From Nostoc linckia FACHB-104 (GTDB taxonomy: Bacteria; Cyanobacteriota; Cyanobacteriia; Cyanobacteriales; Nostocaceae): a DNA stretch of 38,347 nucleotides. Within the stretch, counting starts at the first letter, position 1; the number at the start of each line of letters is the position of its first letter. Positions 1 to 38,347 of this stretch are shown in pieces. The notes beneath the pieces were generated by a model. It was not told the origin of the DNA and did not search any database. It saw only the letters and a program-made list of their open reading frames with translations. The position numbers were made by a program, and so were the translations under genes. The stretch lies in contig NZ_JACJQJ010000078.1 in the NCBI RefSeq assembly GCF_014696615.1, positions 1-38,347 of the forward strand, given 5' to 3'.

Positions 1-253
1 AACTAAAACGCCCAAGTATTCTTATGTGCTTGGTTTGATTTGAATTGTCACGGGGTAAGGCGCAGCCCTACCCGCTCTTTGTGCCAGTTGCGTAAGTCCT
101 GAAGATATTTTGGTGTTTGTCATTTGGCATTTAGCATTTGTTGTTTGTCAAGAGTCAAAAGTCAAAAATCAAGATTTATTTTCCCCTTGTCCCCAGTCCC
201 CAGGAGTTCTTTAATTTTGAATTTTGAATTGATTTGTCCCCATTCCCCAATCC
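1..253. repeat. Repeat-rich intergenic edge, no gene seen
   Basis: I see no open frame of interest here. The right half is a patchwork of short A/T-rich and CCCC-rich runs (variants of CATTTG, GTCAAAA and CCCCAGT) of the kind scattered between genes throughout this window. The C-rich run reaches almost to the stop codon of the neighbouring oxidoreductase gene. Confidence 0.5.
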
Positions 254-1384
254 CTACCAATTACGATAAATTTCAATCCCCCGACTTTTCATAGTTTCCA
301 CAAATAAATCTGTTGGTAATGCTTCTTCTACAGGTAAAACTCCTGGTTTTTTCAATTTACCTTCTAGTAACAATTGAGCGATACTACCTGTACCACAACC
401 AGAAGCTAAGGCAGTATTTTCATGTACTAAATCTGCACAATACACAGCTGTTTTCCCCTGCTTTTGCCCTGTAACTTCAGCGCGCACCGCTACCCCAATC
501 CCTGTGAAAGGATTAGTTACATCTGTCATAAAATGACTAACATGAGAGAGGAATTCAATCATGGCTCGACGCTGCATCAACCATTTCGGGAAAATATGCG
601 CCGCTATCCAAGTCATGTGATTATAGAAATCGGGGACTGAACCAAATTTTGTAATTACAGTATTCACTGAAGGGAAAGAATGCGGCATCGTAAAAGTTTC
701 TGGCATATCAAACCAGTAAACCCCAGTACTTCCATAGGGGGATGCAAAATTAACAATTTCTCTTTCACTGTATGGTTTAACTAATTGCCAATTGCCATCA
801 ATCCAAGCTTCAAACGGATACTGTAACCCCAAAAAAGTTGTTCGCATTACAGTGATACCAGCACCGCCAGAACCGGATACTAAATAACTTAAGTGAATTT
901 TTTCTGGTTTATCAAATTGCTCGACACATTGACGCACCATGCTGTTAGAAATACCAGGAAAAATCCCCGTATTAATAATTGCCGTGACATTAGCAGCAGC
1001 AGCCCGTTCGTTTAACTTCAAAGCTTTACTAGTATAAGACCGATGGTCGCTGACATCTAAATAGTTGACACCGTTTTCAATACAGATTTCTAGAACTTGA
1101 GTATCTCGGTAGTGAAAGGGGCCAGCACAGTGGATAACCAAATTGGAATTAGCGATCGCTTCTTGCAGTCTATCAACTTCCGCTAAGTCCAACACCAAAA
1201 ACTCTACATCTGTTCCCAGATTCCAGTCCAGCTTGGTAGTTAGCCACCTCGCGTCAACATCCCCTTCATTTCCTGGAGAACGTCCGGTAACTGTAATTTT
1301 TGCTTGGGTGTGGGTGGCGATATCTTGAGCAACACTGCTACCAATCCTCCCCCTTCCTCCCAAAATTAAAACGCGGTTTGTCAT
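254..1384 (-). CDS. Saccharopine dehydrogenase-like NAD(P)-binding oxidoreductase
   Basis: A 376-residue cytosolic protein. The N-terminus carries a Rossmann dinucleotide-binding loop, GGRGRIG at residues 9-15, followed by a basic residue typical of NADP users (TGRS). The middle has CAGPF and LDVSDH, the pattern of the saccharopine dehydrogenase NADP-binding family, which in cyanobacteria consists mostly of uncharacterised oxidoreductases. True lysine-pathway activity is not implied, and the substrate is unknown. The ATG start gives the Rossmann strand at once (MTNRVLILGG), so the start is secure. It is transcribed alone; the next gene upstream on this strand lies 400 bp away beyond a terminator. 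The stop codon directly abuts a C-rich intergenic repeat. Confidence 0.85.
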   Translation of the reverse strand: MTNRVLILGGRGRIGSSVAQDIATHTQAKITVTGRSPGNEGDVDARWLTTKLDWNLGTDVEFLVLDLAEVDRLQEAIANSNLVIHCAGPFHYRDTQVLEICIENGVNYLDVSDHRSYTSKALKLNERAAAANVTAIINTGIFPGISNSMVRQCVEQFDKPEKIHLSYLVSGSGGAGITVMRTTFLGLQYPFEAWIDGNWQLVKPYSEREIVNFASPYGSTGVYWFDMPETFTMPHSFPSVNTVITKFGSVPDFYNHMTWIAAHIFPKWLMQRRAMIEFLSHVSHFMTDVTNPFTGIGVAVRAEVTGQKQGKTAVYCADLVHENTALASGCGTGSIAQLLLEGKLKKPGVLPVEEALPTDLFVETMKSRGIEIYRNW

Positions 1385-1786
1385 GATTACTGCTTGGCAA
1401 AACTAGCTTTTAGTAGTCGGCGTAAGTTATAGATAACTGGCTTTGGCTGTCATTTGTCCTTAGTAAATTGTCATTTGTAAGGATTTTAAGCCTATTTATG
1501 TTTCGTAACATAATTTCGTTTCTTTCCACCGACTGACTTATTGCAACAATTTTCAGCCCTGCTTGTCATCGGCAACAAGTTAGACATTCGGGGATTGGGG
1601 ATTGGTAATGGGTATCAGACAAACAACAAATAACAAATGACAAATGACAAATGACAAATGACAAATGACAAACCCCAAACATCGCCTATAAAAAAGCTCA
1701 GTTGTCTAAATACAACTGAGCTGGGATTTAAATTACATCACTAAACGCGCAAAGACATTAAAACTGTGCATTCGTTGGAAATAGAT
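1385..1786. repeat. Intergenic region with heptamer repeat array
   Basis: This 400-bp gap holds no gene. From about 1617 to 1675 there is a run of the 7-bp unit ACAAATG (about six units), preceded by TATCAGACAAACAACAAA. The same preface and repeat recur at 9668-9697 next to the antiporter gene. The heat-shock gene terminator (1689-1722) lies at its right side. Confidence 0.7.
1689..1722 (-). terminator. Intrinsic terminator of the small heat-shock gene
   Basis: Read on the minus strand, a perfect 11-bp stem (AGCTCAGTTGT with its complement) and a 6-nt loop are followed directly by six T residues. It lies about 65 bp past the stop codon of the Hsp20 gene, in the right orientation for a Rho-independent terminator. 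Confidence 0.85.
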
Positions 1787-2239
1787 TTACGCAGATGCTT
1801 GATCCAAATTAATTTTGACGACTTTATTTTTTTCTGCTTCTACTTTGGGTAGTGTCAAATTCAAAATGCCATCTTTGTAATCTGCGGTGACGCTAGTATT
1901 TTCAACTCTTGCAGGTAGAGGAATTACACGTTGAAATTTACCGTAGTAAAATTCACTCTTAGTAGTACCTTTTTCTTCAGTTTTTGTTTCTTGCTTGCGT
2001 TCAGCACTAACGTAAACAGCCTTCTCTGTCACTTGTACATCAAGGTCTTTAGCTTCCATACCTGGAATTTCTAGCTTCAGCAGAATAGCAGTTTCAGTTT
2101 CTTGTAACTCAGCGGCGGGAACTCTGACTCCGCCTCTTTCAAACAAAGCAGATGGAACTCTGGTATCTTCAAAAAGGTCATTGAGTTGACGTTGTAGGGT
2201 GTCAATTTCTCTCCAAGGATTCCAACGAACTAATGTCAT
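1787..2239 (-). CDS. hspA: Small heat-shock protein, Hsp20/alpha-crystallin family
   Basis: A 150-residue ATP-independent holdase chaperone that binds unfolding proteins; in cyanobacteria this family also protects thylakoids and phycobilisomes. The N-terminal arm has the class A bacterial pattern (LVRWNPWREIDTLQRQLNDLF). The alpha-crystallin domain spans about residues 42-135 and ends in DGILNLTLPK, the conserved G-x-L-x-x-x-x-PK region. A short C-terminal tail holds a VKI motif resembling the I-x-I/V oligomerisation motif. The start is supported by a strong ribosome site, AGAGGAAAAG, just before the ATG. The gene is monocistronic, with a good terminator at 1689-1722. I did not find a convincing CIRCE element upstream. 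The symbol follows cyanobacterial usage. Confidence 0.93.
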   Translation of the reverse strand: MTLVRWNPWREIDTLQRQLNDLFEDTRVPSALFERGGVRVPAAELQETETAILLKLEIPGMEAKDLDVQVTEKAVYVSAERKQETKTEEKGTTKSEFYYGKFQRVIPLPARVENTSVTADYKDGILNLTLPKVEAEKNKVVKINLDQASA

Positions 2240-2548
2240 AACTTTTCCTCTTGAAACTTTGTCTTTATTTGTTTATTTTGCGTTTCGCTTTTCGCTTACA
2301 TATTCATATTATGAATAGTGTCTTAAAGTGTAAATTCGGTTTTTATCACTCAATATTTGATGATTACCGCACTCAATAAAATAGCTTAAATAAGTACGGT
2401 ATACTCGAATTTATAGGTTCGGTAAACCAGAATAAGTTAGACGATAAGTAGGGTATTTCAAAACTGAAATTATCCAATTTTAAAAGCGATCGCACCAAAT
2501 GACGGACAATAATTTAGTGCTATTCAATCCTTGAGGAATAAATTCATC

Positions 2549-3040
2549 ATGCATCGTCTCCTAACAGCTTTCACGCCGCAGCGCTTGCGGAGTACTACTT
2601 TGGCAATATTTCTAACTTTGATGATGAGTTTTATCCTTCCTACCGCTACTTGGGCGGCTGTTTCCGGTTTAGGAGTGAATAATAGTCATCTGAGTTCTTG
2701 TCCGGCTTCCCCTAACTGTGTTGTCAGCCAAGATGCTGATGCCAAACACGCCATTGACCCAATTCCTTATCATTTAGACAGGGACAAAGCGCGAGAAGTC
2801 TTAATCAAGGTTATTGGTGTTGTTCCCCGCACAGAAATTGTCGAACAAACAGATAATTACATTCATGCTCTTTCTAAAAGCCGCATTTTTAAATTTGTTG
2901 ATGATGTAGAGTTTTATCTACCTCCCAATGAGCCAGTAATCCATGTGCGTTCAGCATCCCGCTTGGGCGATTCAGATTTGGGTGTCAACCGCAGACGTGT
3001 AGAGCAAATTCGGCTGGCTTTGCGCGATTTAAATATTTAA
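2549..3040 (+). CDS. DUF1499 family secreted or periplasmic protein
   Basis: The protein is 163 residues from the ATG at 2549. A longer frame opens at a TTG at 2531, but GAGGA at 2533-2537 lies inside that extension at normal ribosome-site distance from the ATG, so I prefer 2549. The N-terminus is basic, followed by a hydrophobic stretch (TTLAIFLTLMMSFILPTATWAA) with an A-x-A-like end, so a signal peptide is likely. The mature part has the DUF1499 signature LSSCPASPNCVVSQ and a C-terminal VRSASRLGDSDLGVNRRRVEQIR. The function of the family is unknown. A strong hairpin follows the stop codon. Confidence 0.85.
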   Translation: MHRLLTAFTPQRLRSTTLAIFLTLMMSFILPTATWAAVSGLGVNNSHLSSCPASPNCVVSQDADAKHAIDPIPYHLDRDKAREVLIKVIGVVPRTEIVEQTDNYIHALSKSRIFKFVDDVEFYLPPNEPVIHVRSASRLGDSDLGVNRRRVEQIRLALRDLNI

Positions 3041-3044
3041 ATCA

Positions 3045-3086
3045 GGCATAGGGCATGGTGGGAAGAAACTACCAATGCCCTATGCC
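3045..3086 (+). terminator. Hairpin after the DUF1499 gene, possible terminator
   Basis: A perfect 12-bp stem (GGCATAGGGCAT with its complement) begins five bases after the stop codon. No T-run follows, so it may instead be a dispersed palindromic repeat or an mRNA-stabilising end. Confidence 0.5.
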
Positions 3087-3184
3087 CCAAGCGGATAGAG
3101 TTTCCCGCCGCTTTCAATGAATCAGTGTAGGGTAATGTCTACAACGGGCTAACCCTACGCCATTTGGATGCTATATATTAAGTT

Positions 3185-3598
3185 ATGCTACAAATTTCTC
3201 ACAATATCATCATCCCCGATAGCGAAATCGAAATTAGCGCGATTCGCTCACAAGGAGCAGGTGGTCAAAACGTTAACAAGGTTTCTACGGCTATTCATTT
3301 ACGCTTTGATATTGAGGCTTCATCATTACCAACTTACTATAAAGAGCAACTACTCAAGCTAAACGACAAACGCATTAACCAAGAGGGAGTTGTTGTCATC
3401 AAGGCTCAAGAACACCGCAGTCAAGAGCAGAACCGGGAAGAGGCTTTGAATCGACTTCAAGAACTCATTAACAGCGTCGTTGTCATCAAGAGAAAACGCC
3501 GACCAACTAAACCAACTCGCAGTTCTCAAAAAAAACGCCTGGAAAGTAAAACTAAGCGAAAACTAATTAAATTAGCCAGAAAACCAGTCATTGAGTGA
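3185..3598 (+). CDS. arfB: Alternative ribosome-rescue peptidyl-tRNA hydrolase ArfB (YaeJ)
   Basis: A 137-residue homologue of ArfB/YaeJ, which enters the A site of ribosomes stalled without a stop codon and releases the peptide. The catalytic GGQ motif is at residues 26-28 within RSQGAGGQNVNKVSTA, as in class I release factors. The C-terminal tail from about residue 100 is very rich in Lys and Arg (KRKRRPTKPTRSSQKKR), matching the tail that probes the empty mRNA channel. The length fits the family (about 140 aa) and lacks the codon-recognition domains of RF1/RF2. It stands alone, with no clear ribosome site. A tandem palindromic repeat follows at 3614-3668. Confidence 0.92.
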   Translation: MLQISHNIIIPDSEIEISAIRSQGAGGQNVNKVSTAIHLRFDIEASSLPTYYKEQLLKLNDKRINQEGVVVIKAQEHRSQEQNREEALNRLQELINSVVVIKRKRRPTKPTRSSQKKRLESKTKRKLIKLARKPVIE

Positions 3599-3613
3599 AG
3601 TTCTAAGTTGCAG

Positions 3614-3668
3614 AGACGCGATGAATCGCGTCTGTATGAGAGTTGCAGAGACACGATGAATCGCGTCT
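3614..3668. repeat. Two tandem copies of a short palindromic repeat
   Basis: The perfect palindrome AGACGCGATGAATCGCGTCT (3614-3633) is repeated at 3649-3668 with one mismatch. The period is 35 bp and the spacer is also conserved. This is an intergenic hairpin repeat of cyanobacterial type. Confidence 0.75.
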
Positions 3669-3799
3669 GTACAAGAGTCAGGAGTTAAAAATTATTCCTC
3701 TCATCCCTTACCTCTTTGGATAACCACCAATGGGATAATGGGCTTTATGAGAATTTATTTTGTAAAGTAAAGATAAGTAAACAAATTCTTTTAATCTAA

Positions 3800-4474
3800 A
3801 TGGTTGCTCTCAGCTTAAAGGAAATTTCTGACCAGTTAGAAAGCCCCAACCTGCGCGATCGCATGGTAGCCTTGGCTAATCTGCGCGATGTTCCAGCAGA
3901 GGATGCTTTACCTTTAATTAAAAAGGTATTGGATGATGAATCGCTGCAACTCCGTTCAATGGCAATATTTGCTTTAGGAATTAAGCAAACTCCAGAATCT
4001 TACCCAATTTTGGTAAAAATCCTGGAAAATGACCCAGATTATGGTATTCGTGCTGATGCTGCGGGAGCTTTAGGCTATTTAGGTGATGTAAGAGCCTTTG
4101 AAGTGCTGTCACGGACATTTTATGAGGATACAGATTGGTTAGTACGCTTTAGCGTAGCAGTCGCCTTGGGTAATATTAAAGACCCCCGTGCCCATGAGGT
4201 CTTAGTTAAAGCCTTAGAAAGTGAAGAAGTGATATTACATCAAGCGGCGATCGCGGCACTAGGAGAAATTAAAGACATTGAATCTGTAGATCTCATCTTA
4301 CGCTTTGCTCAGTCAGATGATTGGTTAGTGCGGCAACGTCTCGCAGAAGCTTTAGGCAATCTTCCTACTCCTAAAAGTATTTCTGCCTTGAAATACCTAG
4401 AAAAAGATAGCAATCCCAATGTTGCTGCGGCTGCAAGTTATTCCCTAAAAAGACTTGAAGCAAATGAAGGATAA
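3800..4474 (+). CDS. HEAT-repeat protein, NblB-like
   Basis: A 224-residue protein made almost entirely of about six HEAT-like helical repeats of roughly 31 residues; recurring patterns are LRDRMVALANL, LQLRSMAIFALG, YGIRADAAGALG, WLVRFSVAVALG and WLVRQRLAEALG. No signal peptide or membrane segment is visible. Stand-alone HEAT proteins of this size in cyanobacteria include the NblB and CpcE/F-like group, which act on phycobilin attachment or phycobilisome degradation. The downstream bilin-lyase gene on the same strand supports a phycobilisome role, but this is inference. The other possibility is a general scaffolding protein. It is separated from the lyase by a dispersed repeat, so co-transcription is uncertain. 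Confidence 0.75.
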   Translation: MVALSLKEISDQLESPNLRDRMVALANLRDVPAEDALPLIKKVLDDESLQLRSMAIFALGIKQTPESYPILVKILENDPDYGIRADAAGALGYLGDVRAFEVLSRTFYEDTDWLVRFSVAVALGNIKDPRAHEVLVKALESEEVILHQAAIAALGEIKDIESVDLILRFAQSDDWLVRQRLAEALGNLPTPKSISALKYLEKDSNPNVAAAASYSLKRLEANEG

Positions 4475-4487
4475 AGGGTGAAGGGTT

Positions 4488-4534
4488 TACCCCTGCGGGG
4501 AAGCAAGCTACGTGTAGCGTCTTTGCAGGAGAAG
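4488..4534. repeat. Dispersed repeat, copy 1 (GCGGGGAAGCAAGCTACG type)
   Basis: This segment, starting CCCCTGCGGGGAAGCAAGC and ending GCAGGAGAAGG, recurs almost unchanged at 38038-38083. A shorter related piece is at 38327-38347 at the right edge. It contains an internal palindrome around TACGTGTA/TACGCGTA. Confidence 0.75.
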
Positions 4535-4657
4535 GCTGAAGTATTTTCAAATAAAAACCCAAAATCTAAAATTGATAGACTTCAGACTTGTTTAGTAACG
4601 CCTCCTGCTACCTTTTAATAAGTGGGATTTTCGGCATTTTGATGCAGGGCAGTTTTA

Positions 4658-5227
4658 ATGATGAATATAGAAGAGTTTTTGGAGTTGAGTGCTGGTAAAT
4701 GGTTTTCTCATCGTACTAGTCACCTTGTAGCTACACAAAAATCCGAAGGTAATAAATCAGATATTATCTTTGAGTTTTTAGCAGCAGACCATCCAGAGGT
4801 AATCAAACTGTGCGAACAGCACGAAGTTAACTCTAGTAAAGCTTCCTGTGGTGCTAAAGTTACTTGGAACGGTACTAAGGAACTTAAGGGAGAAAAATAT
4901 AGTGGCTCTTCGGTGTTTGTTTTAGTACCAGATGAAGATAAATCTCATGAAGGTAAGTTACTCCACAAAATGAGTAATGGGGACAAATCCTTAGTCACCG
5001 GACGTTATAAGCTAGGCAGTGATGAAGCCCTAACTTTAACTACTGAGTCTGAAACCTTGTGGTCTGAAGAACGCCTATGGTTTGCTAGCCCTAACTTACG
5101 GATGCGGGTAAGTGTCGTCAAAGGCAAAGACGGCTTTAGTATGGCTTCCTTCTCATCGGAAATTCGCATGGGTGGCGCGCCTGCGAATGCCAAAGCATCT
5201 CAAGCGGCTAATTCCGCATCAAAGTAG
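4658..5227 (+). CDS. cpcS: Phycobiliprotein lyase, CpcS/CpeS family
   Basis: A 189-residue cytosolic lipocalin-like lyase of the family that attaches phycocyanobilin to the Cys-84-equivalent position of phycobiliprotein subunits. Landmarks are [19 protein letters not shown] at the start, [16 protein letters not shown] near residue 50, [17 protein letters not shown] near residue 138 and [11 protein letters not shown] near residue 162. These match the CpcS/CpeS (CpcS-III) type rather than CpcT. Two adjacent ATG codons (4658 and 4661) are both usable. The C-terminus has a low-complexity Ala/Ser tail after the core domain. An NblB-like gene precedes it, which fits phycobilisome assembly or turnover. 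The CpcS versus CpeS assignment is a family-level call. Confidence 0.85.
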
Positions 5228-5230
5228 AGC

Positions 5231-5370
5231 TTAGGGACTGGGGATTGGGGATTGGGGATTGGGGACTGGGAACTGGGGATTGGGGATTGGGGACTAGTAT
5301 TTTTACTCAGCACTCAGAACTCAGAACTCAGCACTCAACACTCAGCACTCAGCACTCAGCACTCAGGGCT
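5231..5370. repeat. Two adjacent heptamer repeat arrays
   Basis: About 5231-5295 is a run of GGGGATT/GGGGACT heptamers. About 5308-5368 is a run of CACTCAG/AACTCAG heptamers. An open frame across them is an artefact of the repeat. Confidence 0.85.
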
Positions 5371-5476
5371 ACGCGATCGCCTACAATACTCTCAGCAGTA
5401 TTAAGATTACTGAGATTTTCTTCTTATTCCCTGTTCCCTTTCTCCGCAAACAATTACCAGCACCCAACTAAAAATA

Positions 5477-6901
5477 ATGAACTCAGAGAGATTGGCAAGA
5501 CTGCGGGATTTATGCCGAGATGAAGCTGTATTCCAAAATATCCAGCAGATTTTCACAGAAGAAGTCCAATCTTTACGCCAAGAAATTAATCAAGCCAATT
5601 TTCTCATTGAGCGGCAAAAAGCATTATTTCGTGTAATTACCCGATTGCGGGAACCAATTGAATTAGAAACAATTTTTCAAGCTACAGCTACAGAAGTGCG
5701 CCAACTTTTGTTAGCAGATAGAGTGGGGATGTTTCGTTTCTACCCCGATTCTGGTTGGGATGATGGGGAATTTGTTTCTGAGGATGTAGACCCAGCTTTT
5801 CCATCAGCTATGGCGCAAAGAATCCACGATCATTGCTTTGGCGAGCAGTTTGCAGTTCAATATCAGCAGGGACGAGTGCAAGCAGTTGCGGATATTTACA
5901 ATTGTGGACTGAGTGATTGCCATATTGAGGTACTAGCTCAATTTCACATCAAAGCTAACTTAGTAGTACCTCTATTACAAGGTAATAACCTCTGGGGATT
6001 GCTGTGTATACATCAATGTCGTACTTCCCGAACATGGCACAATACAGAAATTGAGTTCGCTACCCAAATTGCCAATCATCTAGCTGTGGCTTTACAGCAC
6101 GCCGAACTATTAGCCGATGTCCAAGCAGAAGTAGAAGAACGCCAGCAAGCTGAACAAGCAGTTCGCACCCTCAACCAAGGATTGCAACGAGCAATTATTG
6201 AACTACAAGCAGTAAATCGGGAATTAGAGGCTTTTAGCTACTCAGTCTCCCATGACCTTCGTGCCCCATTACGTAGTATTGATGGCTTCAGTCAAGCCTT
6301 GCTGGAAGACTACGAAGGAGAATTGGATGACACAGCCCAAGACTACCTCCGGCGCATTCGGTCAGCTACTCAGCGCATGGGACAATTAATTGATGATTTG
6401 CTGAACTTATCCCGGTTGATGCGTAGCGAGATGCAGCTGGAATCTGTGGATTTAAGTGCATTGGCTAGGCAAATCTGCATAGAAATGCAAGAAATTCATC
6501 CAGGGCAACAGATTGAGTACATCATTCAACCGGGACTGATTGCTCAAGGTGATAGCCGACTCTTGCAAATGTTATTGACAAACTTACTAGATAATAGTTG
6601 GAAATTCACCAGCAAGCATACCCAAGCCAGAATTGAGTTTGGCGCTATCACTCAAGCAAGTGATATCCCCATTTACTTTATTCGAGATGATGGTGCTGGC
6701 TTTGATATGGCCTACGCCAACAAGTTATTTAGCCCCTTTCAACGGCTGCACAGAATAGATGAATTTCCTGGTACAGGCATTGGGTTAGCCATAGTGCAAC
6801 GCATTGTGCATCGGCATGGTGGCAGGGTTTGGGCAGAAGGAATTGTCGAACAGGGAGCTACTTTTTACTTTACATTAGTAGCAGAAGAGGTAGGTGGATG
6901 A
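5477..6901 (+). CDS. Cyanobacteriochrome-type sensor histidine kinase (DXCF GAF domain)
   Basis: A 474-residue soluble kinase. An N-terminal helix leads into a GAF domain at about residues 55-205, then a coiled coil, a HisKA domain with phosphoacceptor H259 in SVSHDLRAPL, and an ATPase domain with N373 (N box), DDGAGFD at 404-410 and GTGIGLAI at 432-439. The GAF domain has the canonical bilin-binding Cys-His (C148-H149 in LSDCHIEVL) and, 28 residues earlier, D118-H119-C120-F121, the DXCF motif whose Cys makes a second, photolabile bond to bilin. The family expectation is a blue/green-type photoreceptor. WGLL after the Cys site also matches the family. The stop overlaps the next gene's ATG by 4 bp, so kinase and regulator are translationally coupled. 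Photochemistry is inferred. Confidence 0.87.
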   Translation: MNSERLARLRDLCRDEAVFQNIQQIFTEEVQSLRQEINQANFLIERQKALFRVITRLREPIELETIFQATATEVRQLLLADRVGMFRFYPDSGWDDGEFVSEDVDPAFPSAMAQRIHDHCFGEQFAVQYQQGRVQAVADIYNCGLSDCHIEVLAQFHIKANLVVPLLQGNNLWGLLCIHQCRTSRTWHNTEIEFATQIANHLAVALQHAELLADVQAEVEERQQAEQAVRTLNQGLQRAIIELQAVNRELEAFSYSVSHDLRAPLRSIDGFSQALLEDYEGELDDTAQDYLRRIRSATQRMGQLIDDLLNLSRLMRSEMQLESVDLSALARQICIEMQEIHPGQQIEYIIQPGLIAQGDSRLLQMLLTNLLDNSWKFTSKHTQARIEFGAITQASDIPIYFIRDDGAGFDMAYANKLFSPFQRLHRIDEFPGTGIGLAIVQRIVHRHGGRVWAEGIVEQGATFYFTLVAEEVGG

Positions 6902-7341
6902 GCTTGAGCAATAAAATGATTCTGTTGGTGGAAGATAATCCTGATGACGAAGCTTTAGCTATTCGGGCACTCAGGCGCAATCACATCAGCAATGAGATAG
7001 TAGTAGCGCGTGATGGTGTGGAAGCACTAGATTATCTATTTGGGACTGGAATTCATGCTGGTCGAGATATTAGCATTAAACCCACTGTGATTTTGTTAGA
7101 CCTCAAGTTACCCCGCATCGATGGTATGGAAGTATTGCGTCGCTTGCGAGAAGACAAACGCACTAGCTTGTTACCTGTTGTAATTCTTACAACCTCCAGC
7201 GAAGAACAAGATTTACTGAATAGTTATAGTTTGGGATGCAACAGTTATATCCGCAAACCTGTGGATTTTCTCCAGTTTACAGAAGCAGTCCGGCAACTTG
7301 GAATGTACTGGCTCCTAATGAACGAGACACCGCCTGTTTAG
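6898..7341 (+). CDS. Rcp1-like single-domain response regulator
   Basis: A 147-residue stand-alone receiver domain of the Rcp1/CheY-like type paired with phytochrome kinases. It shows the acidic pocket EDNPDD (residues 12-17), phosphoacceptor D68 in VILLDLKLPRIDG, the T in ILTTSS and the conserved Lys in YIRKPVDF. The longer frame that opens at 6829 lies inside the kinase gene and is not the real start; the ATG at 6898 overlaps the kinase stop as ATGA, a sign of translational coupling. There is no output domain, so the signal must pass to a partner protein, and the hybrid kinase encoded 13 bp downstream is the obvious candidate. Confidence 0.9.
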   Translation: MSLSNKMILLVEDNPDDEALAIRALRRNHISNEIVVARDGVEALDYLFGTGIHAGRDISIKPTVILLDLKLPRIDGMEVLRRLREDKRTSLLPVVILTTSSEEQDLLNSYSLGCNSYIRKPVDFLQFTEAVRQLGMYWLLMNETPPV

Positions 7342-7354
7342 GAAGTCAGTTAAA

Positions 7355-9649
7355 ATGAAACCCCACCTGCGTGTTCTAATTGTTGAGGATTCTGAAGATG
7401 ATACTCTCCTAGTTTTAAGAGAGTTGCGTCGGGGTGGATACCATGTTGAATATGTGCGTGTTGATACCGCAGCCTCCATGCAGTCCGCGCTCAATCAACA
7501 GTTATGGGACATCATCATTGCAGATTACAGCCTACCTGCCTTTAGTGGTTTAGTAGCTTTAGAACTTGTGCAAAGTCAAAAGCTGGATTTACCATTTATT
7601 ATTGTTTCCGGCACAATTGGCGAGGATATTGCGGTTGCAGCCATGAAAGCTGGGGCACACGACTATATAATCAAAGGTAATATGGCCCGGCTAGTGCCTG
7701 CGGTAGAGCGAGAGTTGCGAGAGGCACAGGAACGGCATAAAAGGCATAGTGCAGAACAGGCTTTTCGAGAAAGCGAAGACCGCTTCCGTACCCTCTGTTC
7801 TTCGGCTCCTGTGGCTATATTTCAGACGGATGCCGAAGGGCAGCTGATATATAGCAATCCTTTATGGTACGACATTTCCGGCTTCAGCGAACAGCAGAGT
7901 GTAGGCTATGGTTGGATTCAAGCCATTCACCCAGAAGATAGAGCTGAAGTTTTTCAGGACTGGCAAAGAACAGTTTCAGAGCAAAGCACTTGGGTTGACG
8001 AGTATCGGCTACTTACCCCCCAAGAAGAAATTCGCTGGGTGCGGGCGTTAGCTAGCCCGATGTATTCCACAGAAAGACGATTCTTAGGCCATGTCGGTAC
8101 ATTTGAAGATATTAGCGATCGCAAACAAGCAGCACAAAAAATCTACGAACAAGCAGCTTTATTGGATATTTCCATAGATGCGATCGCAGTTTGTAACCTG
8201 AAAAATCATATCCTCTTCTGGAATAAAGGTGCAGAAAAGCTTTACGGATGGACGACAGCAGAAATCGTCGGCAGAAATGCTACTTTCCTTTTAGGGAAAA
8301 ATGCCGAAACTTCGCCATCATTCTCCGAAATTCAGGCAATCTTAGCCAAAGAAGGTAAATGGCAAGGTGAGTTACAGCAAGTCACCAAAGATGGTAAAGA
8401 TCTCATCGTGGAAAGTCGCTGGACGCTGATGCGTGATGAAGCGGGTAACCCCAAATCTATTCTCAAAGTCAGTACCGATATCACCCAGAAAAAGCAACTA
8501 GAAGCGCAATTTCTCCGGACTCAAAGATTGGAAAGTTTGGGTAGCCTCGCTAGCGGAATTGCTCATGACTTCAACAACATTCTCACGCCCATCTTAGCGA
8601 CAGCGCAACTACTACCAGCGAAATTTCCTAACCTGGATGAAAACAGTCAGCAACTACTAGAGATATTAGAAAGCAGTGCAAAGCGAGGTGCTGATTTAGT
8701 ACAGCAAATTCTCTCCTTTACTCGCGGAGTTGAAGGAAGCCGAACACTAGTGCAAGTCAGACATTTGCTCTCAGATATCGCCCAGGTTGCTCACAGAACC
8801 TTTCCCAAATCTATTGAAACCAAAACTGATATCAATCCTAATCTTTGGACAGTTTTTGCCGATGCAACGCAACTGCATCAAGTACTGATGAATCTCTGTG
8901 TAAATGCCCGTGATGCCATGCCTGATGGTGGTATTCTCAGTATTACTGCCGAAAACCTCTGGATTGATGAAAACTATGCTCAAATGTATGGCAATTCTGA
9001 AGCAGGTTTTTATGTTGTCATCACTATTGCTGATACAGGAACAGGTATTCCCCCAGAAATTATTGACCACATCTTTGAGCCGTTTTTTACTACTAAAGAA
9101 GTAGGAAAAGGCACAGGTTTAGGGCTTTCTACTGTCATGAGCATTATTAAAAGCCACAATGGTTTTGTCAGTGTACACAGTGAGGTAGGACAAGGAAGCA
9201 GTTTTAAAGTCTACTTACCTAGTAGAGAAGCCACAGAAACCAATACAATCACTAATACAAATCTCCCAAGTGGAAATAACGAATTAATTTTGGTAGTAGA
9301 TGACGAAGTTTCGATTTGCGAGATTGCTAAAACTACCTTAGAAACTCATAATTACAGAGTTTTAACTGCTAGTGATGGCATTGGAGCTTTAGCACTTTAT
9401 GCTCAGTATATAGATGACATCAGTGTGGTGTTAATAGATATGATGATGCCTGTCATGGATGGTTCTCAAACTATACAGATGTTGCAGCGCATGAATCCAG
9501 ATGTCCAAATTATTGCCATGAGTGGACTGATGGCCTATGAACCCCATGAGCAAAAACAAAGCCTTGGTATCCGAGAATTCTTAGCTAAACCCTTTACAGC
9601 TCAGGTATTACTGAATACCTTACATGAGGTTATTTCGATAAATGGGTAA
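7355..9649 (+). CDS. Hybrid sensor kinase, REC-PAS-PAS-HisKA-HATPase-REC
   Basis: A 764-residue soluble protein. The N-terminal receiver (residues 5-125) has phosphoacceptor D57 in IIIADYSLP. Two PAS domains follow, about 140-258 and 265-380, each ending in a PAC-like stretch (GTFEDISDRKQ, KVSTDITQKK). The kinase core has H404 in GIAHDFNNILTP, a subtype with HDFNN instead of HELR, N517 in the N box, and DTGTGIP and GKGTGLGL loops. A C-terminal receiver has DD at 649-650 and phosphoacceptor D695 in VLIDMMMPVMDG. It is the third gene of the cluster with the cyanobacteriochrome kinase and the Rcp1-like regulator, so it can plausibly take in their phosphoryl group through its first receiver and integrate a second PAS-sensed signal. 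No membrane segment is seen. Confidence 0.9.
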   Translation: MKPHLRVLIVEDSEDDTLLVLRELRRGGYHVEYVRVDTAASMQSALNQQLWDIIIADYSLPAFSGLVALELVQSQKLDLPFIIVSGTIGEDIAVAAMKAGAHDYIIKGNMARLVPAVERELREAQERHKRHSAEQAFRESEDRFRTLCSSAPVAIFQTDAEGQLIYSNPLWYDISGFSEQQSVGYGWIQAIHPEDRAEVFQDWQRTVSEQSTWVDEYRLLTPQEEIRWVRALASPMYSTERRFLGHVGTFEDISDRKQAAQKIYEQAALLDISIDAIAVCNLKNHILFWNKGAEKLYGWTTAEIVGRNATFLLGKNAETSPSFSEIQAILAKEGKWQGELQQVTKDGKDLIVESRWTLMRDEAGNPKSILKVSTDITQKKQLEAQFLRTQRLESLGSLASGIAHDFNNILTPILATAQLLPAKFPNLDENSQQLLEILESSAKRGADLVQQILSFTRGVEGSRTLVQVRHLLSDIAQVAHRTFPKSIETKTDINPNLWTVFADATQLHQVLMNLCVNARDAMPDGGILSITAENLWIDENYAQMYGNSEAGFYVVITIADTGTGIPPEIIDHIFEPFFTTKEVGKGTGLGLSTVMSIIKSHNGFVSVHSEVGQGSSFKVYLPSREATETNTITNTNLPSGNNELILVVDDEVSICEIAKTTLETHNYRVLTASDGIGALALYAQYIDDISVVLIDMMMPVMDGSQTIQMLQRMNPDVQIIAMSGLMAYEPHEQKQSLGIREFLAKPFTAQVLLNTLHEVISING

Positions 9650-9699
9650 TGGGGAATGGGTAATTGGTTATCAGACAAACAACAAATAACAAATGACAA
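9641..9699. repeat. Short repeat patch shared with 1600-1675
   Basis: GGGTAATGGGGAATGGG is followed by TATCAGACAAACAACAAATA and ACAAATGACA. The second part also occurs at 1614-1650. The patch fills the whole space between the convergent hybrid-kinase and antiporter genes. Confidence 0.7.
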
Positions 9700-10998
9700 T
9701 TATTCAAATTCATCAATTGTTGCAGGGATATGAGGTTTTTGCCGACTACCAATATTTCTTTCATACCACCTCATTAAGGGAGTTGAGGTAATTCCATGCA
9801 CAATTACAGAGACGACAATTGTGGTGTAAGTTATCCAAGAGATTTTTTCGGCAGATTCACCTTTTAAACCATTACCAAATGCATAGGCAAGATAATATAA
9901 AGAACCAACACCACGAATACCAAACCAACCTAATAACCAGCGAGTTCCGGAATGTAAAGTACGGCGAGGTGAATCTAAAGGACGTTTACCTATGGTGCTA
10001 ATCCATACTCCTACGGGTCGGATTACAAAAAATAATAACACTATTACTATTAAAGATTGGAACGCATAATTGAGCATTGGTTGTACTAGCAATATCGTTC
10101 CTAATAGTAAAATTGTGCCTACTTCTAAGAGCTTTTCTAATTTTTCTACAAACCCCAATTGTGCTAGAGGTTTTTCTGGATCTTGGTAACTGCGTTGAGC
10201 AACTAAACCAGCAACAAATACTGCTAAAAATCCATAACCATTAACAATTTCTGTTAATGAATAAGTCAGAAAAATTATACTAATAGCGATGAAGTCTTCC
10301 ATCAACTCATCGGCGCGGCGGCGCTTTTGGACTTTTTTATCCAGCCAAACTATTGCTTTGGCAACAATAATTCCCATGACAATACCAGCTGCGATCGCCC
10401 AAATTACATCGACTAATAACCAATTCTTTAACCAGTTATCCCAATTAGGGTCTTTGAGGGCATAAATTCCAAAATAAACGAAGGGAAAGGCTAAAGCATC
10501 ATTTAAGCCACCTTCGGAAGTTAAACCAAAGCGCAACTCATCTTGGTCATTAGTATCGGTTAGTTGGACTTCTGAGGCTAATACTGGGTCAGTTGGTGCG
10601 AGAATTGCTCCTAATAAAATCGCTTCTCCCCAATTCATCCCTAAAAAAAATTTGCCCACAGCAGCCAATGCAAAAATTGAAATTGGCATCAAAAATCCAA
10701 TGAGGCGCGCTGTAATATCCCAAACTCCAAATTTCAGCGGTCGGACTATTTTTAAACCACAACTAAATACAGAAATAATTACTACAAGTTCTGCGATGCG
10801 TTCGAGAAATTCAGCATTAAATACATCATCTCGCCGCAATTGAATCAGTCCGAAGCCATAAGGGCCTAAGAAAATACCAACCACTAGATAGATGAGAGCA
10901 AAGGAAAGAGGTAGACGCGAAATCCACCCCGAGCCTAATGTAACTATCAACAAGAGTAGACCAATGACCAATAGGTCAATAATATAAGTGTCTACCAT
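9700..10998 (-). CDS. Cation:proton antiporter, CPA1/NhaP type
   Basis: A 432-residue integral membrane protein with about 11-12 hydrophobic segments, starting with an N-terminal helix at residues 6-24. It carries the transport-site signatures of the Na+/H+ exchanger fold: PTDP at residues 135-138 (T136, D137) and the ND pair N166-D167 in SEGGLNDALAFPFVY. The ND pair points to electroneutral CPA1/NhaP rather than the DD-type CPA2. No C-terminal TrkA or CBS domain is present, and the tail after about residue 415 is short and hydrophilic. It exchanges Na+ or K+ for H+ across the plasma or thylakoid membrane; ion preference cannot be read from the sequence. It is monocistronic and convergent with the signalling operon. 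Confidence 0.88.
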   Translation of the reverse strand: MVDTYIIDLLVIGLLLLIVTLGSGWISRLPLSFALIYLVVGIFLGPYGFGLIQLRRDDVFNAEFLERIAELVVIISVFSCGLKIVRPLKFGVWDITARLIGFLMPISIFALAAVGKFFLGMNWGEAILLGAILAPTDPVLASEVQLTDTNDQDELRFGLTSEGGLNDALAFPFVYFGIYALKDPNWDNWLKNWLLVDVIWAIAAGIVMGIIVAKAIVWLDKKVQKRRRADELMEDFIAISIIFLTYSLTEIVNGYGFLAVFVAGLVAQRSYQDPEKPLAQLGFVEKLEKLLEVGTILLLGTILLVQPMLNYAFQSLIVIVLLFFVIRPVGVWISTIGKRPLDSPRRTLHSGTRWLLGWFGIRGVGSLYYLAYAFGNGLKGESAEKISWITYTTIVVSVIVHGITSTPLMRWYERNIGSRQKPHIPATIDEFE

Positions 10999-11468
10999 AG
11001 ATAATGTGTATCAAAAATGAGTTTTGCTTTGTCAGTCTAGTAGTATTGTCTATTGCTCTGAATCACCCCTAGGGTGATTCTATTGGTATGATTTTGCGTT
11101 CAAGACTAGATAGAGTCGCGTCTATGTTTTCTATAGAGACTTGGGAAGATAGATGAGGAACTAGGGGAGATGAGGGAAAAATAATTAATGATAAATCACA
11201 AACGCCAAACACAATATCAACTTCATCCGAAATACATAATTCCACAGTTGTATGTAAATAATGTTGCAGATAAGTGTGTTGCTAACTAATCACTGGCGCT
11301 CTAGTATTCGTACTCAGAACTCAGCACTTTTTAGTTAGTAGCAGTGTAAGTGTTGCTGTGATCAATAAAAGTCAACATTTGTTTATAGATGCATAAGGCT
11401 TTTGAGCAATATGCAGAAATTTCTGGGAATCTACTAAATAACACATTTTTTTAATGATTAATTAGTCT
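10999..11468. promoter_or_regulatory. Divergent intergenic region between antiporter and LuxR regulator
   Basis: This 470-bp space separates two divergent genes and must contain both promoters. The clearest structure is a hairpin at 11060-11080 (GAATCACCC, loop CTA, complement). The rest shows short A/T-rich runs and one ACTCAGAACTCAGCACT heptamer patch near 11313. No coding frame is seen, and I cannot place -10/-35 boxes with confidence. Confidence 0.5.
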
Positions 11469-12083
11469 ATGATTACTCTCACTCAAACTTCGGCTACACA
11501 AGCAATTAAACGGCAAAAGGCAGATATTCTTAATTATCCTGACTTAATGCAAGTTTATTTTTTCCAAGCAGTAATTGAGAACTTAGAAGATGGCATCTTA
11601 ATTTTAAATGAAGTTGGTGAACTGTTACACGCTAATGCATCTGCCGAACAGATTTGTTCGCAGTTAAATCAAGAAAATTGCTACAAAAAATTTGTACATC
11701 CAATTATTCAGCAGCTTTGCCAATCTTTAATTGACAGCCGGACTTTTACAGATAATCAACAACTGATTCTCTCAGACGAAATTATATTTAATCAAACAAC
11801 TATTTTTCGGATTCGGGTGAGGTGGCTAAATTTAAATACTGTGCAGATGCCTTATTTTCTAGTCACAATTGAAAATCAATATCAATCGCTCAAAAATATT
11901 GCGAACGCTGAAGTGAAAAAATATGATTTGACAGCAAGAGAAGCAGAAATTTGGTCTCTTTATCGAGGTAAATATAGTTATAAAGATATTGCTGCTAAGT
12001 TGTATATTACTGTTAATACTGTCAAGAAACACATGAAAAATATCCATGCTAAACGACAAGCATTTATGGAAACGCAGCAGTAG
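11469..12083 (+). CDS. PAS-like plus LuxR-type HTH transcriptional regulator
   Basis: A 204-residue DNA-binding protein. Residues about 30-135 look like a PAS fold (AVIENLEDGILILNEVGELLHANASAEQI is the typical PAS start, ending in YFLVTIENQ). Residues about 150-198 form a LuxR/GerE helix-turn-helix: LTAREAEIWSLYRGKYSYKDIAA, then LYITVNTVKKHMKNIHAK, where the VNTVKKH recognition helix is well conserved. No receiver domain is present, so it is not a classical NarL-type response regulator; the PAS-like part would sense a ligand or partner. It is transcribed alone and divergently from the antiporter, which could make that gene a target, but this is only suggested by position. Confidence 0.85.
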   Translation: MITLTQTSATQAIKRQKADILNYPDLMQVYFFQAVIENLEDGILILNEVGELLHANASAEQICSQLNQENCYKKFVHPIIQQLCQSLIDSRTFTDNQQLILSDEIIFNQTTIFRIRVRWLNLNTVQMPYFLVTIENQYQSLKNIANAEVKKYDLTAREAEIWSLYRGKYSYKDIAAKLYITVNTVKKHMKNIHAKRQAFMETQQ

Positions 12084-12103
12084 TTATAAAATTTCATACT
12101 TTT

Positions 12104-12179
12104 GGATTGACCCCAGGGATCAATCCACTTGCTCAAGAATTTGGAAGTGATAATTTTGGATTTATCCCGCGAATAAATC
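12104..12179. repeat. Pair of related hairpins after the LuxR-type gene
   Basis: Hairpin one (12104-12126) has a perfect 7-bp stem GGATTGA/TCAATCC with loop CCCCAGGGA. Hairpin two (12159-12179) has stem GATTTAT/ATAAATC with loop CCCGCGA. They resemble each other in layout. An open frame of 47 codons (TTG at 12107 to TAA at 12250) runs through both, but I have no evidence that it is translated. The element may serve as the transcript end of the LuxR-type gene. Confidence 0.5.
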
Positions 12180-12323
12180 GGGATATTGAACTATTAATTA
12201 ATAATTGTTCGGCAATTCAAAATATCAATATAGCTGGAGATTTAACATAAAATTAATCCTGCTATTTCTAAATATTTACTAACTTTTCATTGCGTATTTT
12301 TTAACTATTTAATGAATTTGTGT

Positions 12324-12803
12324 TTAGCGAGGTTTGGCAGAATTTTGAATAGTTAATAATCGATTGTAAATCTGCCGTTTTAAGTTTTCGTCACTTTGGA
12401 TATTGAGAGTAATTTGGTTGAAGCGTATAATGGTTAACCCATTATCTTCGACTATTTTTTGAGAGCGCGTACAGTAATTTACCGCCACATCTTGAGCTTT
12501 TTTTGGCAGCCCACTGATAGTTTTGGCATCATTACAAATTATTTTGGGAATTTCACTTCCACCAATAATTTTTTTAATTTCGTCAAAAGCTTGTTGACGT
12601 GCTGGCTCCATTGCTAATACAGCTTGAGCATAGTTATTGACTTCATCAGTATTTACTGGTTGTGGTGTTTGAGCATTAACTTTGCCACTTACCATTAAAA
12701 CGCTGGCTACTAAACCAGCAGTAGCGATCGCACTGTAAGACAGACTTTGAGAAAGTATTTTTTGCCAGCTTCGTGGAAAAAAGAAATCAGCAATGTTTTT
12801 CAT
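12324..12803 (-). CDS. DUF4168 family secreted protein
   Basis: A 159-residue protein with an N-terminal export signal: a basic start, then SYSAIATAGLVASVLMVSG, ending in NAQ (cleavage likely after about residue 44). The mature part is helical and matches DUF4168: VNNYAQAVLAMEPARQQAFDEIKKIIG near residue 55 and a C-terminal ITLNIQSDENLKRQIYNRLLTIQ. Two cysteines (ICNDA, NYCTRS) could form a periplasmic disulfide. The family has no known function. The gene sits upstream of holA on the same strand, but the 108-bp gap makes co-transcription uncertain. Confidence 0.8.
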   Translation of the reverse strand: MKNIADFFFPRSWQKILSQSLSYSAIATAGLVASVLMVSGKVNAQTPQPVNTDEVNNYAQAVLAMEPARQQAFDEIKKIIGGSEIPKIICNDAKTISGLPKKAQDVAVNYCTRSQKIVEDNGLTIIRFNQITLNIQSDENLKRQIYNRLLTIQNSAKPR

Positions 12804-12911
12804 ATGATATATGACACAGAACTAGGGTAGCAATATGATAATGACTGTGAATTATTTTAGAAGTAAGAAGTTCCAGAAAGTTCTTACTCCATCAAATTTT
12901 TATATTTATAC

Positions 12912-13901
12912 TCAGTTTCCTTGAGACACTTGACAAAGTTCTATCACCTTCGTCTGCAGTGTTGTTATATCTGAATATCCTTGCTTGAGACTAACTTCTA
13001 AGTCTAATAGCAGAGGTAAAATAGAGGTAAGTTGCTGTACAGAAAGGGATTTGACTTCCTGTTGTAAAAAGTAAATACGTTTGGGGTTACCAATTTCAGC
13101 AGCTTTAGCAATCTCTTGAGGATTGCGCTCACCACTTTCCATCATAATTTTTACCCATAACCAGGTGCGAAATTGACCAATCAATGTAGCCACTATGCGT
13201 AAACCAGGCTCGGCAGCATTGATCAAATCGCTTAAGGTGGCTAAGGCTTTGGCTGTATCCCCATTTCTGATGGCTGCTGCTAATTGTAAACTATTTTGCG
13301 TAGTATTTCTAACTAGCTTGGTAACGGTATCTACATCTAGAGGCTGATTGCTACCAGCACCATAGAGCCGCAATTTCTCCATTTCATTGTAGAGGAGGCG
13401 GGTATCGTTGCCTACCGATTCGGCAATTACTTCCATTGCCTTAGCTGTTAATTTTACGCCTACGCTGTGAGCAGCTTGATGAACTGCTTGTACAAGTAAC
13501 TCTGTTTTCCAAGGGGGAATCAGCGGAAATTCCCGAAATTCAGTAGCGTATTGTTTTAAAAGTTTCGTCGCTTTCAAGCGTTCGTCGGGTTTGTTGCGAC
13601 TGGTGAGGAGTAAAAATGAGTTGTCGGGAATCACAGGTAAGGTGCGCGTCAGTTCTGCTAACACATTATCTGGACAATGCTGAGATAAAGTAGTATTCAC
13701 TAGCCAGACTAACCGTCCACCAGCGCCAAAGCTGGGTGTCATGACTTCATTTAATCCCTGAATTACTGCATCAGCTTGATCTGGAAGCAAGGAAGTGTAG
13801 TTAAAACTTGTCCATAGGGGATCGAGGACGCGATCGCATAACAAATCCACGGCCTTTTCTATGGCAAAATCATCTTCACCCCAGTAAACGTAAATTGGCA
13901 T
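12912..13901 (-). CDS. holA: DNA polymerase III, delta subunit
   Basis: A 329-residue clamp-loader subunit that opens the beta sliding clamp ring during replication. It starts MPIYVYWGEDDFAIEKAVDLL, matching the delta N-terminus (a Rossmann-like domain lacking a Walker A motif). Further landmarks are LTSRNKPDERLKATKLLKQYA around residue 100, ESVGNDTRLLYNEMEKLRLYG around residue 165, and a C-terminal helical collar domain (IVATLIGQFRTWLWVKIM and QGYSDITTLQTKVIELC). The length fits the family (about 330 aa). The upstream gap on this strand is filled with GGGGATT heptamers at 13940-13980. Confidence 0.9.
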   Translation of the reverse strand: MPIYVYWGEDDFAIEKAVDLLCDRVLDPLWTSFNYTSLLPDQADAVIQGLNEVMTPSFGAGGRLVWLVNTTLSQHCPDNVLAELTRTLPVIPDNSFLLLTSRNKPDERLKATKLLKQYATEFREFPLIPPWKTELLVQAVHQAAHSVGVKLTAKAMEVIAESVGNDTRLLYNEMEKLRLYGAGSNQPLDVDTVTKLVRNTTQNSLQLAAAIRNGDTAKALATLSDLINAAEPGLRIVATLIGQFRTWLWVKIMMESGERNPQEIAKAAEIGNPKRIYFLQQEVKSLSVQQLTSILPLLLDLEVSLKQGYSDITTLQTKVIELCQVSQGN

Positions 13902-13939
13902 AGAAAAATCTCAGTTCTCCGCTTGTTCCACCGTATCAC

Positions 13940-14041
13940 TAGATTGGGGATTGGGGACTGGGGATTGGGGACTGGGGACAAATCAATTCAAAATTCAAAA
14001 TTCAAAATTAAATAACTCTTGGGGATTGGGGGATTGATTGA
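13940..14041. repeat. GGGGATT/GGGGACT heptamer array and A/T-rich repeat
   Basis: Five GGGGATT or GGGGACT units at about 13945-13979 are followed by three ATTCAAA-type units and another GGGGATT patch. This fills the gap between the kinase-like gene and holA. Confidence 0.75.
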
Positions 14042-14752
14042 TCAAGGTGTCTTGTTCTTGTGTCTTCTAGAAATTTTGTAGAAGATGTGTTCGCAAGATT
14101 TTTTTAACTTGGAGAAGAAGCGATAAGTTTTGCGAACAACGTCTAGCAAAAAGTAAGGAATTTTCAGCCGCAATGGGGCTAGGATGGGGCGATATAACCA
14201 ATAGTATGCTCTTTTGAGGTTGTCCCATTTGGCACATTTGTCTTCATGGAGAAAGTCGGAAATATCTACCACTAATCCCCTTCCTTCATACATCATGACA
14301 TTCCGCCCATGTACATCATGGGGATATAATCCCCGCTTCCGTGCATATTCTAGGGCCTCATCGATATCTTGGATAACTTGCTTGGGGATACGCAGTCCAC
14401 GCTGGATAGAGTCATAAAGTGTGACTCCATATAACCGCTTCAAGATTAAAAGACCTTCTTTAGCATATAGGCATTCCGAGTAAGCTGGGTGCGAACCTAA
14501 ACGGCGGTAAACTTCTACCTCTTCTTCAAAACCAGGCCTTCCGGGTGCATAAATCTTGACAACCCAGTTGGGATAATCTGGGTGATAAACTACCGCAGCA
14601 TAATTTCCTACTCCCAGTTTTTGCCAAGGATAGGGAAGATAGCTGATTTTTACTGGATCGTGGGGAGCTATGCTCTCAACCTGTAATTTGGGAATTAACT
14701 CTTGATGAACAGTCTCTATCAGCTGATCTATGAGCGCTCTATCCATACTCAT
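14042..14752 (-). CDS. Small atypical protein kinase (RIO/APH-like fold)
   Basis: A 236-residue soluble kinase-like protein. It shows a nucleotide-binding loop-like LGVGNYAAVVY (residues 46-56), a probable ATP-anchoring K66 in WVVKIYAPG, a catalytic loop HDVHGRN with D146 and N151, and a metal-binding Asp in VVDISDF (D163). The H-D-x-H-x-x-N loop is typical of RIO, ABC1 and aminoglycoside-phosphotransferase-like kinases rather than Hanks-type Ser/Thr kinases. The C-terminal 50 residues are rich in aromatic and basic residues (FFSKLKKSCEHIFYKISRRHKNK) and may contact membrane or nucleic acid. The substrate is unknown. The gene is divergent from the unknown gene at 14922. Confidence 0.7.
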   Translation of the reverse strand: MSMDRALIDQLIETVHQELIPKLQVESIAPHDPVKISYLPYPWQKLGVGNYAAVVYHPDYPNWVVKIYAPGRPGFEEEVEVYRRLGSHPAYSECLYAKEGLLILKRLYGVTLYDSIQRGLRIPKQVIQDIDEALEYARKRGLYPHDVHGRNVMMYEGRGLVVDISDFLHEDKCAKWDNLKRAYYWLYRPILAPLRLKIPYFLLDVVRKTYRFFSKLKKSCEHIFYKISRRHKNKTP

Positions 14753-14921
14753 TCCCGTGAGAGGAGTTCAACTGTCCGGGATTATACATTATATTGCTGA
14801 CCTTCACACTGCCTGAGTAGGCGATCGCACTAATTGTTTACATCAAAAATATAAGTTATATAATCAACACAAATAATCAGTTAAACCTAAAAAATATACT
14901 TATAAATATTTTGGTTAGTAG

Positions 14922-15437
14922 ATGAGAGAGAAGATGCGATCGCAACATGAACCACAGGTTTTTTCTGCTGTAATTCAAGATTACAGTATGGCTGGAGAAT
15001 ACCTGATTGCAAACTCTGCGGCGATTTTTTCTCCAACTGCTAAGGGGGAAGTTATCCTCTGGGACAATCTTAAGTTTTTGCAAATTTCACCCTGTAGCTC
15101 ATTTTTCGAGAATGCATACAATGTCAAAAAAGAGACTTATGATGATTGGCTAGTGAGCAATCATCAACCTAGCTTATTGACTCCGTTACTGATTAACGAT
15201 CAACTCACTTTCATTTCTGAACAACAGTGTCAGCAGCTTTGTAATAATTATGATTATCGGTGGTCTGTTTTTTATTGGTTGACTCGACCAGGGTTTTCTG
15301 CAGATTTTTCCCAAGCATTGATTCAAATATACGCCCATTGTCCAGCCGGGCCACCTCAGTATGGCAGTATAGTTTATCTAGAAAGAACAGAAGATGTATG
15401 GCAAGTCAAGTCATCTTTTGGTTTGTATAATCAATAA
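14922..15437 (+). CDS. Hypothetical protein, 171 aa
   Basis: I do not recognise a family. The protein is soluble, acidic to neutral and aromatic-rich, with no signal peptide or membrane segment. It contains PTAKGEVILWDNLKFLQISPC near the centre and ends VYLERTEDVWQVKSSFGLYNQ, which reads like a beta-strand-rich fold. It may start at the ATG at 14922 or at 14934 (MRSQHEP); neither has a strong ribosome site. A strong hairpin lies between it and the convergent GUN4 gene. Codon use resembles its neighbours, so it is likely a real gene. Confidence 0.55.
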   Translation: MREKMRSQHEPQVFSAVIQDYSMAGEYLIANSAAIFSPTAKGEVILWDNLKFLQISPCSSFFENAYNVKKETYDDWLVSNHQPSLLTPLLINDQLTFISEQQCQQLCNNYDYRWSVFYWLTRPGFSADFSQALIQIYAHCPAGPPQYGSIVYLERTEDVWQVKSSFGLYNQ

Positions 15438-15468
15438 TTCCATTAATGCGATCGCCTCACGAACAAAT

Positions 15469-15501
15469 AGATCCCCGACTTTTTGGAAAAGTCGGGGATC
15501 T
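15469..15501. terminator. Strong hairpin between convergent genes
   Basis: A perfect 15-bp stem (AGATCCCCGACTTTT with its complement) and a TGG loop lie between the convergent hypothetical and GUN4 genes. With TTTT/AAAA inside the stem it could act as a bidirectional terminator; the same type of sequence is also a common dispersed cyanobacterial palindrome. Confidence 0.55.
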
Positions 15502-15520
15502 GAACATATCGCATAAAATA

Positions 15521-16009
15521 TTATATTTTACAAGTCTCGAGGCGAGAAAAAATTATTACTTCTATTCCTACACCCCTGCTGAAACACTCACCTATCGGGA
15601 GGTGTCCTCTAGGAGCAGAGGTATTAAAAGTAACTTGCTCGTAATTAATCCAGCTGTTTTCTACTCGCCATCCCACGCGATCGCCAAATTTATTCCAGGC
15701 TTCTTCGTAATACTTACCGTCAGGCTGACCACCAACGTTTAGGTAAATTTCTTTTTGAACACTGAAGCCAAAGATTCCATTGCTATATTTTAGCCATAGG
15801 CGGTCAATGGTGCGGAAGTCAGTACAGGGAAAATTTAACAGTTGGCTTTCGTGTATGTAACCATGTTCTTTAAGCCCTACTGCTTGAAGCATTACCAGAT
15901 AAGTTTCATAATCAGCATCTTTCCAGTTCCCTACTGCTAGCAAATCGCGTAGTTTGCTATAGTCTACACCTCTTCTTGAACTGAGTTTAATGTCTTTTTT
16001 GCCTGCCAT
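15521..16009 (-). CDS. Stand-alone GUN4-domain protein
   Basis: A 162-residue protein that is almost entirely one GUN4 domain, the porphyrin-binding fold that in the true Gun4 stimulates Mg-chelatase. Landmarks are GVDYSKLRDLLAVGNWKDAD (residues 14-33), FPCTDFRTIDRLWLKYSNGIFGFSVQKEIYL (60-90), FGDRVGWR (108-115), APRGHLPIG and the conserved end FSRLETCKI (154-162). It lacks the extra N-terminal helical domain of the chlorophyll-pathway Gun4 (about 230 aa), so it is more likely one of the many GUN4-like sensors of Nostocales. The same domain occurs fused to NACHT at 22515. Tetrapyrrole binding is inferred from the family. Confidence 0.85.
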   Translation of the reverse strand: MAGKKDIKLSSRRGVDYSKLRDLLAVGNWKDADYETYLVMLQAVGLKEHGYIHESQLLNFPCTDFRTIDRLWLKYSNGIFGFSVQKEIYLNVGGQPDGKYYEEAWNKFGDRVGWRVENSWINYEQVTFNTSAPRGHLPIGECFSRGVGIEVIIFSRLETCKI

Positions 16010-16112
16010 AGGAGCAAGTTAGTGATTTTGAATACAAGAATTTTAAATTAATGTATTACTGAATTCTTCAAAGGTGAATTAGGGTAATGCACAACACACC
16101 GAACTGTTAAAT

Positions 16113-16970
16113 TTACTTCTCGACAATTTCTTTCTTCTGCTGCGGTACAAATATTCCGTGTCGAGGACTAAATAATAATGCTAATACAAATAATCCCGAG
16201 ACTACTAATACAATTGCTGGGCCTGAGGGTAAGTTATAAAAGTAACTGAGGTACATTCCGCTAATACTAGAAATTACGCCAATAACTGCGCCCAAAATCA
16301 TTACTTGGTTAAGACGTTTAACTAATAAATAGGCGGTAGCACCAGGGGTAATTAAGAGTGAGAGTACGAGAATTACACCTACAGCTTTCATGCTAGCAAC
16401 AATTGTTAAAGCAATCAGCAACATCAATCCAAAGTTCAGCCGATTGACTGGTAAACCTGCAGCTTGTGCGCCTAAAGGGTCGAAGGTGTAAAATAACAGT
16501 TCTTTGTAGAGTAAAACTACCACTAATAGAACAATCGCCGCAATGATAGCGGTGTCTCGCACTTCATCAATAGTTACACCTAGAATATTGCCGAATAAAA
16601 AGTGATTGAGGTCGATTTTGTTGTCTTTTTGAATAACAGTAATTAATGTGATACCAAGGGCAAAGAATGCAGAGAAAACTATGCCCATTGCAGCATCTTC
16701 TTTAATTGGCGATCGCGTTCTAATCAGTGCGATCGCCATTGTACTCACAACGCCGGCAATAAAAGCCCCAACAAAAATATTACCTCCCACCATAAAGGCG
16801 ATCGCTAGTCCTGGCAAAACGGAGTGACTAATCGCATCCCCCAATAAAGCCAATCGTTGTACCATCAAATAGCTACCAACGACTGCACACAACAATCCGA
16901 CTAATATTGCAATCACCAGCGATCGCTGCATAAAGCCATATTGCAATGGCTCAATTAATGCTTGGAACAT
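16113..16970 (-). CDS. Mn/Zn ABC transporter, permease
   Basis: A 285-residue ABC-3 family inner-membrane permease with about eight or nine hydrophobic segments, for example SLVIAILVGLLCAVVGSYLM at the start and AIVLVVSGLFVLALLF near the end. It is the partner of the ATPase at 17115 and of the binding lipoprotein at 18033. The family moves Mn2+ or Zn2+ into the cell. The segment LALLGDAISHSVLPGLAIAF near residue 35 is the conserved coupling region of MntB/ZnuB permeases. The 144-bp gap to the ATPase gene is almost wholly made of heptamer repeats, which would lie inside the operon transcript. Mn versus Zn cannot be settled from this subunit. Confidence 0.88.
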   Translation of the reverse strand: MFQALIEPLQYGFMQRSLVIAILVGLLCAVVGSYLMVQRLALLGDAISHSVLPGLAIAFMVGGNIFVGAFIAGVVSTMAIALIRTRSPIKEDAAMGIVFSAFFALGITLITVIQKDNKIDLNHFLFGNILGVTIDEVRDTAIIAAIVLLVVVLLYKELLFYTFDPLGAQAAGLPVNRLNFGLMLLIALTIVASMKAVGVILVLSLLITPGATAYLLVKRLNQVMILGAVIGVISSISGMYLSYFYNLPSGPAIVLVVSGLFVLALLFSPRHGIFVPQQKKEIVEK

Positions 16971-16971
16971 A

Positions 16972-17112
16972 GTTTGTTATTTGTCATTTGTCGTTTGTCA
17001 TTTGTCATTTGTCGTTTGTCGTTTGTTGTTTGTCATTTGTCATTTGTCGTTTGTCATTTGTTGTTTGTTCAATGACCAATGACCAATGACCAATGACCAA
17101 TGACCAATGACA
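16972..17112. repeat. Long heptamer arrays inside the transporter operon
   Basis: About fourteen units of TTTGTCA/TTTGTCG/TTTGTTG (16976-17070) are followed by five units of AATGACC (17071-17110). They lie between the permease and ATPase genes. Confidence 0.85.
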
Positions 17113-17114
17113 AT

Positions 17115-17942
17115 TTACGCTGCATCAGAAAAGTACATAACTTTCCCACCATAGGCGCGGTTTAAGTTTTCTTCGTTGAGTACTTGCTGCCTTGAACCTG
17201 TGGCAATTAATTCTTGGTTTAATAATATTAAATCATCAAAGTGGGTGATAGATTCGCCTAAGTCGTGGTTGACTACTAAGACGATTTTGCCTGCGTTTGC
17301 GAGTTCATGGAAGACTTCAAAAATTACTGTCTGAGTCTTCTGATCGATACCTACTAATGGTTCATCAAAGCAGAAAATTTCTGCTTGCTGGGCTAAAGCA
17401 CGGGCTAAAAATACTCGCTGCTGCTGTCCTCCAGACAATTCTCCAATGGGGCGATCGCAAAAATTTGTCATCCCCACTCTTTCTAAGGCATTATTTGCTA
17501 CCTGGCGGCTAACTGCAGAAAAACTACGCAACCATCCAGTTTTTTTTACCCGTCCCATCATGACTACATCCCAAACTGTAGCCGGGTAAGTCCAATCAAT
17601 CTGGCTACGCTGGGGTACATAAGCAACTTTCTCTAGTTGCTGCATTAACGGCTTGCTTTGGTATAAAGCATTACCGCTACTTTTTGACACTAAACCCAAA
17701 ATAGCCTTCATTAAAGTACTTTTGCCAGCACCATTAGGGCCAAAAATACCTGTGAGTTTACCTGGTTGAATGATGCAATTAACGTCTCGCAAAGCTTCTT
17801 GTGTGCGGTAGTGTACCCCTAGATGGGAGATACAAATGCCTTCTGTAGATTTCATTTCATGAGTTTGTATAACTTGTGCAGATCTTACCCAAGCTTCTCT
17901 AGGTGATAAGCTATTTTTTTTGTAAAAAGAGACACTTTTCAT
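17115..17942 (-). CDS. Mn/Zn ABC transporter, ATP-binding subunit
   Basis: A 275-residue cytosolic ABC ATPase. Walker A is GPNGAGKST at residues 68-76, the ABC signature is LSGGQQQR, Walker B is IFCFDEPLVGID, and the switch His is in VNHD. VAYVPQRSQIDWTYPATVWDVVMMGR is the Q-loop region typical of MntA/ZnuC-type metal ATPases. The start at 17942 adds about 29 residues before the usual start point; M30 (MKSTEG, at 17855) is an alternative, and neither has a strong ribosome site. It is in one operon with the permease downstream and divergent from the binding-protein gene, a common cyanobacterial arrangement. Confidence 0.9.
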   Translation of the reverse strand: MKSVSFYKKNSLSPREAWVRSAQVIQTHEMKSTEGICISHLGVHYRTQEALRDVNCIIQPGKLTGIFGPNGAGKSTLMKAILGLVSKSSGNALYQSKPLMQQLEKVAYVPQRSQIDWTYPATVWDVVMMGRVKKTGWLRSFSAVSRQVANNALERVGMTNFCDRPIGELSGGQQQRVFLARALAQQAEIFCFDEPLVGIDQKTQTVIFEVFHELANAGKIVLVVNHDLGESITHFDDLILLNQELIATGSRQQVLNEENLNRAYGGKVMYFSDAA

Positions 17943-17950
17943 AACTGTGC

Positions 17951-18000
17951 TTTCATATTTTATTCCTTGAGCTTACTATAAAAATGAGAGAAATATGAAA
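17951..18000. promoter_or_regulatory. Inverted repeat in the divergent metal-transporter promoter
   Basis: TTTCATATTT at 17951-17960 and its exact complement AAATATGAAA at 17991-18000 flank a 30-bp spacer in the 90-bp gap between the divergent ATPase and binding-protein genes. The position suggests a shared control site, or two half-sites for a metal-responsive regulator. It does not match the Zur or Fur consensus known to me. Confidence 0.4.
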
Positions 18001-18032
18001 AAATCTATAGATAGAAGTAATGTTGTAAATAA

Positions 18033-19172
18033 ATGAAGCTAATACTTAAGAGAGAGATGGTAATGGGGCATTGGGTATGGGGCATTGGGGGGATGAGGGA
18101 GGTGAAGGAGATGAGGGGGATGAGGGGGATGAGGGAGAAACACCAAATACCCAATTACCCATTACCCATTCCCCATTCCCCATTCCCCATTCCCCAGTCC
18201 CCAATCCCCATCCCCCACCCCAAACACATTGTTTCGCAGATATGCTTGGCAATACTTCTGCCTTTGGCTTTATTTGGTTGTAGCCAAGGGAATGAAGGTA
18301 ATAGTTCTCAAAGTAATGGCAAACCGCAAGTTGTAGCAACTAGCACAATTATTGCGGATTTAACTGAAGAGATTGGCGGTGATGAAATTCAGGTAGTAGG
18401 AATTCTCAAACCTGGTACAGATCCTCATGTTTATGAACCAGTACCAGCAGATAGCCGAGTGATGGAAAAAGCAAATTTGATTTTGTATAACGGCTACAAC
18501 CTAGAACCTGGGCTGATTAAGTTAATGAATGCTGCGGGTGGACAGGTGAAGCGTTTAGCGGTGGGAGAAGTTGTCAAACCTTTAGAGTTAGATAAAGGTA
18601 AAGGCGAAATCGTGCCCGATCCTCATGTTTGGGGTAGTGCAGAAAATGCGATCGCAATGGTCAATGCCATTCGGGATGTTTTAATTAAGTTATCGCCTGA
18701 AGATCAAAAGGAATTTACTGAGAATGCAACGCAACTTACCAATGAATTAAAGCAGTTGCATAGTTGGATTAATCAGCAAATTCAAACCATTCCCCCAGAT
18801 AAGCGCAAACTCGTCACCACCCATGATGCCTTTCAATATTATGGACAAGCTTATAAAATTGCGATCGCGGGTACACTAATTGGCATCAGCACCGAAGAAC
18901 AACCAAGCGCCCAAACAGTACAACGATTGGTTGAGTCAATCAAGAAAATCGGCGTTAATGCAATTTTTGCGGAAACAACCATTAACCCTGCCTTAATCAA
19001 GACTGTAGCCCAAGAAGCTGGAGTTAAACTAGCCCCACGTCAACTTTTCTCTGACTCTATCGGCGCTAAGGGAAGTGATGGCGATACCTATATCAAAATG
19101 ATGGCAGCGAATACGCGCACAATTGTAGAAGCATTAGGGGGTAGATATACGCCTTTTCAACCCAAAAAATGA
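18033..19172 (+). CDS. Mn/Zn ABC transporter, substrate-binding lipoprotein (MntC/ZnuA type)
   Basis: A 379-residue cluster A-I metal-binding protein. The expected ligands are present: H132 (GTDPHVYEP), H198 (DPHVWG), E314 (FAETTINP) and D341 (SDSIG). The set H-H-E-D and the absence of a His-rich loop favour Mn2+ (MntC) over Zn2+, but this is inference. The lipoprotein signal is ICLAILLPLALFGC with lipid-attached C83. Residues about 9-63 before it are low-complexity (GMRGMRGMR, then PIPHSPFPIPQSPIPIPHP) and are translated from the tandem repeats common between genes here, so a repeat seems to have landed in frame between the basic start MKLILKR and the hydrophobic core. No downstream ATG replaces the 18033 start. 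It is divergent from the ATPase and permease genes. Confidence 0.87.
   Translation: MKLILKREMVMGHWVWGIGGMREVKEMRGMRGMREKHQIPNYPLPIPHSPFPIPQSPIPIPHPKHIVSQICLAILLPLALFGCSQGNEGNSSQSNGKPQVVATSTIIADLTEEIGGDEIQVVGILKPGTDPHVYEPVPADSRVMEKANLILYNGYNLEPGLIKLMNAAGGQVKRLAVGEVVKPLELDKGKGEIVPDPHVWGSAENAIAMVNAIRDVLIKLSPEDQKEFTENATQLTNELKQLHSWINQQIQTIPPDKRKLVTTHDAFQYYGQAYKIAIAGTLIGISTEEQPSAQTVQRLVESIKKIGVNAIFAETTINPALIKTVAQEAGVKLAPRQLFSDSIGAKGSDGDTYIKMMAANTRTIVEALGGRYTPFQPKK
18055..18228. repeat. Tandem repeats inside the binding-lipoprotein reading frame
   Basis: Runs of GGGGCATTGGG and GATGAGG(G) units (18063-18135) are followed by complementary-type runs of CCCATTCCCCATTCC (18150-18228). The two halves are partly complementary (GGGAATGGG-like versus CCCATTCCC) and could form a large hairpin. 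The segment lies between the first codons and the signal-peptide core of the gene. Confidence 0.75.
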
Positions 19173-19199
19173 ATTCCAAGTAAAAAAAATTCTATTGCT

Positions 19200-19270
19200 A
19201 TTGTTCATTGTTGACCGTTGACCGTTGACCGTTGACTGTTAACTGTGAACCGTCAACAGTCAACAACTCG
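19200..19270. repeat. TTGACCG heptamer array with inverted copy
   Basis: Four to five TTGACCG/TTGACTG units are followed by their inverted form (ACCGTCAACAGTCAAC), so the array can fold back on itself. It lies 30 bp past the binding-lipoprotein stop and may act as its transcript end. Confidence 0.7.
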
Positions 19271-19317
19271 AGATGAATCAGCTAATCGTCATTCGGATGA
19301 GTCGGTTCAGCCTTGGG

Positions 19318-19372
19318 TTTATATAATGTTTGTGACACATCAATATAATCTAGAGGGCACGGCAGTGCCCAT
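19318..19372. repeat. Left arm of a MITE-like element split by later insertions
   Basis: This arm (ATAATGTTTGTGACACATCA to GGGCACGGCAGTGCCCAT) matches the left half of the intact copy at 25351-25447. Its complementary right arm is at 21056-21107. The 1.7 kb between them holds a palindromic repeat and the IS element. Confidence 0.7.
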
Positions 19373-19413
19373 ACTTGTAAACTGAACGTGAAACCCGCTT
19401 GGTTGCAAGGTTT

Positions 19414-19444
19414 CGCCCTCACCCCCAACCCCTCTCCCACCGGG
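19414..19444. repeat. Left part of the palindromic repeat that hosts the IS
   Basis: CGCCCTCACCCCCAACCCC and the following CTCTCCCACCGGG pair with 20931-21002. Removing the IS and one target copy restores CCCCTCTCCC-ACC-GGGAGAGGGG, a perfect 10-bp hairpin with a 3-nt loop. Confidence 0.75.
19436..19444. repeat. Target-site duplication of the IS, left copy (CCCACCGGG)
   Basis: The nine bases CCCACCGGG directly flank the left end of the IS and recur as 20931-20939 at the right end. Nine base pairs is the duplication length of the IS50/Tn5 group. Confidence 0.85.
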
Positions 19445-20868
19445 CTACCGTGTATACATAAGTCCACCCAGAGCGAGTTTCCAGCCAAGAAAGATGGATT
19501 CAAATTGTCTTAAACCATGAACAAGGGTAGGCATTCCAGGAGGTCTTTTACAGGTATAACCAGACCAACCACCAAGTCGAGCAATTATCCAAGTAGCCCA
19601 AGGCAAACAACCCCTTGGATAAGGATTTTGCAGTTTTTTGGTATCGCCTTCCACAGAAGTTTGAATTTGAGATAAACAATGCTGCTGCTGTTCACAAAAG
19701 GTCAGCTCGGCAGAAAGTTGAGTATTATCGCGTCCTTCAACCATTTGTAAGGTTCGCACGGCTACGGACAAAGCCAGGATTGTCAGGCGTTGAATAGCGA
19801 TCGCAGACTCTAGTTGAGTCGCTTCTAAATTCAATCCCGCTTTTTTGAGAGTGGCGAAAAGCTGTTCAATCTTCCATCGCCATCCATACCACTGAATCAT
19901 TCGCAGTGCTTGTTCCAAGCAAACAACTTCGTGTGTGGTCAGCAACCGCCAATGAATCGGTTCTTGTCCCGCAGGTGGTTGAACTTCCAGTGCTTCAACA
20001 GCAAAAAGGGTAACGCTAGGAGGATAGCCAAAAACGCTTAATTTATCGGGTCGTTGAATCTCAACTCTTCCACAACGAACAATAAGCATTGCTTCTCTTG
20101 GCATTCGCTTTCGTCGTGGGTCTGCGGGTACGTTAATTATATAAGTACCTTCAATAGGCTGCTGACTCAAGTAGTCAAATAGTGATTGAGACCTTCCTAA
20201 CAATCGACGGTCTTGACAAGCTCGGATTAGCAAATGATTGTTTTTGTTGGGTACGGTTGCAAATTCCTCAAATAAATCCGATTCGCGATCGCCAATATGA
20301 GTTACCATTTTTGCTCCACCCACTTCAAAGCATCGCTGACTACTTTGTGCCGATGCTAACCATTTGTAAGATTCTTTCTCCTCTATTGCTAAATTTTTAT
20401 AGTCTCGCTCATGTTTATCTGCATGATTTATCTCTCGGCTCCACAGTTTTACCGTGCTTAATCCTAGTGGAAACCCACTCTCACCATCTAATACCAGTGT
20501 TGGATGGATATAAAACCCTACATCTGTATTATTCCCTACTACTCCTAATCCTGACAATGACAGCCTACCTGCATGAGACTGTAAGTTAATTTCGCTACTA
20601 TCGCTGATTGCCAATACGTGCCGTTCCGCTACCCGCGCCTGGCAATCATCCGAAAGGCTACGTACTAGCTCTGATAGTGTGACGTTTTCATTCTCCAAAA
20701 ACCGATAATAGCCCATCTGTTCTGCCCAATTTCGACTTATTTGCCGGATATTTATCGATTGATGCTGACGAATCGCCTCATACAATGCTGCCCCCTTTTT
20801 ATCAACCTGGGGTCTCCAAATGCCGTTCCTGGTATCGTCGCAGCGTGAATTAAGATGGGATTATCCAT
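19445..20868 (-). pseudogene. IS4-family (Tn5-like) transposase, frame broken near the start
   Basis: The main frame (446 residues from a TTG at 20785) has the DDE catalytic core: D62 (AISDSSEI), D166 (THIGDRESD) and E307, with a perfect YREK signature Y300-x2-R303-x3-E307-x6-K314 (QWYGWRWKIEQLFATLK). The C-terminal WIIARLGGWSGY...RPPG resembles Tn5 transposase. The true N-terminus lies in another frame: the ATG at 20868 gives MDNPILIHAATIPGTAFGDP then RLIKRG, the conserved N-terminal motif of this family. The two frames join if one base is added, or one is re-read, in the AAAAAGGGGG run (minus strand, 20791-20800). The restored protein is about 472 residues, matching Tn5 (476). It is either a one-base deletion, a -1 frameshift site, or a homopolymer sequencing error. 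Confidence 0.85.
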
Positions 20869-20930
20869 TGTTTTTGCTTTTCAAAAATCCTCTGCACCTA
20901 CTTTACATCCAACTTGTGTATACACAGTAG
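19445..20930. mobile_element. IS4-family insertion sequence (IS50/Tn5-like), 1486 bp
   Basis: The ends are imperfect inverted repeats: CTACCGTGTATACATAAG at the left and, read inward on the other strand, CTACTGTGTATACACAAG at the right (16 of 18 match). Both ends are flanked by the 9-bp direct repeat CCCACCGGG. It holds one transposase gene on the minus strand, whose TAG stop is formed by the very last three bases of the left end. The length and duplication fit the IS50/Tn5-like part of the IS4 family. The reading frame is broken near its 5' end, so activity is uncertain. Confidence 0.92.
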
Positions 20931-21002
20931 CCCACCGGGAGAGGGGAGCAAGAGATTTAATTCCCCTTCTCCTGGGGGAGAAGGGGTTAGGGGATGAGGG
21001 CG
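20931..21002. repeat. Right part of the palindromic repeat that hosts the IS
   Basis: It starts with the right copy of the target duplication (CCCACCGGG, 20931-20939). It continues with AGAGGGGAGCAAGAG, the hairpin CCCCTTCTCCTGGGGGAGAA, then GGGGTTAGGGGATGAGGGCG, which pairs with 19414-19435. Confidence 0.7.
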
Positions 21003-21055
21003 AGGGTATTTGTACAACACTCGCCCTATATAGCTTTTAGCTTAAGTTGACACCA

Positions 21056-21107
21056 ATGGGCATTGCCGTGCCCCTACCATCTGTCGCATTCTTTTTTTAA
21101 ATTGGTA
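21056..21107. repeat. Right arm of the split MITE-like element
   Basis: ATGGGCATTGCCGTGCCCC and the following CTACCATCTGTCGCATTC, ending AAATTGGTA, match the right half of the copy at 25351-25447 and pair with 19318-19372. Confidence 0.7.
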
Positions 21108-21150
21108 TTAGACTCTTGCTCCCCCTGCTCCCTGCCCCCTGCCCCTCTGC

Positions 21151-21576
21151 CTAATTTTTCGCTGCTGGTGTCTTACCATTACCGTTGTCATTCACACTCG
21201 CAATCAATGACGTTGGCTGAGAATTAGCAGGTGTCTGACTTTTTGTGAGCCGGCGGCGCTGGTTTTTCGGTACTCCTCCTGCTTTGCCATACTCGACACT
21301 GCTTTTGCCAAATTTTGTGGCAACTCCCAACAGTATCAGCTCTGTCATGTCTCCTAATTCTTGCTCGGTTTGTAGCATTTCCCGGTATAACCCATCCAAG
21401 TTAGAAAGGGCTGTGTTGTATGCATATTCTTGAGTTTGCATTCTCTCAATGAGACTGCGAAAGCCAGGTAAAGTCAGTCCATTGCCGACATCTAAATTTG
21501 GATCGATGGAGTTCATGCTAGCAGCACGACGCACGGCTCTTTCTAATATTTTCGAGCTTCTTTTTTGGCGAGCCAT
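21151..21576 (-). CDS. Hypothetical protein, 141 aa
   Basis: I do not recognise a family. The N-terminus is strongly basic (MARQKRSSKILERAVRRAAS). The centre (LPGFRSLIERMQTQEYAYNTALSNLDGLYREMLQTEQELGDM) looks helical with heptad-like hydrophobic spacing, followed by a Gly/Lys-rich stretch (VEYGKAGGVPKNQRRRL) and a disordered Ser/Thr/Asn tail. The basic ends could bind nucleic acid. It lies between the IS region and a long tandem repeat, in an accessory-looking stretch, with no partner gene close by. Length and codon use support a real gene. Confidence 0.55.
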   Translation of the reverse strand: MARQKRSSKILERAVRRAASMNSIDPNLDVGNGLTLPGFRSLIERMQTQEYAYNTALSNLDGLYREMLQTEQELGDMTELILLGVATKFGKSSVEYGKAGGVPKNQRRRLTKSQTPANSQPTSLIASVNDNGNGKTPAAKN

Positions 21577-21764
21577 ATTCTACACCTTGTTTTTCAGTAT
21601 GGTTACTAACCTTTACCTTAAAAAACTTCTGTATCAATTAGCCTGAGAAGATTTCGGCAAATCTGCAATGAATTTTGCTACAAGAATATTTCTGTAATAA
21701 GTAGGTGAATTCCTAAGATAAAATGGCAAATAAGTAAATTAAGAATGTAATTTGCCGATAACTT

Positions 21765-22000
21765 GCGGAAAACACCAAAATGAGTGCGCGATTTACCGAA
21801 ATGAGCAGGCGTTAAGGCTTTTTGAGAACTCGTTAAGGCTTTTTAGCTGCGGAAAACACTAAAACGAGTGCGCGATTTACTAAAACAAGCAGGCGTTAAG
21901 GCTTTTTGAGAACTCGTTAAGGCTTTTCGCTTGCGTAAAACACTAAAATGAGAAGGCGTTAAGGCTTTTTAAGAACTCGTTAAGGCTTTTTGAGTAGGTG
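21765..22000. repeat. 84-bp tandem repeat, three units
   Basis: Units start at 21765, 21849 and 21933 (exact 84-bp period, GCGGAAAACAC.. or GCGTAAAACAC..). Units one and two are full; the third lacks about 20 bp. Each unit contains CGTTAAGGCTTTTT twice, about 21 bp apart. Stop codons interrupt all frames across the array, so it is not a repeat protein. Confidence 0.85.
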
Positions 22001-22116
22001 AAATGGCTTTTTGCCTACTAAAATCAGCTTTATGTATTTTTTAATTGAAGAATCGCCTTCACTAATTGCCCAAATGTAAAGTTGAGGCTAAATGCGCTGC
22101 GATCGCTCTATTTACC

Positions 22117-22199
22117 GTCATTGCGAGCGTAATGAAATGAAGCGAAGCAATCGCAATGGCTAGGATTGCTTCATTCCGCTGCGCTCCATTCGCAATGAC
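22117..22199. repeat. Long imperfect hairpin repeat (CATTGCGAGCG type)
   Basis: It begins CATTGCGAGCG and ends CCATTCGCAATG, with inner arms GAAGCGAAGCAATC and GATTGCTTC. This is a dispersed palindromic repeat of the cyanobacterial intergenic kind. Confidence 0.75.
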
Positions 22200-22253
22200 A
22201 TTAGACCTGTCAAGTTGCGGAGAAATTTTTGGGGAAGTCGCTTTTTTCCTTCG

Positions 22254-22421
22254 ATGATGAAGGGTGGAAAGGCTAAAAAGTCTTCACCTGGGCAAATGAG
22301 TCTACCTTGGGATAAGCAGAGAGTGACGGAATCTACTGAGGTGCATGAGGTAGCAGAAAAATTTATTCACGCAAATCGCTATCAGCCAACAGTGCCAGGT
22401 ATCGGATTTATGAAATGTTGA
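22254..22421 (+). CDS. Possible small protein of about 55 aa, unassigned
   Basis: An ATG at 22254 (with another at 22257) opens a frame encoding about 55 residues, including GGKAKKSSPGQMSLPWDKQ and EVHEVAEKFIHANRYQP. The composition looks protein-like rather than repeat-derived, but no family is recognised and no clear ribosome site is present. It could be the remnant of a longer gene. Confidence 0.25.
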   Translation: MMKGGKAKKSSPGQMSLPWDKQRVTESTEVHEVAEKFIHANRYQPTVPGIGFMKC

Positions 22422-22480
22422 TTATTGCGTGGAAAAGGAGGCTGTGATAAATATTTACAAACTTCTGAAAGCTTTATATG

Positions 22481-22513
22481 TTACATTTTACAAGTCTCGA
22501 CGCGAGAGAAGAG
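22481..22513 (-). pseudogene. Out-of-frame GUN4 C-terminal motif beyond the NACHT-GUN4 stop
   Basis: Just after the TGA of the NACHT-GUN4 gene, the next frame reads LFSRVETCKM and then TAA. This is the normal end of GUN4 domains (the stand-alone protein at 15521 ends FSRLETCKI), and the DNA is nearly identical to that end. A 1-nt insertion or 2-nt deletion between about 22515 and 22531 would account for it. Confidence 0.75.
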
Positions 22514-22514
22514 A

Positions 22515-25316
22515 TCAGCGAGTGTTCGTCATCGAATAAATAAGGTCATAGGGCCTAAATTTCAGATAAAACTGGACTACCCAGGGTAAGTGTCCCCTAG
22601 TGGCAAATGTATTATATTTTACTTCGCTATATCTAATCCAGTTTCCTTCCACTCTCCACTCCACGCGATCGCCGAAGCGTTCGCAAGCTTCGTATAATTC
22701 GTCATCTTCATCCCTCACTCTACCACCAAAACGAGCATATATCGATTTGAAGGGGGCAAGAACTTTCCATAAAGGTGAACTTGTTCGACTTCCTTCTAAG
22801 ATTCCACCCTCTTCGAGATAAATTTCTTTCTGCACGCTAAACCCAAAGCGTCCATTGCTGTAATCGACCCATAATTTATCAATAATTCTCAAGTCTTCAC
22901 AGGGAAATTTTGGAATGTCTTCTAGTCCCAAATAGCCTTGTTTTTCCCGTCCTGCTACTTCTCGCATCACTTTTAGTGTTTCCTCATCAGCTTTTTTCCA
23001 CATACCTGCTGCTAGGCAGTAAGCAAGCTGATGATATTTTTCGGGTATGCGAAACCGAACTAGGCGGAATGTGTCTGTTGAGGTTTCCCGTTTATAACAG
23101 ATTCCTGCTTCACCAAATCGTTCTCTCGTTCTCTGACTCAACCAGGCACAAAATTCATTTCCTTGTGCAAAGTCAATTTCACCAGGGTTGATTTCCAACA
23201 TTAGATCGCTGTTGCTTGGCTTGGTTGTCTCCAAGAGAAACAATCGATATTCAGCCTCAGTAATCTCAGCATCATCCACCACTTGTCCTGCCCAAATTTT
23301 ATCACCTGCTTCTGTTATGGCGATTGCAGGTTGGTCTTCTTTGTCTGAACTCCCGACAAAACAATCTTCGTTGAGGTGGTATAGCCGTTTTTCTAATTGC
23401 ACTGATGCTGCTAGCTTAAAAACTTCCACATCATCGGACTTTAACCCCTGTTCTACCTTGTTTAGTAGTTCCTGCTCTTTATCTGGGCTAACTCTGAGTT
23501 TGTTCTGCAAACATTCGTAAGCAAGGGTGAGGGTAGCTACTGTTGGTTTTTTCAATGCCGCATCAATCAGTTTATCTACTTTCACCTGACCTGCGTAGAA
23601 CAAAATGGTTTGTCTCCACCAATCCAGATGTTTTTCATCTTTGGTAAAAACTGCTAATACATCAGGCTCATTTTCTGCCTTTGTCAGTTCAACCGCCGTT
23701 AAATACTCCTGAAAGGTGCGATGGGTAAATTCATAGAGTTTTTCTTGTTTGCGATCGCTCAACAGTTCTCGCACACCAATATCATCTCTTTCGATAAAAT
23801 CTTGTGGTTTAAACTCTCTTCCCGCCTCAACCATCTGAGCTAGTTCTGCTTGAAGAAAGTCTTTTGCTAGAAAAATATTACTGTCCTGATTTCTCTGATC
23901 TAGCGTAAACTGAAGTACTTGGCGTTTCGTCATCTCTAGTGCGAGTGCTTGTAACGCTTCTTGCTTTTGCTCTGGCTTGAGTGGGTATCGGGTACTTCCA
24001 GAAGCAGATTGTCGTCCTTGAAGAAGGACATCACATACTTGCTTATAAAGTCCTGTTCTGGTTGGCGAAAGGCTTGTTTTCTGCTTATAAGTGTTAATAA
24101 TTAATGCCAGCAACAGGGGATTTGTTGCCATCAAGCGCAGGGAAGGAACTGCATCAATTTGCCGCACTAACTCATTTCTTTTAGACTCAGCAATTTTCTT
24201 CAGTTGCTTTTGTGATTGTCCTCCAGAATTTTTACGTTTTTCTAGATTAAAATACCAGTTGAAAAGAAAAGTATTGCGCTGTTCTGTGGTGAATGAACGC
24301 ACAAAATAAGCTGGGGTATCTGGTAGAGGAGCTTGATTGTAAGCTTGTGGGCGTGATGTCAGAATGAACGGTAATCTATGCTGATAATGTTGGAGTTGCT
24401 GAGAAACCCAAGCGCTTACCTGCTGGCGCTGCTCATCATCGGCAATTTCATCGAGTCCATCTAACATCACCAAACACTTGCCGTTTTTCAGCTGCTTGTT
24501 AAACCACTGCTGAATTTTTTCTGATTCATCTCCCATTGCCTTGGCAATTACTTGCGCTAGCGAGGGTTTATCATCTACAACAATGGCGGAAGTAACATCT
24601 CTCAACCTCAACAAAACAGGAATAAGTTGAGGCAAACCCCGATACAATTTTGATTGTTTTCGCAGAGCAAACAGCAGTGTTATATGCCTTAAAAGTGTGG
24701 TTTTTCCTGAACCAGGTGCCCCTAAAATTACCAGTCTTCGCCACGCCGATTTTTGTTTCGTAATCTTTTTCAGCAAACTACCAATTTCACTTTCTTGCTG
24801 AATTGCAATGCTTCTAGAAGCTGCTGTTTCCTCATTTTGCTCTGGCTCAGTTTCATCACCAGTAGTCAAATCTTGAGGGTTATACACTGGCGTTTCGGAA
24901 TTAAAGCCCAAGGGCACAAACACATTTTCCAAATCCAGTCCTTCGCCACTAAATCCGCGTCCCTGGTATTCTTTACATTCAGCCGTTAATCTCGCAAGAT
25001 AATCTGCCCCAAACCTGTCTGTGGCTGTTGTCCACCATTTGGGAATTTGAGTAGCAAGTAACCAATCCAAAAATTTATCGAAATAGGGAAGCAGCTTGCT
25101 GCCAATTCTAATGATGAGTGCAATAACAAAGGTGATTCCTAGAAAGATAGCAAACTCTTTCCAGCGGGCATTTTTGGCATGATCAGCCGCAATAGCCACA
25201 AAAATCCCTGGTACACCCCACCCGACTAATTTGTTATCTAAAATCTTTTGTACAGATTCCCACCAAGCGGGTTGATTATCTTGGCTTTGAGTCACGTCGC
25301 TTCGCTCCGAATTCAA
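22515..25316 (-). CDS. Membrane-anchored NACHT NTPase with C-terminal GUN4 domain
   Basis: A 933-residue STAND-type protein. Residues about 54-77 form a membrane segment (FAIFLGITFVIALIIRIGSKLL), perhaps with a shorter one before it (about 33-44). The NACHT NTPase has Walker A GAPGSGKTT (199-207), Walker B LVMLDGLDE (282-290) and a sensor-like ILTSRP (318-323), followed by helical domains to about residue 650. A short stretch (ITEAEYRLFLLETTK, then FCAWLSQRTRERF) resembles a degenerate formylglycine-enzyme-like segment. Residues about 757-933 are a GUN4 domain with an insertion (PLWKVLAPFKSIYARFGGRV). Known NACHT proteins oligomerise on sensing a ligand, and several bacterial ones are antiphage; here GUN4 is the likely sensor. 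The end departs from the family after RGHLP: the canonical terminal motif lies past the stop in another frame (22481-22513). Confidence 0.85.
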   Translation of the reverse strand: MNSERSDVTQSQDNQPAWWESVQKILDNKLVGWGVPGIFVAIAADHAKNARWKEFAIFLGITFVIALIIRIGSKLLPYFDKFLDWLLATQIPKWWTTATDRFGADYLARLTAECKEYQGRGFSGEGLDLENVFVPLGFNSETPVYNPQDLTTGDETEPEQNEETAASRSIAIQQESEIGSLLKKITKQKSAWRRLVILGAPGSGKTTLLRHITLLFALRKQSKLYRGLPQLIPVLLRLRDVTSAIVVDDKPSLAQVIAKAMGDESEKIQQWFNKQLKNGKCLVMLDGLDEIADDEQRQQVSAWVSQQLQHYQHRLPFILTSRPQAYNQAPLPDTPAYFVRSFTTEQRNTFLFNWYFNLEKRKNSGGQSQKQLKKIAESKRNELVRQIDAVPSLRLMATNPLLLALIINTYKQKTSLSPTRTGLYKQVCDVLLQGRQSASGSTRYPLKPEQKQEALQALALEMTKRQVLQFTLDQRNQDSNIFLAKDFLQAELAQMVEAGREFKPQDFIERDDIGVRELLSDRKQEKLYEFTHRTFQEYLTAVELTKAENEPDVLAVFTKDEKHLDWWRQTILFYAGQVKVDKLIDAALKKPTVATLTLAYECLQNKLRVSPDKEQELLNKVEQGLKSDDVEVFKLAASVQLEKRLYHLNEDCFVGSSDKEDQPAIAITEAGDKIWAGQVVDDAEITEAEYRLFLLETTKPSNSDLMLEINPGEIDFAQGNEFCAWLSQRTRERFGEAGICYKRETSTDTFRLVRFRIPEKYHQLAYCLAAGMWKKADEETLKVMREVAGREKQGYLGLEDIPKFPCEDLRIIDKLWVDYSNGRFGFSVQKEIYLEEGGILEGSRTSSPLWKVLAPFKSIYARFGGRVRDEDDELYEACERFGDRVEWRVEGNWIRYSEVKYNTFATRGHLPWVVQFYLKFRPYDLIYSMTNTR

Positions 25317-25350
25317 AATTAAAAATTAAAAATTCAAAATTAACGAATTA

Positions 25351-25447
25351 TACCAATTCAAATAATGTTTGCGATACATCAATATATTCTAGAGGGCACG
25401 GCACGCCGTGCCCCTACAATCTGTCGCATTCTTTTTTCAAATTGGTA
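25351..25447. mobile_element. MITE-like element, about 97 bp, intact copy
   Basis: The ends are TACCAATT and AATTGGTA. Inner arms include GTTTGCGATACAT at the left against ATCTGTCGCATTC at the right, and the centre is the palindrome GGGCACGGCACGCCGTGCCC. A split copy flanks the IS (19318-19372 and 21056-21107) and a diverged copy is at 37243-37329. It has no coding capacity, so any movement would need a transposase in trans. Confidence 0.7.
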
Positions 25448-25558
25448 TTACTTATAAGCTGAAATATTGATGATATTTAGTGTATCTCTAATGCCATTTT
25501 TCTAACCTAATCACCCCAAATCTTATTTTTGCGGGTGGTATTACCCAAATTTATATTG

Positions 25559-25694
25559 CAATACGGTTCATTTAAGAATCATTGTAGGTTGGGTTGAGGG
25601 ACGAAACCCAACATTTTCACGACCTTGTTGGGTTTCATTCCGTTCAACCCAACCTACACCAAATAAGGCTTTTGAGGCTAACTGAACCGTATTG
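25559..25694. mobile_element. 136-bp MITE with perfect terminal repeats and target duplication
   Basis: The terminal inverted repeats are a perfect 12 bp (CAATACGGTTCA and TGAACCGTATTG). Inner arms GTAGGTTGGGTTGA and TCAACCCAACCTAC also pair. The direct repeat ATTTATATTG flanks it at 25549-25558 and 25695-25704. The structure is that of a non-autonomous transposon; the parent transposase is not in this window. Confidence 0.85.
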
Positions 25695-25852
25695 ATTTAT
25701 ATTGTGATTCTGACAGAATTAATTACACAATGTAATTAATTTTGTTTAACTACTTATTCATTTTGAATTTTGAATTTTGCGGAAAGTTGCGTGCGGGGGT
25801 TCCCCCCGTTGAGCAAACTTTCCAAGACGAATTTTGAATTCCCCGCAGGGGT

Positions 25853-28800
25853 TCACCCCCGCCCCACCAGGCTAGCAACGACTGTGGCTAATTCTGCTGG
25901 CTCAATGGGTTTGGGTAAATGGAGTTGATAACCTTCTTGAATGGCGCGCATTCTGTCTTCAGCCCTTGCATAGGCGGTGAGGGCGGCGGCGGGGATATTT
26001 CCGCCTTGTTCTGGGGGAAGCGATCGCACTTTGCGAATTAATGAGTAGCCGTCTTCCTGTGGCATCCCAATATCACTAACAATAACATCAGGTTGCCACT
26101 GGGCAATTAACTGCAATGCTTCTTGGGCGGATGCGGCGGCTTGCACTTCGGCTTGCACTTGTTGGAGTACGGTGCTAATAAATTCTCGGCTATCGGCTTC
26201 ATCGTCTACAATCAGCACGCGTATACCAGCTAGGGAGGCTTTGAGGAGTAAGCTGGAATCGGCTTCACTACTTTGAGGTAAACAAATATCTCCTTTAGCT
26301 GTTGACAAAAGTGGCAATTTAACAGTAAAAGTTGCGCCTTGCTGTTCGCCTGGGCTATCAACTTGGACTGTACCACCATGCAGTTCGACTAAATGACGGA
26401 CGATGGCTAATCCTAACCCCAATCCCCCATGCATTCTGGTACTGGAACTATCAGCTTGGCGGAAGCGATCAAATACGTAAGGGAGAAATTCGGCGCTAAT
26501 ACCAATTCCTGTGTCGATTACCTGAATTTGAGCGTAGCTAGTTAAATTACCTTGAAATTTTTCCTCAATTTTGGCAAGTTTGATGTCTACTTTACCGCCT
26601 GGGGCTGTAAATTTGATGGCGTTGGACAGCAAATTCCAGATAATTTGTTGTAAGCGTTCCGCATCGCCGGAGACTAAAAATTCTGAATCCAGCTTTTGCA
26701 CTTGGCTCAAATCGCTAAGGCTATAGGTTTTGCTATTTCTGGCTAACTCTAAATTTTCTGGGATGGTAAAGTGCAAATCGATGTCTTTGGCTTGGGCTGC
26801 CAGGCTAACAGTCTCTAAGCCTGATTTTATAATGGTAATTAAATTGCAACTAGCAACCGTGAGGCGCAATTTACCCCTAATCATGCGTGAAATATCTAGC
26901 AAGTCTTCAATTAGCTGGGTTTGCGCCCTGGCGTTGCGTTCAATTGTTTCTAAGGCTTTAGCTGTTTGCGTGGGGTTGAGGTTCCGGGAACGCAGCAATT
27001 GCGCCCAGCCAAGGATAGCATTAAGGGGCGATCGCAATTCGTGGGATAATATCGCCAAGAATTCATCCTTCATGCGGTTGGCTTCTTGCAATTGCTCAGT
27101 TTGTTGTTGCAAGGAACTAATTAACCTGGCGCGTTCCATTGCGATCGCAATTTGATCGCACACTGCTTGCATCATCCCTTTTTGATTTTCTGTGAAGCGG
27201 GTGCGGGTGCGGGAACCAAAGGATAGGGTTCCTAAAAGCTGCCCTTGGGCCATCAAGGGATAACTAAAGTAAGCTTTAATACCGATAGAGCGAATTAGTT
27301 CTGTTTTGGGATCGGTTGATTCTTGGACATTCTCTAATGCTGTCTGACATCTTGTTTGGGCGGTAGTGCCACATACAGCTGCTCCCACTTTCAGGTATTC
27401 AATTTCCTTTGCCAGTTCTGGGGTAATACCTGTAGATGAGGCGAGATGCATTACCCCAGAGTTGTCTGCAATTAAATAATTTAGGTATAAATCTAAATTA
27501 ATTTGTTCAGCAATTTTGCGGAATAAACTATCAACCAACGCTACAGGATTTTGGCTGGATAATAATTCATTGGCGGTGTGAAATAGTAGCTGCAGCCTTT
27601 GATTATTAATGGATAAGGCTTTTTCCGCATTCTTGATATTGGTAATATCTTGGAACACTAATATACAGGTGGCGGGATAACCATGCAATGCTGGGATAGT
27701 GTCAGCAAATATCAGTAAGGAAAGGATACCGTGGTTGGTATGCCAGTCTACCTCCAAACTATCCAACCGTTCCCCCCGAGCAACGCGCACCCCTGGCATT
27801 TGCTCATTGGGAATGCTCATGCCATTGGCATCGGTGAAATGGTAATATTTGTCATATTCTGATGCTGGGATACCCTTGGGAAATTCGCCTCCAGCTAATT
27901 CATCAGCTGCACGATTGGCAAAGGTAACTCGTGCTGTTCCTGGTTCAATAAATAGCAAAGGCCTAGGCATGAGATTAAGCACATCTTCCAGCCATCTTTG
28001 GTGATTTCGCAGCACTTGGGCGCTTTGCTTGCGTTCTGTAATATCCAAAAATGCCCCAATACAGCCTCTAGTATTACCTTCTTCGTCAAATAGAGGCGCA
28101 ACATACTCCACTAATGTCAAACTTGTGCCATCTTCCTGCACAATATCAAATTCATAATCCAGTACTTCTACACCATGAATTGTGCAGTACTGCATGGGAA
28201 GTTCATTAATGGGAACTTCTTTCCCTTCACGGTAAACTTTAAAACCAGGTTTTTCGCCTATTGGGGCAATTAAGGAGGCGTTATTCTCTGGGGAAATTCC
28301 CAATTTTTTGGCGAAAGCAGGGTTGACTGTGATATTTCGGCATTGAGGATCTTCAGCAATGCCAATACCAATGGGGATAACATCAAGTAATGTTTGCAAC
28401 TCCGTAACGCGGCGTTGGAGATTCTTATTTAGCTGTAATATTTGTTCCCTGGCTGCTTGGCGTTCGCTCAAGTTCACAATAAATGCTACCGACTCTTCTC
28501 GGTTTTCACCTAGCAGTACATAACCAATAAAAACCGGAATGCGAGTACCATCTTTGCGAATATATTCTTTTTCATAGGGCGTACAAGCACCGTTTGGATT
28601 GGCTTGGGCTTCGGCGATCCGTTGCTCATCTAAATGCAAATATTCTGGCGGCGTGATATTATTCCAGCTAATTTTCCCTGCTAATAAATCTTCGCGGGTG
28701 TAGCCAATCATCGCCAAAAATTCGTCGTTCGCCTGTTGGATACCACCGTAAATATCGCCAAACAAAATGCCAATTACGTTAGCATCAAAAAAGCTTCTCA

Positions 28801-29755
28801 GTTTTTCCTCGTAAAATTTGAGTTCACCTTGAACGCGATCGCGTTGACGACTGAGACGTTCGATAACAGCTGCACTTTGCCAGATTAGAATAGCAAAAAT
28901 CACCATAATAATCATGGCAAACATCGATATGGCAAAGGCTGTATCATAGCCGCCAGCTTTTTGGCCTAGAACAATTAACCACCCCAGTAAAAAAGGTACA
29001 GCGATCGCAGCAAATAATAACCGACGAGACAAGAAACCGCTGTCGGTATTGCTTGTAATAACTCGCATTAATCCCTGGTTTGGATGTGTCCACATAATTC
29101 CTATACACAGCACGAAAAACGTGATTGCTGTGTGTATAGCCATTGAAGTTGTATAACGGGTTCCGTACAAAATGTTGACTTGATAGGTATAGCCAATCAC
29201 CGCCTGTAAGGAAATTAAACCAGCTATGAGGGCGAGAATTTGGGAATACCAATAGCTACGGTGGGTTTTTTGATGCACTAACAACTCTAATGCTCTACCT
29301 ACAAGCATAAAGTTGAGTGCAGTGTTAAACCCCATTCTCCCTGGATGCAATGTCAATACAGCATTGGGTGAATCACGAAAGAAAAACTCGTCAATTCCTA
29401 AATTTCCCCCAAAAACATATTGCACGACTGTTAAGAAACCAATTAATGTCACCGCTATGGCACACAGTCGAGAACACCAGAGGTAGAGGTTGTGATGCTT
29501 AACACCTTGATTGAGATTGAATTTTTGGGCTAACCACAGTGACACACCAGCTAGGATTAAACCTACTGCTGTATTCGCCTTCATGGTTACCATGTTGCCA
29601 TTGCAGCCACATTTAAGAAATTCAATGTCAAAACTCCAGCCAATGAGTACAAAAATACCAACTAAGATGGCGATCGCACTGCTTACTTGTACTATTAAAG
29701 AGTTAATGGCAGTTGGAGCGAGAACCTGCAAACGCAAGCGGTTTACTTTTAACAT
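25853..29755 (-). CDS. Membrane-bound hybrid histidine kinase with PAS, GAF and receiver domains
   Basis: A 1300-residue sensor. The N-terminal 300 residues hold about eight membrane segments (for example VSSAIAILVGIFVLIGW and LLFAAIAVPFLLGWLIVLG), an integral sensory module of unknown ligand. Three PAS-type domains follow at about 310-435, 450-575 and 580-705 (PAC ends FIVNLSERQAA, AFLDITERKQS, VFQDITNIKNA), then a GAF domain at about 725-880 without a bilin Cys-His motif. The kinase core has H905 in ILSHELRSPL, an N box NLLSNAIKF, and DTGIGIS and GGLGLGLAI loops. A C-terminal receiver has phosphoacceptor D1228 in VIVSDIGMPQEDG. It has no output domain and no neighbouring regulator, so its partner is elsewhere. 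Confidence 0.9.
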   Translation of the reverse strand: MLKVNRLRLQVLAPTAINSLIVQVSSAIAILVGIFVLIGWSFDIEFLKCGCNGNMVTMKANTAVGLILAGVSLWLAQKFNLNQGVKHHNLYLWCSRLCAIAVTLIGFLTVVQYVFGGNLGIDEFFFRDSPNAVLTLHPGRMGFNTALNFMLVGRALELLVHQKTHRSYWYSQILALIAGLISLQAVIGYTYQVNILYGTRYTTSMAIHTAITFFVLCIGIMWTHPNQGLMRVITSNTDSGFLSRRLLFAAIAVPFLLGWLIVLGQKAGGYDTAFAISMFAMIIMVIFAILIWQSAAVIERLSRQRDRVQGELKFYEEKLRSFFDANVIGILFGDIYGGIQQANDEFLAMIGYTREDLLAGKISWNNITPPEYLHLDEQRIAEAQANPNGACTPYEKEYIRKDGTRIPVFIGYVLLGENREESVAFIVNLSERQAAREQILQLNKNLQRRVTELQTLLDVIPIGIGIAEDPQCRNITVNPAFAKKLGISPENNASLIAPIGEKPGFKVYREGKEVPINELPMQYCTIHGVEVLDYEFDIVQEDGTSLTLVEYVAPLFDEEGNTRGCIGAFLDITERKQSAQVLRNHQRWLEDVLNLMPRPLLFIEPGTARVTFANRAADELAGGEFPKGIPASEYDKYYHFTDANGMSIPNEQMPGVRVARGERLDSLEVDWHTNHGILSLLIFADTIPALHGYPATCILVFQDITNIKNAEKALSINNQRLQLLFHTANELLSSQNPVALVDSLFRKIAEQINLDLYLNYLIADNSGVMHLASSTGITPELAKEIEYLKVGAAVCGTTAQTRCQTALENVQESTDPKTELIRSIGIKAYFSYPLMAQGQLLGTLSFGSRTRTRFTENQKGMMQAVCDQIAIAMERARLISSLQQQTEQLQEANRMKDEFLAILSHELRSPLNAILGWAQLLRSRNLNPTQTAKALETIERNARAQTQLIEDLLDISRMIRGKLRLTVASCNLITIIKSGLETVSLAAQAKDIDLHFTIPENLELARNSKTYSLSDLSQVQKLDSEFLVSGDAERLQQIIWNLLSNAIKFTAPGGKVDIKLAKIEEKFQGNLTSYAQIQVIDTGIGISAEFLPYVFDRFRQADSSSTRMHGGLGLGLAIVRHLVELHGGTVQVDSPGEQQGATFTVKLPLLSTAKGDICLPQSSEADSSLLLKASLAGIRVLIVDDEADSREFISTVLQQVQAEVQAAASAQEALQLIAQWQPDVIVSDIGMPQEDGYSLIRKVRSLPPEQGGNIPAAALTAYARAEDRMRAIQEGYQLHLPKPIEPAELATVVASLVGRG

Positions 29756-30286
29756 TGAGGTCTTTATAACCCCATCTAAACTAGCTGGTTAAAGTTCAAC
29801 ATAATTCGTAATTTGTAATTCGTAATTAAGAAACTATTTAGAGTTTTTACTCTATCCTGGTGTGAAATGCAATTACGAATTTTCCATGTTGTTTTGGGGT
29901 TAAAATTACTAGTAATATATGCTACAGGTAGTTGACGCTGATTTTCATCTACCTATATGCATATTTTATTATTTCAGAAGTCAGACAAAAGAATTTTAAA
30001 TTTTATGAAATCTACACTGAGATAGATTTTAGGAAATAATTTGAAAATGGGCATTGGGCATTGGGCATTGGGCATGGTAAAGACAGATTTTTATGCTTGG
30101 TTGTGCTAGAATCTGGCTTGATTGACTGACTTGAAAGTAAATATTAAGTAGGATGTGTTACGGCTGTGCAAGGACTTCGGAACTCATGAGAGTGAGAATT
30201 AGCCGTAACGCATCGCATCATCTTTCTTGGTGCCGTACTCTCTGCTAACGCACCCTACAATTTTAGGTTTACTTTATAAATCTTCT
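29756..30286. repeat. Intergenic region with repeats, no gene seen
   Basis: It contains the kinase promoter side, ATTCGTAATT-type patches around 29805-29880, four GGGCATT heptamers at about 30049-30074 and a MITE-like element at 30148-30258. No coding frame stands out. Confidence 0.6.
30148..30258. repeat. MITE-like palindromic element, 111 bp
   Basis: The ends are GTAGGATGTGTTA and TAACGCACCCTAC, imperfect inverted repeats. Internally GTTACGGCT pairs with AGCCGTAAC. No target duplication was identified. Confidence 0.55.
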
Positions 30287-32734
30287 CTAAGCAACAATTC
30301 CCGAGAATTCCCAGCGATAACTTCCCCCATCATCAGTAAAACCTTTCTCGCCCACACCTACTAGTTCCACAATCACTTCTCTTTGTGGTTGTGTCCAATT
30401 TCCTTCACGTTGATTAATTTCCACAAATGTTTGATTTGCTTGGGTAGATACAGTGATTTTTCTTAAGGAATAATTCTGATTTTCCGCATCGTTTTTACCA
30501 TCATCTTCAAACAAAATATATTCGTTATTCCCTGGCCAAATTCGTAAATGTAATTCGTTCATTGGCTGTTCATCTACATATTGCGTCACAGGTTGCATGG
30601 GGATAATTGCACCACCCCGAACAAAAAGCGGCATTTTTTCTAATGGTGCATGGGTGAGAATATGGGTAGGGCCTTGATAACGCTCATTACTCCACCAGTC
30701 ATACCAAGTGCCAGCAGGTAAATAAACAGCACGATATTCCACCCCAGGGCGATAAATTGGTGCCGCCATCAGCGAAGCTCCCAGCAAAACCTGATCGTAG
30801 AGCGTGTAGGTTGTGCGATCGCTCGGAAAATGATAAAGTAGGGGTCTTAAAATCGGAGCGCCTGTTTGTGCCGCTTCCCAGAAAAGATTGTAGATATAAG
30901 GCAATAGCTGATAACGCAGATTAATATATTCTCGACAGATATTTTCTGTGCGATCGCCAAATACCCAAGGCTCATGACGCGCCGTAGACATCGCCGAATG
31001 TCCCCGCATCAGTGGGTACAACATCCCCACCTGCATCCACCGCGCGAATAACTCCGCCGTCGCATTCCCCGCAAACCCCCCAATATCGCAACCCACAAAC
31101 CCCACACCCGAAAGCCCCATATTACAGAGCATCGGTAGCGACATTTCCAAATGCTCCCACAATGAATGGTTATCCCCCATCCACACCGAAGACCAACGCT
31201 GTACACCCGCATAACCCGAACGTGTCAACACAAACGAACGCTCTTTAGCCCGATGACGCTGCAACCCCTCAGCACAAGCCCTCGCCATCATCAACCCATA
31301 CAAATTATGCACCTCTAAATGAGTCACACCAATTTTAGATTTTAGATTTTGGATTTTGGATTGAAAATTCCCCCCTGCTCCCTGCTCCCTGCTCCCCTGC
31401 TCTTGCTCATCCCCCTGCGGCGCATCCAAAGGAAACCAAACCTTCTCCCCCCCATCGCCAAAGGGGCGATTATCGATAGCAGGTTCATTCATATCATTCC
31501 AAATTCCTGCTATCCCGATATCAGTCAAGCTTTTGTGTAAATCGCCCCACCACTGACGCACATCAGAACGTAAAAAATCGGGAAAAACAGATTTTTCCGG
31601 CCAAACATAGCCATGAAACAACCTACCATCGGCTTTACGCACAAAATAATCGTGATTTATCCCTTGATCGAAAACGTGATAATTCGCTTCCGGTTCATAC
31701 TTCACACCCGGATCGATAATTGTCACAGTTTTAAAACCGTCTTTAGCCAAATCGCTAACTAACTTTGCTGGATCGGGGAAACGTTGGGGACTCCAGGTAA
31801 AGACACGATAACCCCGCATATAGTCAATATCTAAATGGATGACATCGCAAGGAATTTGACGCTGGCGAAATTCTCGCGCCAGTTCGCGCACTACAGTTTC
31901 TGATTCGTAACTCCAGCGACATTGATGATAACCCAGCGCCCATTTTGGCGGTAATGGCATTCTCCCCGTTAGCTGCGTGTATGTACGCAAAATATCCGCA
32001 GGTTCCGGGCCATAAATAATATAGTAATCAAGCTCACCCCCGCGCGTTTCCATTTTCAAAACACCGGGTTTTTCCGCGCCGATATCAAACTGACTCCAAA
32101 AAGTTGTGTTAAAAAATATGCCATAACCCACATCTGGGCGCAAAGCCATAAAAAACGGAATGGCTTGGTACATTTCATCAGTCAGCGCATCGTAATCTAA
32201 AGCATCCGTCGTCCAATTAGTTTTAACTTCGCTGAGTTTATCGAGCAAACCTGTGCGTTCTCCAAACCCATAGAAATGCTCATCAGCAGCTATTTGCTTC
32301 CAAGCCGCAACAGCACCCAGCCGCCAACCCATCCCCATGTCCAAATTATCTTGAGCAAAGAGACGATTAGCTTTGTCAAAACAGACGATGCGACTCTCTT
32401 GTTTTTGTACGCAAACACGAATTTGTTAAGTAGTAATTTCTACTGCTGCTTCCGTATCTTGCACCTCAAAAGGAAATGTCGGCCATTGCGAATCATCCAA
32501 CGCCACCGCCCAAGAACGACGAGGTATAAATTCGCCATTAGGTGCAAGCCGAACTCGCAGCAAATTGGGTGCAAGTATACTGATTTTCAGACGGGAATTA
32601 CCACAGTCAAAATCAATAGTGCGATCGCCTTTGGCGCTGCGCTCTGCGCGATCGCTCCAATTTACAACTTGTACACTACCAATAGTTATCCAAGGTTGGT
32701 TAGTTGTGGGTAATTTTCCAAAATATTGTGGCAT
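30287..32734 (-). pseudogene. GH31 alpha-glucosidase, interrupted by one in-frame TAA
   Basis: One continuous frame of 815 codons, from ATG at 32734 to 30287, is broken only by a TAA at 32426-32428. Before it lie 102 codons (MPQYFGKLPT...AAVEITT); after it the same frame goes on with QIRVCVQKQESRIVCFDKAN into the catalytic part, normal for the N-terminal sandwich of GH31. An internal ATG at 32344 could start a 685-residue product lacking most of that domain. GH31 features are intact: nucleophile Asp in GIWNDMNEP (31493-31495), probable acid/base Asp in WMGDNHSLWEH (31172-31174), and HFYGFGERTG. The enzyme would cleave terminal alpha-glucosyl residues from maltodextrins or glycogen. At 31333-31410 a repeat adds about 26 low-complexity residues in frame. 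It may be inactive, or the TAA may be a sequencing error. Confidence 0.85.
31333..31410. repeat. Intergenic-type repeats inside the GH31 frame
   Basis: TTTTAGATTTTAGATTTTGG and three CTCCCTG heptamers lie within the GH31 coding region. They encode a low-complexity insert (EQGSREQGAGG then NFQSKIQNLKSKI) between LDAPQGDEQ and GVTHLEVHNLYG. The same repeat types are otherwise found between genes. Confidence 0.8.
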
Positions 32735-33389
32735 GGGGACTGCACATTTTATATTTCCTTATTTATGTTTTATTTGGAATATTTAGTATTATAAAAAGTC
32801 CAGCATAAGCTGATACGCACCTAAATCAAATATTCTGGCGTTAGGACTGTCAAGGGTCAATCGTCCAGGGTCAAAGGCTAGCTTAGACTTTGGACTCTTG
32901 AACGCCAGTTGCTTCAAGTCGGCAAAGCCGCCCAACGCACTGGCTCCTTTTGACAACCTCAGTGCGAAATATACAATTTAAATGCATAACAGCTTATCAT
33001 TCTTAATGGAAAATCAATAGATGATTAATGTTTAGTTAAATTTTCCTGTTATTTAATAAAAATATTTGATAATTAGTGAGAAGCTGCGAATTCCAAATAT
33101 AACTTGTTAATACTATGTTTGCACTTAGCATAACCATCTGATGAATAAAATTTTATTCCTGTAATCATCAATAAAAAATACGATGAATTTATTTAATGAG
33201 GTTACTTGCAATTTGTAGCGAATAAATCTCCACAAAAGCAGATTTGCGCTTCTATCGCAGTGTAGATACGTAATAAATCAATAAAAGTTTAAACTATTAT
33301 ATTAAGAATGCGCTGGAAGTAACTTTTCAAGTAAGTTCTGGTAAGGGTCGAAGATATACGAAGGCCTAGGAAGACAAGGAAAAATTTAG
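32735..33389. other. Intergenic stretch, no gene seen
   Basis: This contains the GH31 promoter side. A repeat-like patch at 32826-32940 (TCTGGCGTT...AACGCCAG, GGGTCAATCG, CGGCAAAGCCG) is followed by A/T-rich DNA from about 32970 to 33340 without open frames. Confidence 0.5.
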
Positions 33390-33554
33390 TTAGAAATTTT
33401 TCCTTGTACCTTTTCTTGAAATTAATTTTAAGAATGCATTTGCTGTGGGGTGGACAATCACTTCATTGACATCAATATTTTCCGCCTGACATAGAGCATA
33501 TAAAACTGCTTGAGCGATCGCACTTGAAATTTCGCCCATCAGTAATAAACACAT
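33390..33554 (-). pseudogene. C-terminal remnant of a short-chain dehydrogenase
   Basis: A 54-residue frame includes GEISSAIAQAVLYALCQAEN followed by IDVNEVIVHPTANAF. This is the C-terminal signature of classical SDR oxidoreductases of the YdfG type (typically IAxAVLYALxQPxxVxVNEIxIRPT). The Rossmann fold and the catalytic Tyr-x-x-x-Lys part are absent, and no upstream frame on this strand supplies them. It is best read as a decaying gene fragment. Confidence 0.6.
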
Positions 33555-33723
33555 ATCTGTGTTTTTGTCAATGTATAAATTATCTCATTGCTGAATTAAC
33601 TACAGAAGTATAGCCATTGTATGATGGCTTTGACAGCTTATTCGCTAATTTCCCCAAATTTTGCATAAGTTACGCCCAGGGAGAAATATCTTTCAATATG
33701 TCATCTCAGTCATAGCTACAGCC

Positions 33724-36700
33724 ATGCATCTTGAAAGCAACCTTTTAATAGATCGCAATTATTCCAATTTAAAAAGACACAACTGGCTTCAGTTGTTACT
33801 GTTCTGTAGTGCCCTAGTACTAACAAGCACATCTGTTCGCGCTCAGATTACTCCAGACAATACCTTAGAAGCAGAAAGTTCTCTTGTTAGACCTGATATT
33901 TTGATTAATGGCGCAAATGGCGATCTCATTGAAGGTGGTGCTAGGCGAGGAAGCAATCTTTTTCACAGCTTCAGTCAATTCAATATTAATGATGGGCAAA
34001 GAGTTTACTTCGCCAACCCCAATGGAGTTGAGAATATTTTAACAAGGGTGACTGGTGGACAAGCTTCCAATATTTTCGGCATTTTAGGAACCCAAGGTAG
34101 TGCCAATCTCTTCTTAATCAACCCCAATGGCATTGTGTTTGGTGCTAATGCAAGGTTGGATGTTGGTGGTTCGTTTGTCGCCACAACAGCAAATGCAGTT
34201 CGCTTTGGCACAATAGGGAACTTCAGCGCTACTAATCCCGAAGCCCCACCCTTGTTAACTATCAAGCCTGATGCATTGTTATTTAACCAAATTACCAGGG
34301 GTGCGATCGCTAATAACTCCGTTGCGCCTTCTGGGTTAGATCCATCTTCTAGTTATCTTGCTCAGGGTTTGCGCGTACCCGATGGTAATAGTTTGCTGTT
34401 AGTAGGTGGCGACATCCAAATGGATGGCGGAAATTTATACGCTTTTGGTGGACGAGTCGAGTTAGGCGGTTTGGCTGCTGTGGGAACAGTGGGATTAAAT
34501 GCAGATGGAAAGAATCTAAATTTAAGTTTTCCCGAGGGTGTAGAAAGAAGTGATATTTTCCTCAGCAATGCTGCTTTAGTCAATGTCCTCGCAGGCGATC
34601 GCGGAACTATTGCGATAAATGCTCGGAATTTAGACATGACAAATGGAAGTACGCTGTATGCAGGCATAGCGAATGGGATAAGTTCTGATAGCAGTCAGGC
34701 AGGAAATATTGATATCAATGCCAGCGTTGCCATCAATCTTAACAATGAAAGTGGGATTGTGAATTATTTACAACAACAAGCAAAAGGACAGGGCGGCAAT
34801 ATCAATCTTAGAACTAGCAAGTTATTACTTCAAGGTGGATCGGGAATAGTCGTTGTGACATTCGGTGAAGGTAAAGCAGGTTCTTTAACTGTTGATGCTG
34901 AAGATATACAACTGATTGGTGAATATAACACCTTGTTATCTTACACGCGGTCAACAGGGGATGCAGGAAATTTGACAATCAAAACTAATTCCTTGCTCGT
35001 CAAAGATGGGGCACAAGTAGCTAGTACTACATTGGGCGTAGGCAAGGGAGGTTTGTTGACTGTTGATGCTAAAGATGTGCAACTCATTGGTAGAACCGCT
35101 GACGATCAAGCTCCCAGTGGCTTGATTACTGGCTCACAGCGCAACTCAACAGGGGATGCAGGAAATGTGATACTGAAAACCAATTCCTTGCTGATCAAAG
35201 ATGGAGCACAAATATTTGCTGGTACATTTGGTGCAGGTAAAGGGGGTTCTGTAGCTATTGAAGCTCAAGACGTGCAACTTATTGGTACAGGTGCTAATAC
35301 CCGCTTAGGCAGTGGCATTCTTGCTTCCTCAATCCCAAACTCCACAGGGGACACGGGAAATATAACCATAAAAACTGATTCCTTATTAGTCAAAGATGGG
35401 TCACAAGTATTAATTAGTACATTTGGTGCAGGTAAGGGAGGTTTGTTGAGTGTTGAAGCTCAAGATGTACAACTCATTGGTACCAGTGCTGATAATAGGG
35501 TTCCCAGTGGCTTGTTAGCTGCCACAACAGAAACCTCCACAGGGGATGCGGGAAGTTTGACATTGAAAACTAATTTCTTGCTAGTTAAAGATGGGGCAGT
35601 AGTGAGTGGTTCTACCTTTGGCGACGGCAATGGGGGTTCGTTAAACATTGAGGCTCAAGACGTGCAACTCATTGGTACAAGGCCTGATGGTCAGATTGGC
35701 GGCGGCTTGTTTACTTCTTCATCCTCTCAAGGAAATGCTGGAAATTTGACATTGAAAACTAACTCCTTACTAGTCAAAGATGGAGCAGTAGTGAATGCTG
35801 CTACCTTTGATGAAGGTAAGGGAGGTTCTTTAGCTATTGAAGCTCAAAATGTGCAACTTATTGGTACCAGCGCTGATGGTCGAGTTAGCGGTTTGTTCGC
35901 TTCCACAGAGTCAACAGAGGATGCAGGAGACTTGACATTAAAAACTGATTCCTTACTAGTTAAAGATGGGGCACAAATATTTACTGGTACATTTAGTCCA
36001 GGTAAGGGTGGTTCTTTAACTATTAATGCCTCAAATCTGGTAGAAGTTATCGGTAGCTCGACAAATGATGCGTTTATTAGTTTTATCGGTACATCTACAA
36101 ATAGTTCTGGTGATGCTGGCAATTTAACCTTGAATGCCAGACGCTTAAATGTTCTTGGTGGTGGTTCTGTGGCAGCAGATACATCACAAACAAGTACCGG
36201 TAGCGGCGGTAATTTGGTCATTAATGTTCAAGATGCGGTACAAGTAACAGGAATTTCTACCATAAATGAGTTTCCCAGTTCTCTGTCCGTTCGCAGTCGC
36301 GGTCAAGGAAAGGCGGGAAATCTGACTGTGAACTCATCACGCATCAGCGTTAAAGACCAAGGCACAATCAATGCCGAATCTTTTGCCGTTGATGGTGGGA
36401 ACATTACACTTAACACTGATTTACTGCTGCTGCGGCGTGGTGCTAACGTTTCCGCCACCGCAGGCATTAACCAAGGTGCGGGAAACGGCGGTAACATTAC
36501 GATTAATACTACTGCGATCGCAGCTGTTGCCAAAGAAAACAGTGATATCCGCGCAAATGCTTTTACAGGTAATGGTGGTAACGTCACCATCAACACCGAA
36601 GGATTATTTGGTATCCTCCCAGCTTCCTTACCAACCGACCAAAGTGAAATTACTGCCAGTTCGGAATTAGGAGTGCAAGGACAAATTGACATCAATCAAC

Positions 36701-37095
36701 CAGAACTGCAACGCACCCAGGGAATAATCGAACTGCCCTCTACTATCATTGATGCTAGTACTAAATTTGCTCAAGTTTGTCCTCAAGGCCCAAATGCCAA
36801 ACCCCTAGGAAAATTTATCATTACTGGACGCGGTAGTTTACCCCCTAGTACTTTCGAGCCAATGACAGGTACTTTCAACTTAGTTGAACTAGCAACATTG
36901 GATGGCAAAAGTTCCCCAAACGCACGAATAGAAGAAGAAATCACAAGTTTAGATATTGATTCCAGTTCACAGACTATGATCGAAGCGCAAGGATGGATCA
37001 GAACTGCGGATGGTCAAATTGCACTTATAGCAGGGGTACCGGGTGATGTATCCAACTCTTCCATGATTACTGCCTTATGTCCAGTTTCTTCGTAA
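33724..37095 (+). CDS. TPS-type secreted adhesin (filamentous haemagglutinin N-terminal domain)
   Basis: About 1123 residues from the ATG at 33724 (an in-frame TTG at 33661 would add 21). A basic segment and a hydrophobic core (WLQLLLFCSALVLTSTSVRAQ) form a signal peptide cut after VRA. The next 150 residues are the TPS secretion domain, with the hallmarks FANPNGVENILTRVTGG and LINPNGIVFGANARLDVGG. The rest is a predicted beta-helix of Gly/Asp/Asn-rich repeats. Six copies of a unit of about 65 residues lie at 34990-36060 (core S-LLVKDGAQ, GKGGSL.IEAQDVQLIG, STGDAGNLTLKTN). The C-terminus (VCPQGPNAKPLGKFIITGRG) is typical of cyanobacterial members. Secretion needs a TpsB outer-membrane partner, not present in this window. 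The likely role is surface adhesion or the extracellular matrix. Confidence 0.88.
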   Translation: MHLESNLLIDRNYSNLKRHNWLQLLLFCSALVLTSTSVRAQITPDNTLEAESSLVRPDILINGANGDLIEGGARRGSNLFHSFSQFNINDGQRVYFANPNGVENILTRVTGGQASNIFGILGTQGSANLFLINPNGIVFGANARLDVGGSFVATTANAVRFGTIGNFSATNPEAPPLLTIKPDALLFNQITRGAIANNSVAPSGLDPSSSYLAQGLRVPDGNSLLLVGGDIQMDGGNLYAFGGRVELGGLAAVGTVGLNADGKNLNLSFPEGVERSDIFLSNAALVNVLAGDRGTIAINARNLDMTNGSTLYAGIANGISSDSSQAGNIDINASVAINLNNESGIVNYLQQQAKGQGGNINLRTSKLLLQGGSGIVVVTFGEGKAGSLTVDAEDIQLIGEYNTLLSYTRSTGDAGNLTIKTNSLLVKDGAQVASTTLGVGKGGLLTVDAKDVQLIGRTADDQAPSGLITGSQRNSTGDAGNVILKTNSLLIKDGAQIFAGTFGAGKGGSVAIEAQDVQLIGTGANTRLGSGILASSIPNSTGDTGNITIKTDSLLVKDGSQVLISTFGAGKGGLLSVEAQDVQLIGTSADNRVPSGLLAATTETSTGDAGSLTLKTNFLLVKDGAVVSGSTFGDGNGGSLNIEAQDVQLIGTRPDGQIGGGLFTSSSSQGNAGNLTLKTNSLLVKDGAVVNAATFDEGKGGSLAIEAQNVQLIGTSADGRVSGLFASTESTEDAGDLTLKTDSLLVKDGAQIFTGTFSPGKGGSLTINASNLVEVIGSSTNDAFISFIGTSTNSSGDAGNLTLNARRLNVLGGGSVAADTSQTSTGSGGNLVINVQDAVQVTGISTINEFPSSLSVRSRGQGKAGNLTVNSSRISVKDQGTINAESFAVDGGNITLNTDLLLLRRGANVSATAGINQGAGNGGNITINTTAIAAVAKENSDIRANAFTGNGGNVTINTEGLFGILPASLPTDQSEITASSELGVQGQIDINQPELQRTQGIIELPSTIIDASTKFAQVCPQGPNAKPLGKFIITGRGSLPPSTFEPMTGTFNLVELATLDGKSSPNARIEEEITSLDIDSSSQTMIEAQGWIRTADGQIALIAGVPGDVSNSSMITALCPVSS
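34990..36060 (+). repeat. Six coding repeats of about 195 bp in the adhesin
   Basis: Units begin near 34990 and recur about every 190-200 bp with the core LLVKDGAQ, GAGKGGSL, AQDVQLIGT and STGDAGNLTLKTN. A more diverged copy precedes them from about 34815. DNA similarity between units is high enough for recombination to change the copy number. Confidence 0.8.
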
Positions 37096-37405
37096 GATAA
37101 AAATCCCATTTCTCTTTCATGCTTGGCTGTAACATTTGTTTTCTTGGGACTGCGGCCTTCACGATCTGTCTTTCCCCAAACATGATGTGATTCCTTATTA
37201 CCTGTTCCCTATTCTCTTGCTACGCAAGATAAATTTCTTGTCGGGGCACGGCACCAATAAGATAATTTGATATATCAAAAGATTATGGATGCCGTGCCCC
37301 TACCCATCTGTCGCGTTGTTTTTTTAAAATGCTAAATTTTCGCATCAAACCTGATTCTTATTTAAACAAGTATCATCACAGCCTAGTCAGTAGTTGCTAA
37401 ATTAC
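37096..37405. repeat. Intergenic region with diverged MITE-like copy
   Basis: From 37243 to 37329, GGGGCACGGC ... GCCGTGCCCC then TACCCATCTGTCGCG and a T-run match the family at 25351-25447, with a longer loop. The remainder has no open frame of note. Confidence 0.6.
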
Positions 37406-37567
37406 TCAATTATCTTTCTCCGGTGCTTCAGTTTTTAAAGAGCGAATTAATTCCCGAATCACATCAGTAGCCGGTCTACCCGTGACAGCGCAATATTTTT
37501 CAAGTTTCTCGGCTTCGTTGGATGTGAGATTAATTGTGATGCGTTTAACAGCCCATCTTTTATTCAT
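37406..37567 (-). CDS. Small ribbon-helix-helix (CopG/Arc-type) protein, 53 aa
   Basis: An ATG at 37567 opens a 53-residue frame ending in TGA. The sequence has a short basic beta strand (WAVKRITINL), then helix A (TSNEAEKLEKYCAVTG), a turn with the typical RP/RPATD, and helix B (VIRELIRSLKTEAP). This is the ribbon-helix-helix DNA-binding fold seen in CopG-type regulators and many antitoxins. No toxin gene is adjacent on this strand, so an antitoxin role is not supported; a small transcriptional regulator is more likely. The next 700 bp upstream are gene-free. Confidence 0.75.
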   Translation of the reverse strand: MNKRWAVKRITINLTSNEAEKLEKYCAVTGRPATDVIRELIRSLKTEAPEKDN

Positions 37568-38290
37568 AATTTTAGGCAAGCAATAGTTGGAATCTACTCT
37601 TCAAATATCAATCACTTAGAGTGTTACTACAATGATATAAATCAGCATATTTAATTTAAGTAGTGATGAAGATAGTACTATTTGTTTCTAAGTAGAAGTA
37701 AAGAAGTAAGTAAGTTGGAAGAGTATAAATTTTATCTATTTTTTAAGAGATAAATTGTGAAAGAATGGTAAAAGATATATGTAAATATTGCAAAATTAAA
37801 TAAAGTTTTAAAAAACTAACTCTAATACCGACTAAGTCCAGATAGAGGTAATAGGAACCTCAAATTTGGGAAACGGCTTGATAAAGGTTTTTTTGTTAGT
37901 AGTAACGCTAATCGCCCTGCGATCGCAAATTTATTTCCTATTCCTGACGATATCTGCTTAGGAAGGTAACAAAGAAGAAATCCAATACTGCTCGGTTAAG
38001 GATTTTCAACTCGGAATTTGGTTTGGGGAAAAGGTGTACCCCTGCGGGGAAGCAAGCTACGCGTAGCGTCTCCGCAGGAGAAAGGGTAAGGGTTAAAGGT
38101 TTTTTCTTGCCCCTTTTGCCCTTAACCGACAAGTATTGAGAAGAAATCTGGGTATAGTGCATATTTACAAAAATCGAATCTGACTCTTATAAAAGTTAAG
38201 TTTTTCATATCTGCAATCTTGACTGCAAATTTGTAGAAATTACTTTAGGGACTTCCAGAAAATAAATTATCCCCTTCTCATAGTGGCAGA
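37568..38290. other. Intergenic stretch with one dispersed repeat
   Basis: A/T-rich DNA without convincing genes. A frame at 37938-38162 on the minus strand is produced by reading through the dispersed repeat at 38038-38083 and is not considered real. Confidence 0.5.
38038..38083. repeat. Dispersed repeat, copy 2 (GCGGGGAAGCAAGCTACG type)
   Basis: Nearly identical to 4488-4534, with TACGCGTA in place of TACGTGTA and TCTCCGCAGG in place of TCTTTGCAGG. Confidence 0.8.
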
Positions 38291-38347
38291 TTATTCCTCC
38301 TCAGCTTCTTCTGCATACACAGCGTTCGCGTAGCGTCCCGCAGGGAT
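38291..38347 (-). CDS. C-terminal tail of a gene running off the right edge
   Basis: The minus strand reads IPAGRYANAVYAEEAEEE then TAA, open to the window edge. The acidic end looks like a real protein tail, but the first part is encoded by a piece of the dispersed repeat (GCGTAGCGTCCCGCAGG), so the repeat may have extended the gene. No family can be named from 18 residues. Confidence 0.35.
   Translation of the reverse strand: MPAGRYANAVYAEEAEEE

Follow-up and report, generated by a model that had tools for sequence, protein, structure and literature searches.

Comparison of cyanobacterial genes that end in a GUN4 domain shows, at the level of sequence, that the conserved GHLP codons are followed, in place of the last segment of the domain, by G/T-rich DNA whose length varies and which is unrelated in most pairs of genes. 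In many cyanobacteria the GUN4 gene is paired convergently, as a two-gene cassette, with a gene for a Y1 RAYT-like transposase whose catalytic residues are conserved. The combination of random-looking tails and a transposase-like neighbour suggests an undescribed route by which bacterial immune-like receptors may be diversified. We consider it fairly probable that receptors of the NACHT, caspase, kinase and TIR types undergo transposase-linked junctional diversification, in which the maker of the tails and their ligand are the parts that we infer. To the fuller proposal we give an even chance: that in cyanobacteria a domesticated Y1 transposase acting on single strands, together with an exit signal that works in three frames, adds fresh and mostly untemplated peptides to immune receptors that end in GUN4 (NACHT, caspase, kinase, TIR), so that junctional diversification of receptors would have a counterpart in bacteria.

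Domains and predicted fold of the window protein

The window, by which we mean the whole stretch of 38,347 nucleotides from Nostoc linckia FACHB-104, encodes on its reverse strand (22515–25316) a NACHT–FGE-like–GUN4 protein of 933 codons if read from a TTG; the database copy (P0001) has 926 aa, not 933, and the start is therefore probably the GTG at 25295. All features of this gene given below lie on the same strand. Hydropathy and the predicted model both point to a hydrophobic helix, possibly a membrane segment, at residues 51–79 (25080–25166): the 19-residue averages starting at 51–59 and at 61 exceed 1.6, this being the one clearly hydrophobic stretch (a further single value at 389 is 1.61), and the model has a helix at 52–99. 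The NACHT NTPase domain (residues 193–354; 24255–24740) matches PF05729 with E 1.6e-16 and 61 bits, against a curated cut-off of 26.7, and contains the Walker motifs GAPGSGKTT and LVMLDGLDE. Residues from about 665 to 756 (23049–23324) are read from the family alignment as an FGE-sulfatase (C-type-lectin)-like remnant, on the basis of PF03781 annotations in several homologues; in the window protein itself the Pfam profile search gave no match over this segment. The GUN4 domain extends up to the conserved GHLP (residues 759–911; 22584–23042), the PF05419 match covering residues 759–915 (E 1.4e-36).

Scoring of 7997 candidates yielded 379 homologues of the window protein at E ≤ 1e-3, and Pfam NACHT and GUN4 occur together in 103 of the 120 homologues listed (precomputed domain annotation, counted by eye), so that the fusion is not a chance event. 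The presence of both domains in one protein, which an earlier note on this DNA had claimed, is confirmed. An orthologue is present in one of seven other genomes of the genus. The best PDB matches of the predicted model (pLDDT 78 overall) are NLRC4, NLRP3 and NOD2 (NLRC4 4kxf, E 5e-11), and Gun4 1z3y ranks 47th (E 1.5e-5), in agreement with the GUN4 fold that the earlier note had ascribed to the C-terminal region; a non-GUN4 fold was not seen. By domains and predicted fold, the protein is best read as belonging to a cyanobacterial family of NLR-like receptors. This architecture fits the earlier suggestion of a NACHT switch that is triggered through a sensor at the C-terminus; it is the tetrapyrrole as sensed ligand that fares badly, as discussed below. 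Two database assignments were rejected: PD-T4-6 (PADLOC), where only positions 310–426 of a 450-position model matched, over the GUN4 part, and the NACHT antiphage protein EruA (NF058535), which gave 40.3 bits over residues 393–461 against a curated cut-off of 1000 bits.

The hypervariable tail and the 3' element

The hypervariable tail of the window protein (residues 912–933; 22518–22583) ends at a TGA stop (22515–22517) just ahead of the conserved 3' element; residues 915–933 have pLDDT below 50, and a sequence search of its own genome found no other copy of the tail. The tail, the element behind it and the FGE-like remnant had been overlooked in the earlier note, whose lower bound of 22481 has to be corrected, as it runs past the stop into the element.

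Tails were compared in 123 units (one spurious unit of 124 having been dropped), of which 119 are open into the element, and in a well-delimited subset of 116, namely those GUN4 genes of the window's family in which the proline codon is recognised; 114 of these are open. The tail DNA, taken as the stretch from the GHLP codons to the conserved element of about 60 nt, measures 20–191 nt in the 116 genes. It is G/T-rich (G.346, T.328, A.186, C.141), with a similar composition at the three codon positions and no codon structure; open genomic pieces of matching lengths, used as a control, have G.214 and C.219. Tail lengths modulo 3 are distributed as 33/50/31, all three frames being used on entry to the element, and stops number 3 in 2659 codons of frame 0, the used frame, against 141 in 2625 and 157 in 2575 in frames 1 and 2. 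The bounds are sharp, with the CC of the proline codon on the left and the element on the right. For a possible hairpin at the left boundary (GAGG-ACA-CCTC), the column pair that varies most gave 25 of 119 against 29.5 in shuffles, a value below them; three further pairs equalled the highest value of 1000 shuffles, though they are near-invariant and codon-bound.

The element (22454–22514, reverse strand) consists of a pyrimidine tract, TCTCTCGCGTCGAGACTTGTAAAATGTAACAT and a conserved right part, and carries a stop for each of the three frames. No consensus fold was found for it, and its structure as a whole was no better than that of shuffled sequences; a possible 5-pair hairpin is 93% paired, with neither compensatory change nor covariation, and for this reason recognition of the REP kind is conjectural and the transposase may be hitch-hiking. 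A diverged element occurs in both genomes of one genus and in none of five other genomes searched, and the usual element is in neither of those two; in this comparison element type tracks transposase clade.

Tail replacement seen among related genes

Among 154 gene pairs with upstream identity of at least.85, the tail is common to 3 and near the shuffled level in 151; tail identity is bimodal rather than graded. The window and the G122 locus are syntenic over 13 kb, yet 22515–22608 is unaligned and the tail of the neighbouring GUN4 gene is kept. One plasmid carries three cassettes with nearly identical flanks and unrelated tails; for two cassettes of the same plasmid, L303 and L304, the element and transposase side is 99.1% identical over 1056 nt. 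Stable tails also exist: the same tail is found in three orthologous pairs, frozen tails occur in two paralogue groups (L003/L059/L064 and L053/L066), and the tail is common to two of four close protein pairs. From these alignments tails are shown to be replaced en bloc, and in some lineages the replacement is recent.

The Y1 transposase cassette

Beyond the element, and facing it, sits a gene for a Y1 (HUH, RAYT-like) transposase, which matches PF01797 (E 3e-19) and whose fold matches 4er8, a RAYT with REP hairpin (E 3e-6). The HUH motif and catalytic Tyr are invariant in alignments of 13 and of 29 transposases, and among 80 named matches the motifs are complete in 70 and the frame is stop-free in 75. 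A convergent GUN4 gene lies within 1.5 kb at 66 of the 80 named loci, and counting only the 56 of these that were not part of the initial sample, at 47; at 9 of the 14 loci without this partner, fewer than 220 nt of contig are left. No third gene recurs within 4 kb of the cassettes, and a polymerase partner was not found. For 49 of the 66 GUN4 proteins beside a transposase, partner domains were recorded as NACHT (13), AAA_35 (8), caspase (8), kinase (7), TIR_2 (3), KAP (2), trypsin (2), CHAT (2) and FGE (2), mostly of conflict type.

Alternative explanations

The alternative that deserves most attention, although we think it unlikely, is that the tails are real and made by some other host process, the transposase being a passenger that targets the element. 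Of 117 genomes that have the element, 53 gave no transposase at E ≤ 1e-15, and of 75 that lack it, 26 gave one, an association that is significant but weak (odds ratio 2.28, p.008). In composition, the 85 tail units with no transposase match next to them resemble the 38 that have one, and the element has no conserved structure. Against a passenger stand the single fixed orientation in which 66 of 80 transposase loci adjoin a GUN4 gene, the invariant catalytic residues of the sequences aligned, an element type that varies with transposase clade, and the lack of any other recurrent neighbour.

The earlier note took the protein for a tetrapyrrole-responsive NACHT switch, a role in line with the GUN4 profile match and fold and with the tetrapyrrole-sensor function proposed for GUN4 in conflict systems in a passage of Kaur 2020 (PMC7159879). 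Full porphyrin binding by Gun4 is stated to require Arg-214 in Syn, equivalent to Arg-211 in At (PMC8967248, in part), and this residue lies in the segment LSNQLRG, which directly follows GHLP in 31 of 31 top-scoring canonical Gun4 genes. The motif LRG.[RQ] occurs in none of 123 variable tails, and in the window protein the hypervariable tail stands where the Arg-214 segment would be; the absence of that segment weakens the porphyrin-sensor reading, which we now regard as improbable, although some binding might occur without it.

More doubtful still is an origin by swapping of tails among GUN4 genes or by capture of genomic or phage DNA. Exchange between GUN4 genes does happen, since the different proteins P0008 and P0035 have the same tail and the same GUN4 end, and at least 12 nt of the gene's own left flank recur inside 6 of 119 tails against.13 expected. 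Against a general role, the 167 distinct tails share a 14-mer in only 13 of 13861 pairs, no second copy was found in the respective genomes of two tails searched, three tail words were not found in viral contigs (which likewise held no element word and no relatives of the transposase), and random capture would not yield G.35 and C.14. Neutral drift of an unconstrained C-terminus by ordinary mutation, the element being a 3' signal such as a terminator, would accommodate three tolerated frames and an element with stops in all of them, but is very unlikely given the bimodal identity, sharp boundary, strand-biased composition and nearly stop-free used frame, and the unrelated tails of 99.1% identical duplicates. 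Least probable of all is a diversity-generating retroelement (DGR), based on a reverse transcriptase and a template repeat. Although cyanobacterial DGRs are described as diversifying receptors with similar domains (PMC7517822, PMC10907252, in passages) and the genome has three reverse transcriptase genes, tail lengths and frames vary, no template copy of the window tail was found in its genome, the RVT_1 and GUN4 genes of this genome lie on different contigs, and only GUN4 recurs within 4 kb of cassettes.

Proposed mechanism and relation to known systems

Our working hypothesis for transposase-linked diversification is that GUN4 acts as the scaffold for a diversified C-terminal peptide. At the element, the transposase, or repair that it starts, would cut DNA in single-stranded form. 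Synthesis that is for the most part without a template would then close the gap and create diversity like that of junctions; the enzyme may also work in trans on GUN4 genes that have no transposase beside them. The random tail would serve as a recognition surface, and its binding would release the NACHT, caspase, kinase or TIR part, leading to defence or cell death.

In V(D)J recombination a domesticated transposase acts at a conserved signal, and the junctional sequence is random in length and content. The GUN4 cassette, known from sequence alone, shares the transposase, the signal and the random junction, and differs in involving one receptor end, in tolerating three frames and in its enzyme fold. 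Retroelement-based receptor diversification in bacteria keeps length and changes adenines, whereas here the replacement concerns whole segments of random length at one fixed position, next to a transposase-like gene widespread in cyanobacteria. DGRs, in the parts of PMC10907252 and PMC7517822 that treat them, resemble the cassette in that they act in multicellular bacteria on receptors that carry NACHT, TIR, kinase or caspase domains and make the C-termini of these hypervariable in a targeted way. They employ a C-type lectin, whereas the cassette has GUN4 and a Y1 transposase, and in the GUN4 system no reverse transcriptase, template repeat or donor was found and the tails are G/T-rich, with variable length and frame. 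With domesticated RAYT / TnpA-Y1 class 2 transposases, as outlined in portions of PMC6006769 and PMC3733652, the cassette has in common the HUH and Tyr motifs, the RAYT fold (4er8) and a short adjacent element, but it has a recurrent GUN4 partner and an element that lies at the GUN4 3' end without a covarying palindrome; its motifs NHVH/WE/YIHANP are near, not equal to, those of subclass 2.1 given there. Fusions of GUN4 to caspase, kinase, TIR and STAND modules are known from conflict systems and orthocaspases, and the passages on them in PMC7159879, PMC8195603 and PMC2853523 present GUN4 as a domain that binds tetrapyrroles or takes part in signalling, and make no mention of a tail, element or transposase.

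If the proposal is true, it would provide a concrete function for RAYTs, and transposase-linked junctional diversity would have arisen in NLR-like receptors independently of animals. In that case, peptide display by a receptor may be what many proteins now annotated as tetrapyrrole sensors of the GUN4 type do.

In the window, the transposase is represented by a convergent C-terminal remnant (22203–22418, forward strand; tblastn to residues 185–297 of 297, 44% identity, E 1e-21), and the transposase of this genome has an internal stop; the local copy is decayed, and the window gene is therefore probably no longer diversified in cis. The window also contains a standalone GUN4 gene with its own tail (15521–16009, reverse strand; PF05419, E 3e-40) and its own 3' element with four mismatches (15518–15549, reverse strand); its tail DNA is 98% identical to that of locus L111 and is kept in the sister genome.

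Domain architecture of the NACHT–GUN4 protein

The ORF at 22515–25316 on the minus strand encodes a protein in which NACHT (residues 193–354) and GUN4 (residues 759–915) both score far over the Pfam cut-offs, and the earlier note was right to place the two domains in one polypeptide. The N-terminal region contains a single hydrophobic stretch. In structure comparison the model (pLDDT 78) resembles NLRC4, NLRP3 and NOD2, with Gun4 further down the ranking. Scoring of 7997 candidates gave 379 homologues at E ≤ 1e-3, and 103 of the 120 listed have both NACHT and GUN4. The architecture is thus already known, and it is ordinary for cyanobacteria; PMC7159879, PMC8195603 and PMC2853523 describe fusions of GUN4 with kinase, caspase, TIR and STAND modules. 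What is not ordinary for them, on strong pattern evidence, is the combination of a hypervariable junction, a three-frame exit element and a transposase partner.

Between NACHT and GUN4 sits what looks like the remnant of an FGE-sulfatase (C-type-lectin) domain; FGE is in the Pfam listing of several homologues and the segment is seen in the family alignment, with no Pfam match in the window protein itself. Some homologues (P0086, P0073, P0090–P0093 and P0118) are longer, with NACHT, GUN4 and FGE all assigned by Pfam, and their endings resemble the variable region of a DGR (RGGSW...GFRVV); in P0086 the FGE end follows GUN4. The window's own genome has 11 GUN4 genes with N-termini unlike one another, and five of them are followed by the conserved element described below (≤3 mismatches).

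Hypervariable tails and a three-frame 3' element

Beyond GHLP, a conserved motif near the end of GUN4, the listed homologues mostly end differently, and many finish in one of three recurring peptides, LFSRVETCKL, SSLASRLVNCNI or LLSRRDL, each read from a different one of the three frames of a single conserved DNA element that follows the GUN4 gene. The tail, the variable stretch between the GHLP codons and the element, reads WVVQFYLKFRPYDLIYSMTNTR in the window protein, where a TGA stop stands directly ahead of the element. Of 192 genomes from the family, 117 contain the element with up to three mismatches, and none contains the reversed control pattern. At 24 of the 29 loci L070–L098 a profile placed GUN4 directly upstream; a truncated GUN4 was recognized by eye in L072 and L082, and neither profile nor eye found one in L074, L085 or L088, the last of these at a contig end. 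Conservation rises sharply at the left edge (≤0.23 bits at −12 to −6, about 0.5 at −5 and −4, 1.2 to 1.8 at −3 to −1) and is mostly high out to about +55, the search pattern having covered only positions 0 to 31. Alignment of 62 of 79 non-redundant elements plus that of the window yielded no consensus structure; a possible 5-pair hairpin is paired in 93% of cells, with compensatory changes never seen. At one locus (L121, G057:C216) a single element, with 5 mismatches, stands behind an 898-codon frame that encodes three tandem GUN4 domains.

GUN4 lies upstream of 124 of 137 distinct elements (≤5 mismatches), and the other 13 gave no GUN4 match. Removal of one spurious unit from the 124 left 123, and in 119 of these the reading frame runs uninterrupted from GUN4 into the element. 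In seven units the proline codon was not recognized and lengths are off; in the remaining 116, tails span 20 to 191 nt, 114 are open, and all three frames are used (33/50/31). In these 116 tails the frame in use has 3 stops in 2659 codons, whereas the two alternatives have 141 in 2625 and 157 in 2575 (6/2895 against 152/2859 and 167/2805 in all 123 units). Judged by this scarcity of stops, the tail is translated and selected to stay open, sequence and exit frame being free. Pairwise identity across the opening 16 residues of the longer tails (72 compared) is.073, the shuffled level; over the same post-GHLP stretch in 31 canonical Gun4 genes it is.869.

The Y1 transposase partner

Just past the element, at 22203–22418 on the plus strand, lies a C-terminal remnant of a transposase whose protein is intact in other genomes. 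The enzyme belongs to the Y1 family (IS200-like, HUH; PF01797, E 3e-19), and its model (pLDDT 64, core confident) has as top match 4er8 (E 3e-6), a REP-associated tyrosine transposase with bound REP hairpin. Neither an alignment of 13 sequences nor one of 29 shows any change at the HUH histidines or the catalytic tyrosine. Of 80 named matches, 75 lack stops and 70 have both motifs. The motif set NHVH, WE and YIHANP is nearest to, but not identical with, subclass 2.1 as excerpts of Quentin 2018 (PMC6006769) present it. Short repeats of the type AAAAAGCCTTAACGAGTTCTC occupy window 21840–22080, between the remnant and the next gene.

A convergent GUN4 gene is present at 25 of 30 transposase loci listed, with the element between the two (≤7 mismatches) in 23 of the 25. 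A search of named genomes with the transposase as sole query yielded 183 loci, and the counts that follow rest on the best 80. Convergent GUN4 lay within 1.5 kb at 66 of these best 80 of 183, in Nostocales, Leptolyngbya-like genera, Trichodesmium, Microcystis, Xenococcus and Spirulina among others; 24 of the 80 overlap the first set of 30, and 47 of the 56 new ones have the pairing. Nine of the 14 unpaired loci have <220 nt of contig left, and L235, L239, L266, L270 and L298, with no convergent GUN4 within 1.5 kb, are true exceptions at that distance. The element is recognizable in 56 of the 66 paired loci, whose tails show the compositional bias described below, 51 of them being open. No other gene recurs beside this cassette of GUN4 gene, element and transposase gene: the far side reaches at most 6 of 80 loci, and on the opposite side one cluster (62 loci) consists of the GUN4 genes themselves, the next (nine) being an opposite-strand ORF whose representative overlaps GUN4. 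The pair of transposase and GUN4 protein also appears in an annotation by others.

The transposase occurs in 90 of 192 genomes, namely 64 of 117 with the element versus 26 of 75 without (odds ratio 2.28, p.008), so that 53 element-bearing genomes lack it. In one genus of two genomes (g13), one of them Cylindrospermopsis curvispora, the transposase shares about 57% of residues 1–288 with the query, and 72% of residues 1–209. The usual element is absent from both; a diverged element is present in 7 and 2 copies and is absent from five genomes with the usual type. Element type thus follows transposase clade, as recognition of the element by the enzyme would predict, although linked inheritance could contribute.

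Origin and replacement of tails

Base frequencies on the coding strand, taken over the 119 tails that are open, are G.346, T.328, A.186 and C.141; they are similar at all three codon positions, and composition is flat along the length of 167 distinct tails. Random open pieces of the window have G.214 and C.219, which argues against tails being genomic DNA captured in random orientation. No second copy of the window tail was found in its own genome (next match E.57), nor of the L303 tail in the genome of that locus (E 1.9), and three tail words had no match in viral contigs. A 14-mer is common to 13 of 13861 pairs among the 167 tails. Pieces of at least 12 nt of a tail's own left flank recur inside 6 of 119 tails (.13 expected), including the GHLP codons in three of the six, and long self-repeats in three of 119 (.27 expected); local slippage or copying thus adds to largely novel sequence. 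Exchange between genes also occurs, as P0008 and P0035 (80% and 46% identical to the window protein) have a tail in common. That the transposase makes the tails is, on the patterns described, somewhat the likelier reading. In Brasilonema sp. UFV-L1 (L088/L106/L124/L222, contig end) the transposase is intact, and 54 nt of the adjoining tail region match the gene of the transposase itself.

Where upstream identity is ≥.85 (154 pairs), three pairs have a common tail (98–100%) and 151 lie within.12 of the shuffled level. Synteny between the window and a sister genome (G122) extends for about 13 kb, in blocks that are 93.7–96.3% identical apart from two short ones at 88.7 and 92.7%. The stretch containing the NACHT–GUN4 tail (22515–22608) does not align, whereas the tail of a standalone GUN4 gene (15521–16009) is conserved at 98%. 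Between the two GUN4 genes lie genes for an ABC transporter of metal (Mn/Zn type) at 16113–19172. Other unaligned stretches are 15233–15504, partly within a 171-codon ORF without known domain, 22157–22391 (transposase remnant), short pieces and an IS4-family transposase at 19445–20785 (E 1e-104), an insertion that looks recent because the syntenic region shows no alignment there. Three cassettes on C. curvispora plasmid NZ_CP060823.1 have unrelated tails of 34, 40 and 83 nt, with transposase genes differing at 10–18 of 762 positions, nearly identical element regions and an identical 24-nt left flank; in the two genomes of that genus GUN4 precedes 8 of 9 element sites, with a different tail at each. 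One cassette on this plasmid (L304, 75500–84500) has a gene for a MoxR family ATPase as its neighbour, an arrangement known from published ternary conflict systems. Four protein pairs have closely similar GUN4 ends: in P0010/P0011 the tails are unrelated, in P0034/P0036 they are unlike, and the other two pairs each have a common tail. GUN4 paralogues L003/L059/L064 and L053/L066 keep their tails between species, with the element degenerate or not found, and are apparently frozen; these two groups and the three tail-sharing pairs count against constant turnover.

Role of GUN4

The earlier note saw in GUN4 a tetrapyrrole sensor, a reading that the C-terminus weakens. Canonical Gun4 continues after GHLP with L(S/L)NQLRGVRV, which holds Arg-214 (chain 1y6i numbering), equated in a passage of PMC8967248 with Arabidopsis Arg-211, required for full porphyrin affinity. 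Because the tail takes the place of this segment in the window protein's family, GUN4 here would more likely display a changing peptide close to the former ligand cleft than act as sensor of one particular tetrapyrrole. The nearest published idea comes from PMC10907252, where C-type lectins that DGRs diversify are proposed to sense antigens for the NACHT proteins carrying them; the paper does not mention GUN4. Tail variation and DGR-type variation may both occur within one protein family. A search of open-access journal articles found, in the text it reached, no description of tails, element or cassette. Whether the tails recognize invaders seems to us evenly poised. The partner domains of 49 of the 66 cassette GUN4 proteins are mostly conflict-type modules.
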